The notes under the pieces were generated by a model. It worked only from the letters and a program-made list of their open reading frames with translations, was not told the DNA's origin and made no database searches. A program made the position numbers and the translations under genes. Below are positions 1 through 64,000 of a stretch of 64,000 bases of DNA, in pieces. Source of the stretch: Phytoseiulus persimilis (lineage: Eukaryota; Arthropoda; Arachnida; Mesostigmata; Phytoseiidae). The stretch is taken from positions 49,844,745 through 49,908,744 of the forward strand of contig CM075102.1 of assembly GCA_037576195.1 (NCBI GenBank), written 5' to 3'. Every line of letters starts with the position of its first letter. The first letter of the stretch is position 1.

Positions 1-3000
1 GGAGACATCGGTCGGCGACCGTTAGTCTGCCTGGGCTGGTTACATGCAGCTTATAAAATGTTGACTCGTATATTCTCGTGCTCCTAAATCTCGTCAGGTT
101 GTCGCGGAAGCGCCGAGACCGATTCTGCGAAACAGAGGCGAGCTCACTTTGTTTTCTCGAGTTCGCCGTCCTGTCCATCGGTACTCGATACAGGCTTTCG
201 GAATTTCAGCTCCATCGCGTTCACTGGCATTCCGCCGTTACAGTGATCAAACCTTCTACGCATTCTTCGGTATTCAATTGCTTTTTCGAGGACTCCACGA
301 AATCCAACTTTAAGAGGGAACGCAGTTAGACAAGCTAGACATCGATATCGATCGTTGGTGAATCCAATTCTTCGATCACCAAAAGTTACTACAGCAACCA
401 CAAAGCGAACCATGCAACGCGTTTTTGTTAAGAATTCCACTTGTAAAAACCCTGAGGCGAAATATCGAAACAATAAAACGATAAAACCCTATGATCCAAC
501 CGCGTTGTCCTTCTTGTCGGCATTGGAGATCGCATCCGAACGCTGTTCCGGATCCCTGGCGGGAGACGTACGGTCTGTGAGCTCTCGAAGGCAGGTGGTG
601 TACTTATTTCAAGTCGAGAAAGCCGAAGACTACGCTGATGGGCATGCTCAGTACGTGCAATATTATTCGTTGTGTTGAAACTGAATGGTCTATCCTGCTG
701 CGTCTCCTCATCTCGATCGAGTAGCGAACGTCTCCGACATGAAAAGGAAAATTTCAATCACCCAACGGGATCTTGAGCTGACACAGCAGCTAGAACTGCA
801 TTTCCGACGAATCGAGAACTTGCGAGTCATCCTTCGAATCGATCGGAACGCGTTGAGGTTGGTACAGGTCTTCGATTCCAATGCCTCCATTAATCGCCCA
901 TGTTCCCAATGGTTCAGCAGGGATGGAGCTCAGCGTCTGAACATCCGAGCATGCCTCCCTGGATGGAAGCTTCTGCCTTGTAGGCACTACGATTCTCGAT
1001 GGGGGGGACGGGTCGCGATTCTCTAGCTGCATTCCGACTGGTTAGTTCAATTATGCCAGGATTTCTGGCGATTCGACATTGAATCAGGATCGCCGCTCCC
1101 ATGCACGCGACCTGTTGCGACGCCGCATGGAGCAAAACACTTCACGTTCCCGGCGAACACACACACTCGGTAGACCTAGACCGACTCCCGCCTCAGCAGC
1201 GCGATCAGAAATGACCGGGGATGAAAAACACACAATGACCGGTCTCAGGAGGGATAGCCCGCTTTCTTGGGGCTGCAGAGATTCCCTCCGCGAAGTTGAG
1301 ACTTGAGAAGATCTTTCCTCGAACCTCCAAATTCATGATGATCTCAGCATAATCGGTAGCGAGGCAGAAGCTCGGAAGCTGAATTCATCGAGGCAGGTCC
1401 CCTTTTTTGGTATGCTTCAGCTGGAGCTCTAAGCTTCCGATGGCTCAGCGGAATGGTTTACCACATGGAGCGAATGAGCAGCTCCTGCAAACTAACACAG
1501 TTTTTTTTTTTTCTAAAAAAAAGCCGTTACGATGTGCTACCGGTGTAGGAAAAATGAGAGGGCCGGTGCCAACGACTCCCTGATCCGATGAACATAATCT
1601 TAGTGAGACAAACAAGACAGACCTTTCGAGCCGAGGGAACGAGTCACGCTGACTCGCGTCATCACGTTCGCTGCAAAGAATTCGAAGATCGAGAGGCGTA
1701 GGTTTTCAGTTACGGTCACTGCTTTGAGCCCTTGGAAAGCAAGACACACAGTTGGTCAGTGACCCAAATGAGCTCAACTCTCGAGGCACTCGGGAGCTGG
1801 TTTGCCCGAGCAGTCGTGAGAGAGTTTGGGGAATCTGCTCCACATAAATCATTCATGCACAGGGAGAACGTGGTCAGAAGCTCAAAGATACGGGGTCCCT
1901 CTCGTCGACAGGAATTTCCGCCAATTTTCAGAGGCCATATCCACACTCCTTGATCAGTGGATCCAAGCTTCGGGGGCTCCGGGGCTTTTGGGAGCTGAGC
2001 TCGGGCCGGCCATAATTTCCGTCAGGCGTATCATTCAGGGGACGGACTTGAGTAGTCTCCTTACAGCAAGGAGTCGGGGGGCTGAACGGCTGTTGGCCTC
2101 CGGCCCCGTTTGTTCTAGAGCCAGCGTAGGCGAACGTTTCCTCCGTTCCTGGACCCCAAATATTGCGAAGCTGCAGACCTGCTTGGAATCCTCGTGCCAC
2201 GACTGGGATGCATTGCCGCCGTTAAGGATCCTCATGCGACGTTGCGGTCCCCTCCTGTAAGCGCGCTACAATCGCTTCGCAACTTTCTACCGCTCGGCCG
2301 CATTCAGTGTTGATGCTCTCCTTCGGTGCACATTCTTCGCGGAGAGCCGACGAGTGCCCAGTCTCTAACATCGCCATGGGTAGTTTCCTGGAATACATGG
2401 GCCAGATTCCACGGGAGGTGAATGTTGCGTGAAATATGAACGTCTGTCAATGAGGCCATTCTGAGAGCTTGGCGGATGTTCAAGAGGACATACCTGCATG
2501 GATCCGACTCAGCGGTCGTTTCCCGAGCAACGACTTCGTGAGCGAGTATGCCAGTTCTGTGGCCAGGCCCCAAGCTGGCCCTTCGCACCCTTCGGCATGC
2601 GAACCCTTCCCATGATTCTGACCATCAACACGGAGTCCGATGAGACGGACGAAGGTTCGATGTCTGTGTTCGGCACTTTCTCGTTTCGTTCGCGGTTCGA
2701 TAACGCACAACTATTAGCGACCCTCAGATTTTCCCAAGGGCTATAAGAGTCTGTTTCCCAAGCAGCTCCTCAGATCCTTGAGAATAACCGATTCCTTGAA
2801 AAGCTTCCAACCATATGTCGAAGGTGCTGTGGGCTCACGTATCCGACAGTTTTTTCGCTGGGGAACAATTGACACGACTCAGTGAGTATCACCCTTACTC
2901 GCTTGGCTGTTGGCCGATTGCACGAAGCAGCCATTTTCGACCTCGACTCTCTGTGAGTTCGAGGTCTCAACAGTGGCATCACTGGGGAAGATCGTTGACC

Positions 3001-4316
3001 TGTGACTTCCGGATGCAATGTTGTTCGAGGTGTACTTGACGGACCAGGCACGTTAGGGCGAGCAACTCGACTGGCCCGACACTCAAGCGGGGCTCCGGCG
3101 CTGGAGTACGCATAGGGGAGCGATTCATGGAACGACTTTCTGCCGCAAGTCGAAACTGGCCAATCGGGCGTCAAAAGGCTCAGGATCTGCAGTCAAGACG
3201 TTCGCCGAAGACCTGACGCTGCTGCGGGATTCCCCCCTGGGCCTGTTCCACCTCTGGTTCTTGCAATGGGCTTCCTGGGGACCGATGACGCAGTGAGCAA
3301 AGCGTCCACGATGGCGAGTTGAATGCAATATCAGCTGTCGGAGAGAATGTCGCTGAAACCGAGGATCGTCTTCAACTTTCCACGTTCCCGAGCTCCTTCA
3401 TTGGGGATTACAACGGTCTGAGAGATGAGTTCGCATCCGGAGTCATCGTTCTACATAGTTCTTTGTCATGCTCATTTTCAGAGCACCATGACTCCCAACG
3501 GCTGCGCCTTCGATCGCTTACCCGCGAGGCTCTCGCGTAATGCTCCAAGTCCCGTAACATACTCATCCGAAGTATCGCCGTGATCCCAGAATGAAAACCG
3601 AACTTCCAAAGACTGAATTCAAGGGCGGGTGACATTCGATTCACAATCCAAGATGGAACATGATGAGTTGCGCGTTGAACACCGCAGTTGAAAACGACGA
3701 TCTGAAGCATCGCTCGGTGGATCGTCAATCGGGTCATTCAATTCGTGTCTTCTGGGAAGATCGAGTGGCTGTCCGCGGAACCCTGAATCACCAAACGAAT
3801 CAACGTCTCGCGAAGGGCGTCCCCCGTTCTCGGAGTTCCGTCCGTGCTCCCTCGAGTATTTTGTACTTCCCCTAGGAATTCCTAACAGCCCACGAGTCTC
3901 CTCTCAGATTTCTCCAATAAGGGTGGATTGTTTTCAGTACGAGTAAGAGGTCCACCATAAACTGAGGCGACGGTCATGTCCAGAGCCCTGAATGCACATT
4001 CTTCGTCCTATCGTGCAGTAACTTCTCAAGAACGCCCGACAACGGACTTGAGAGGGTTTGAATTGAGAAGATCGGTCAGAGCATCTTAAGAAGAATGTCC
4101 AGTCCCCACGTTCAGCCACTCCGAATCATATAGAGTGAGCCTCAAACAGCCACTTCGGAAAAGCGAAAATCACAGCCCGAAGTCGTCCACAACGGAATCT
4201 AGAGGATACCAATGCAGAGCGTCGAACGCATGTCGTGCGCGAAGCACGTTCATCAGTGCATTCAAGCAAACAAAGACTTCAGTCAGTTCGATTCCGAACG
4301 ACGGAAGAGCGGTGTC
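1..4316. other. No gene recognised; intergenic or 5' flank
   Basis: Only short open frames (at most about 145 codons) occur here on either strand. None shows a family motif, a signal peptide or a chain of phase-compatible exons. Many frames overlap on opposite strands, as expected of non-coding DNA that is not AT-rich. A pure T run lies near 1501-1512. The last few hundred bases should hold the promoter and 5' leader of the large secreted-protein gene starting at 4317, but no core promoter element can be named with confidence. Confidence 0.5.
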
Positions 4317-7300
4317 ATGAAGGCCGCTTTCCTGATTTCCTTGTTTGTGGGGCTCGTGCTCCGTGCACACTGTGAAAACGGAACGATTTCTACGAGCACA
4401 TCATCGCCGGGTGAGTAGGGTCACTGATTTTATCTGACGACTTTCGACAGATCGACAGACTTTCGTCAATTACGACTCCAGTGGAAATCGAGACGACGAT
4501 TGATGTTCGGTGGAGCTCTCTCAACGTTTCTTGATGCTACACAGAAAACGATGATGGGGAGTCGGAGATTTCGCGGTCGGAGTTCGAGGAATCGTTCCAA
4601 AACAAGGTGCACAACTCTTTGGAACGGAAGCGCCTTTCCAGATTCCGTCGAAGTTCCCCACCTGCTGCAGGGAGACTTTCATCGGAAGGTTGGAATCTAT
4701 GACCCTTTTGATCACATTCTCGAGATTATTCGTCCGCGTTGAGAGCAATCGGGAGCTCGGATCCAACCGCGCCGTGTTTTCCATGCAGGGTTTTTCCACG
4801 AGTACTCAGTCTCACGAGCAGTCAATTTCGAGGGTCTGTTGCCCGCTTCCGCCCTCAACAACACGGTGTTCGATGTTTTCAAACACCTTGGAAAACTCCA
4901 TCTCGTCGTCGCTCATCGAGCTGGCCGTCTGCAGGTGTACCGTTTCGAGAAGCGTTTCGAGCTTGAACTCGATCATGCTGCCAGTCTCCCCATTGAAAAG
5001 GTTTGTTCGAAACTTCCTCCATGCAGCTCATTCCTCGTCCGGGTGGCTCGACATCAGAGTAAATCGAGACGAGTCTCAGAAGGGGCAGAGAGCACGGAAA
5101 GATTCAAAGAGATAATTCTTTCCGTCAAGGTCCGACATTTCATTAAAAATGGGCGAGTGTGGCTCGTTTGCTTGCACATGGATAACGGGAAGAATACAAT
5201 CCGGACCTACGAGTTGACTGATAGGATAGTGATCCGCCAAACCATTCCACTCGATGCAATCGGAGATTTCGAGGTAAACATTCTTGTGGCGCTCAGGTTA
5301 GGCCAACCGTTACGCTTCTGATGCGTAGCGGCGAGTCCTTGATTCCGGCACAAACCCATGAGATCCGTCGGTCACTCTTGTGTTACTTCCAGCTTGCTGT
5401 GTCAGACGATGACGTTTTCCTGAGCGTCATTCAAATCCAGAGAGAGCTCGATACCGGAACGACAAATGAAGGCGAATTCCGAATCTTTCAGTGGCTACAG
5501 ACAAGTTTCGCGAGGTATCGCGAGCTGCTTCCAGACTCTCTGACGTGATGGATTCAAAGTCTTCAGATTGACTCAAGTTTGGGTGACTCTATCAGTTCGA
5601 TCTCCTTCCAGAACGGCCACTCATCCTGTTGTAGGCGCAACAGCTCTTCAGATCTTCGCTGAGGACGACTCAGGACCCCTGTTCATTGCCATCGCTCAGA
5701 GCCTGGAGCGAAGTCACCCCACCGATTCGCTTTTCCTCATATACAACAAGAATCGGCCGAAAGAACTTCGAAAACTACAGAGTATTCAACTATTCAAGCC
5801 CACTAAGGTGCTCGTTGGATTTTTATGCTCAGCGCGCCTGTTGCAGTGATATTGTCTCAATAACTTGACTGAATTTTCAAAAACCGTCGAATACACCGGA
5901 ATTCGCGACTCCTAATCGGACTTATTGACGCTTTACGTCAATGGAATGCCGCGGAGGACCCAGACTGAATGTCATACCAGGACAGTGAACGCTTCAGGTT
6001 TTGCACTACTCCTCGTTCGGCACACTGTACGTGGCTTTCGTGACGCAGACCGGCGTGACTCTCTTCTGGTTCGATGGTATGCAGTTCATCGAATGGCAAA
6101 CTCTACCTTCTTCCGAGAATGCGGATTTCGTGCAATGGATGCGACTTCCGAATCAAGAAATTGCTTTGGCCGTTGCCAAGGAAGGTCGACTCAGTTTTTA
6201 CAGTCAAGACGCTGACGTGAGTGACGATTGGCCTCGACCTCATCGAAATCGACGATGTAATGCCGCAGTATCGTGAAACCAACAAAATCACATCGGATCC
6301 GTTTTGTCCTGCAGGCAATGTATGGCCTACCGACGGTTGTGGACACGCACCTGTCACAAAAAACGGTCACAGGTTTCCGGTTACTCAACGTGGAGACAGT
6401 CGGTGATATTTGTCTATTCGAAAGTTCTGATTACACGCCTAGTTATCGTCTCCATCTTCTGAAAATGGTTCTGAAAACAGACCGTGAGACCGTGAGTGTT
6501 CCAGGAATCTGTGAGGACATACTTGGCGGACCGCACGGTACTGCGAGCCGGGCGTTTAGTCGAAGGAGCTGTTGATTTTTCCAGGACCCGCTGACGCGAT
6601 GTCTGAACTCTCTGGAAGCCCAGATGATGCGAGTGGATGCAATCATGCTGGGAATCGCCTCGAGGAGCAAGCAGGTTAGTATTAGAACATAGTTTGCGTC
6701 GTTTCCCGAGCGGCCTCCCATCGTGCAGCAGTCGGACTCTCGTATCATAAAATTTGTCAGGTGTGGCAATACGGGGATTTGATCGATCGCCCGCTGGTTA
6801 TCAACGGTACACTGGATACGCAAAAAGTGCCATTGCGAGTACGCAGTGTCAGTCTTCAATTCCACCCCGGTGAGTGCATCCCGTTTGCCCCGAGCTGCTC
6901 CAGAACTGTTTCCTCGACTTCGGATGAGTTGGACTCTCGGGATGCCTATAGAAAGAATGAGCTCCTTTCTCTTCCGAAGTCCATGAGCCCCACGTAGCCG
7001 CTCGGACAGCTCGTCGAGTGCCTCAAAATGAAGACCTCATCAAGCTCCAGCGAGAAACGGCTTCAATGATGGATGCGTCTCGTTCTTTCGAGCGTGCGTT
7101 GACCCTCGTGGCGCGAAGCGATATCACTCAAACCTGGAACGGCACCTACACCTTCGTGAAACCGATCTCCACGGAAAACCTACGTATCGGAGATGTGAGG
7201 ACGAACCCCCGATATGGCATTGTTCAGAGGATGAGTCAGACGCAATTATTCTCTCCTCGTGAAGAAAATGTGTTCACGCGAGAGCGATGTCTGGTTTCAG

Positions 7301-10300
7301 AGCGACATAGGGAGGATAAACGACGTGACAGTGGAGGTTCTGTTGACCAAAGCGGTGAGGAAAGACCGAGACGAGGTGTTCAACAGGCCGTTGTCGATCC
7401 AAGGAGAGATTCACATCGACGAGCTCCACGCTGACGCTGTCGACAAAGTAGACGTAACAGGTGGGGACAGCTTCGTTTGCATCGCTCTGTGGGACTGAGA
7501 GTTCCAGCTTCGTCAGTCCACGTGTTCGTTGGTTACAGATTTGATGCTGAAACACGGGCGTCAGACTGTCACCGGCCGGAAGACCTTCACGAGCGCCGTG
7601 TTTCATGTCGGCTTGGATACTCCTGCGGTCAATCGTCTACCTTTGAATCAAATGTGTTTGGTGGACGCCGAAGAGAAAGTTTCCGGTGTCAAAAAATTCT
7701 CGAGACTGACCATCATCGACAACTTGAGCTTACAGGAATTCAATGGGGTTCGAATTAAAAGATGCAATAGCAATGATATCGATGCACTTTGAGGTGAAAC
7801 TTTTCAGTCCCATGATGCAATTTCTCTCTTACAGCGTGACATCGATAAGTTCCTCAATTCAGCGATCGATACAACGTCCACCAAACCAATTCATATAAAC
7901 GGAAACTGGGCTTTTTCGGGACGACTCGAAATCAAGGATTTACGGCTCCAGCGGCCCATCGCCAGCAGGTGAGCTCAGATCGGCTCTGTGAATGTTACTC
8001 CAAGATTGTTCCGTGTCGAGTGCCCGGGCGAGCTTTTCGCATCCTGGCATCACTTTCCGCTAGCATCATGATTTTCGTTTCACCCTCTCATTACAGATTT
8101 GACATCAACCACATGAAGACCTCCGCTATGACTCTAAATACTCCTCAGAACACCTCGGGCGACTTTCTGTTCCTGAACGCCGTCCGAGTAGAAGGCAAAG
8201 CAACGGTCAGAAGTGTCAACAGGATCAACCTGCTCAAGGATCTGGTCACCCTCAGTACCCTCCAGGTACTTCATCGAAGACGCACAGAGGATCACCATCA
8301 GGTCGTTCCTCGAGCGTAATCAGACTAACTGCGGCTGTTTTCAGACTATCAATGTGCCGCTCAACATCATTGCCCCGATCGAGTTGAGGAATGCCAAAGT
8401 GGATCGCCTCAATGGAATCCCGATCTCGGACTTCCTTCTCACGAGATCCAAGACGACTCAGATAGTAAAGAGCAGAAAAACATTCTTAAGAGAGATAAAG
8501 GTTGTGAAAGGGGTCCAGATGAAGGATGACGTCAAACTCGGGGGAGTGGATCCATCCGAAGTTGCGAAAGGTGAAGCTCGAGTCACTCCCGATGCTTGGA
8601 GTCGATAATGACATGAAGCCAGATAAGCGGGAGAAGAAATGGGACGCACTCTTCGAATCGGCAGGTAATGGACCGGTGTTGCGGGTTCACGAAACGTTCC
8701 GCTTGAGAAACCTCACCATCCTGGGCTCGGTCAGGACATGGAAAGGTCTGAACCACGGGCAGAATTTGAGGAGTCTCAGAGACACCGTATGGATGAGAAG
8801 TGTGCCTCAGGTGAGCCTTGCTCAGACGAGTTCTATCGGTTGAGCTTTGGGAAGAGGAGCTGGAGGACTAACTCTTCTCTGGGTTCGTCAGATCCTTCTT
8901 AGTCCTGTCAACGTCCGCGGAGAAGTGAGCTTCAGACTGCCAGTTGATCCGACTACGGTGAATGGCGTCTCCCTGGAGAAAGACTTGATTCACACGTTCG
9001 GAAATCAACTACTAACGGTGGAGAAATTCCTCGATCTGGATCGAGTCGATTGCAAAAAACTCCGTGCGACAGCCACTCTGATCAACGGGATGGATCTCGT
9101 GAAAACAGTGCAGAATGTGAGTCCCGGTAGTACATCAAGTAGGAACGCACTCTGGCTTTTCATTTAAACCTCCTTGGCTTCGCAGATTGTCACCGTGTCC
9201 GGGAGAGTGCAACATGTCTCGACTCCGATCGAACTTCCTGAGTTGTCGTTCCAAGGTTTGGACGCCAATTTCGTGAACGGTCATAAGCTCTCAGAATTCG
9301 CCGCGAAGCAGGGTGGTGACCCTATCCGAGGTGAGATTCTTTCCTCAGTGTTCATTCCCTCTTCGCATACTTCTCGAACTTTAGCGTCCGCTCGGCTCTC
9401 ATCAGATGCTCCGCACGCTCGTGGAACGGAAACTTGGAGCAAACATATTTTCAGGTTTGGTGGTTCTGGAGGGACCAGTTTCTTTCGAGCATCTCGACGT
9501 ACTCAAAGACCTCTCGGTCGGAGTTCTGAATGACCGGAATTTGGCGAACTTCTTGAGCCAACTCGTTTTCAAACACAACGCCCACACGAGGCCGATCCGG
9601 AACAAATCATTCGTCAATGGATTCAGTGGTACGTTGATCAGCGATGATTGTTGAAATTCAGACGCCGGCATCATATACCGATCGATGACTTTCAACCTGA
9701 GCATCATTTAAGCTGGGAACTTGCTGATTGCAAACGCAACCCTGAACGGAATCCGTCTCCCATCTGTCTTGGCTGGCTTTGCGCTGAAAGATCGAGACCA
9801 AGTATTCAGAGGAAAAGTCATCTTCAAAAAGCCATCGTCGGCTCCTTCACTGGACCTTGGGTTTGTGGCGGGCCACAACGTCACTCTTAGATTGAACAAC
9901 GTAGTTCTGAGCAACAAGCCGTATCAGGAGGTGACAGGGACGAAAACGTTCAACGGGTATGCTTTCTCTGGAAATGTTTCTCAGCCAGAAATACTGAAAT
10001 TTGGAATCGTACCCTAAATTGGGAGCCGGCGCCGTCACCTCATTTACATTTCAGGCCTGTGTTCATCAAAGATCTGATTACGCCACGCGTGAACGGAATA
10101 AATCTTGGAAACTTCCTAACCTATTCGATGAAGAAGAACGGTCATCAAAACGTTTTCAAGAATTCCGTGAATTTCCAAAACGGATTCGAAACGACTCATC
10201 TGACTGTTCGCAAGAAAATTTCTGGCGTCGATCTGAAAAAGGTAACAGCTCCAGGGGACTCGAAATCATCGGAGGATTCAAGAACTCAGACGAGAGAATT

Positions 10301-13300
10301 CCGAGAGACGGGAAATCGTGCCTTACGACATCGAGTTGAAGGTCATGGAGAACCACCTCTTTATCCGTAGATGATCCCGATCACTTCGAAAGAAAATTTG
10401 CGGTTCCCTGGTGGCATAAAGTTCCGAAAAATCTTCGCCGGAGGAGATTTGCAGACCTCTGGATTAGTGAACGGCGTCAACTTTACTCGCGTGAGTTTCG
10501 GCGCCGAGAGGAACCCGAGCGGAAGATATCCTTCCTCCCACACGGCGACAGAGTTTTTGAACATCCGCGACCTCCTCACAGCAAACTGACGATTTTCTCA
10601 TCGTTCTTGGAGCTGCAGCCGTCTGTCGGTCATCGAGCCGATTAGCATTCTACGGATGATAATGGTGGCTCGTTTGAACGATTGCAGCTGAACACCGACG
10701 CTCTGCGGTCCTTCTCATTGGAACCGCAAGTCATCCACAGTCCCGTGCGCTTTCACAGCCTCCGCTGTGACCGAGGGGTGCGGTTGTCAAGAGCAAACGG
10801 CATTGTGATGAAGGATTTCATCGGAGCTCTGAAAGATACGTCCTTGGGCAATGTAATTCACAACGGGTCACTCGTAGTGCCGCATCCCATCGAAGTTCGC
10901 TTGCTTTTGCACAACGAGACGATTTCTTGGGAAGGAGCGGGAGATATTCATTTGGACAAAATTCTTGAGGATGCCGTCTACACGAACCAGCGCCAGGTGA
11001 GCGTCTGTGACTGAAGCTCGAAGGCTTTCAATACCCCAGACAACTACGTAGACCTCGTTTCTAAGACATTAACAGAGGCAAAGTGAGATCTTCACTGTCA
11101 AAGTGCTCTCCGAGAGTTCAAGTGGACGAAATATCACAACGATTACCCTCAGGTGATTACGGCACCGAAATTCGCGAGGAGCCTAAGCGTCGCAAAGATA
11201 AGAGGCGAGAAGGCATCGAATATGTTTGTCTCTGGCAAGCTGAACGGCTTCGATCCCAAGCAGCTCTCGACCCTTGTGAATTCCCGCAACAGAGTGGTAA
11301 CTGCCCCGAAAACATTCGGGAGTTTGAGAGCCTCGAGAGTAGTCCTCAACGGACCAATCAACGGTAGTTTCGATTTTCCTAACAATCTCAACCATGCCTG
11401 ATATCTTGGCTCTCGCGACCAGGCTGTTCCTATTCTTTGGAGCCGGTGACGGACGAACTAATAAAAGTCCCTCGGCCGAACAGGTATCTCACTTCAACGA
11501 GACTTGATTCTTTCAAAGAACACCGAAATCAGAATTCCTATCAGAACTAGTTCGCTCAGGGTCGAACGCGGACTGCACATTGACAACGTCAACGGGCATA
11601 GCGTGCCACTGTTCATGCAAATTCATAACTCTCGAGAAATTTTCGATGGAACCATCAGAATCAAGGTTCCCCTTCTAAGAGTTGATGCCCTGCATGCAAT
11701 GAGGTAGGTTCAGGCTCGAAGGCAACGCTCGAAAGGAGTTCGTATCTTGAGTCCTGCTGCTATCGATGAGACGATCATGGCCCTCGCTCGCTTTCAGCGT
11801 GAATGGGATCGATCGGCGCGATTTCGTTTTCACAGACGAAGAGCGACCCTTAATCTCGGGCAGAAAAACATTCATTGGTCCAGTGACCATTGAAGGAGAT
11901 ATCGTGGATTCACGTGATGGGTATTCGGCGAGCCTCCGTACAGTCGCATGCCCGGACGTGCCTGAAGTGTTAGGGTCACTTGTGAGTATCGAAAGAGAAC
12001 CATTCCAATTCAACCAATCTCAGCGCGAAATCGTGATCATAAACGAGTTGATGTTGAGGAATCACGAGGTTCCAATTCGCGATATGAGACTCTATGCGAG
12101 GTCACTGCGTAGAGGATAATCATGATTATTCCCGCAGCGGTTCTCCGGATCCGTTATCACACCGGCCCTCAACGCAGAAAAACTCGACGGCCTATCACAA
12201 CCCAGAGAAGTTCAAGAAGCATTACTCAGTGAGGTCGCGGGGAAGGCTCGTGAACTAGAATCCAAGAGCATACTCCTCCAAGACTCAAAACATCAGACCG
12301 ACGAAAGCATCCGTCGAATAAAACCCGCTTTCGAAGAATTCGTAGAAGTTCAGAAGATATCGACCGGCCGTTCGCCGGTCGTGTCCATTTCTACCGGTAC
12401 CGAGGCGGAATCTTACCTTAATTCGAAATTTAAGTGTGCCATGATTCCACTATTGCAACAGCAATAACCACCATTCCAGCACCGTCTGAGACATCGTCGA
12501 CGATCTCGGTGCCGTGGGTTCAGACGACATCTCTGACAGTCCATGTGCCGACGACGAGGCACTGCTCCAGAGGAGTCTGCTGCGACCAGCTGGATACATT
12601 AATGTACACTGTCGACGGCCACGGACTTCTACAAGGGCCCCCGCAAGTGACAGCGAACAAGAGGTAGGTCTCCCGGAGACTCTTTTCTTGAGTTCTATCG
12701 CGATTCCACGTCGATCGGATTCCTCGTTCCGTGAATGGAAGTCACCGAAAAAAATATTGGATATGAGTCCTGATGTCGAGAATCTTGCCAGGATCTTCGG
12801 GATGTCCGATACTTCCAACGGAAGGCTCTCGATTGTAACGAACACATCGTCGACTTCCATGGCATGCGCCCCCGCGATTCCGGAAACAACGGAAGTTTTC
12901 CAAACGAGTCCATCCAAAGTGCGAGGGAACTCTCGCTTTCCGGCGTTCTCCGATACGGAATCGGCGTACCTCATAAACGCATTGCCCTTCAGCTTTCAAC
13001 GCAGAAGTTTCGTGCTCCTGGCGTACGGATTTAGCAAGCACGGTAAGATTGACGCCTAAAAGTTCTCTGAGAGAATCACGAGCGATTTCTTCGAGGGAAG
13101 CTCCATCACCCCACTGTGAACCAACCCGCCGGGATGCGTGAAACCTCGCAGTATGTGGTGTGTAACCTAGGGAGTTTCGTCACAGGCTCGTCTCGTCCTG
13201 GTCTACAAATCCTGGAACGGAGCCCATCGGGCCTGTTCAAAAAGATCGCATTCGAGCCTTTGGATAACATAGCAGCCGTCGATGTCATCAGCACGTCGGA

Positions 13301-14525
13301 CACCGTTTTCATAGCCGCTGCGACTCGTTGGTCACCCCGAAGAGAGCAGACTGCCAAGATCTACAAAATGTATCGAGGAGCTAGGGGTGGATTCGAAGTA
13401 CGGTTCCTTCTGGCGTCTAAATTTGGCTTCCACGACTTGATCCTGCGGATCAGGCAATTCCCAAAATGATGAATATTTTGCAGCTTTCCGGAGAAACCGT
13501 CGTCACCCATCATGTATCGGACGTGAAATTCATGGCTATACATCACGATGGCACACTTCTGTGTGTCTTCGCCAACGAGCATTCCATCGTCAGAGGACAC
13601 AGTGCCTACACCGAACCTGTGAGCGTTTTGCGTTACGATCCGATCAGGAAATCGTTTTCCGAAACCAGGTTCATCCCGGTGTACGGAGCGACCTCGCTGG
13701 CTACATTCTCCTACCACGGCCAAGACTTTTTGGCAATCGCAAGTCCTCATGAGGGCACGCTCAGCGTATGGCAATGGGTCGGTTTCCCCGAATTCGTTCA
13801 GATCGTCACCATGGAAGGTAAGAGCTCGAAACTCAGTTCTATCGGTTCCCGCATTCGGTCTCGGGTCGTCTTCGTAACGGCGCGGCGGTCGTCTGACTCC
13901 ACCTGACTCACTCAGAATGAGAGTTCCTGATTACTCTTCAGTGCCAACTCGACACATTCACGCCTACTGGGCAGCCGAGGAAGGCGGACTGATGCTTGCG
14001 GCATCCGACAGCGCCGGCAGTCTTCGAATTCTCCGATCTGTTTGGTCCGGCTTCTGTCCTAGAATGTTACAATATGCGCGCTACCAGCCGCCACTTCCCG
14101 AAGATCGGCGTCGCGAACACACAGCGTGGATCAATCAAGACATCCGAACTCATAACCAGGGCAGGTACTGGCCGAGGATCAGCCACCAGAACGGTCCTGT
14201 GAATTCAACTTCAATGGACGGTGAGGGCGTGAGAGAAGACTCCAGCATCGATTCAACCTCAGATGCATCGGCGAATCTGTCCAATGTCCCCAAAGAAGGG
14301 AAGACCGGCCAACCTGGCGAACTGGATCGGTGGCGGGACCGGGAGCGAGTTCCTCCCGGGAACGCTCAACTGCCCGAAGACAGCAAATTGGTGCGGAACG
14401 GGTTACGTTCCAGTCCCAAAGACCGTGTCGTTCCAATCAAAAAATACTTCCTCAGGCTTCGAACGAGCGCCACAGAGGAAGGAATGACAGTGGGCAATAC
14501 GTCGGCGGGTAGCGGGGGTTCCTGA
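4317..14525 (+). CDS. Giant secreted EAR/EPTP-repeat protein with central VNG-repeat array (many exons)
   Basis: Function is unknown; it is predicted to be a secreted structural or adhesive protein. Exon 1 (4317-4410) encodes a signal peptide starting MKAAFLISLFVGLVLRAHC. Exons 4545-4688, 4789-5000 and 5130-5273 follow in phases that fit (1, 1, 0, 0). From about 4840 to 6480 the protein reads as EAR/EPTP-like beta repeats (for example FKHLGKLHLVVAHRAGRLQV and FGTLYVAFVTQTGVTLFWF). From about 6590 to 12120 it holds a degenerate tandem array in which V-N-G or L-N-G motifs alternate with G-x-K-T-F motifs (VNGVNF, LNGIPISDFL, VTGRKTF, ISGRKTF). A Ser/Thr-rich stretch follows, then a second EAR block (about 12960-14090) and a polar tail of about 130 residues to the stop at 14525. 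Introns are mostly under 130 bp. The architecture recalls TSPEAR-type proteins and perhaps the insect eggshell Nasrat/closca group; that link is from memory and unverified. Most internal exon edges are not fixed. Confidence 0.75.
4789..6480 (+). other. N-terminal EAR/EPTP-like repeat block
   Basis: Exons of the large secreted-protein gene that encode roughly 45-50-residue beta units with the pattern hydrophobic strand, H/Y-x-G-x-L-x-hydrophobic strand, then aromatic or tryptophan strand. Examples are VWLVCLHMD followed by TIRTYEL, and LFWFDGMQFIEWQTL. Known EAR (epilepsy-associated) or EPTP repeats build seven-bladed propellers. I see about five or six candidate units in this block, so a propeller is possible if it is combined with others. 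The unit count is approximate because some exon limits are uncertain. Confidence 0.55.
6585..12120 (+). other. Central degenerate VNG / GxKTF repeat array
   Basis: Successive small exons of the large secreted-protein gene carry a loosely repeated unit of very roughly 70-80 residues. A typical unit has (V/L/I)NG(V/I/H)xLxxF(L/A), then a helix-like stretch, then Q-x-(V/I)-x-G-x-K-T-F-x-x-x-V. Clear instances are near 8400 (LNGIPISDFLL), 8960 (VNGVSLEKDL), 9280 (VNGHKLSEFA), 10090 (VNGINLGNFL), 10470 (VNGVNFTR), 9940 (VTGTKTF), 11590 (VNGHSVPLF), 11790 (VNGIDRRDF) and 11850 (ISGRKTF). This is a protein-level repeat; I see no matching nucleotide-level tandem repeat, which implies old duplications. 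Confidence 0.6.
12960..14090 (+). other. C-terminal EAR/EPTP-like repeat block
   Basis: The region encodes further EAR-like beta units: YVVCNLGSFVTGSSRPGLQI (about 13150), DVKFMAIHHDGTLLCVFANE (about 13520), SLATFSYHGQDFLAIASP (about 13690) followed by TLSVWQWVGF, and HIHAYWAAEEGGLMLAAS (about 13945). The last three are the best EAR matches in the window. A good donor follows ATGGAAG at about 13817, and an acceptor in CTCTTCAG at about 13939 restores the frame. Downstream the chain becomes polar and charged and ends at 14525. Confidence 0.6.
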
Positions 14526-16940
14526 ATGCGGATTGAGAACAGCGAAGAAGCCGTCCGAAGTTAATTTACCTGACTCACAATTTCGAAGACTTTTACCATC
14601 ATACATTAATTACAGTGTTCTGATGATCTTTTTAGCTTATGTTTATACTGACCATCATACTCATTCGGATCCATGTCCCCGTTGAATATTCCCACGGGAA
14701 TGTCCCCTTTCCTTTATTTTTCGAGATTACGGAGACATACCCGAAAGCAGGAACACGCTTTCATACCTTAACCCTTGGACTGCGAAAGCTTATACTTTCC
14801 ACTCATAAAAGACGTTATTTTAAAAATTCATACTCATGTTGATTGATTCATCACTACTGCAATCCTATGATGATGGACGACGCTCCACAGATGCTGTTGA
14901 CTGTCGGCCGACTCTCTCAGGGTCTCTCAAGAACCTCGTAATCATTGAGAACGACTTTTGCGTCTATCGATGTGGTAGTTTACAGTCGGCGACCTTCATA
15001 TGCCGAACATAGCAGAGCCATCTCCAGAGAATCCTGGGATAAATATCAAGGCATCTCAGGTAGCCCGGGAACCTAGTGTCTCTCCAACCTTTTCTGGCGA
15101 AGCTCCGCCAGCCATGCACCCCTGCGAGTTCACGACCTCTCCTCGGGCTCCTACAGGAACCAAAGCTTTCAAATGGCATGGATTCGCGGGCGTTCAGTTT
15201 CCGTGCGGTACACGATTTTTTCCCGGGAATGACGTTTGCGAAGCCTCGTTTGATGGCCAACAAGGGCCGTGTGATCGTGAGGAGTTGGCTCGATATCTCG
15301 TTGTATGAAGACGGAGGTTCAGAATGGCGGGAGAACGGGGTTGCCAGCTCAATCCCAACCCGAATGTCATGCAAAACAGCTGGGGAGTTTTGGAAACCGC
15401 CACTTCCATCAACAGCTGTCTCTTGTACAGCCGTTACGGTTGCTCGTGGGACCGACCATTCGGCTCTCGCTTCGTAGGCAAATCGTACGGGAAAGCTATA
15501 TGGAGATGTAGATTCTTAGCGAAAGCATGGTCTCTCTATCTGACTAGTCTGGTCTCTGGGACGTGCTAGACGGCGGTACACACAGTCACTGGGCTACGTG
15601 CAAGCCGAACGTCATTGGCAAGCATTTTATTCGTAGACTATTCTCAACTAGCTGATTGTGTCCTCTGGCGCCGCCGCCGTCATTCAAAGTATCACGTTCG
15701 ACACCGCGTCGACGTTCGGTGCCGCTCACTGTCAGAGCGGACATGGATAGCTCTTTCGACCGTACGTCATCGCCGTCCGCGGCGTACGTGACGCCAGTCA
15801 AGCGAGCGGGCGGGGAACGCGCTAGCTCGTCAGACAGTTGCTGTGTCTGAGGCGTCGGCAGAAGGGTTTGCCAATCAGATGACGTTTCCGCCAAGACATT
15901 CGAATCATAATGATCCTCGCTCCTACATCTCGCATAGATTGCACTTTCCTTAGCGGAATATGATATTCGTCGCCGAGTTGGAACTTCCCAAAAGTTGGCC
16001 TCGCTAAAATCGAGGAATTCACGCCGAGATACTCTTCGATCTGCGTTTGCATTTTCGATTTTCTACATCTTCTCCCTACGCTCTACTGCGCAAGTTCGTC
16101 ACGTATAGCTGCGTGGTTCCCCCGATGCGAGCCCGGCTGGGCTCCGTAGCTCACCATCGAGAGCGACTTCATTCGTCAAGTGACCTCACGGCGCCATTTC
16201 GTCCCTCGCAACGATGTCCAGGTCACTTCCTCGTTTGGATCAAAGTCCGATTCTCTCAGATTACGAAAAAAAAAAACGAATCTGCTCATCCATTCAAGCG
16301 GTATCTTGGGTCGGAATTCAATGTCGCGAATGCTGCCACCAGCTTACTATTAGGGACGCATAAGCTGCGATGATCTGTTCTATCAAGGCGCAGAAAGCCA
16401 AGCTGACCGACAAGGTTGGTTTCGAGCGCTGCCAAGGCCTCAAGCCGTTTCGAGAATTTCGCTCAGCAGTGCAAACTACTGTTTGCTTGAACGGGAATCG
16501 CTGGCCGGAGTTTTCTGGCGGAGCCGATTCGCGGGAACGCGTCCGAGAATAATTTCTCACCAGATCCAATCGGCTCGGCGACAAAGCCGGCGGACCACCG
16601 GATGTCTTCTCGTTCAACAGTCTGCCTGTTCGCTTACACTTGCCATCGTGGAGAGGGAAAACGCAGAGAGAGACGTCAAGGAAAGGGTGGGAGCACATGG
16701 GCGACCGGCGGGTGAAGATCAGAAGAATCCGGTACGCCGGTCGTTGGTGATTGTCCGAGTCTCGATCTACTGATGATTATCGCTCGGTTGTTCATGTGTC
16801 AAATGTGCGCGGAAACACGAACAATACTGCACAGCAACAGTCGGAGCGATCGCAGCCTTGCGTTTTGACAGCTGGAAGTGAAAGCTCTTCGGAAGCGCGA
16901 GTGATAAGAGCGACGTCAGCTCAAACGGCGCAAACTCTAG
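14526..16940. other. Intergenic or FGF 5' region; no supportable gene
   Basis: This region follows the stop of the large secreted-protein gene and precedes the first recognised FGF exon. Open frames up to 136 codons exist on both strands, but none is backed by motifs or consistent splice phases. It must contain the FGF start codon, because the recognised FGF exon has no ATG before its signal peptide. One candidate is a short exon beginning with the ATG near 16698, which reads MGDRR before a GT donor; this is only a guess. Confidence 0.4.
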
Positions 16941-17577
16941 GTGAAGAAGCAAAGCCCCCGGCTTAGGATCACGTTGGCCAACGGGACATGCAACAAGACG
17001 GCTTCCCGCAGACTTGTGGCCATTCTTGTAGCCGGGCTGGTCCTGGCTCTCTTCGAAGGGGCGAATGCGGCCCCCGTGAGACCCCTCCAGCGCTCTGAGG
17101 CTTCGTCGTCGAACGAGTTGGAGAACGACAACACCGAAAGCAAGAATAACGTGTCCCGGGGTGAACAAGTAGTACTGGACGGGTCTCAGGAAGACAGCGG
17201 CGACGACGACGACGACGACGATGACGACTCGTCGTTGGATGAGACGGAAAACCTGGAGGACTACCCCGCAGATGAAGCGAGCACCGAATCCTCTCGATCG
17301 ACTCACGAACGACGGGGCCATCGCAAAGAACATCAGCGGGAACACCACGGCCACCACCATCACTCGACGAAATCCTCACAGAAAGAAAAAAACAAAAAGA
17401 AGAAAATGATCCCTCCAACACCTCACCCGGTCCGCGTTCGGCACCAGCATTTCTTGTCAGCTGGCCACAACTCGAATAAGGGCCGGTTCCTGCAGCTGTA
17501 CTCCAAGAACGGATACAATCTCAAAATAACCGCCAACGGAACCGTTGAAGGAACGACTGAGGTCCGGAGCGATCTCG
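16941..17577 (+). CDS. Fibroblast growth factor family ligand, first recognised exon
   Basis: Secreted FGF-type growth factor, expected to signal through an FGF receptor tyrosine kinase. The frame is open from a TAG at 16938-16940 to a donor after GATCTCG (phase 1). A hydrophobic signal-peptide-like segment (LVAILVAGLVLALFEGANA) comes first. It is followed by an acidic stretch with nine or ten aspartates in a row (about 17199-17228), a His/Lys-rich stretch, and then the start of the beta-trefoil core: FLQLYSKNGYNLKITANGTV plus EGT. That matches the family pattern of LYCRTG-h-h-L-h-I-x-P-x-G-T-V-x-G-T. No ATG precedes the signal peptide in this frame, so a 5' exon is missing or the start lies in an unplaced upstream exon. 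The acidic/His insert before the core is unusual. The family call is strong; which FGF subfamily cannot be told. Confidence 0.85.
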
Positions 17578-20500
17578 GTGAGTGTACGTAGTTTTGAAGT
17601 TATCGCCCCCGTAGGTCTCCCAGGGCCCCCGGTAGTGTTCACAGCCTTCGCGACTTTCTGAGTCGATCGCAAGCTCTTCCGAGTGGGTCAGCGAGTCTCA
17701 TCGACGCGCACACGTCACTAGGCTTAGCGAATAGAGTTGATTTTCGTCCCGACTGTGTTCGGGCTTCGCTTCCGCGAGTGCTTCCTGGAACGCGAGGTCA
17801 ACACAGGGGATCACGTTCCGTGTGCGTCTCACATAAGGGTCTCTCGTCAGGAGCCTGAATGATGAATTCGTGAGCGAACTAGGAACGCGCCGCCAAGTCA
17901 AAACGCATGTTCTTGTCGCCTAAGAAGCCGTTCAATCATAACAAGATAAACATTGAGTTTTGTACAGTAAAAATATTCTCCACTCGCGCGTTTCCCGTGT
18001 TGCTTCTGGTCCGAGCCCCCCTTTTCCTCTCCTCTCCTTCTGTTTAGTAACTGCTCGAGTTCCGGGAGGAACAAGTTTATTGAAAACTGGACCGAGACCC
18101 ACGAATCAACCCAAACCTTCAGTGAACTCGGCTTCGATTCGCCTTCCACAATCATGTGATCGATCCCCTCCAGTGGACGAATTTCTCAGAGGAACGCGTG
18201 TTGAATTCAGCGGACGATCTGATGGGAAACCGCCCATTTCCATTATGAGACCCGCTCGTCACAAAAATTAGTTCTACACACTATTTTCCAGTTCGATTCC
18301 CGAAGCCTGAATTTCTCGGGCTTCGCAGTCATGACCGCTGATTTTCAGCCGTCAAACCACAGAAAGCGATTTGCTCCGGCTCTTATCGAATTCAAATCGA
18401 TATTTTGAATGCATGGGGTCCAATGAAAAGCGAGCGAACGAACGAAACGCCAATCATTCCGGTTAGACCTCCCGGGCGATAGCTCCGGCGGTGACGTCGC
18501 GTCGCATCCAGTGAGGCGGATCAGTCCGACATTGAATCCGGAAAATCACGCTGAGCTATCCCTGATACCGGAATGAAGAACTGTCCAGGCCAGCGAATTT
18601 TCACTTCATTTAGGCTCTAATTATGATGTCAGGAGATCCGCTACAGCCATCATGTCGCATTCCGAGCCCTTATACCGCCCGTAATGGGTCTATCCAGGAT
18701 TCGGACCGGCTGCGTCGAGTAGGCTTTCTTTTCACCCGACTAGCGGCCGTTGGAATTCCCTCCTCATCGAATGCTAGCGACGGAACTCGACGGAGAGTTG
18801 AAGATGGAAACGACCTGTGTCACGGAGAGCCAGATTCGAGTCCCAAAGAGCAGCCTCCTCAGTCCTCCAGCAAACGGCCTGAGTAATGTCAATTTTTTCT
18901 GGAAACAACTCCGTGCTCTGCGATGTTCTCTTGACCTTATCGCGACCTTTTCTTTCCGACTTTGCCCAGAAAGTTGCTCTCTAAAATGAGACGAAAATGA
19001 CGTGAAGTCTCTCCCCGCTGCTCTTGCCGAACGGTCGGATCATTCAGGTGACTCTGAGCAAAAGTGGTAACGAGGTGACATCATCGTCTTGCCCACTATC
19101 AGCGGAGTCAACTCTATGAACGAGATGTTTTACCACTGGGAAGCAATGGTAAAGTTCGAAAGCGTGCATTGAACTCGTGCGCATCGTGCGTGTATCACAG
19201 CTCGTTCCCCCAAGCGCGGTCTTTATATGTCCCCAATATCCACGGAGAGAGACTGTTTAATGAGTGAACTGCCGACTCGGTCTCGGCTGGCCCGGTGGTT
19301 TCATAGCGAACAATCACTCTGAGGTACAAAGAATCGGGTTCCGCTCTGTTGCATTCGCTTTCCCACCCGTTTACTTTACCATTTCATCGCCATCGTTTTA
19401 GCGGTGTGACTTGGACGAATTTCGCGGAGTGCCCGAAGGCGCGTGTGATTCTCTAGCCCACAGTTTATGACGTGGGAGATCATTGTTGGGGAATCTACGC
19501 AAAGATCCCAGACCCGATGTCCGCACTCTGGACCGATCGAAGGGCAGTCGACGGCGACAGTCTTTGCCACTGCCGGCAGCCTTGAGCAGCATAGCGTTCT
19601 CCGACTCGAGGGGTCGCCACCTCAGAGAGTCTAGCCAACGCGTTTCCGCGTTACCACAGCCTGCACGTTGTTCCCTATCGTCTAACTAGATGAGCTAGGT
19701 GCAATGTATCGGCGGTCGAGTTTATTGCTCATTGGACTGACTCGGTCAGGTGATAAACTGATAACGTGTAACCCGAGAACGGATATGAATCAGAAAGAAC
19801 GATTCCAGTCTGCGTTCGTAGGTCACCCTAGCCGGGTCATCGCGCCCCCGAAGGTCAACTTCAATCGAATGTGAAACATTGACATGTTTCTGCCTTTGGA
19901 ATCCAGACTGGGAGAGATCTCGTTCGGAAGTCGTTTGGAAAATCAAGAACCGTGATTGGATGCCGAATGCAACAGCTTCCGAGCTCGGGCCGAGAAGTTG
20001 AAGTGAGCAGCGGGACATGGCCGTTTCACTAACTGGAGTCGACGTGATTGATGGTTTCCATGCGAGGTTCGGAAGAGCATAACAGCGATCGATCACAATC
20101 TCTCGTGAAACTGCTTCGATCATTCCCAGCCTTAATCAACACTGGTAGTTCACAAGCTAGGAGACGGGCAGAAAATAACCTACCAGTGATTGTCGGATTT
20201 TTGTCTCGAGGAAAAAATATGCTATAGATGGTGAGTTTTACGACATTCGGGGAGACGAGTCTTGCATTTTTCCGCAACCATCGGACTCGCTCTTTGACAG
20301 TGATTTCCCGAACGCGAGAAGCGTTTCGACGCCTCTCGAAGACCCTCTTCGGAGCATTCATTATTCCTCGAAGCTTTTGTTGAGGTGTAGAAGCAGAAAA
20401 CGCCGGGGAGGGAGACGAAGTGCTTGTTAGCTTTGACGCCCTGGTTGTGGTGAGAGAATCCTGGAAGCCGCGGTGACGATTGGGTCCGCAATATCTGCCC

Positions 20501-23500
20501 CTCCCGGCAACACCACGGTGTGCGACTCGACGTGAGCGGTCAACCCGACTTCGACTAACTATTGGTACTCCGTCAACCTCACTTGGGTCACGGCTCACCC
20601 CGCTGAGCGGCAAGCGATTTTTCAGTAGTTGCTGAAGTGAATGGGCGAAACAGCCGAAGAAGAATTACATCCGCCCCTATGAGGAAGGAGTCCAACACCC
20701 ACGAAATGGCAGCAGAGAGGAACGTTTTGAGTAGAGCTCATACTTGGCCTCGATTTTTCTTTCACCCAAGCTTGAGTAATACTTCCATCTCCCCCTCTCT
20801 GCGGTTTTCACTCAAGAAGTCATCCATAATGAATGGATTCTACAAACTGTCAAAAAGGGACTTTCGTACTTCGTCCATCGTTCTTCCCGAACATACTCTG
20901 CATGGTGTCATATCTGTTGAGCGTCATCCTACCAGTCCTTGAAGGAGTCGCGTCCTCATGAAGCCAGTTCCGATTTTCGTTCATTTTCGAATCGCCAGGT
21001 TCACAATGCATTCATCACGCCCTTCTCAAGCGCTCTTGAGAATGAAACTCAACGGCGTCGATTCTCGCCATCAGAACTGCGTAGAGTTCTGGTGCCCAGA
21101 AACGCAGTCCCCAAGGTTCCAAACGCTTTTCTCGGATTTCTATTGGCTTCCGCTCACTCCGGTCCGTCTCGTCAAAGCCGCGGAGGGTCCAATGTGGAAG
21201 CAGTGGAACGAAGTCCGAAAACGATCCTGTCAATGTAATATTTTGTCATTGGGGCTCGCCTGCGTCTGGGAAGATCAAGCGATGACCTCCGTTGAATCAG
21301 ACTTATGAATTCTCTGAAGTGTGTTTCCGACGCAGTGTCCAGAATAAAGCTTCAGATGGTCCCAAAGAACCCCCTTTTTCTCCCGAAACATCCCTGACCT
21401 GTCGTATCGTCCCGTAGAAGAGATTCTGGTTGGACTCACTCTCCATCCGTTTCCAATGAATGGAACGACTCTCTTTTTCGAAGGGGCTCTGGAGATTCGA
21501 ATACAGGGATGAAATCACAGGGAGCGAACCCTTTTCGGGCCAAGAGGAGCGTCCCGTTACGACAGATAATTCCCCCCCAAGAAGAAGCACACGATAGTCA
21601 TTACAAAAACTGAATTGGCCAATAACGATCAGAAATTACAACCTCTCTGGTTGGCTGCTTACCCGCATCGGAACAGCACTCAAAGAGTTACGAGCCGCCC
21701 GAAGTTTCTCAAGCGCTACCCGAGACGAAACGTTGTGAATGTGCACGATTTGATTGAAGAGCAACAAGAAAAAACGTTACATTAGATACACACCGCGCGC
21801 ATTGGGGAGAGAAAAACCCTGCTTTGCGGGAAACACCCTGAAAGAACACACGAAATACAGGTTTCCGCGGCAACTGTAATCGCGTCCCGTCTTTTTATTA
21901 CGACGACTTCGACGACGATGATTAATTTCATTATCTCTTGTTGGAGATCGATTCACTATTAAAATGCGATTTTTAATCCTTCTGTGATACCTTCGATAGC
22001 CTGAATCCGATGGCCGCTGAGGACTGCCTCGTTTCCGAGAATTCGGGCTGAAGAGCTCACTGGCTCGAAGTGATGAAATTTCGCAACAGTTTTCCGAGCT
22101 TTAGAAACCCCGGCACTCTTCACGGTCGACGAAAGAATTCACTGACTTCCCGAAGGAAGGACTGAAGTAAAATATTATTGAGGACGATGTCCAAGTATGA
22201 TCGAGATTCGGTTCCTTTCTATCTCAGGCTCAGACAATAATTATGTATTTCGAAACTCGCCGTCCACTCACTTTTAATTCGAGGCTCCCGATAGCATCCT
22301 GGATCGCTAATCACCGCAAACGAGTGGGAGCTGGAAGCCGATTCTATGGCGACTTTATCCAAGATGGACGGATCGGCGATCCAATTCCAGCACACGATTC
22401 GCACCTCAAATCGCATAATAAGAAACGCATCGGATCAATTCTCGAATTCATGATTGCTGTACTTGATTCTTGAAAAAGGTTGGCCGATCGACCTGGCTTC
22501 GGACCTGGCGGTTTTGGTGGAGCTGAGTTTCGTGTTGAAAGCTCTCAATATCGTTTTCGCCCCCCGCGAGGTCTCCCGTTGAGCGTGAAATTGAAGCTTC
22601 ACGACTTCGGCTCGAAAAACCTGGACTCCATCAATTGTGAGGATGTCCGGGGTGAACCCATCCGTCGATGAAGGTTCCTCCTCCACTCGCATGTGCGGGG
22701 AGGAGTGCACATAGTTGGACGTCGCCTTCCGGGGCAGTGAGGCTGGCAAAGGCGTTGACAATCGACTGCAGTGGCTTTCAGCGTCCTTCCCCTGAAACGC
22801 AGTTCTCGGTTGTTCTGAATCGTGCTTCTCGGCTCCATGGCCTGGACGCCACACAATGCGGAATATTCGGCTTAGCGGTGGCAAAAGAAGTCGTTGACAA
22901 ATTGGTTAAGTCAGCCAGGGAGAAATTATAGCCGTCTCAAATATGAGCTCCAGCAATCTGCGAAACAGGGGATGCTGTTGGATATTCTTCCCCGCTTCGG
23001 GAGTTCCTCCAGAGCTTCCTCGAGATCACTCATTGGTGACGGAGAAGAGCAGCAGCAGTTCAGACCCGTTTGAAACCGGAGAGTTGATAGGGTCGATTCC
23101 CGGGCAAGAAGCTGACTTGCTGGAGAAAATCGTCGGAATCTTGAAGCAGCGCGAATTTTATAGATGATCCGAAAGCGCTTGTATCAGATCCACTGTAAGA
23201 AGTAGCTCGTTATCGGCATAACAAATTGATGGCATTAAAGCCATCATGAAATCTCTCTAGAAATGTTCTCATCTGTCACGACACCATGATAACTTTGTCG
23301 GCGGCTCGCGGTCGCTTTGGGGCAGATGGCAAGAATCGTGTGCCGTGGATTCTGAGGCCTGGAATCCATCGCCCATTAGAGCCCGCCTCAAGGAGAAGAA
23401 ACTACGAAGTGCTCACGCTTGCACACAGGGCTCACGTGTGGTGCGTTTACACCTTCTCATCCCAACTGGTTCCTAGGCTTCATCGCTCCGTACACTGAAA

Positions 23501-26500
23501 TCGATTGCGACGGGCTCGCGGAGCAGAAACAAGAGCACTTTCCGTGCAGAAAAAGACTCTGCGGAAAACAGGGCGATTGTTCTCTCCTCCGCTCTTCTTC
23601 GATCGCGGCGCTGCGTCGGTTGGAGAGGCATTCAGTCGCCTGTCATGTTTGGAGCGTGTTCGCTCCTCGATCGGAACATTAAATCATGGCGACTCCACAG
23701 AAAGCTCGGCTCCTGACTGCGCGTTCTGTTTTCAATCGCTTTGCAAGTTTTCTGTTGGGTCTTTCAACTTCCGATATTTGTATTTGAAACATCAGCGAAC
23801 CAACGTGAATGTCATCCAAGTTCACCGCAGCTTCCAACGACCCGCCTGATGTTGCTGTCGCGGAACAAATTCAGAACGTCAGAGTGTGCTTCTAGCGTCG
23901 ACTCGAAGGGGAAGTTTTCTGATCTAATGAGCTGAGGCGTCTTCGCTGCTTTCGGGTAGGTCCCCAACGGCCCCAAGACCTTGACCGGCAATCATTCCGT
24001 CATTCTTGATGCGACAATTTTCCTATTAAGAATGCAGACCGAGTGTTTATACTGCCCGAGTAGGCTAGTAGGGTCCCTCCCGCCTCATTCGCTTGGAAAC
24101 GATCCAGTTTGGTTGTTTCTTTCTAGAAACGTTGATCATGTTCACGGAAACCTCGAGTTTGGTGTTGTCGGGAGCTCGAACAACTACAACAGCAATTCAT
24201 CATGTTTTGGAGGTTGCCCTGCACCAACCTTCCAAAGTTTTCTCTGGCTCCTCTCGAAACTCTTGCTCGACAATATCTTGGCAGGATGGCGGTCGCTGAG
24301 GTTCGTGTCCAAATTCAGCAATGAGTGAGTTCCGAACTCTAAACTCCACACGTGCTCACTGATGAGAACCCAAAACTCGAAAAATTCGAAGAGTCATCAA
24401 TGAGCACTGCAGCGGATTCGAAGACTTCCGCGGCATGTGAACTGGGTCTTTGGCCGGCTCCTTTGACGCCAATACTTGTGAAGCTGATCTGGAATCATCA
24501 TCGTGATCGGCGGCCGGGCGGGAAGAACCAAGGCGGACAAAGCGATTGGTAGAACTGGCGTCAGTATAGCCGACATCGACGCAGTGATGACACAGAGCAA
24601 AAATGTTCGGTTTGTTATCTCAGATCGCATGAAGGGAAGGGTTGACGAACTCGTCATCATCTTGCGCGCATTATCGTCAATCAATCTATCCCCGGTGAAG
24701 AGTATCGCGCACACTTCCATCCGTTGACACCTGGCACGATCTCTACGAAAATCGCAAGTGAAGGGGAACGGGAGACATTCGGCGAGCATCACGAGATCTG
24801 CTCTGGGAACGGTCGGGATTGAAGAATCGCTCGGAACAGCCGAACTTCGAGGTGATCACATCAAGTTCGAGCTTGTAGACTTGGTGTGGTTCCCGGTGAG
24901 ATAGGTGACTCCCTCCGAAAGTTTTGCGCTCTATATGCATCCCGTACCAAAGCTTGAAATCATCGAAATTGGAACATAATTGTCCGCACTACGACGTCGG
25001 CCACGAAGGCGAGAACGGGTCGAGGAAAGACGACTACCGTTTAATGCTCAACGATATAGCCACGCTTCGTGGCGTTTATCTCCGCCCACAGATTTCTTTC
25101 CCTCTTGTCGGTGTAGAGCAAGAGCTGCGTGTCCCATCGCTGCGAAGTTTCCGACGATCCATCGCCGCGATGAAAGACTTGATGAGATGCTCACAGTGCA
25201 AACATCGCCGGTCACATTTTTGATTCTTGTTCTCAACGGCTCCCCATGATTTGTCTCTCACTCTCCCGCCGTTTTGACCGTTATTTCGGATTGTCAGCAG
25301 CCTCTATGGAACACGCAACTCGCCATTGTTCCAGTAACGGGTACCAGCCGTGTCCCCCGAACCTTCTCGTTCTTTTCGTTCATGCCCGTTGACTCGATTC
25401 GGGGCGAGACACCTCCTTTCACGCGCATACATGTTTGAATATCCGCGTTCATTTAACCATTCAACAGCTCCCGTCGACATAAAAACAGGCTGTTAGCACG
25501 AGAAAGCTGATCTTCGACCCACGTGAGCTCCGGATCGAACCCGCTCCGCGCAAAAACGTTCTGAACTCCGGCGATGCGTGGCGAAACGGCTCGTTCGCAA
25601 TGATCGCGAACCACAGTTCGTTGTTGCATCTGCTATCGAGGAAAGCATAGGAAACCATTGAAAATGTAGCTTGAGCCATGCTCCCAATGCTCACAAACTC
25701 GATCTCAACGTGTGTTTGAGATGTCGGAGAGGTTGATGGGGGGTTGTGTAGTCGATTGGCTCCGGATCCTTGACATACTTCACACGGAGTTATTCGGAAA
25801 CCGAAAAGTTTTCTCAAAAGCGCACCTTGAAGATTTATTAGTTCAGGGCTATTCGAACAAATCGTTCTCGGTAAACTGTTTCCGAGGAGTTCTTGCCTTG
25901 TATCTCTATTTTCTTCAAGCGGTAGGAGTGAGTGTATTTTTGTGCTTGCCAACGCACAGTCGGAAGGCGCATAATCTTCACTGTGCCGATTTCGTGAATA
26001 GTTTTCTGAATTGAACCATCGCTCAGTTTACTTACGGTAGACTAGCCTCCACTCAGTGCTGATATGCTTCCCTGATAGATGCTGTCCCGAGAAAATGGGC
26101 ACAGCGTGGGCGGAAGGTTCGATCCCTGCTGTCCAGCCTGCCGCCCAAGCTCCTACTCGGGGAACGATCACCGTGGGCCAAATGCTTGTGCGACCGATGT
26201 CCCCGAAGGTCGCCGTTGGGGAGCGCCTGGGGAGGCGCTGTAGTCCTTATTTCCATCGACCGTGTGCATGGCTTCGACGAGGACAACGAATATACTCTCT
26301 GTCTGGTGCTTCAATAGACACAGCGATAATCTTCCACGTCCTGGCTCTGTCGCTGAAAGTGTGGACGGCAACAGCCCTCCCACAAGAGTTTCGAGTCAAT
26401 ATTCAGATTTCGATTCCTTTTGAGAATCGCCGTAGCTGCTCCGAGCTAGCTGGAATTCCCCCTTATCGAATGCGATAACGGCTGCAGAAGCATCTTCAAG

Positions 26501-26599
26501 CGAAGCGCATTCCCATGAGTCTCATATCGAGACTCGACTGGGTGGCAAAGCCAAGTGTCAACTCAGTCACTCGTAGAGGAGGGAAAGAAGACAAAGTGC

Positions 26600-26603
<4 letters not shown>

Positions 26604-26630
<27 letters not shown>
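26604..26630. repeat. (GAAC)n tetranucleotide microsatellite
   Basis: About six uninterrupted copies of a GAAC/ACGA tetramer lie within the long FGF intron and are followed by a GAGAGAGG tract. A simple repeat with no coding potential seen. Confidence 0.8.
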
Positions 26631-28520
26631 AGAGGAAAAGATGTCACTAGAGCAGCAAGGGCAGACCCACAATTCAATCTGAGACGCCGCCGAGCCTGCA
26701 TTACATCGGGTAGATTTAAGGTTGGAAATATACGAGCGTTTAGTGACGTGACAATTATTTAACGCTTTCGCCCGGAGCAGGGTCCGCGCGCCCGCCCGAA
26801 CGAGGTTGCCAGAGATTCCGGTTATGCGAAGCCGAGAGTTGTAGCCTCCGGACTACTCCCTCTGGGAGGCTTTTTTCTTTATCCGGCACTTTTTAGGACT
26901 TGGAGATCATTCTGAACGATTATAGTCGAAATCGTGAGTTACGCTCCGTGTCTTGCCCTGGCTTCACAGGGGCAAATAGATCTGGAAAGTCTAGCTGCCC
27001 CCGTCAGCACCGAGGAATCGTTTTCGGTCGCGTCGAGAGCCAGACAAGGATTGATTCCAGACAGGAGCAGCCGAATGAAAGCGAATGTTTTGAGCGGACT
27101 GCGTGGTGTCCTTTTGGCGGCATTCCGTCTACGAATCATCTTGGCCTCTCCGGCCATCTATCTGATCGGTGGCTGTCGGATCGTCACAGCATTTCACCAG
27201 TGACTTCATAATGCGGCACCGCACGCTAGTGGGCCTAATCTTAATGGGCATAAAAGCCATAAGTCGCTTACTTACCGTCTGAGATGCCGACGCCGTCTGT
27301 GCCAACAGCGTTCGCTCGCTTTCGCTTCCTTCCTCCCTCCGGCCATAAATGGTTCAGTATGTCGCCACGAGGGGCGTCCAAGTTCATTGGGACCCCAGCC
27401 GATTGACCGACGGATCCCCGGATCGCTACCGACTGGCACTGACTTGAGTGGTCTGTCCTCAACTGATGTCAGCGAAATCATTAATGCTCTTCTAAGATCG
27501 GTGGTGTGATTTACAGCTTTCTATGATAAGCTCGTTCCTCCGAATCCCGGTCGCCGTCGGCCCATGAGATCTCCGACTGGAAATCGGCCCCAGCGCCAAC
27601 ATATATAAATCAATATCTGGCTTTCGTTTCAAACGAATACGGACTCTCCATCCGTGATGGAAGCAAAGCTCGAAAACGCTGTTCAGATTGTTTGTAGTTT
27701 CAAGCTGCCTGGATTTATTTCTTTGGTGGCGTTCGACGCGAACGTGTCCCTTTCGTGGTTTCCGTCCTCTGCCGAAGTGTGGAAGAACCTGATCCGGTTC
27801 TGAGAAAGCGTCCACATCTGTATGACACCATGTTTCAAAATCACTAGGACTCTAGTTTTCTCTCATCAAACCTGATCGATGTTCGGACGTGGATTCGCGG
27901 TGGAGCTAGGCACTGTCCACGAGGAGTAGATCGCAGCGATCCGAAGTTTGTTCTGTTCCGTCTGAAAACTGGAAACAACCGTTCAGGCGAGCCAGGGAGC
28001 ACGTAGTTTAATCGCAAATGTATCAAATGCGGGTGATATTCTGCTGGTTTGCTTATCTCATTCTTATCTATCATGCACAGAGCATCCGCTTCCACAGCTT
28101 CCATACAAACATCGTAAAATGTTACTCTTTCCAATAAAACAACAGAAAAAGGGGTATTCCAAATCGTCCGATGCCGATACCCTGAGCCAAATCGATGAGG
28201 ATGGAAGTCTTATTCATTATTTCACGGAGCGTTCGACGACGCATTGTCCAGCCTTGCAGACACCGGTCAAGCTTTATCTTACTTCAATCCATCACAAAAC
28301 TGCCCCTACAACCTACTGGTGCTCCGGCTCCGTCAAAAAAAAGAAACATTTCGAATGGAATTACGAATCACTGTCTAGAGGCTAGTTGGCTACTGCCTTC
28401 TCACCCCGATCCGTATCGATTCAATGCCGGAAGACTCCTCCAGAATGGGAACCGGAGTATCGCCTGGAGAACGCTCTGGCCTTGTCCGTACATGTCCCGT
28501 CCTCTTCCTGCAAGCTCATC

Positions 28521-28650
28521 GCTTCCCAAGGATGATTTTTCGAGCATGTTGTGAGCAGAACTCATGCCCGAATATCTCAATGCTTCCCAAGGATGATTTT
28601 TCGAGCATGTTGTGAGCAGAACTCATGCCCGAATATCTCAATGCTTCCCA
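28521..28650 (+). repeat. 61-bp perfect tandem duplication upstream of FGF exon
   Basis: Two adjacent 61-bp copies (28521-28581 and 28582-28642) appear identical base for base. They are followed by the first eight bases of a third copy (28643-28650). The unit starts GCTTCCCAAGGATG and ends ATATCTCAAT. It ends about 30 bp before the acceptor of the 104-bp FGF exon. Perfect identity points to a recent duplication, or to an assembly or slippage artefact. Confidence 0.9.
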
Positions 28651-28680
28651 TATAGCTAAACGGAATTTTCCACATTACAG

Positions 28681-28784
28681 CTATCCTAGAGCTGGAACCT
28701 GTCGCTCTGCGTCTCTACAGCATCAAAGGAGTGAAAGCAAGACGGTTCCTGTGCATGGATGCCAAAGGCCGACTCATTGGCATG
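28681..28784 (+). CDS. Fibroblast growth factor, 104-bp core exon
   Basis: This exon continues the FGF core: phase 1 from the first exon joins as G|CT, giving A-I-L-E-L, then VALRLYSIKGVKARRFLCMD and AKGRLIGM. It corresponds to the family segment ILEx-h-S-V-x-x-G-x-V-x-I-K-G-x-x-S-x-x-Y-L-x-M-x-x-x-G-x-L-Y. Its length of 104 bp and phases (1 in, 0 out) match the middle coding exon typical of animal FGF genes. The acceptor is CCACATTACAG and the donor follows GGCATG (gtgagt). The C-terminal exon, which should carry C/F-x-E-x-x-x-x-N-x-Y-x-T-Y, was not found between 28785 and 34800, so the gene is incomplete as described. Confidence 0.88.
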
Positions 28785-31700
28785 GTGAGTTGAATTCTCG
28801 TCTGAGATGATTCGCGGGGGAAGTTTAGCTTGAGCGAACACCGGTCTGCTCCACCCGAGTCTGACTCGCTTGCTGAGTAGTATCTCCGAGAGAGGTAAGC
28901 GCGTAGCGTGGATAACTCCAGTCGAGTTTCTTGACTTTCCGAACCGAGGAGGAATACAAATAAACATTACGGGGGCTCATTCCTGCGTGGTAGCTGAGGG
29001 AGATGATGGTTTAAGCAACAAATTGCTGAGCGAGACATTTCTCAGAGCACAAATCCCAGAGGGGGAGATCCGAAAGTTTGAGCTTGTTGATGTAAACTCG
29101 AATCAGACACAGTCTCAGCGATTCTTGAGAAGGATCTGTTGCTTCAATACAGCAGGCTGTTCGGCATCCCAAACAAATGACTTTGATCGAGGGTTGACCT
29201 GGTGCTTTTCCACGTTTTCAACCGGTGAGACTTGAGTAGGTCTCTGGGAGCTCGTTTGGGAGCGCAGTCAGTTGCTTTCTCGTGGAGAGCCGTCGAGGAA
29301 ACCCGAGGTCGGATGATACACTTCAGCGCGTTTCCTCGAGGACAATCTAATCCGAGCCCGCCAAGGAATGTGCGGAGGGCAGTAAGTTTGATTGATGTAA
29401 GCAGTGAAAGTTGATACTCGGGCTACTTTCTGGTGTTTTGCTGTGAGAACTTATTCTAGGGACTGCGCGCGCGGGCAGTCAGCATCTGATCTAGAAGCGC
29501 TCGTCGAGAGACACGTTCACGATGGGAATCGTTCCATCGTCACCCGTGGTCTGCCAATGAAATGTATCAAAACGAGCTCGCAATTAATTCCTGCGATAGC
29601 ACTGATTGCTCAACGAAATGAACGCAACCGAAAGACGAGAAGACACATCGATCTTGCCACGGCATAGGGCTCTTTCTAGTCGGCCTCGAACTTTTCAAAA
29701 TCGCCGAAATCCGAGCAACAACCAACACGTGATTAGAAGTTTCGAATGCTCATGATCGGAGCCATACTTCAGATCGAGCGACGCAGTGCTCGTCTCGCGC
29801 ACAGGCGGCATTTGAGCTCACATGCAAGAGTGGTTTGCAAGTAGTTCACGCCTCACTCATGTAACTCCCTGTGAGGGCTCCATTAGTCAGTCTAGCTTGC
29901 GCGATGTAGGGAGATCATGAAGTACTCAATATCGACGGCAATCCATGCTTGAGGCATCATCAACCTCATCTACTCCATGAACATGCAGCTCCCCGGAGAA
30001 CATTGACCTTGCCTCATGCTTCTCCGTGACTAATCCCTGCATTGATCCCGATGGGATTTTACAGGAATAAGTTCGGCGGGAGTAGTCTTTCAGAAGTTTC
30101 CTATGGGAGATGTGCATTGCTACGGCTTCGGTGTTTTCGAGCTCCGTTGGCGGCAGCAGATTCTGGGATTGAGAAACTCACCGCCGGCAAAATTCGATCC
30201 CGGTGATGGCGGTTTCAGATGCGTCCACATCCAAGGTGCCGAGATGGCGGAGCCCTCCCGACGCAACGGTCCACTGACCGATATGCACGCGCAACAGTTT
30301 AGGGAGCTTTTGGAGCCTGAATGAAAGCTCTCACCCGGGTTCAGAGCTCTCAAACAACCGGAGAGCCCATTCAGCTTGACGTTGTTCCAAGCAATTTGCC
30401 ATATGCAGAGCTTCGGTAGAGTAAGACAGGTTTCTGCCCAATTCAAAGGCAGGAGCTTGTGACCCAAGGAAGCAACGACTCGCCATTGTTGAGAACGCGT
30501 ATATGACTCAGCACGTGCACGTTTGGTTTAGCGGAAATTGTTTCGATCCGTAGGAGTTCTAGCGACTTGGTTAACGTCCTCGAAGGTCGGTCGGTCGTCA
30601 CAGGGTTCAAGAGACCCGAGCAGCTCTCGTGCCGGGTCCTCGTTCGATTCCAATAGGCCAACGAGGATATCTCTGATCGCATTTGGAGGCCGCGCCGCCT
30701 CCCGGGTCATTTCGAGATCATCGTACCCATGGCGCACTGTCCGCCTAGTATGTCTCTCCGAGTTATTGCCGCCGGAGTCGAATAAGGCTGCCGATCGCAG
30801 CTCCTGAAGCCTTCATCGAAGGTATGAGAACCTTCGTCGTTTTATCGGCTTCTCCCGGATCTAGCTGTTTCGTCTCCATTCGTCTTCACTGGAAGCTCCT
30901 CACAGGGCATGTGAGTTACATCGTCGGAAATGAGATGACAACTTCGAGCGGCTCCGGTTCCTAAGGGCTCGTACCAGTCATTGTTGTATGAGTTCGTTCT
31001 TGCGCCCTCATGTGTGGGGCTCATCGGATTCCTCATAGCTGTCGAGTAGGAGCCAGGAAACGAATCGTACTCGGAATTGCAACTTCTCGTCATCGCGTCA
31101 GCTCAGGGCTTGTGGTCTGGCTCAGCCGCCAGATGCGGCCTCTTAGTTGTTCTCGGGTGATTAATATGGCAGCAAAACTTCAATCCGACTCATCCCATTT
31201 CAGAGGCGGCGCTCGGAAAAATGTCTTTTCCACGCATCTCATCGGCCGAACGGATCGTTGACGTTTTCAACGCTACGAACAACACTGCGCGGAGCCCCGA
31301 TTCGTTGGTTCGTCGCTATCAACAAGAAAGGTGTGGCAAAGAGAGGTCGCAAGGAGACACATAAAGGAACAAACTTCCTACCCCGAGTAGCTCACCGTCA
31401 TCAAGCTCGGGTCTCAAAGTGAAAGAAGAATGGACTCCACGAAGCCGACTAGAAGCCGGCGATACCTCAACGGTAGTCCGGGAACCATACGCAACTAGGG
31501 ACGCGTTCGGGAATCTTTCTTCAGAGCTGTAAACATCAGTCGGTAACTTGGTCGAGCACTTGACAGAAGCGGCACTCTTCGGAGAAACGTTACACCCAGA
31601 CCTCAAGCTAGATTGACTCTGGAACAGAGCGTGGATACGTAGACGACGACACCGACTACTTCCTAGAAATGCCAGTTTAGACTCGTCTCCTCAAGCAGGA

Positions 31701-34700
31701 ATAACTCGCTGTAGAACACCACCCGCTCACGAGCGTGTTGGTTCGTTCAAAGGCGGCAGACCAGACCGTAGTTTCTCCCAGTGAATCGGGCTCTCAGGAC
31801 GCACCTGACCGGATCGCCGTGTCATGTTATGTTAATCATCGCGTTTCAGAGGAAATTTCCGCCACGAAAATGCTCCTTTCTGCTTTCGTTCGACGATTAC
31901 GACGCGGGTATGAATTAATCATTCTCAGAAATCTAAGGGACTCACTCGACCCGTTCTGAGTATCAATCAGATATCTGTGTATAGGTTGTGAAAGCAGCAA
32001 GGATGGAGTTGTTATTATAGGAATGTAAGATACAATCGTGCAAATTGAGGCAATCGATTCCTGTTTCCCTTTTGTTCTCTCATTATCCGCTTCCTCGTTT
32101 CATTGGCATCTGCGGAAGAGAATTCATGAGACGACAGACCCACCTTCTGTAGATCCTGAAGATATTCGCCTGCTAGGTCAGATAGAGGCTCGTTCACTCT
32201 ATTTATGAGACTTTAGGAATTTTTCCACATGGCGTCTTCCATTTCGAATTCATTTACCCTCACGGATAGCTCGTACGTTCCTCCAAGCCAAACACTCTCC
32301 CCTAACTTTCATGTATAAAGAGGCCCTGAATATTTATTGAGCATCAACTAAGATAGTATTCGAACTCGAGTGATGAATCTCTTTTCCTTCAGTACTTATA
32401 AATCGGTGCTCCACGCGGATGAGAGAACCACTGAAGCTTCTATAAGCTCACTGAATCTCTCAGAAAACGTGTTAACTATCCTGTATGTTCTGGCCTTCAC
32501 CTGAACATCGCAATTCGCCACAGGATTAGCAGTAGAGATGTTGCCATCACTCGGGATGCAAAACTCGAGGTTAGAAAGAAACGAGTCATGCCTTGTTTCT
32601 GGACGGAAGAGTTCAGGAGAATCAAACCCAATAAAATATCAATGTATTCCGAAATCATACGAGCCGAGTTTGCGCGTTATTTCTTCTGTTGGAGAATGGA
32701 ACCTTCATTGACAGCGCGCGCATTTTGCTACGAAGGAATTAGGGATCTATAGATGCCGTGCTCATCGATCCTTGAGGGAACATGATGTCAAGAACTGTCT
32801 GCGTCAGATAACTGCTTTCCAAGACCACGCTTAAGTCGATCATCATCGGTCGAATCCGACTGAGACAGCTTTACTTCACATACGGGAGTGCATGCGCGTC
32901 TCCGTCTCTGTCATTTGTGACTCAGTCCCCCGTCGGATTTGAACTCTGTCGCTGAGAATCCAAGGATTATGAATAAATTTGCGGAGTCAACGGAAGGCTG
33001 TAGAGCACTTTCCACGTATCGGGAGAAGCGTCGGAAATGCGAGACCCAGGTAACACCAACAGGTGGCGTCCATGACGGAGATACACAGACATTTTTTTGG
33101 AGCCGGGGACTGAGAAGAGCGCTCAATAGAAAACCTATGAATCGCCAGCAAACACATCCAATGCTCCCTGATCGGGTAGACAACCAGGAAAATGTAGACC
33201 GGTCATAACTCGTGCTTTGTTTCCCGTCAGGGCGGCTCGGACAGTGGATGGAGCATTGGTCAGAACTATCCAGACAAGAGATGGAGAAGGAACTTCTGAC
33301 GAGAACTCGTTCGGGTGATGTCGACGATCGTTTCGGGTAGTACTCTCTGGAAGTGCCTCGTGTCCGGCGCAGATGTTGCTGTGGCATTCTTCGGGCGCAT
33401 GGTATAAAGGCGTGTTTTCCCAATCCCCCTCACTGACGAAATTGTGTCAGGGGAGTTGAACCGGCAGACGGGACCTTCTTCCACACGACCTGCTGTATCG
33501 TCCAGGAATGCATAGGCATCACGCTGAGGGTCCTGAGACATGAGAGAATCTCATCAGCACTCTCAAGCAATCGATGCCAAGGATGCTCAGCGGAAACAAG
33601 GCCATCACGCTGAATCTCCGCGAGGACGGCAGCAACACCTTCCATGTTCAAGTGTGCTCTCGCCGTATCAATCGGAAGTTCGACAGATACGACAGAATGA
33701 GCCTGAAGGAGAACTGCCGCAGTATACACTGCTCAACATACCGCTGCTTCCAATCTACGTGGTCCCAGTCGTGAACCGGACCGAAATGCAACGGCAGCGT
33801 GCTTGCTCTTTCAGGCAACTCTCACTGGGGATCACTTTTGGCCTAAAAGCAGGAAATTCTGAGAATTCCCCCGTTTCAGAAGTTTCGTAATTGTGACTCG
33901 AGCAGATCTCGAAGCCGAAACAGGGATCCAATCTTCGACTGCTCCGACAATATGTATCGCCTTCCCAGGCTGCTTCTACGTTTTCCAATCTCGACCCGAA
34001 TTCAGAAGTATAAGATGAATCATATCAGGCCGAAACCATGGAGGCCTATCACGCCCCGTGCATCGTACGCAGAGAGCAGTAAATTGCGTACGGGATCATC
34101 TGTTTACCTGGGAGGGATGTCGATGCTTCTACAATTCCCAGGCGATCCACTGTCGTCTCCTTGGGGATTGTCGGCTCTCGGTTGCGTATCGCCACTCGAG
34201 AGCAACAGGTAGATCGCATGTCATACTGTGAACGAGCGCACTAACACGGAGATGCAATACTCAGCGTTAAGGTTTGCAGTTGACAACATTCTTTTATTTT
34301 ACCCCACTCAGTACAAAGTGCCTCACCACTCGTGATTGAAAATCTGGTTCTCAAGCCCACACACTCATTTCGGGTCTCGCCTTGTCTTGTTTGTCAACAA
34401 TATGATACACTTACTATAAGCCTTCCGCACTTGATTCCATATACAGTCTTCCTCATTCACGCAGTGTTTGAAAATAACTCCCCACATCTAAAAGTTGGAC
34501 GCAAGGGCCGTTACCGTGTTCATCCAGCAATCCGTGACGTCCGCCCCAGGCTCCATCGGAGATATTACTAATACATGATGTCGTCAAAACTCAAGATACA
34601 AATAAAACTAGTCTTCACGAAAGATCGTGTGAACTTGAAATGACTCCTCTATAGAGACCTGCCCGCCCAGTTTGCCGGGAAGCGCTCGCTTAATGGAGTC

Positions 34701-34834
34701 GCCTACCTGATCGTCCATCGGAGACGTCGTTGCGCAATTTCAAGAAAGTTCCCCGGCGGTCCGTCCGTGTTGAATGCCCACGTGAACATGAAGAAATAAA
34801 TTCACTCTTCGAGAATTTCTTGTCCAAGAAAGTG
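28785..34834. other. No supportable gene; may contain the missing FGF 3' exon
   Basis: Six kilobases with only short, overlapping open frames. I searched by eye on the plus strand for the conserved FGF C-terminal block and did not find a convincing match. Frames near 32960-33200 and 33540-33890 are open on both strands without motifs. The 3' end and polyadenylation region of the minus-strand Nup50 gene should lie just below 34835. Confidence 0.45.
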
Positions 34835-37194
34835 TTATGCAGCTCCTTTGAATTCTACAAGCTTGTCGTGAAGCTCAGCGGCATCTTCTCTACTTTTCAC
34901 TTTAATCAAGAACATGGTTGGCGTTTTATCCTGCGAATCGGGGTTCAGGGGAGGATTCGGAACGCAAACAATAGCCACGTTGTTGTTTCCGACTCGACTC
35001 ACTGGAAGGTTCTTGCCTGAAAGAGTGAGGATTTTCTCAGATCTTCCGAGTTCTGCCTTAAAAATATTGAGCCTAACACCATTCCGCTTCGAGCAATGCA
35101 GTCAATATTCCCCCTAGAATGGAGCACCCGCTAGAATGGATCGAAAATAGCATAGAAATATGACACTTACCTAACCGAATGTTGAGGAGAACATTTCCAA
35201 GAGTTGTTTGCGCTCTCACCAGCAGCTGGTGGGCTCCGCCGTCGAGGGCGAGAATGTGGAGGAATCCAATACCCTTCTCGGCGAAAGCTCCTTTCTCATC
35301 GCTTTCCTTCTTCTTGTAATAAAGTTTGACCTTTTTAGTGTACAAGGATCCCTCATCCCCCACAGGGGCGATGTCGACCTTAGGAGGCTGATCTTCCTCG
35401 TCGTCATCGTTGGTTGTTTGTGAGGTTCCAACAGTCGTCTGACTGCTATTCATGGCGAAGCCCCCGAAACTCGAAGCCGGAGTTGAGCTCGAGCCGAAAC
35501 TGAATGGTTGAGTGCCGGTCGATGAATTTCCCGGTGTGAAAGGCGAAGTGAATTGAGAACCAAATAAAGATTGTTGCGGAGCGGTAGAGTCCGCACCCGC
35601 GATTTCGGATTCTTTGTCGACCTTCGCGGCCGGTTTTCCGAAGAGGAAGTCGGCCTTCGAGTTGTTTTCGGTATCCTTCTTTTGGTCGGCCTTCGAAGCC
35701 GGTAAGCTCACACCGAAAGAGAAATTTTTGTTGGGTACTACTGGTTTTGCGAACTCGAACTTTTGCTTCGCGTTGTTTTCAGTGTTCGCGGCTTTGGAAG
35801 GTGAATCCGGTTTAAACGGCGAGCTCGATGCGCTGCCCCCGAACAACGAAGTTTTGTTGGCGCCTTGCGAGTCGAAGCTGAATGTTTGCTTAGGGGCTTC
35901 TGCTGGCGGTCTGGCGTTGCTAGGATCGGGCATTGAGCTTCCTGGTGAAACTGCCAGCGAGAAACCAGAGCTAGCCGTCCCGTTGTTATTTTTCCGCTGC
36001 CGATCCTCCTCTTCTCGAGTGAGTCTTTGGAAATGCTTCATGTAGTCCTCGAAGCAAGGCGTCAGGTTCAGATAGGCGCCGTTGTCCATGAGACGCGTTA
36101 TGCATTCAAGAATATCTCGATTTAATTTCGCTACCTTGAAGACAAAAGAAAGTTTTGTTGTTCCACCGATGATGTTGCTCCACCGCGGCATCAGCCCTTC
36201 ATTATCGCACAGCTTACGAAATTCTCATCAGAGCTTGGCGTTATCAATTTATCAAGACTCACTTTGCTGAGGTACTCATCAGAGGTCCGGTTCCCGTTCG
36301 ATGAGCTCACTGCGGAGCTCGCCATCGTCGGTGTCGTCGACCCCGGCGGATTTGAGCCCCCGTTCTCGAAGAAAGAAAATCCGGTAAACGGCGACGCGCG
36401 TGGCGCTACGAAAAAGAATCATGGAATTACTATGTGGACTTGACATTCCTTGTTCGAGGTAACCTCTCACCCCGCACGCCGACCATGCTCGCAGAGACTG
36501 ACGGTGGATTCGGTGGGCTCAGCCCATAAACCAATTGGGAATCTCATTGTTGAGGAAATACAATCGATTTCGAAACCAGCTGGAATCAACCGCTGCTCGG
36601 GTCGGGAACACCACGAGTCATTCACACACGCGCTCTTCCGATTCGCTGAAGTAACTCAGTCGATCGGGTTCGAGTCAGCTTCATGGCATCGCGAGCATCA
36701 GTTCTCGCGCGATTCGTGAATGATGGACTCTGGCGGCGCACGAGAAAACACGATATGATCCCGCTGGGCAGACTGTGGCAGGTAAACATCAAGATCGGTT
36801 GATTGGGAAGAAACTTGAGTACCACACTATTGCTACGGAACACGCGAGGAGGTACCGGTGGCAAAACCAGTGGTCGCTCCCGAGCGATCGCAGGAGTCCC
36901 CGAATCTACGGAGCACATTTTCCGAGTAACGAGTGGGATGCGACCGCAAAATTTCAACTTGTAGATGCGTTTCCATCTCTGGTCACGGCCACTTCTTCCT
37001 ATGCAACAGCGATGAACACAAGTCGCCTACCCACCGTTGTTAGTGGTAGGGAGCACTGTTCTTTTCGCTTTCCGAATGGTTCTCCTGGCGATGACTTCAT
37101 CTGAAGCCCTCTCGAACTCCCCGGCTTCTTCTGGTCCGTCTTCTTCGTCCCAATTATCCCTGTTCAGAGTTTTATCTGCGCGCCGCTTCGCCAT
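34835..37194 (-). CDS. Nup50: Nuclear pore complex protein Nup50
   Basis: Nucleoporin of the nuclear basket that helps importin-alpha/beta cargo release and recycling through Ran. Exons on the minus strand: 37194-37035 (MAKRRADKTLNRDNWDEED, the N-terminal importin-alpha-binding segment), a middle exon between about 36950 and 36700 that I could not fix, 36405-36263 (SPFTGFSFFENGGS), 36134-35171 and 35016-34835. Phases agree between the last three. The large exon holds the conserved DILECITRLMDNG helix segment, FG-type motifs (SLFGG, FSFGV, FLFGK, SLFGSQF, FSFGSS) and the start of the Ran-binding domain (YTKKVKLYYKK, GIGFLHIL). The last exon completes it (NNNVAIVCVPNPPLN, TMFLIKVKSREDAAELH) and ends in TAA. 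Gene order and length fit the family. It is transcribed away from PNISR. The call is firm apart from the middle exon. Confidence 0.9.
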
Positions 37195-38479
37195 TATCCA
37201 AAACAGAACAGTGAACAACTCACACACCACCACGACTACTGACTGCGATGAGAGGCGGTCATTTCATCGGTGTTTCTGGAATGGATGCATTATTCGAGGG
37301 AGAGGAGCAAAGCGCCAGACCGCCAAAGAGCGGGGGGAATAGCGGCCACTGAGTAAGGCGCTACCCGTTGATCAGGTTGAGCGCACGAGACGAACTACGA
37401 TTTCGGCGCAAGTGAGCTCGAACGGGCATGTTGTACTAACGCTCTCGAAGACCAGGAGCACAGCGAGCCGCTCCTTTCTACAGTCATCCGAATATCTTGC
37501 GCGCTTCCACGGTATATAGTGGGGCTGTCTGATGGTGCCAGCTCGATTGCTGCGCCGCTGTACGGCTTGCTAGCGGCGTGAGCTCCTATCATAATAAATG
37601 AATATTTCGCCATCCACGTCAGAGCGTGTTGAGTTCCACATCTGTCAATGAGCCGCAATCTCGGTCTGTGTTCATGGTCACAGCACAGAGCAGCGCCGTT
37701 GCACGGCAAACATGCAAGCGCCCTACACTTTGGCTTCCGATACGCCGATGATCAGGGGGCTGACGCCATCTTGTTGTCCCTTTAAAAATGCATCAATTCT
37801 CATAAACAATTATGAGAATACAGGATCCCGTCGGTAAATTTGGATGTGAACAATAACTTATACGCCCGCAGCGGGCATTTCAGATGGGAAACTGGGGAGT
37901 TGTCCGATAAAAAAGAACTCCGGTCCCGCCGAATTTATTATTTACACCCGCGTGATGTATTCGCGGGGCTAGCCCGCCTTAGTGGCGCATGGGAGTAGAA
38001 GTTGGAGGGTACGATCTCAAACTTGCCGAGAACGACACAACTAATTCGAGAAGAACAATCATCGGTTGTCGGTCTCGCAGAGATCAAACACAGCGTGTGT
38101 TGTCCCTGCACGGAATCCGAAGCGCTTCTCTCCAGTAGATTCCCGAAACGCTTTGAGGAGCCACGATCTGCTGACATTCGCAAGGAAACACTGCACTGAG
38201 CCACCGTACGACGAATCTCAGACACTAGAGACACTCAAGATATCCACTGCGCTGATTCCTTACGAGGTAAGTTGAAACATTCGAGGCAGGATCTGCCGTC
38301 ATGAAGACGGTCGATCGTTTGGATTTTTGGGCTACGCAATGGGGATGGAGTTTCATTCGGTAACTTCGTAGAATGTGGGCCGGGATCGAATCACGATCAA
38401 GGTACTTCGTACGTCGCTGACCCTCACTATTGATCCTGTGTATAAATTCTGTGACTTACTGAGCTGTTAGCCACTAAGG
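37195..38479. promoter_or_regulatory. Shared 1.3 kb region between divergent Nup50 and PNISR genes
   Basis: The start codons of Nup50 (minus, 37194) and PNISR (plus, 38480) face away from each other across about 1.29 kb. Two housekeeping-type RNA/nuclear genes in this arrangement could share a bidirectional promoter, but 5' leaders are unknown. A 10-bp perfect inverted repeat (ATTCTCATAA / TTATGAGAAT) lies near 37797-37820. I see no clear coding frame: open frames at 37395-37709 and 37938-38234 overlap on both strands and lack motifs. Confidence 0.35.
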
Positions 38480-41400
38480 ATGTGGAGCCAACCCCCGCAA
38501 TGGCTTCAAGCTTCTCATTACGAGAATGTCCCTCACAACCAAGGTGAGTTCCATCACGAAGTGTTTGATCTGACAGGTTTCGCAGGATCGATGGCAGTAT
38601 GCGCTTGCGGAGAAGCCGTTCACGCTGGGATAGATCCTCGTATTGAAGATCTCTGAAGAATAAGCCTAGCGTCCTTGATGTTACGATCAGAGCACAGTAA
38701 TGAGCACCAGCCCTCTTTAGACTAGCTGCCCTGTGTTTTCTGGGTCAAGACGTGTCTAATTCTTCCACCTGAGGATTGAAAGCCTATGCAACTCAGCGTT
38801 TCCGTCTGTTTCTCCAAGTCGGGTCGCTCATCGAGAACTTCTGCTTGGCTCTCTCAGAGCTCTTCGAGCAGCATTTCTCAGGAAAATCCTTCATACAGTT
38901 GATTGAATATGTAGCTCCAACAAAACCTTCCATTCCGCAGTGGATTGGGCATCGCTGGCGAAGCAATGGATATCGATGCAGCAACATCCCTCGCATCCCA
39001 TGATGCCCCCCGTACTCCCACCACCGCCTGCGTATTCACCAGACGCTGCGTCTCTCGACTCTTCGGCGGAAAGCAGTATCAAGCAGGTCAGGTCATGAGA
39101 ACTCTTCGGATCCATCCGAACGTTTGCTCCCTTTGGTTCCTGTGGCAATCGTTTCACGTTCTTCCTAAGAGGCGCCGGCACGTGGAATTTGAAACAGCTC
39201 CGCGCTTCGTTGTTGTGTTCTCATATCGCGTTCGTTCCGCAGACAACGTGGTCACAGAAGCCTCAGGGGAGCAACGCGGATCTGTACTTCAAGCGTGTTG
39301 GCCAACCGCCTCCTCCGCCCCCGCCGCCACCTCCGTTACCATCGGTAGACTCCAGCATATGGGTTACGCCGCCCCCAGAATTCCTGCCAAGCACCCGCAA
39401 AGTTGTTGACTATAGCCATGGAGGATCAGGTGTTCCAAGTCGACCGTCCAGCGTTGTTATGGACTATGCGCATGGTGATGCAGCAAGTCCCACTGCTCCT
39501 GAGAAGCGTGTCGTGGATTACGGACATGGGTTCAGCCAGTCAGCAACAAACATGTCTCCACCACCCGTGATAGCCCCAGCTCCGGTGGCCCCCGCTCCTT
39601 CGACCGCAGCTACGGATTCGTCGATCGCCATTGGTACGTCGACCAAATCAAAATACATAGGAACAATCTCCAAATAGACCTGAAAACATCTCTCGATATA
39701 GCTCGCATGACGAACCGCGATGAGTCGTGTATCCGGCTTTCACGCTCGCGTAAACGCTTTAGATCACCGTTTCAATGAACTGATCCACCAATTTTCCCTT
39801 TTCCTCATCAATTTTCGAGTGCGTGTTTTGCCCTTTTCACTCGATCACGCCGGGGTTCGTTGTCTTCATTGATTTATAGTACTCTCGATTTCGAGCTCTC
39901 CGGGCTCGGAGTGGGCGTCACCGAAGAGTCGGGCTCAACCTGCGGAATTAGTATGACGATGAGCAACCTCTCGATTCAGACGCCATGAAGCGGAAGAATC
40001 TGCCAGCGTGGATTCGTGACGGTCTAGAGAAAATGGAGCGAGAAAAGCTGAAGAAAAAAGAGGAGGAAGCTCGCAGGAGGAGAATAGAATCGTCCAAGAA
40101 GCCGCTGTGGGCACAGGAAGGTATGGGAATGATCCAACAGGACCCAAAAAAATTGCCGAATCAGGTCGCCTAGATGTCGTCGCCGAAACTAACTCAGGAG
40201 CACTTGAAAGTATTCTACTGAGGGGTAACTCCGATCATTACTATCAGACGAAGAAGAGGCAGCAGAGGTCGACCCGGAACGCGGATCAACATTGCGAAGC
40301 AATGGCAGACGTGAAGAAGAGTCCGATGAAGAACTTCCAGACGTGGAACCATCTCATGCCGTTGAAGAGCCAAGTCCAAATGCCAAGAATGCCGATTCCG
40401 AACAGCGGTTCCGGGAAGTCACTCCCCAGTTGATAATGCTAAGTCCTGAAGAGAAAGAACTACAATTCGCGCTCAACGTGAGTGCGCGTGCCAGTGTCAT
40501 ATCAAATGCTGACTCTCAGCGATTCTCCAGTTCCGGAGAAGCCTGTGATGGATTGCTCGCGCCAGCTAACAACCGGGTCCTTTGCGCCCAGGTGAAGAGA
40601 CTCATGACCGAAATCTTGATGTCGGTCCTGCAGTTCGAAACCGCGGAAGTTGCTCAAGAGGAAATACGCCGCGCTCGCAACCGAGTGTCTACAAAGCCTA
40701 AAAAAGTTACAACAGCACTGGCCAGCATTGTTGGATTAGGTGACTTAAATGTTTACACGCTTCCATCACTCACTCTCTATACTCTGGAAGCTTCCTTGGA
40801 ATGATGGCGAATCCGTCCTCCACAGCTGGCTACTCTGACTCAGATGCATCCGATGACGACGATCAGGGTCGTGGCTCCAGCAGCCGGAAAGAGGCGGGAA
40901 ACGACGATTCGGATTTGGAAGAACGCATAAGAATTCGACGCAGAGAATTTCGGAAGTGGGAGGAATCTGCCATGAAAGCGCTCGACGAGAAGGAGAGGGA
41001 GCAACGGCGGAAACTCATCGGAGAAGAGCGTGAAGAGTCGCCGAGTCCTGTCCATCATGACAGTCGGATGTCACAGCGGACGCCGTCGCCGAAAGCTCCT
41101 CCTCAGAAATCGAGAGACGATCGTTCTGCCTCGAGGTCTCCCAAAATCACCCGTAGAGATTTCCCAGATAGAATCCAGGACAGGGTATTGAATTCAGGTC
41201 AGAGTCCCACCGCCCAGAACTGGCCTAGTTGTGCCATAATTGCCATCTTCCTCCCACGGTGGATAGGATAATGTGCTGTTAATTCTGACGGGAAATTCGT
41301 ACTTGATCCCAGATGTTGACCACAAAAGACGCTCAAGATCCCGGAGTCGCACGAAGGAGCACCAAAAGAAACAGAAAACAAAACGAACCAGTTCCCGGAG

Positions 41401-42113
41401 CTCGAGTTCTGAGAGCAGCAGATCCAGTAGCAAACGGAAGAGAAGTTCCAAAAAGGATCGTAGAAGGTCTGCTACACGCGAGAGCTTCGATTGGGTTATT
41501 TGTCAGTGACACCGTTGGGCGGCGTCGTTGCGATCCGAGTTCCACATAGATTCTGGAAAAGTTCTCGAGAGCCTGTGCAGGCAAGGGTGAAACCGGATCG
41601 ACCGCATACGCTGTAAACTCGGAAGAGCTAGAGGTTTTAGAAGGCCAAATTTCCTCCAGGTCACGGGATCGGGAACAGACCCGAAAGAGAAGGGACTCGT
41701 CTTCGCGGAGTCGGAGTCGGAGCCATGATTACCGGAGAGGCAGGTCGGGTAGTAGAAATCGTCGCCAAAGGTATTTTCCGATTGGAGTCACGATACTTAT
41801 ACCCTCATCCGTCGTATCAGAGATCATCACTGATCAGAGCCGAAGCATAACTGAGAGGGGGCAGGCGAGATGGACGAGAATCGAGCTAGCAAGAGAAGAA
41901 AACACCAAAGTCACTAACGAGTGCTTGATTAGGTCGAGAAGTCGAGACCGTCGCCGCGACAGGTCCAAGTCTTACGACAGAAGGAGTTCGAGGGATAAGT
42001 CTCGGGACAGAAAATTCACAAGAGACAGGTCTCGAGACCGCAGAGGTTCGAGAGACATTTCTCGAGACAGAAGACGCAGACGTGACTATAGCAGAGAACG
42101 AAAGAGGCGTTAA
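38480..42113 (+). CDS. PNISR: PNISR (arginine/serine-rich nuclear speckle protein)
   Basis: SR-rich protein of nuclear speckles that associates with the splicing factor pinin. Exons: 38480-38543, 38941-39086, 39243-39633, 39980-40120, 40248-40477, 40592-40739, 40826-41197, 41313-41466, 41660-41770 and 41933-42113; all phases close. The N terminus reads MWSQPPQWLQ and then VDWASLAKQWISMQQH, matching the family's M-W-x-Q opening and I-D-W-A-A-L-A-x-x-W motif. Next come WSQKPQGSN, a run of ten prolines, and three V-x-D-Y-x-H-G motifs. The diagnostic block is MKRKNLPAWIRDGLEKMERE (about 39987), followed by LSPEEKELQFALN, VKRLMTEILM and an acidic GYSDSDASDDDD stretch. The C terminus is a long RS/RD domain ending KRR at TAA 42113. 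The family call is firm; individual exon edges are by eye. Confidence 0.92.
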
Positions 42114-42942
42114 GTTGTTTGAGAACAGATTGAGAGCGAGATGCCAAGGTAAATCACATGTCTTGCACTCTGAGCTTCGAATGCAGGTAGGTTCATTTGA
42201 CCTTCTTTCTTGCTTAGGTGGTCGCTAGATTTCTCTGAGTCGGTCGAAGGAACAAACACACACACAGAACACGAGATCAGAAACACACGAACTCATTCAG
42301 ATCCTGAGAAGTTTTCTCTGAGGAACGTGGAGGAAGGGAGGAGAGGGCTGCGCTCGCTTCAAAAACCAACCAATGCAGAAAACTCCCACGTTCGAGAGAA
42401 CGAATTAGATTTTCGCCATTTTTTCTTGTTTTGCAGCAAGCACTCACTCCATCCAACATCCACTCATCGAGCAATAGTGAATTCGCCCGACCTATATTTC
42501 GCTGATCATCGCATTATTTATCTCTGTATACAGCACTCGATCCGACTCGGTCCCTCGGTTCAGGATAATAGGGGATTGTTTTTCATCGAGAGGCTCCGGG
42601 TATACATGAATAAAGGCATAAGCCAGAGGAAACCTCGTGGTTGAATGGTGCCACTCGCGGTGTTATCATTTCCAGTTCGATCGGAATCATTCGACTGACG
42701 GAGTTGTGTGGTGAATTCGATATCCGCGTTCTGTACGGATCGCGATTCTATCCCACTCCAGACTGCGTGGCCCTGACTCCAAAAGGTGAATATGCAACTG
42801 TTCCTCGGAACGCGGCGTGAGAAGAATTCGCGAAAACGGTAGAATAGAAGAATCATCACCATTGGTCCCATTCATATATTATTAAGTGTACAGGTCGGAA
42901 CAAACAACAAATCTCAACTTGGACTAATAGTTAGGTAACAAC
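42114..42942. other. Intergenic between convergent PNISR and NUS1
   Basis: The stops of PNISR (42113) and NUS1 (42943, minus strand) face each other. The interval should contain both 3' untranslated regions. An AATAAA-type signal on the plus strand occurs near 42608. No coding sequence is supported. Confidence 0.6.
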
Positions 42943-44597
42943 TCAGCGGCCGCAGCGTCTGTCTGTGCGCGAGAAAGCAGTGAGAATGTCCCGAAACTCG
43001 CTCGGGAAGAGGTAGTGATGGGAGTAAAGGTCTGCGAACTCCGTCAAACGCAGCGCCCATGGCAAGAATCCGAGGTGCGAATTGAGACCTCCACAACGTA
43101 TTAGCAGATCGGGTTCAGGCCAGTCGCAGGTCACTGAAAAGCGAATCGGTTCGCTAGCGTCGTCTCATGGCTGCTTGTGATGTTTATAGATATCCTCGCT
43201 CAACTCCCAATCAGCCTTTCTGTCAGCCCAAGAAGTTATTGGAAAGAACCCCGGAAAGATTTGCCTTCCCAAACCGGGACTCTCAGGTTCGAGAAGTGTC
43301 ACAGCCCACTCCCAAGTCGACCAAGAGCAACTATCCAAAATCGCCCTTCTGTGCCTCTCTCCCCTTCCAACACTGGTGTTGTTACCCTTTAGCATATTGT
43401 CGACGTTCCTCATGGTTACTCCGCTTTGGACCTGATGCAACTTCCTCGCGGCTTCAACGATGGCCCCGCGGCCGTCCTCGGCTGCCGTCAAATGCACATG
43501 AATTTCGTGCTGCACGTTGTTCAGTGATGCTGGGTAGATCGAATGAGGACGCAAGTTAGAAAATTCCCATTCCGCCGGGAAAATATACCGAAGATTCTCC
43601 CAAGAGTATTGATCAACCAACCCATCTCTTGATGTCCATTCGAGCTGAAGAAGTGGATCTTGACTTTGAATTTACTACGCGCGAGATCCTCAATAGCTTG
43701 CATTAATTCGATCACGGAAGTTTTGAGTATACCTTGAGAAGCAATAAGTTTCTTTAAACTCGGATGTCAGCGGTTTGCGTGATGTTGAGCCTGTGCATGG
43801 ACGTGTGGCTCAATAACAGATCACGAGCGAGACGTAGTGGAGTCGTAGAGTTACATCAATAAGAAAACGGAAGCAAAGAGAGAGATGTATAAGTGACACG
43901 GGGAAGAGAAGAGTCGAGTGATGTAAACGGGAGAGGGGACTAAAATTCGACCATTGCTTGGAGTTAGGTGGTGCGGAAGCAGGAGAATGAGTGGATTGCC
44001 GTAAAACCCAGTCAATAACTCTATCATGCATAGACGGGAGGAATCCACGATACTGTCACATGAACATCGTAGAAGTCACTCGATTCTTTCCATATCAACC
44101 CACCTCTCGGCTCGTACAGCGTCACATATTTGATGTCAGCCTCGCAGCACCAGGAGACTAATTTGGCGATGTCCGTGAAACTCATTACGCTTTCACTGAA
44201 GACGAGTGCCAAGTGTTCTGGTTTGTTCTCAATATCCTGCGGTAAAGGTAATACCATTTTCAGGGAAACAGCGTCTCATCACGGGATAGCTGGACTCGTG
44301 GAGAACTGCTCATTCCGCAGTCTCGATGAGGGTCAGCAGCTGGTTCAGTTCCGAACCGTTCCACAGCTGTGCATGACTGCGAGCTCGAATCGCGCGGACT
44401 ACATTTCCCCGATGTTCACTACTTACGCGCAGATGCTCCTGTGAGCTTGTCTCCCGAAGGTAGCGGATGCCATGCTTCAATTTGTAGAATGCGTGGCTCA
44501 TCAACTGATGCAATGTGAGCAAATTGTACAGTATGGCGAGAACAACCGCTGCGAAACGATTGAATACCGAAGAGTTCCCCCTGGTTTTCGCATCCAT
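42943..44597 (-). CDS. NUS1: NUS1 / Nogo-B receptor, dehydrodolichyl diphosphate synthase subunit
   Basis: Non-catalytic partner of DHDDS in the cis-prenyltransferase that makes the dolichol precursor at the endoplasmic reticulum. Minus-strand exons: 44597-44427, 44236-44104, 43732-43622, 43529-43386 and 43133-42943, with phases 0/1/1/1 all consistent. The N terminus contains a hydrophobic segment (FAAVVLAILYNLLTLHQLM) fitting the family's membrane anchor. Exon 2 gives SFTDIAKLVSWCCEADIKYV (human: FSDIASLVVWCMAVGISYI). Exon 3 opens GILKTSVIELM. Exon 4 carries the HEIHVHLTAAEDGRGAIVEA segment. Exon 5 reads WPEPDLLIRCGG and LGFLPWALRLTEF, and ends RRCGR. The terminal R-x-G motif known to matter for complex activity is therefore present. 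A confident call, with a total of about 249 residues. Confidence 0.93.
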
Positions 44598-45031
44598 GTT
44601 GGAACCAGACTAGGAGAGCTGCTTCTCATGAAAAGTGGAATCGTTGCCGCGGCTGAGTTCCCGGCGCGAGGCGCTCACCGCCTCAGGGAATCGATTGTAG
44701 ATCGAATCGGATGATCACACTTGGTGGAGGTTCGCCTTGTCGTACGAGACAAGCACCCGTTAACGAGTGCATTCGGTGGACACCTGGTAATTTTAGATGT
44801 TTGTGAGACTCGACCTGTACCCGAACGATCTCTCAAGAGTAATGTCTGCGATGAGAACCCACACAGCTGATCCTCAATCCGGCTGTCACATCGCTCGAGG
44901 ACGGGCCGAGAGGCAACGTCACCGTTCCTTCGTTCGAAGATGCCGCCTCTCAGGTTCCAGCAGTCACGGCTCTCTCACAACCAGTATCGACACACGCTGC
45001 GTCGTCTGTGTCCAGACAATCCCATGTCCAT
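44598..45031. other. NUS1 upstream region; no gene seen
   Basis: About 430 bp between the NUS1 start and the target-site duplication of the hAT-like element. It should include the NUS1 promoter. Only short unsupported frames are present. Confidence 0.5.
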
Positions 45032-45039
45032 GTCGTCAG
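45032..45039 (+). repeat. Left 8-bp target-site duplication (GTCGTCAG)
   Basis: The octamer GTCGTCAG lies immediately before the left terminus (TAGAGATGG) of the inverted-repeat element and is repeated directly after its right terminus at 46227-46234. An 8-bp duplication is the hallmark of hAT-superfamily insertion. Confidence 0.9.
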
Positions 45040-46226
45040 TAGAGATGGATTTTAGAACAACGGAACAACGGCGTTGTACTGCAACGTTATGGGTCTATTC
45101 CTCAGCATACGTTGTAACAACGTGTGTTCAGCCTACGGGAATTCTCGTTGTGAAAAAACGGGGATTTAGGAATGAAAAAAAACAAAGTTTCTCGACGCGA
45201 GAATGGAGACAACACTGACGATGATCTTTGCTGGAAGTATGAGCCGAATATGTGCGCCCCACTTGCTTTTAAGGAGGGTTGTCTTCGGCGTGACACTTGG
45301 CTTCTGAGAATCACACTCAATATCCGGCCGGATCACAGCATCACGCTCTGAACTCGACGGGACTAATCGACGGAAAGGAAGAGGAGCGTGATGCCGTGAT
45401 CCTCATCAGGATCTCGCTCAGAAACCAAATATCATCACGCTTTACTAAGCCTATCGAGTGGAGGGCGTGATACCGAGATCCAGGTCGAGATCTTGCTCAG
45501 AAACCACCGGATCACGCTATACGCGCTACCAAGTGTTTGACTGGAGCCGTGATACCGTGATTCGGGTCGAGATCACAGCTCCAGTCGAACACTTCGTGGA
45601 GCGTGATCCGGTGGTTTCTGAGCAAGATCTCGATCCGGATCACGGTGTCACAGCTCCAGTCAACACTTAGTCGAGCGTGATCCGGTGGTTTCTTAGCGAG
45701 ATCCCGATCCGGATAACGGTATCACAGCTCCAGTCAAACACTTGGTGGAGAGTGATCCGGTTGTTTCTGAGCGAGATCTCGATCTGGATCACAGTATCAC
45801 GCCCTCCAGTCGATAGGCTTAGTAGAGCGTGATGGAATTCGGTTTCTGAGAGAGATCCTGATCAGGATCACGGCATCACGCTCCTCTTCCTTTCCGTCGA
45901 TAAGTCCCTCCGAATTCAGGGCGTGATGCCGTGATCTGGCCGGATATTGAGTGTGATCCTCAGAAGCCAAGTACCACGCCAAAGACCACCCTCCTCAAAA
46001 GCAGATGGGGCGCTCAGATTCGGCTCATACTTTCAGCAAAGATCATCGTCAGTGTTGTCTCCATTCTCGCGTCGAGAAACTTCGGTTTTTCTATTCCCAA
46101 CCCCCCGTTTTTTCACAACGAGTATTCCCATAGATTTGACGCACGTTGTTACAACGTATGCTGGAGCATACGCCCATAAAGTTGCAGTGCAACGCCGTTG
46201 TTCCGTTGCTCTAAAATCCATCTCTA
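45040..46226. mobile_element. Non-autonomous hAT-like foldback element, 1187 bp
   Basis: The element begins TAGAGATGGATTTTAGA and ends with the inverse complement TCTAAAATCCATCTCTA. It is flanked by a perfect 8-bp duplication GTCGTCAG. Termini of the form TAGAG plus an 8-bp duplication fit hAT elements (Y-A-R-N-G ends). The inverted repeats are far longer than usual: nearly both halves are complementary, about 190 bp clearly alignable from each end with scattered mismatches, then about 70 bp spacers and a GTGATCC/GGATCAC-rich core in opposite orientations. No transposase frame is present, so it would depend on a source element elsewhere. It sits between NUS1 and parvin. Confidence 0.9.
45599..45895 (+). 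repeat. About 75-bp tandem units in the core of the hAT-like element
   Basis: Four diverged head-to-tail copies of 74-80 bp, each starting GAGCGTGATCCGG or a close variant and containing GATCTCGATCCGGATCACGG and then CAGCTCCAGTC. The same unit occurs in inverse orientation on the left side (about 45385-45598), so the core is a palindromic satellite-like array inside the transposon. Confidence 0.8.
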
Positions 46227-46234
46227 GTCGTCAG
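46227..46234 (+). repeat. Right 8-bp target-site duplication (GTCGTCAG)
   Basis: Direct repeat of the octamer at 45032-45039, immediately after the right terminus of the hAT-like element. Confidence 0.9.
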
Positions 46235-47922
46235 TCATTGGGACCCGATCATTTGAACAGTGCTTATCGAATGAATGAAGTTTCACAGCCACACTTGGCT
46301 GCCAAACTGGCGGCGAAGCGGGAGGTAGTGTGTTGAGGTGCTGCTCATGGGTGCGCAGACAGGACTGCGTGGAAAGTACGAGCTCTTGGCCAAACAATGC
46401 AGAGTGTCCAATCTCGAACGGCGGCACTTTTCTCAATCATTTCTCTCCCAAGATCATACGCGCATCCGATTTGCCGTTTGAGATCTGAGTTCGCTGGCGG
46501 GTGGAAAAAGAGTATTGGCGGGTAGGCCCAGTGGTGGATCCAGGAGTGACTCAAGGGGGGGCGGTGGAAGATTTTTGATGGAACCTATGACTTCCCCCCC
46601 TTGCTTTCGGTGGTCATAACTGGGACATTTAGTTTCCGGCTCAAAAAATAAGGGAGCATACGCTGTCATAGAACTTGGGAGGGGCATCCAAACCTTGACA
46701 GAATCGAATTTGGGAGTTCTGTTCCCGCGAAAAATCCCACCATGCTGGGACTCAAGGCTCGCCGTCGTGACCATCGGTAACATACTATCCACAGAGGACT
46801 GTACAGTCGATTCCAGCGGATAAGAGACCAATGACTTAACACCGAGAGCAGACTTCAACGCCCATGAACACCGTCAAGTTATCGATTCGGCTTTGTTGGA
46901 ATCGACTGTCTAGTCTTTTGCGGTCAGTATTGGACCTAGTCAGTACTGGACGAGTCGACCCGGAACTCCCCAAGTGACACAGAACACACGGAGCGTCCAC
47001 TTCAACTTCAACTGTGTTAGCATTGAGCTCAGATAGAGGGAATCCCTCTAGTTGAGGGGGCCACTCCGTATGTCACTCGAAAAAAAATCGAGGGGGGCCA
47101 TCCAGTAGAACTCATGAGTGGGAGAGACCACGTGGAGACGAAGTAACGCGCCTCTCCGAACAAAATTAGCATTCCTCGAATATCGGCAGCTGACCGACGG
47201 GACCCACCTAAGCACGATTAAGATGCCCCTTCACTCTCAAGTATAATACTGCTGGAAAACGGCACCCACACTCCGTGGAATAATCGATCTGTTCGGTACT
47301 ATGTTCCGTGATTGTTTGGGAGAAAATGAGTTTCCGAAACGATTCTGCGCTGTCGAATGATTTTCATCGTCCCCTCATACGCCTGGATGGGGGAGCCCGA
47401 GAGCTATCCCTCCTTCCTCGCAAACCCGAAGTCCGCTTTCCAACGACTAATGGAATCCAATCGCGTGAGCGCTGCTTGAGCGGCAGATGTCCCTTTGAAG
47501 AATTCATCCATTCGATAAACACGGCTCAGCCCTAGAGCGAGCCGAATGTAGCTCGACATCAACTGCTGGATGCCCCATAGCCCATGGCTGCTCCTCACTC
47601 CCGGATATATCACGCTTGAGGACTGCACGTGGTAGCCCACCGATATTCGCTCCCAATAGCTGTCGATGTACAATGACGCGTTCATGTACGGCGGGAATCA
47701 TTGTCGGAGGACAAGGGCGGTGCTGATGCAGGCTGTCTGCTGCTCGCCACTTCCCCTCTATTTATTCCTTTTATGTTCTAGCCAATGTTTCTGTGTAGGC
47801 GAAGAGCTACCATAGGAGAGCTACGAAAACATCGGGCTCAGTGGTCAGCTGTTGCTTCGGTCAGTGTTATCCCTATTGCGCTATCTTTGAAGCCAGCAGT
47901 TCTCATCAGATAGTTCCACGAA
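46235..47922. other. Intergenic upstream of parvin; possible degraded repeat
   Basis: No gene is supported. Around 46535-46610 and 47020-47110 there are G- or C-homopolymer-rich tracts (for example CAGTGGTGGATCCAGG followed by a G run, and GAGGGGGGCC) of the kind seen at ends of old DNA transposons. I could not pair them as inverted repeats. The parvin promoter should lie just before 47923. Confidence 0.4.
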
Positions 47923-50900
47923 ATGGCATCGCCTCAGCCGAAGAGTCCCAAACCAGTGCACTCCCCGAAGAAGAAGGAGGAATCGTTCTTGGATTACTTG
48001 GGTACACTGGGAAGGAGAAAGAAGATCAAAGAAGGTGAGCAGAGTTTCTCCGTCCGACCATAATATGCACACTTACCCCCTTCAGCCCGAGGAATCTGAG
48101 CTTTTCATGATAGAGATTGAAAGATGAGAGTTGATTAACCCGCTGAGAAAAAGGTGAACGTAGACTCGGATCCATCAATGTTTACACAAACGCTGTTCCG
48201 CTCGACTATGGGATGACCAAATCGGGACGACGCCTTTTCCGGCCGGTATTCGCAAAGTTAACATCACACATTTTCAAGAGTGTTCACAGAAATTTTTATA
48301 CTCGTTCCTATTTGGGCGTTTATTACCACCCTCTTCTGATGGAGCCACTGGCTTGTGTTACGGGTGCATAAAGACGATATTCCGCATAAACGCCGAGCTG
48401 AATGAGTGCTCCCCGCTCACAGGCTTCCTGTTGTTCCGCGTTGCTCTTTGGAAATCACCATGACAGCTTGTCACCATCAAGAACTTTGAGCCTAATTTAT
48501 GCTCATTTTGTAATGTATGCGCTGAGGCGCAGTCCAGCTTTGAAGATGCGGAGTCGATCTAGAAATAGTCGCTTCAAAAGATGTAGTGCTGGTGGAGCGA
48601 ATCGCACATACATTCTAGAATGAGTGGGCCGGCGGATCGCATAGACGAGATCGATTGGAGGGCTCTTTACCGGGAGCTCTGGATTGACACAGTTTCGTGC
48701 ACAGAACACACGCATCAGGAGATCTCTCCGTCATGTCCGAATCGTGCGTTGAAGAAGTCCATGAAGTCGTGCTCCGTGTTTCCTGCCGAAAATGTAGCTT
48801 CAAGTGGCTTTCTTTACTTGCAGTCGAAGACTTGAGGAGCGAAGAAGCGAAAGCTATTGATTATGAAGGACGAATCCTCGATATCGAAATCCTCCCCGAA
48901 GACTGCCATCTCGAAGAAGGCGAGGAGCGAGCAGTCATCGAACGAGAATCATACGAGAGCGCGGCCTTTCAAGTGAGTATCAAGCTGTGTATCGGTGACG
49001 GAGAGTGTTTCAGTTGAAGATCTCCGAGCCAGTGGTTCTCAACCTGGGGTCCGCGTAACCCAAGGGGTCTGTCAGGCATTTCTGGGATTCCGCGGGGGTC
49101 CGTGGGGAGGTTATGAGAATCCTTTTCGAAACCAGTCTGGAGCATCTATTTTCGCCTTTCAATTCTGCAGCCATGAGCGTTTTCAGACCTTCCTCTTCGG
49201 ATAGGAGCTGTACTTTGCTCATGGGTCAACATTCCGTGAATCCGTAACTCGGAAAGGATCGCTCACGCGACCCTGTTCTGTCTCAACTACAACGCGTGTA
49301 AAAGCATTCTCTCTGATGCGGTTTCCAAACATTCAGCGAAGGAAACGTGCTCGTCAACTCGACGTTGCCTTGAATCGCAAGCAACCCAACAATCTACAAC
49401 CAGGGCAAACGGTGGTTCTGAACTGAGGGAAAACGAGGATTTCACTGCGTCGACGTCGTCATCAGCGTCGAATTCATCGATGGTTACAAGCAGACCGTTG
49501 TTCCGATGCTGGTGGGCGGGAAAAACACGTCGTTTAGATGCGGAAGCACGACGATTTTTTGCTAAAATCGTGGACTTCACGGGGAAGGGGTCCGCGCGGA
49601 TCCCGGAGCGGGGGGGGGGGGGGGGGCTGCGTGCGACGAGAAAGCTTAGGAGCTCCTCTTTCGGCCGCTCATAACATTCGTTCGATCGATCTTGTTGGCG
49701 GGAGCAATTTTGAGACCGAAGATAAGTGAACATACGTCTTTTCAGGAACTCGTCAAAATTCTCATCGAATGGATAAACGATGAACTGGCATCGAACAGAA
49801 TCCTCGTCAAGAGCATCGAAGAGGATCTCTACGATGGCCAGGTCCTCCACAAGCTTTTGGGTGAGGTGCTCCGTCCTCTTCAGCTATGAGATCGAAGTCC
49901 GCCTCCCCTGTGAGTCAAAACACGTGGAAGTGGGGAACACTCGCACTGACTTCAGCGTCTTCCATTCCAGAGCAACTTTCTGGAGTGAGAATCGATTGTG
50001 TGGAGATGACACAGAGCAACGAAGGTCAAAGAGAGAAACTCAAGGTTGTGCTGGAGAAAGCCAGCCAAGCCCTCGGTGTTCCGACATGGGGTCAGGGCCT
50101 GAAATGGAGTGTCGACGCCATCCATTCAAAGAATGTCGTCGCCATAGTTCATTTGTTGGTGTCGTTGGCCAGACATTTTCGCGCTCCAGTGCGAGCACGT
50201 CTCCCTGAAAACGTCGTCGTTTCGGTGGTGTCCGTGACAAAGCGTAACGGACAACTGATTCCTGCAAAGGTTCAGGAACAACTCACGACGACATACGAGT
50301 TAGTATTATTCGTTTTTTTTTTCATAATTCCTCGCCGCGCAAGGCAGTGTGAGACACTACTTGAAAGAGACCAGGAACTGATCCTGGTATCCGAAGGTCA
50401 TGTTGATTGTTGATGGGTATCATACTTGGCTCAATTGAGTTCATCATCGCGATCGATTGAGTCACGCAACGGACACTTTGAAGCTGCCTCGAACTAAGCC
50501 GTTTGTTGTCGTTGCAGCGAATACGGAATGAAAGTAGAGCGCGATGCGTTCGACCAGCTGTTCGATCAGGCACCTGAGAAATTGTCTGTTGTCAAGAAAT
50601 CACTCCTCACTTTCGTGAACAAGCATTTGAGCAAAATCAACTTTGAAATCACTGATTTGGATAAGCAGTTCCACGATGGGATCTATTTGGCTCTCTTGAT
50701 GGGACTTCTTGAAGGTTAGTCATGGTGCTCATGGTGATTCGGCATTCCCCTTGTCAACAAGGATCGATTCCCCGTAACGCATCCATACTTGCATTCTCAC
50801 AGGATACTTCATTCCACTGCACAATCTGAGTTTGACCCCAGAAGCCTTCGATCAAAAAGTCAATAACGTCGCTTTCGCCTTCGGTTTGATGAAGGATGCT

Positions 50901-51112
50901 GGTTTGCCGAAACCCAAAGCGCGACCGGAAGGTAATCACAAACATCCCGGCATTCTCTTCGGTTCGCTCATTCCGCTGATGAAACTTCCAGGAAAATTCA
51001 GGTTGTCGAATATGAGATGATTCGTTCAATTACAGATATCGTGAACTACGACCTGAAATCGACGCTTCGGGTACTTTACAACATTTTTTCCCAGTATAAA
51101 AACTCTCCTTAG
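47923..51112 (+). CDS. parvin: Parvin (actopaxin/affixin), tandem calponin-homology protein
   Basis: Focal-adhesion adaptor of the ILK-PINCH-parvin complex, linking integrins to actin and paxillin. Exons: 47923-48034, 48824-48972, 49746-49860, 49971-50298, 50518-50714, 50803-50931 and 51036-51112; every phase closes. Exon 1 encodes the basic N terminus MASPQPKSPKPVHSPKKKEE with SFLDYLGTLGRRKK. Exon 2 encodes the acidic linker. The first CH domain begins ELVKILIEWINDELASNRIL and contains LYDGQVLHKLL and GLKWSVDAIHSKNVVAIVHL. The second has HDGIYLALLMGLLEGYFIPL, KVNNVAFAFGLMKDAG and DIVNYDLKSTLRVLYNIFSQ, ending KNSP. The C-terminal D-L-K-S-T-L-R-V-L-Y-N block is the parvin signature that contributes to paxillin LD-motif binding. 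About 368 residues, as in vertebrate parvins. Invertebrates usually have one parvin, so no alpha/beta assignment is made. Confidence 0.95.
49030..49270 (+). mobile_element. hAT-like terminal fragment in parvin intron 2
   Basis: The stretch starts CAGTGGTTCTCAACCTGGGG and continues with GGTCCGCG and AAGGGGTCTGTCAGGC. This is the familiar terminus of many hAT-family (Charlie-like) non-autonomous elements. The matching inverse terminus (GTTGAGAACCACTG) was not found before the next exon at 49746, so this appears to be a truncated copy. It is identified from remembered consensus only. Confidence 0.5.
49610..49626. repeat. Poly-G tract in parvin intron 2
   Basis: A run of about 17 G residues lies 120 bp upstream of the parvin exon at 49746. 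It could form a G-quadruplex and is a likely site of sequencing or assembly length error. Confidence 0.8.
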
Positions 51113-51238
51113 TGTACGTCCCCTTCATCGAAAGGACGAAAGATTATGTTAATACGCTACTGTTATATAAATTGACCCCGAGTCATACTCCATCTCAAGG
51201 ACACCGTTTAAAACCGCATTTAACAATTGAGTCACATG

Positions 51239-51290
51239 AATAAACAAGTGCCTTCTGTTGAACTAAAGCAGCTCCCGAAGCTGAAATAAA
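51239..51290 (+). other. Parvin polyadenylation signals
   Basis: Two AATAAA hexamers (51239-51244 and 51285-51290) lie 130-180 bp after the parvin stop codon. Either could direct 3' end formation. Confidence 0.5.
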
Positions 51291-52638
51291 AACTCGCAAA
51301 TCTTCATTCGAAATGTTTTCCCTCCTAGGAGTGACTATTGTTCATGGACATCACAAGTCATCAGCGGTGAAATTCATGTGTGTCTATTGTATAATTTATT
51401 ATATGAATGAGAGGCGCGGCATGTCGGGTACTAGTTCGCAAAACTCACCTGTAAGGAACACGGAAACTTCGAGTCGTGCAGGACTTTTTTTAGTTGCACC
51501 CATCGTGGATTGTTGCCACGAATTGAGCTTCAGGCGTGGTCGAACGATCTGTCCGCGAATGAAGAATAAGGATGAGGACGGACGCCTGATCGAGTTGTCG
51601 TGTTTGAGCGTCTATCCAGATTTACCACATCGCGAACGGAACGCGTCCACCGACCTCGAGCACAGCATCAAAAGCCGCGCTACTGGCGGCTGAACCGGAG
51701 CATTTATCATAAAGGGATGTTCTCTTGAGAGTCACCTACGTCGAAAACATAGAGAAGCAAACCCGCACGGAAAGGACGGCGGTAGGAGCGACAGCGACGG
51801 GGCTGTCCAGCGGGGGACGCCTTCGATGTTCGGCATGACCTTCATCCTGGGGCGATCGCGGATCCTGGGTGACGACTGTTAGCAGCAAATCGTAAGCTGC
51901 GTGATGAATTCGGCTTCCCAAAGTGAAACTCATGACCTGGCCTTCGCGGCAGTGCCACCTTTCTTCAGTGAACCGTCATATCACACGACCGTAGCACCCG
52001 GGAAGGAGCCCCCGAGGAATATTCAGATATTCAAGAACATCAACATTTAGCGACCCAACATAGACTATGAGCCAAGGTGATAAACTGACCTCATATTGAA
52101 TTAATGGCCGAATGGTCGAATCGGAATCTCCGGGGAATTCCAACCGCCGACCAGCTTCAGATGGGTCACGGTTACATTTCCCGAAGACGAACAGCAGACC
52201 GGATTCCGGATGAATTAGTAGTAACTCCATTTGGAGGTGTCATTTCTCCAGCATTTCGAGGTTCCCCACTGGAGCTGGTATCGAGCACGCAGCATGTCGA
52301 GCTCTTTACTGCAGCGAGGCTTCGGGTCACCCCTATGGTACGCAAACCACTCGCTACACTGATTCTTAGACGACGGTTGCTCCTCGTAAAATAATTATTC
52401 TGCATTCGCCCCGCATGGCCTTCCCCTACAATAGCCTGTCGACGGTGGCGAACAAAACGAGATTGAAAATATTGTGCGGATCCCCGATCGTTGCGGACAC
52501 GAACGATGGCCAAGGCTGCGGAGAGTCCCTCTGCTGATATAAAAACCTAAACTTGCTGACTCCGACATCATATCGGTCGCTCAACGTCAACTTCAAATCG
52601 GGAGCATCCCCTCCGACGTATACATAGAAGCCTTCAGG
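51291..52638. other. No confident gene; possible minus-strand exons
   Basis: Minus-strand segments 51845-51740, 51689-51626 and 51585-51449 have good GT/AG borders and phases that join into one open frame (starting MKVMPNIEGVPRW). The product resembles nothing I recognise. Plus- and minus-strand frames at 52104-52513 also lack support. Confidence 0.25.
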
Positions 52639-53151
52639 ATGCCTCGAGTGGTTTTCCTAGTTTTCCTGGTCTTCGCCTTCAACTTGACATCATCTTTTTT
52701 TTTGGGCAGAGGCGTGCGCCGCGGAGTCCAATACTACATTTGTTTGACCGCTGAGAACGCCTCGGTGAGCTGGAATTACCGATGCTACACGAACCTCGGA
52801 GTGCAACACAAGTTTGGCGGAGCAGTAAGTAGTTTTGTTCGAATTTCAGTCGACGTGTTTCTACTGCAATCCTCAACAGAGCACGGCTTGCACTGGCCTC
52901 CAGGGCCCCCCCATTCAAGTGGCTGAGACTCAAGCCGCCTGTCTCTTGCAATATTGCCCAGCAACGGTGAGTTGACATTTTCCTGAGCGATCCGAATCCA
53001 ACCCAGGACTTCTTAGCCAGCGCAATATTCGTCACAGGGTCGGCGTCGCCGTGAGGTTCATCGTTACAAAGAACGGAAGCATCATTCCGAGGAGTGGCCG
53101 TGCGAGGAGGAGAGCGAATCAAGGGAGAGATCTTCGGAAGAAAGAAAATAG
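52639..53151 (+). CDS. Small secreted eight-cysteine protein, unknown function
   Basis: Three exons (52639-52824, 52850-52966, 53038-53151), all phase 0, encode about 138 residues. A strong signal peptide opens the protein (MPRVVFLVFLVFAFNLTSSF). The mature chain has a pair of early cysteines (YYICL, YRCY), a C-x-x-C in STCFYCNPQ, then ACTGL, AACLLQYCP, and a last one in WPCEEE, eight in all. The third exon changes character: GRRRREVHRYKERKHHSEEW, then a run rich in Glu, Ser and Arg to the stop. RRRR could be a furin-type processing site that separates a cysteine domain from a charged tail; that is inference. The first intron would be only 25 bp (52825-52849), which is too short for normal splicing, so the first junction may be wrong even though both frames fit. 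The product is unrecognised; a salivary, venom-like or cuticular secreted protein are possibilities. Confidence 0.5.
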
Positions 53152-54370
53152 ATTGACACATCGCTCAACTTTGAAATACTCCAATTAAGATGCAGAGTTG
53201 CGGACAGTTTGCTCGGAAGCTGCCTCAGCTGGGAAGCGCCATTTTCGTCAATGTAATTCCTCGATGAGTTCAGAAGACTGTATCTTTCGAAAAACTCTGA
53301 ATGGATTCTCGTTTGTTGGAACAAGTGTACTCGGAATGAAAGTCGTTAAGAACCAGGGTGCTTTCATTATTGACTTCAATACCCGAGACCTGGGGCTCAC
53401 GGGCGCTCTCAGACCCAGCTCGAATCAAACCTCAAACATCAGCCATGCGGAATTTATTCTCCTCTATCCAATGCTTGAAGATTGGTTTCATCGCCTGGGT
53501 CACTCAACGGTGTTCTCTCGATCTCAGGGGTCGAGTAGCACTTCTCCGCTCTGGGTGTGAATTTGTCCAGATCTAGACGATAAGAAAGCGGGCACTGAGC
53601 TGTCAGACATATCTGTGCTCATGGCAGTTCTGCCATCGCGGTCTTCTCCCTATGAATTTCAAGAGGGAATTCAAGTCTTCTCAATAACGGACGAAACCCC
53701 CACCTCCTTCTCTAAGAATGACGAGTGTCTCATTGAGTGCCATCGCTGTTCCGAGTAGTGTTCCATTCGATAGCATGACGCTCACAGCGGGACGATACCT
53801 CTTGAATGGTGCCGCTGCTTCTGTCTTCCTGATTCCCGGCTCCATGCTGATAACGGAGAAATGTGAGGATTTCCCAGATGCCGGGCTTCTGGAGAGTATT
53901 CGAATATCCTAATGCGTTCACCAGCAGCCTAAGACTCACCGGTTACTGGCGGGTTCGCGTTTTCGCATCACATCGGCGAGATCCTGCGGTTTCCCCTGCG
54001 GTGGCATGGAATTCTGAAGCGAAGTTCATGGATGATGCCTATGCCTTCAGCTTCCGATTTGGAAAGGGGGGATCGATCGAATAGTAGTGTTCAGTGCTAG
54101 GCTCACCGGGTTGGCAGGATACCGCTTCTTCTGGCGAACGATCAGCCCCGTCTGCGGGTCCACTCTCCAGCACCTTGATAATGGCCGGTCTCAGCGTAAG
54201 ACGGAAAAATCAGCAGAGTCCGTCAAGATATTCAAATTCACTCACCTCCCGTTTTGTTCGTTGCATTGCAATTCTGCGAATCGATCCATCGAGTCGCACT
54301 GTGGCACGAAACTACCGACTGAAAGGGATTCCAGACTGAGTCAACTTGCCACGCGAGGAATCACGAAACG
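53152..54370. other. Exon-like open frames, gene not resolved
   Basis: On the plus strand, 53198-53360 (with cysteines, SSEDCIFRKTLNGF), 53575-53757 (DLDDKKAGTELSDISVLMAV, ending ECLIECHRCSE) and 53718-54084 are open and look protein-like. I could not chain them by splice phase. They may belong to one unrecognised secreted or membrane protein. No domain is named. Confidence 0.25.
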
Positions 54371-54968
54371 TCAAACTCCGTATGAGGAACTGCTCTTCTC
54401 AATGAGAAAAATCGCGGCTTCAACTTCAGCGTTGCTTCGCTGACTCGTGTCACCTTGCTTGGCTTTGTCTTGCGCGACGAGGCAGTCACATCCTTTGAGT
54501 CCTCGTGTCCAGTTTGTCAGCATTCGGCCTTCCGCGGAACTGCACGCGCAGAAATCCCACGCCAGGCATTGTAGAGGCCGGTAGTCTATACCGCTGGCAC
54601 CGCAATCTGGGACGAACTGCACCCCTGCGTCGGGAACTGGAACCGCCGCTTTGTTGAGTGCAAGTTGTCGGTTCACAGCACAGTTGTGATCCAATTTGTA
54701 CTGAGCTGAAAAATTGTTAGATGATTTAACTGTTCCACGATGTCACCATGGGACCACTTCACCTCACAGCTTTGTTATCTCGTGCGTAATCTTTGAAAGC
54801 GGAAACGCTTTACCTCTCGCTATGTGGAGGGAGCAGGCCAACTGAAAAAGGACGAAGGATGATGAAAACCTAAACAACTTGAGCCATTCGCTGTAAGAGG
54901 GGTCACAGACGCCTAGAGTGTGAGATGTCGAGCTGGCTCACCGCGATTGTAACCCAGTAGTGCCACAT
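54371..54968 (-). CDS. Secreted thyroglobulin type-1-like (thyropin-like) protein
   Basis: Minus-strand exons 54968-54942, 54841-54814 and 54705-54371 join with matching phases (0, 1) into about 129 residues. Exons 1-2 give a signal peptide, MWHYWVTIA + LACSLHIAR, and the mature chain begins QYKLDHNCAVNRQ. The core reads FVPDCGASGIDYRPLQCLAW, then DFCACSSAEG and GLKGCDCL. This resembles the thyroglobulin type-1 pattern (P-x-C-x-x-x-G-x-Y-x-P-x-Q-C then C-W-C-V-x-x-x-G), but the CWC is replaced by F-C-A-C. Proteins of this kind, called thyropins, often inhibit cysteine proteases, and relatives are abundant in arachnid secretions. Inhibition here is inference because the key CWCV motif is altered. 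A polar Lys/Gln/Ser tail follows. A short plus-strand frame overlaps it, but that one lacks motifs. Confidence 0.65.
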
Positions 54969-56481
54969 GATTAAACGGAACCAAATGTGATTCCAGTCCT
55001 GAGCGGCTTATGAAGAGCCAGAGTCGGAGAGTTGTAGAAATATCATCACTCAGCGCCGCCTCCCAACGAATGTCGTGATCGAATTGATTGGATTATCTTG
55101 CCCAAGTCAACGCCTTCTGTCAAGCAATCATCTCATGAAGCAGGACGGTCACGCTTCCCGGCACGTTGAATACGATGACTTTCGAAGACAGTCGCAGGAG
55201 CGATTCGCGAACTCCTGGGACAAGAGAGCTCGATGCACTTCACAGAAGAACATGGCCGTGATTATTTTGATGGACGATCGACTCCGTGTTTTTCCTCTGG
55301 GCGGAAGCTCGATTCCAGGAAGACTATATGACGAAACGCGTTCTATCTCCGACGGGTGATTCTACTGAGAGGGTTTTTTTTCTGGATCGTGGAGCGAAGA
55401 TGAATCTGATGGTGGTGCTCCATCTGGTCGAAGCATTGATGAAATCGCTTGTGTCACTCAATCGGTGATTGCCGAGACCCTTCTTCCCTTTGTCTTGCGC
55501 AGGCAACGCTGTGGTGTCGAATAAGAGGGCCTTCACATATATATATATATATATATACAGGTGTCGCCTCTAGTTTCCATTTATAGAATACCCTGCGGCT
55601 TCCATTTGTCTTCCATTTCTTACTCGTCTGCTCGTGGCCTCTTGATCTCAGAAAGGCTGTCTGAATCAATCTCCCTGCCTCTAGAAAGCACAGAGGACTT
55701 CGGAAAACGCATGAAAATACAGTAAAAGAAAGCTGTCAATTTCATTGCCGACGAGAAAACATGGAATTCGAGGACGAGCGGTCTCCAGGCGCAGTCAATA
55801 TTCCAGGATGTCACCAGCTCCTTGAGCGCATCGTCGGATCCGTCCTGCCCCAGCCTTTCTAGCATCAGAATCATCACCGTGGATAAATCGTTAGACGAAC
55901 ACCAGTGGACGAACACAGATGCAACAAGTTTTTTCCGTGTCTCACGAACCAATTGCTTCCAATCCACGTTCTCAGTCAATGTTCGCGGTTGATTGATTCC
56001 GAGATTTGGATAAAAAATCGATCGGCAGCTTCTCCGACCCGCAGTCTCGTGTAACATCATGGTCAACTACGTCGGAGGCTTCCTGATCGTACGTTTTCCG
56101 GTGATGCGGCAGTCGATGGCACCTTCAATAACGATTGTGGAGTGGTGACCACGGCGAACTGATTGAATGCAGGCTTATCATTGTGGAAGAGTTGCCTCAA
56201 ACAGCTCCCAACGGCTTAATGAGACATTCGGTTTTTCGAACAGGTGACGATCGTGATCTCCTCTAGCCAAGGTATGTTGGTACGATGATATGAACGCTCA
56301 AGTAGAGGTCTTCTCTCGTCTTTGAATCCTTGACAGGCCCCCTCGATCGGTCTCTTCGGTTCTCCCCTGGGAATCGATCCAGATGACCCAGAGGGTTCCA
56401 GGCTAAAATCGAGGGAGTTTGGCTCACGTAGGCATCGCGCAGACATGCTCACCTCAGCAGTGTGTGACTCTTCTGAACAGC
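54969..56481. other. No supportable gene; contains minus-strand 148-codon frame
   Basis: The frame at 55620-56066 (minus) is uninterrupted for 148 codons (containing DWKQLVRETRKKLVASVFVH). Its composition is protein-like, but it matches no family I know. The plus frame at 55075-55359 is likewise unsupported. An AT-dinucleotide microsatellite lies at 55537-55557. Confidence 0.3.
55537..55557. repeat. (AT)n dinucleotide microsatellite
   Basis: About ten AT units in a row, between a CTTCAC and an ACAGGTG context. A simple repeat. Confidence 0.85.
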
Positions 56482-57390
56482 ATGTCCCGAGGGTTTCCCG
56501 AGAGTGAACAATTGGACTCTCAAAACTGCGATGGGTATACGCTCCCGGGGTAAAATCTCAACGAGGTACATCATTTCAGGAAGGAGAGTTGTCAGACAGG
56601 ATACGGATGGTTTCCAGGAGCTCCAAGTGAACCAGAGAGTTTGGCCAATGATACGATCGATTATGAATCTGATATTTCAGCAAAGCTACAGCAACCAGGG
56701 CTTCAACCGTCTCCCTAACAAACTGATGAAAGACCTCAAAAACCCGCCCCGGGATTGGCTGAAGTTAGTAACCCGATTAGTATGGCTGAATCTGATCCAG
56801 TCCGACATTGTATATTTTCTGCATGGGGATCCCGGTACGACGAGTTAAAGAAAACTAATGCTCGGAATATTCAAGCGATTGGGACCGACTGTCCTCTCCG
56901 TCATCGCCGTCAAATTTCCGCGAAGATGAGATCTTTGAAGAAAGCAGCAAAAACTCCTACGGTTGAGTATCAAGTCCGAAATTCTTAGAGAGCGGACGAG
57001 TTCTGTCCTCTGATTGACTAGTTCTGACTCACTTTTAAAGAGGAGGAGATCCAGTACGACGACCCGGTTACGATGTTCGACGCCGACAGGATGGACACTT
57101 ACCCATTCCCAAAATCATACGACCCGAGTCCAGATTCATCTCTTTACCCAGGTAGTTACTCTGGCATGGAGGTCTCTCCAGGTCTGGGAGGTTTCAAAGC
57201 GATGCTTCTGTCTAAGTTTTTGAAATTTTCAGCCCTCGATGGTATGAAACCCGAGTCGCCGAGGTACGATCGTATGCCGCCAACAATGGATAAAAACGGA
57301 AGACGGAACTCCGATTCATTGAGACAGCGTTCGTTTGCGCTATCCGCGTTCCCGAGCCAAATCCGTCAAGTGAGACGCACGAGAGAGTAG
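56482..57390 (+). pseudogene. Unrecognised gene or gene relic with two in-frame TAA codons
   Basis: One frame starting at the ATG at 56482 (MSRGFPESEQLDSQNCDGYT) remains protein-like to about 56980 (GYGWFPGAPSEPES, ISMAESDPVRHCIFSAWGSR) but is broken by TAA at 56551-56553 and 56716-56718. The first stop lies in a 30-bp stretch bordered by GT and AG, shorter than a usual intron; the second lies in a Pro/Gln-rich part. A further exon-like segment, 57044-57390, encodes a polar, proline- and serine-rich tail (YPFPKSYDPSPDSSLYPG, then SFALSAFPSQIRQVRRTRE before the stop) with an internal GT-AG pair (about 57149-57231) that would splice in frame. It could be the cytoplasmic tail of a membrane protein, a pseudogene, or a real gene with misjudged introns. 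Function unknown. Confidence 0.3.
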
Positions 57391-58948
57391 ATCACTTCCA
57401 GGAGGAGGTTTACCTGCAGCCGAATGCGGGATTGTGCGCTCTCTGGAAGATTGGTCCCGAGGCCGAGACAGAACTCGACTGATAAGCGAATAAGGAATTA
57501 CTCCGAGTGATATCAGCTCAACTTTATTGCGGGCGTTTCAAAATCCAAGAACTACGTTTGAGCTTGCAACCTGCGATGGATTTCTTGGGAGAATACGAAA
57601 ACTCAAATACTGACTGCTTTGGAGTTTATCACAGCTGATTTCGATCTGACGTAATATATTCACATTGGGCGGAGGGCAGGTCAGGTGGGTTCGTGCTGAG
57701 CTTCCTGGAGTTCCCGGTCTCAATTCACGAATGCAGTACCTCTATTCTCTTCTGCCAAACGGCTGAGAACTGATGCTGCACAACGAGGGTTCCGGAGGAC
57801 CTTAGCGATCTCTCGATGATATCCAGACTGAGTTTCCACAGACAATGAGGATGGTCGCTGTGAATCAAATGGATGCTCCTAGGCAATGATCCGGCTTTCT
57901 GCAAAGTTTCGGGCGTCAATATATGCTACCGTGTTCTTTCGAGCAGACGCCCAACTGCAGCGGATGCAAAATTCAGTATGAATTTTCAGAAGTCTGACGT
58001 GAACAGACCTCGGCAGTTTCCCCTTCGTCCGAGGGCTCTGCGGGCAGAGTCACCATCTTTCTGATGTTCCGTATGACATCTTCGCAAAATTCCGCTAGGT
58101 CACCGCTTGTTGGAGCCACAAAGGTTTTCTTGAATATGCCTGTGCAAGAGACGCTATGTCATTGTGAGAAGCGTGCCCCCTCTCCCCCTAGCGTAGCCGG
58201 AACTAGACCCTCCAGCGGATCCGGATCCATAGGATCCGCTTGAGTCTCGCGGATCCGGATCCATAGGGTCCGCGTGGGTCTCGCAGATCCGGGTCCATAG
58301 GGTCCAAAGCGGATCAGCGGAAGGCCTAGCCGGGACAGGGAAGGCTGATTTTTCGCCTCACTTTCGCGAAGTTGTCACAGCCGATCCATTTGGGCGATGC
58401 ATGAGCTTGGGGGAAGACTTAGCAGGTCGAATTCGCGGAATCGCGGACGGAGCTCTCAGTTTTCTGACGCTCGAGACTCACCCGATCCTGGTTGCTCGAT
58501 GACTGTGATGAGTACAGCGTTGGGAGATGTAGCGGACGACTCCGTAGCGCATATGAGGTCTCTCAGTTCACGTCGGCTCAGTTGGTGGTAGAAGTTTTCG
58601 TTGAAGAAACTGAGCATTCTGCTTGACTGGAGTCGTAGAGTCTGGTTAGGCGTGATAGCACCAAAAGCCGGATCGGATGAAATGTCGACCGGCGTGATAG
58701 TTAAAGGACAAGGGCGAGACTTTCTTGGGAAGCTCGGCAGTAGTAAATCAGTTGCGAAACGTGGGCGCGGATACAGAAATCGTAGTGACCGTCACTTTCC
58801 GTCGTAACTGGAGCCCACTCACTATGTTTCAAGGCATACAATCCTGTGGCCGTTGCTGGAACTTTCTGTATTCGTTTGCGGTTCCTGGCGGTAAACTCCG
58901 AAGTCCACAGCCCACTCTCTGTTCCCTCACCATGGAAGATTAGCTCAT
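57391..58948. other. Intergenic; no supportable gene apart from a short tandem repeat
   Basis: Only short frames without motifs occur. The 34-bp tandem repeat at 58215-58305 is the only clear structure. Confidence 0.4.
58215..58305. repeat. 34-bp tandem repeat rich in GGATCC palindromes
   Basis: Just under three copies of a 34-bp unit starting GCGGATCCGGATCCATAGG and ending GTCTC. Copies two and three differ from the first by a few G/A and C/T changes. Each unit contains overlapping GGATCC palindromes, so the array can fold on itself. It lies outside any recognised gene. Confidence 0.85.
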
Positions 58949-59271
58949 TCAGAATCTTTTTCGGAGACAGCAGGATTCAGCATCATTATTTCCTCGAAGG
59001 ACCATCGAAGAACTCCGATAGAGACATCGGCCGAGGACAGTGGGCTGGCCCGCGGGATCGCCATGGCTCTTGCATTGTTCATTTTCTGTTAAACATTGCG
59101 AGGCGGTGTCCGATACTGACCCGGCAGTCAACTCACAGGATGCGCCGCTTACAAAAGAACATCTGCCATAGAGCCGACGGGTCAAGTGAACCGGTCTTCC
59201 GGCTTAGTGGGTTGATTGATTCGTGAAGAATGGGTGTCCGAACTCGATGAATGAATATTCTCTCGACTCAC

Positions 59272-59559
59272 CAACATGGTCACAACACATGTGTCAGTGG
59301 ACAGGACGTTGATGTGAAACGCCGATTTGGCAACTCTCGGTTTAGCTGCATCTAGCATGATCGATGACAAAGATTTCTAGAACCGCGGTCGACTTACTCG
59401 CGAGGAAGTTCTCTCGCTCTTGAATCGAACCGCTGGGCGCGGAGGTAAGACCCAAAAAGTGGAGATTATCTTCACAAAAAAAAAGCTTATGATCGGGTCC
59501 GAATAGCGTGCAGCGGTGTGTCCGCGCATCGAGTGAAAATAGCCATGCTCTCACGCACG
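59272..59559 (-). CDS. Partial cysteine-containing secreted-protein exons, PAN/apple-like
   Basis: Two minus-strand exons, 59559-59398 and 59351-59272, have good borders (TTTACAG acceptor, gtaagt and gtgagt donors) and join in phase. The first encodes C-V-R-A-W-L-F-S-L-D, then HRCTLFGPDHKLFFCEDNL, a spacing of cysteines and hydrophobics like the end of a PAN/apple domain (C-x-x-F-x-x-x-x-x-x-x-C-x-L). The second reads AAKPRVAKSAFHINVLSTDT followed by CVVTML. The 5' and 3' parts of the gene were not found. A nearby cysteine-rich minus frame (59162-58949, with SCELTAG, QCLTENEQCKSHG and ESCCLRKRF) does not join in phase and may be separate. Tentative. Confidence 0.3.
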
Positions 59560-62500
59560 CTGTAAATCACGTCATTGTATGGTCATGGCGGCTGTTGGGT
59601 AGAATCCTGACGAGACCTCTTGATAGGCTCTGCGGATAAACATATGCCTTCCAGCTATCACAGCCTGGCCTCTGGACATGCCCTGCCTTTCGGAATCTCT
59701 CACCTCATTTCGGAGGACTCCAGACAATCCTATCCCACGAAGCGTGGACTCGTCGTCGATGCAGCGACGTTTGATCGTTCGGTAGTCGATGTTCCCAGTG
59801 AGATCATGACCAACTCCGATGTCCGATAGATCTACCGGTGGCAGAGCCGACATAAACGACGGCGAGCATGTGCTTTGCTGTTCTGGCTCGTGAGGATGAG
59901 AGCGAAAGGGAAAGAAGGAGCTGTTGGAACTAGAGAGTGAGGCAACGTGGCAGACGCGGTGCCGACCTCCATGTCAGACCAAACAGGCGTGGAAGTACTC
60001 AAGGGGTCTCGAATCAAGACTGCCGACAGCAACGCATATCCTGTTGACGTGAGCACTCGACCAGATACACCCGAGAGTGTCCGAGAGCTACCCCTCGTAA
60101 AGAGACCATGACGGCGCTGAGGAGGTCCTCATCTGATCATGTATGCAGGTCGGGACCGAACCGATAGTTCCCTTCGGTGAGGGAGTGAGGAGAGGAACGA
60201 GTCATCACAAGACCGAGCGCTATCATTCGACAACCGGAACCAGCTCTATACATATCTTGCCTCTGAGATCGGCTGGAGTGTAAGCGGCAGACAGATCGGG
60301 AGATGGATCGTAATCTCGGAGTCTCTCCTCAACTGTGGAATCAAACTCTCACCATGGTACTCACGTTGCGAACCAACTCCTTGCATCGTCATCCGAGCGG
60401 ACGTATTGCAGTTGACCACTCATCATCAGCCGAGAGCGATTTCACCGAGGCTCCTCCTATAGCTCAGACGGAGATGGATTCTAGATATCCACCGAGACGA
60501 AGAGGGAATAGATGTCCCAGCGTCCTGAGGAAGAAGCTCCTTTCTTCGTACCATGTGCCCGAACCCAGAGGTCAACCACTTGGTCACATTGAACGACCCC
60601 TCTTTTTCTAGGTTTCCTAGCATGCAGATGTAAAAAGTTCAACAAAGCCCTCTCTGGGAAACGTTGAGAGGAATCACCGACGGATGTCCATCTCCTTCCG
60701 CATACCGTCAATTCTCTCCGGAAGACCGCATTGCGAACAGAATCCGCGGGTCGACTGAGTCCTAATACAAGCCCAGGGTAGCCGGGCTTCCGCGATCCAT
60801 AAAGGTTTGCGTTTTTCTGCGGCAGTTGCCCTCAATGAGCAGAATGGACAGTGAATCCTCACCGAGAGAATGCAAGAATCACAACATATTCGTAACGTTC
60901 TGCAGGCTCATTTCCAACTCGAACGTACGGTAACTCGAGTATTTCAACCGGCTTCCCGAAAAGAACGGGAAAATCGACCAAGATTCAGCGCATTAAAACC
61001 GATTATGAGGGAGGATGGGTGTCCTTTCAACTGCCGTAAGGAAATTCCACATGAATGTCTGTCACGCTGGCCATTCCGACCCCGCTCCCCCTCCCACGTG
61101 AGCTGGATGATGTTCTGCGTTGTGAGTCGCCATGGCTCCGATGGAGGGCTTCCAGGTCCACTGACGCATGCGTGGGGCTGATGTTATTCGAGAGCAAGTG
61201 TCGGTATAGATTGCTACAGGCAGGGGTCACTCTCGAAATGCACAAATTGTAGACAGAGAGGTCTGACGGGTCATGCAGATGAGGTAGCGAGCAGCAGTCA
61301 TTTCACCGCGATTCAGTTCATCGACCGAGGAAACGGTGATGCAAACCTGCGAACGATGCCTTCCGTGCCAGACGAAACAGGTTTACGCTGCGGAGACTAC
61401 GATGGCACATGCATGTCGTGTCGACGTCGCTCCTACTTGCTATCTCGCCCATGTTGACGATTCTAGGGACGCAGTGAGGGCGCCCTCCAACTAAGCGATA
61501 CAGACTTGAAAAAGCCGCTAGTAATCAGAGCGCGGTGCAGATCCCCTCACTCGAGGTTGGAACCAGGATCAACTAAGAATGACCAATTGTTCACTTGGAC
61601 CTTGTTTTATACAGATTATATACAGGCCTCTGAAAAATTCACTTCGATGGTAAGCAACTATCCGTTCAGAGGGAGGTGTGACTGCCGCTGACCTGAGGCG
61701 CTGTCGTTGCGGGAGAGATCTGAAATCGGGGAGAGGATAAGCACTGGTAACTATGTAAGCTTAGAGATAATCACACTGGGGTGGAAGGGAAGGGCCGGAA
61801 TCGATCTCTGTCTCACTTCGAACGAATTTCGGAACTCATTCGCAGTTTCTCACGTTTTTTATCTGTTCGTCGGCGACAGTTCCCAAGTACAGGAGATTCT
61901 TGAGGAGGTGGTTCTGAATTCTGGAAAGCGGAAGGAGCATGAGTGGACTTCTCCGAATAGCGATGTCCTCTGAATCATTTCACCACGATCGAGTTGCGTA
62001 CTCACATTTGACACTCCGCAACTTTTCCTCGATTCTGCAAGTCCGTTATATGCATTAAGAGGTAATGGTTCTCGTCAAGCAACTGCGAAAAAAGTGAATC
62101 ACATATTAATTCGGAGCCAAGAGCCTCACCATTAGGAGGAGCGCGACTGCAGAACATTATGAGCAATGAGTTGTTCCTAAACGCTCGTAGAACCGTTCAT
62201 TTCTAGCTCGAACGACGCGGGTCTGATAACATGCCTATGTTATTGTCGTAATTCTGCGCTCAAAGGGGAAATTTTCTCCCGAAAATGAAAAAACAGGGAC
62301 GAGCTGTCTGGTATGGGCTATTCTCTGAATATTCCCCGGCTCTCTGCACCACCATGTAACCGCGCTCCGCTCGAGGAAACATTGAGACTCTCGAAACTCA
62401 CCTTCACCAAGCTGCTGCGTAATGGAATTTCATGAACGATCCTCGTTCCCGACATTGCGCACGGCGTCACTCGATCGAAATCCTCCGACTCGGTGAGTTT

Positions 62501-64000
62501 CTGGATGCGTCTCGAACGCTCCGACGTTTAGAGCGTGGATGGTTCGGGTTGGCATCTGGCAGCAACTCCTGCCACTGGTATATATCTGTCTCTGATGAAT
62601 GAGAGACACTGATTGATGAGAGTTGTAATTTTAATGCTCAATTCATCGACTCGTCGATCCCAAGCGAATGATTGTTATATCGGTGACTATCGTTCGGAAG
62701 TCGGGTGTTGGAGTTATGGGTGGAGGAGAGGTATTCAAATTCGCCCAGTGCCGCTGGCGGTTCCACGGAAAAGGCGATAAAAAAAATGCGAAATACTTTC
62801 CCAAGGGAGGGCTACATGTTAGTTGAACTATCTAAGGCATTCTCAGAGCTGCGTGCCGAAACGACCCAGATAGAAGGGCTCCAGCAGACGTTTTCCAGAG
62901 AGTTCACCTGGAAACACCACTCTGAGAGGTCCGAACTGACCGGTTCAACTTGCTTCAATCACTTGGATGGCTATCGGAGATCGTTTACGCTGAGCTGTCC
63001 AAGTCGCTGGAACTCCGATTCGGAGATTCTGATTGCACTCTACATAGCCAATCGCGCTTTCGGCGGAGTTTCTCCTGCTAGAGACGTTCTGCACAAGAGT
63101 GGCACATCGAGAGCGGATTCCTCAAGGGTACCCCACCTGAGTCCCAGTTTTCGGGCTATCTGATAAGTTAACCGAGCTTCTAGCATGCGAAATTCTCCGC
63201 AAAGTCTCCAAGGCAATGCAAAATCTCCCGGACCGTTCATCCTTATTTGCACGTTGTGGCTGAGAATAACGGTATTTGGAGTGGAAACAGTACGCTTAGA
63301 CAATGAGCGAGCGAATGGGAGATCGGTCGTTCGGTCCGGAGAGACTACTCAGAGAGCATTAGTTCGGGTCGGAGAATATAAATATCTGAGGAAAGACGCT
63401 CAGCGGCGCAGTGCTCGAGTGTATAGGGGAACCACTGCTTTTCGAGCCTGTCGAGTATCCTCTGAGCGATCCCCGAGGACCGAATGCGCCATCGGCGTTT
63501 CCTCTGTGGACTTTATCAACCCGTTTCAGACTAGCACTCCCAAAAGAAGCTCCGTCTCGGTTCGATCTGTGAAGGCTCAGTCGGCTGTGACATTCCCCGC
63601 ACGGCGTCTCTTTCAAACTTTGAATCATCCCCCCCCCACGACCTCTTTCAGCTAGAAAGGCGTGACCCTGGGTGGTGACCCACAGATTTGTGTTTCAATA
63701 CATGTTTCGTATCATGCTCTTGGCTCATGGATTGTTACTCGGAAGATTCGCCTCAAAACCGATTTCTGAATCGATCAAGTTTCCAGATAACATTGAGCTG
63801 TTGAATGACAGAACGAAATGACGGAGCGAGAGCGTGCGGAGTTTTTTTTTCTTACGTTTGGGAGGAAAAGGCTCCAAGGCTGTTCTGGGGCACTGAATGG
63901 AGTGGGAGGGGAGCCCGTTCCGTTCAGCCTTAAGGGAATTCAGGACGTGATTGCAGGCCCTCCCGCGTGCCTTTCTCTTTGTTCCCGGCAGATAAGAACG
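59560..64000. other. No supportable gene to the window end
   Basis: Open frames up to 156 codons occur (for example plus 62705-63163 and 63185-63655, minus 59572-59853). None shows a signal peptide, a domain or phase-linked exons, and most overlap frames on the opposite strand. Some may be single exons of unrecognised genes. Confidence 0.4.

Follow-up and report, generated by a model that had tools for sequence, protein, structure and literature searches.

A 1187-bp element at positions 45040-46226 of the window, the 64-kb stretch of Phytoseiulus persimilis DNA analysed here, is in our judgement probably a foldback DNA transposon of the non-autonomous type, with hAT as its most likely superfamily. 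Copies of its family are dispersed in the host genome and are associated with target-site duplications, from which we infer that the family has moved.

Structure of the element in the window

The element is bounded by an exact octamer, GTCGTCAG, found at 45032-45039 and again at 46227-46234, abutting TAGAGATGG...CCATCTCTA. Extension to either side meets a mismatch at the ninth base, so the duplication is exactly 8 bp long. The two ends of the window copy are identical over their first 17 bases, TAGAGATGGATTTTAGA, and the end sequence of the family reads TAGAGATGGATTTYAGAACAACGG. A scan for direct 8-mer pairs lying 100-6000 bp apart in the window returned 7322, two of them with inverted 9-mer ends matching at 8/9 or better, and the sole 9/9 case is the foldback element.

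The inversion extends over hundreds of base pairs. The reverse complement aligns to the element over positions 1-1187 at 83% (gapped), with inverted arms of 365 and 141 nt that are 88% and 86% alike, respectively, and no other inverted repeat reaching 80 nt was reported within the 64-kb window (seed 11). Folded as single-stranded DNA, the element forms essentially one long hairpin of -554.7 kcal/mol, a value that stands without a shuffle comparison at such length. The longest stop-free frame is 97 codons.

The left outer arm (45040-45393, plus strand) is a terminal inverted repeat and flanking domain that starts with TAGAGATGGATTTTAGA. It is followed by two core units of 78-82 bp in minus orientation (45394-45553), a turn separating the oppositely oriented units (45554-45571), four units of 73-78 bp in plus orientation that make up a GTGATCC-rich tandem array (45572-45873), and the right outer arm (45874-46226, minus strand), the other terminal inverted repeat, which ends in CCATCTCTA. 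Tandem Repeats Finder (TRF) gives a 75-bp unit at 4.1 copies over 45572-45884, and unit mapping on both strands gives a core of 2 minus and 4 plus units. A previous sequence-only reading of this DNA had described identical flanking octamers, inverted ends, two arms taking up nearly the whole length and a core of about 75-bp units in opposite orientations, all of which are borne out here. Its coordinates, 45032-46234, are correct as the span including both duplications but not as those of the element itself.

Elsewhere in the window, which has a GC content of about 50%, a 61-bp unit is present as two tandem copies, 100% identical, at 28521-28650, and a PNISR domain match lies at 40229-40801. 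A further repeat, starting CAGTGGTGGATCCAGG, begins 302 bp past the end of the element and occupies 46529-46900 and beyond; no far end of it was recognised within the window. In the genome, with 40 of 152 candidates scored, 35 of at least 41 other match rows to this repeat start within about 12 bases of the same point. This sharply defined start and the CAGTG end, which we take to be a hAT-like end motif, suggest by sequence that this repeat may be another hAT-like family.

Dispersed copies and their insertion sites

A search of the host genome (181 Mb, 127 contigs) with the element gave 78 match rows, grouped by hand into 28 places that are mostly fragments. The outcome that the sequence-only reading had named as refuting it, no further copies genome-wide, thus failed to appear. 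Six copies have both ends recognisable, two of them badly decayed: the window copy, C1:2915760-2916984 (C1:2.92M), C24:27655-29196 (C24), C1:4425434-4427049 (C1:4.43M) and the two decayed copies, which are adjacent at C101. A further end at C1:2261903 has 0 mismatches to the end pattern. It has about 55 bp in common with the window ends at 79-81% and continues into weakly unit-like sequence (unit scores of 22 on one strand and 19 on the other, where shuffled sequence reaches at most 16); the far end of this copy was not found. Five short arm matches at C1:34271228, 34286285, 34302245, 34318048 and 34332927 (G000) are spaced 14.9-16.0 kb apart, as if a fragment of the family rides inside a tandem array of 15-16-kb units.

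The flanks of the four main copies are mutually unrelated, with two exceptions. Those of C1:2.92M and C1:4.43M have one short repeat in common, and the right flank of the window copy (46240-46497) is 65% alike to the left flank of C24 over 281 aligned columns, both reading outward, the likeness beginning 14 and 4 bases from the element. Judged by this resemblance, it is as if the window and C24 copies had hit the same kind of low-copy repeat. The other two flanks of the pair gave no such likeness, and no empty site could be derived for the window copy from them; the 640-bp left flank of the window copy is present at a single place in the assembly and so offers no empty site either. Between the flanks of C24 and C1:4.43M no match was found (1500 bp a side).

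Among the copies with both ends, an exact duplication is present only in the window. The duplication of C24, GTCCCGCC/GTCGCAGC, agrees at 6/8 positions, the flanks of C1:4.43M, CCCAGTGG/CCAGTGAG, are alike only with a one-base shift, and no duplication was recognised at the C101 copies. The immediate flanks of C1:2.92M, TACCCATG/ACTCATCT, show no duplication at first sight. The left tip of this copy carries an unrelated element of 744 bp with inverted ends of its own (117 bp, 81%), and once these 744 bp are passed over, the target repeat has ACGCATCT to the left of the copy and ACTCATCT to its right, a match of 7/8. A paralogue of this target repeat (L010, 1027-1150) is continuous, with no insertion, and represents an empty site. 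An alternative reading of the same locus is one larger insertion with a 14-bp duplication. The lodged element itself lies at about 1517-2260 of L008 (C1:2.915M), with inverted ends GG(C/G)TATACGACATTTGGACCAG. The earlier description of the element as a foldback transposon with a target-site duplication is upheld by the dispersed copies, their different flanks and the one paralogous empty site.

These observations also bear on whether the element is a transposon at all. Its single long hairpin, its satellite-like core and the family's presence at only a few tens of places in the genome would suit a palindromic segmental duplication, a palindromic satellite or a hairpin-RNA locus. Against such an origin stand the exact duplication at sharp ends, the dispersed copies with different flanks, the uninterrupted paralogue of one copy's target repeat and the C1:2.26M end, which is common to otherwise different sequence, and we regard it as the least probable of the readings considered, with hardly any weight. 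A foldback transposon of this shape may later have been put to use as hairpin RNA.

The tandem subrepeats vary in number from copy to copy, all four main copies being different: the window copy has 2 minus and 4 plus units, and the corresponding minus and plus counts are 5 and 2 for C1:2.92M, 8 and 3 for C24, 9 and 3 for C1:4.43M, and 2 and 3 for the first decayed C101 copy (counts omit pieces below 45 bp, of which C24 and C1:4.43M have one each, of 29 bp). When C24 is aligned with C1:4.43M, 1515 of 1542 columns (98.2%) are identical, and the single gap in the alignment, 74 bp or one unit, falls inside the minus array. A search of the genome with three units returned at least 29 matches, located at family places or as short pieces, with no long satellite array among them.

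The divergence between the two arms of a copy (K2P over about 330 bp) is 0.135 in the window, 0.110 at C1:2.92M, 0.060 at C1:4.43M and 0.050 at C24, and the arms of the four main copies differ today at 5-12% of sites. Comparison of C24 with C1:4.43M shows left arms that are 99.1% alike and right arms that are 97.3% alike, whereas left and right arms within either copy are 94-95% alike. Since arms are closer between these copies than within a copy, they were already distinct before C24 and C1:4.43M moved. Re-copying of one arm from the other (homogenisation) at each move is therefore rejected, and the arms are inherited as they are. The tree of the arms is weak, with 1 of its 10 inner branches starred. 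C24 and C1:4.43M are the youngest two copies, and the window copy looks old and is probably immobile.

Superfamily assignment and the search for a transposase partner

The ends of the window copy open with TAGAG, which we take to fit the hAT-type YARNG terminal motif and which is mutated in some copies, for example to TGGAG or AAGAG. Behind the tips, the first 150 bp of the left arm (45040-45189, plus strand) and of the right arm (46077-46226, minus strand) hold 7 and 6 CAACG/CGTTG motifs against about 0.2 in shuffles, a count reached by 0 of 2000 shuffles in either arm, with 0 motifs at arm positions 151-330. All 13 arms examined have 3-7 motifs in their first 150 bp and 0 beyond (the remainder scanned to position 330, in one arm to 241); these arms are related and so do not amount to 13 independent observations. 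Within the first 150 bp, conservation is somewhat higher in the motif columns than in the remainder (0.932 against 0.886), an excess reached by 4 of 149 circular shifts, or by 13 of 149 without the C101 arms, and no excess is seen for the outermost 13 columns (0.882 against 0.886 for the others in this stretch). Short subterminal repeats near both tips are a hAT feature, and we infer that the CAACG cluster is where a transposase binds. In Hermes, the subterminal repeats are bound by the BED domains of the transposase (excerpt of PMC10368747).

The length of the target-site duplication points the same way, with 8 of 8 bases agreeing in the window, 7 of 8 at C1:2.92M and 6 of 8 at C24. The preference of Hermes for duplications of the form nTnnnnAn, as given in the same excerpt (PMC10368747), is matched by the window octamer GTCGTCAG and not by the duplications of C24, C1:2.92M and C1:4.43M. 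The genome has at least 145 matches to the hAT dimerisation domain (150 of 444 candidates scored), which means that hAT sequences exist in it. Short terminal inverted repeats (TIRs), a usual but not a defining hAT feature, are absent from the element, which is inverted over its whole length; the excerpted sources put hAT TIRs at 5-27 bp (PMC3517528) or 10-25 bp (PMC3942097), in agreement with what the earlier reading had said of them.

A Mutator (MULE) foldback like Tetris and Tm1, with a duplication that is 8 bp by happenstance, is the rival with the most in its favour. Most foldbacks seem to be Mutator elements, Tetris having been placed there on duplications of 8-10 bp (excerpt of PMC4079207), and those of Tm1 are 8-10 bp long, mostly 9, in 45 of 53 elements (excerpt of PMC3169594). 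The genome also has at least 150 MULE-domain match rows, most of them free of stops and 3 below the curated cut-off (150 of 220 candidates scored). On the other side, the window duplication is exactly 8 bp with the ninth base unmatched either side, and the dense short subterminal repeats fit hAT, in a comparison made with the hAT side only. The terminal TAGAGATGG, which we take to resemble hAT ends, also counts against Mutator. On balance, we consider a Mutator origin unlikely, if deserving of attention.

That the element is a P-superfamily foldback resembling Galileo appears very improbable. Galileo has long foldback-like TIRs and P elements too make 8-bp duplications, but those of Galileo itself are 7 bp long (excerpt of PMC4168063). 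The genome gave no match to PF21787 (TNP-like_RNaseH_N), a weak point given that control genomes also gave none. This domain we take to be that of the P-type transposase, and the end sequence of the element is, as far as we can judge, unlike P ends. hAT is the likely and best-supported superfamily, and is unproven. The hAT assignment made in the sequence-only reading stands as far as the end sequence, the 8-bp duplication and the subterminal repeats go; counting against it are the failure to find an autonomous partner and the imperfect duplications of the other copies.

That reading had proposed looking for an autonomous element that has the same first 20 bp and encodes a hAT transposase. The partner search, run from 38 exact and 82 looser end sites and confined to the 145 hAT-domain positions, found no element with family ends and a transposase. 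The exact sites, defined by TAGAGATGGATT, compare with 7 for a reversed control pattern, and the looser ones (0-3 mismatches in 21 bases) with 24 for the control. Two of the exact sites lie within 10 kb of a hAT hit, which in either case is on the outer side; three of the looser sites do so, and at one only, C2:4.09M, is the hit on the inner side. This last candidate (L073, 3901 bases) was judged to be due to chance, on a stretch that is short: the family end is matched over its first 11 bases only, and the far-end candidates listed have at most 4 of 8 flanking bases in common.

At C2:9.80-9.81M (L038-L040), end-like sites face each other 10.3 kb apart; their flanks are unmatched and there is no scored hAT hit nearby. 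Two of these loci, L038 and L039 (C2:9.797M and 9.803M), are 93% alike, each with a family end and identical 20 outside bases, and are a duplicated array of other repeats around one family end. CAGAGATGAA motifs were present at 6 of 30 hAT loci scanned (L042-L046 and L052), where they precede the hAT domain on its N-terminal side by 113-274 bp. Their outer 8 bases are identical within each related set, so that they are probably coding sequence rather than TIRs, and they were discarded as support for hAT. At L068, a motif similar to CAGAGATGAA lies 832 bp beyond the far side of the hAT domain.

Symmetric ends and comparison with known elements

As a non-autonomous element, it was probably moved by cut-and-paste with the transposase supplied in trans. 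If the element is a hAT foldback, a hAT transposase encoded elsewhere would bind the CAACG motifs clustered in the outermost 110 bp or so at either tip, cut at TAGAGATGG and paste the element with an 8-bp stagger. The arms could have originated in break repair, by inversion of one end onto the other. The number of core units may vary through unequal exchange or slippage.

Such a scheme meets a difficulty in the behaviour of Hermes, in which symmetrized left ends leave little mobility and symmetrized right ends none (excerpt of PMC10368747). The present family has mirror-image ends across the whole subterminal cluster, yet its copies are dispersed. Either the transposase of the family has no need for asymmetry, or the difference between the arms or the lopsided core supplies it, or the family is not hAT. 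We put forward tentatively, as a specific proposal more likely to be wrong than right, that both ends of this hAT foldback are mirror images including the binding cluster, that a hAT transposase mobilises symmetric ends, unlike that of Hermes, and that the lopsided core of 75-bp units, which differs between all main copies, serves as a spacer or as the source of asymmetry.

Among the designs compared, Tetris of Drosophila virilis is the closest published one (excerpt of PMC4079207). Like the present family, it is a non-coding foldback with an outer flanking domain followed by tandem repeats of variable number; the excerpt reports three complete copies, 8-9-bp duplications, no conserved open reading frame and no partner found. 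A difference of one repeat unit separates two near-identical alleles in Tetris and two loci here. The Tetris repeats are about 220 bp long against 75 bp here, a middle domain is present where our oppositely oriented units almost meet, and the repeats form satellite arrays of kilobase size, of which there was none here among the unit matches listed; its authors suggest Mutator (PMC4079207). Tm1 of Meloidogyne, a Mutator/foldback element, resembles our family in its composite TIRs with variable tandem subrepeats, the two TIRs of an element averaging 93% alike, and differs in its 13-15-bp subrepeats, its mostly 9-bp duplications and the putative transposase of some members (excerpt of PMC3169594).

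Galileo, a P-superfamily element of Drosophila, likewise has long foldback-like TIRs (excerpt of PMC4168063; see also PMC3688188 and PMC3573991), which contain several transposase binding sites according to the title of PMC3688188; in contrast to our family, it makes 7-bp duplications and has a known transposase (PMC4168063). On the hAT side, the Drosophila hAT MITEs Mar and Vege (610 and 884 bp) are non-coding with 8-bp duplications, as here, but have TIRs of 11-12 bp, and the excerpt of PMC3517528 makes no mention of foldback arms. Hermes shares with our element the 8-bp duplications and the multiple short subterminal repeats near both tips, but encodes a transposase, has 17-bp TIRs and needs ends that differ (excerpt of PMC10368747).

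A keyword search of the open-access literature on foldback and hAT elements (titles and the starts of abstracts, with repeat databases outside its scope) gave no hAT foldback of such build among the matches listed; to this extent it bears on the view of the sequence-only reading that the form is probably undescribed for the species. Repeat libraries do contain non-autonomous hAT families whose TIRs span some hundred base pairs, and for this reason we make no claim of a new kind: the element represents a new family of an already known kind.

For the window itself the consequence is small, the insertion being old and probably immobile. Foldbacks are of interest because they can seed satellite DNA and inversions, and they have so far mostly been tied to Mutator. 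A hAT-type foldback, if true, would mean that this shape arises in another superfamily besides Mutator, and the family would provide a natural example of symmetric ends on a hAT substrate, which the work on Hermes makes open to testing.
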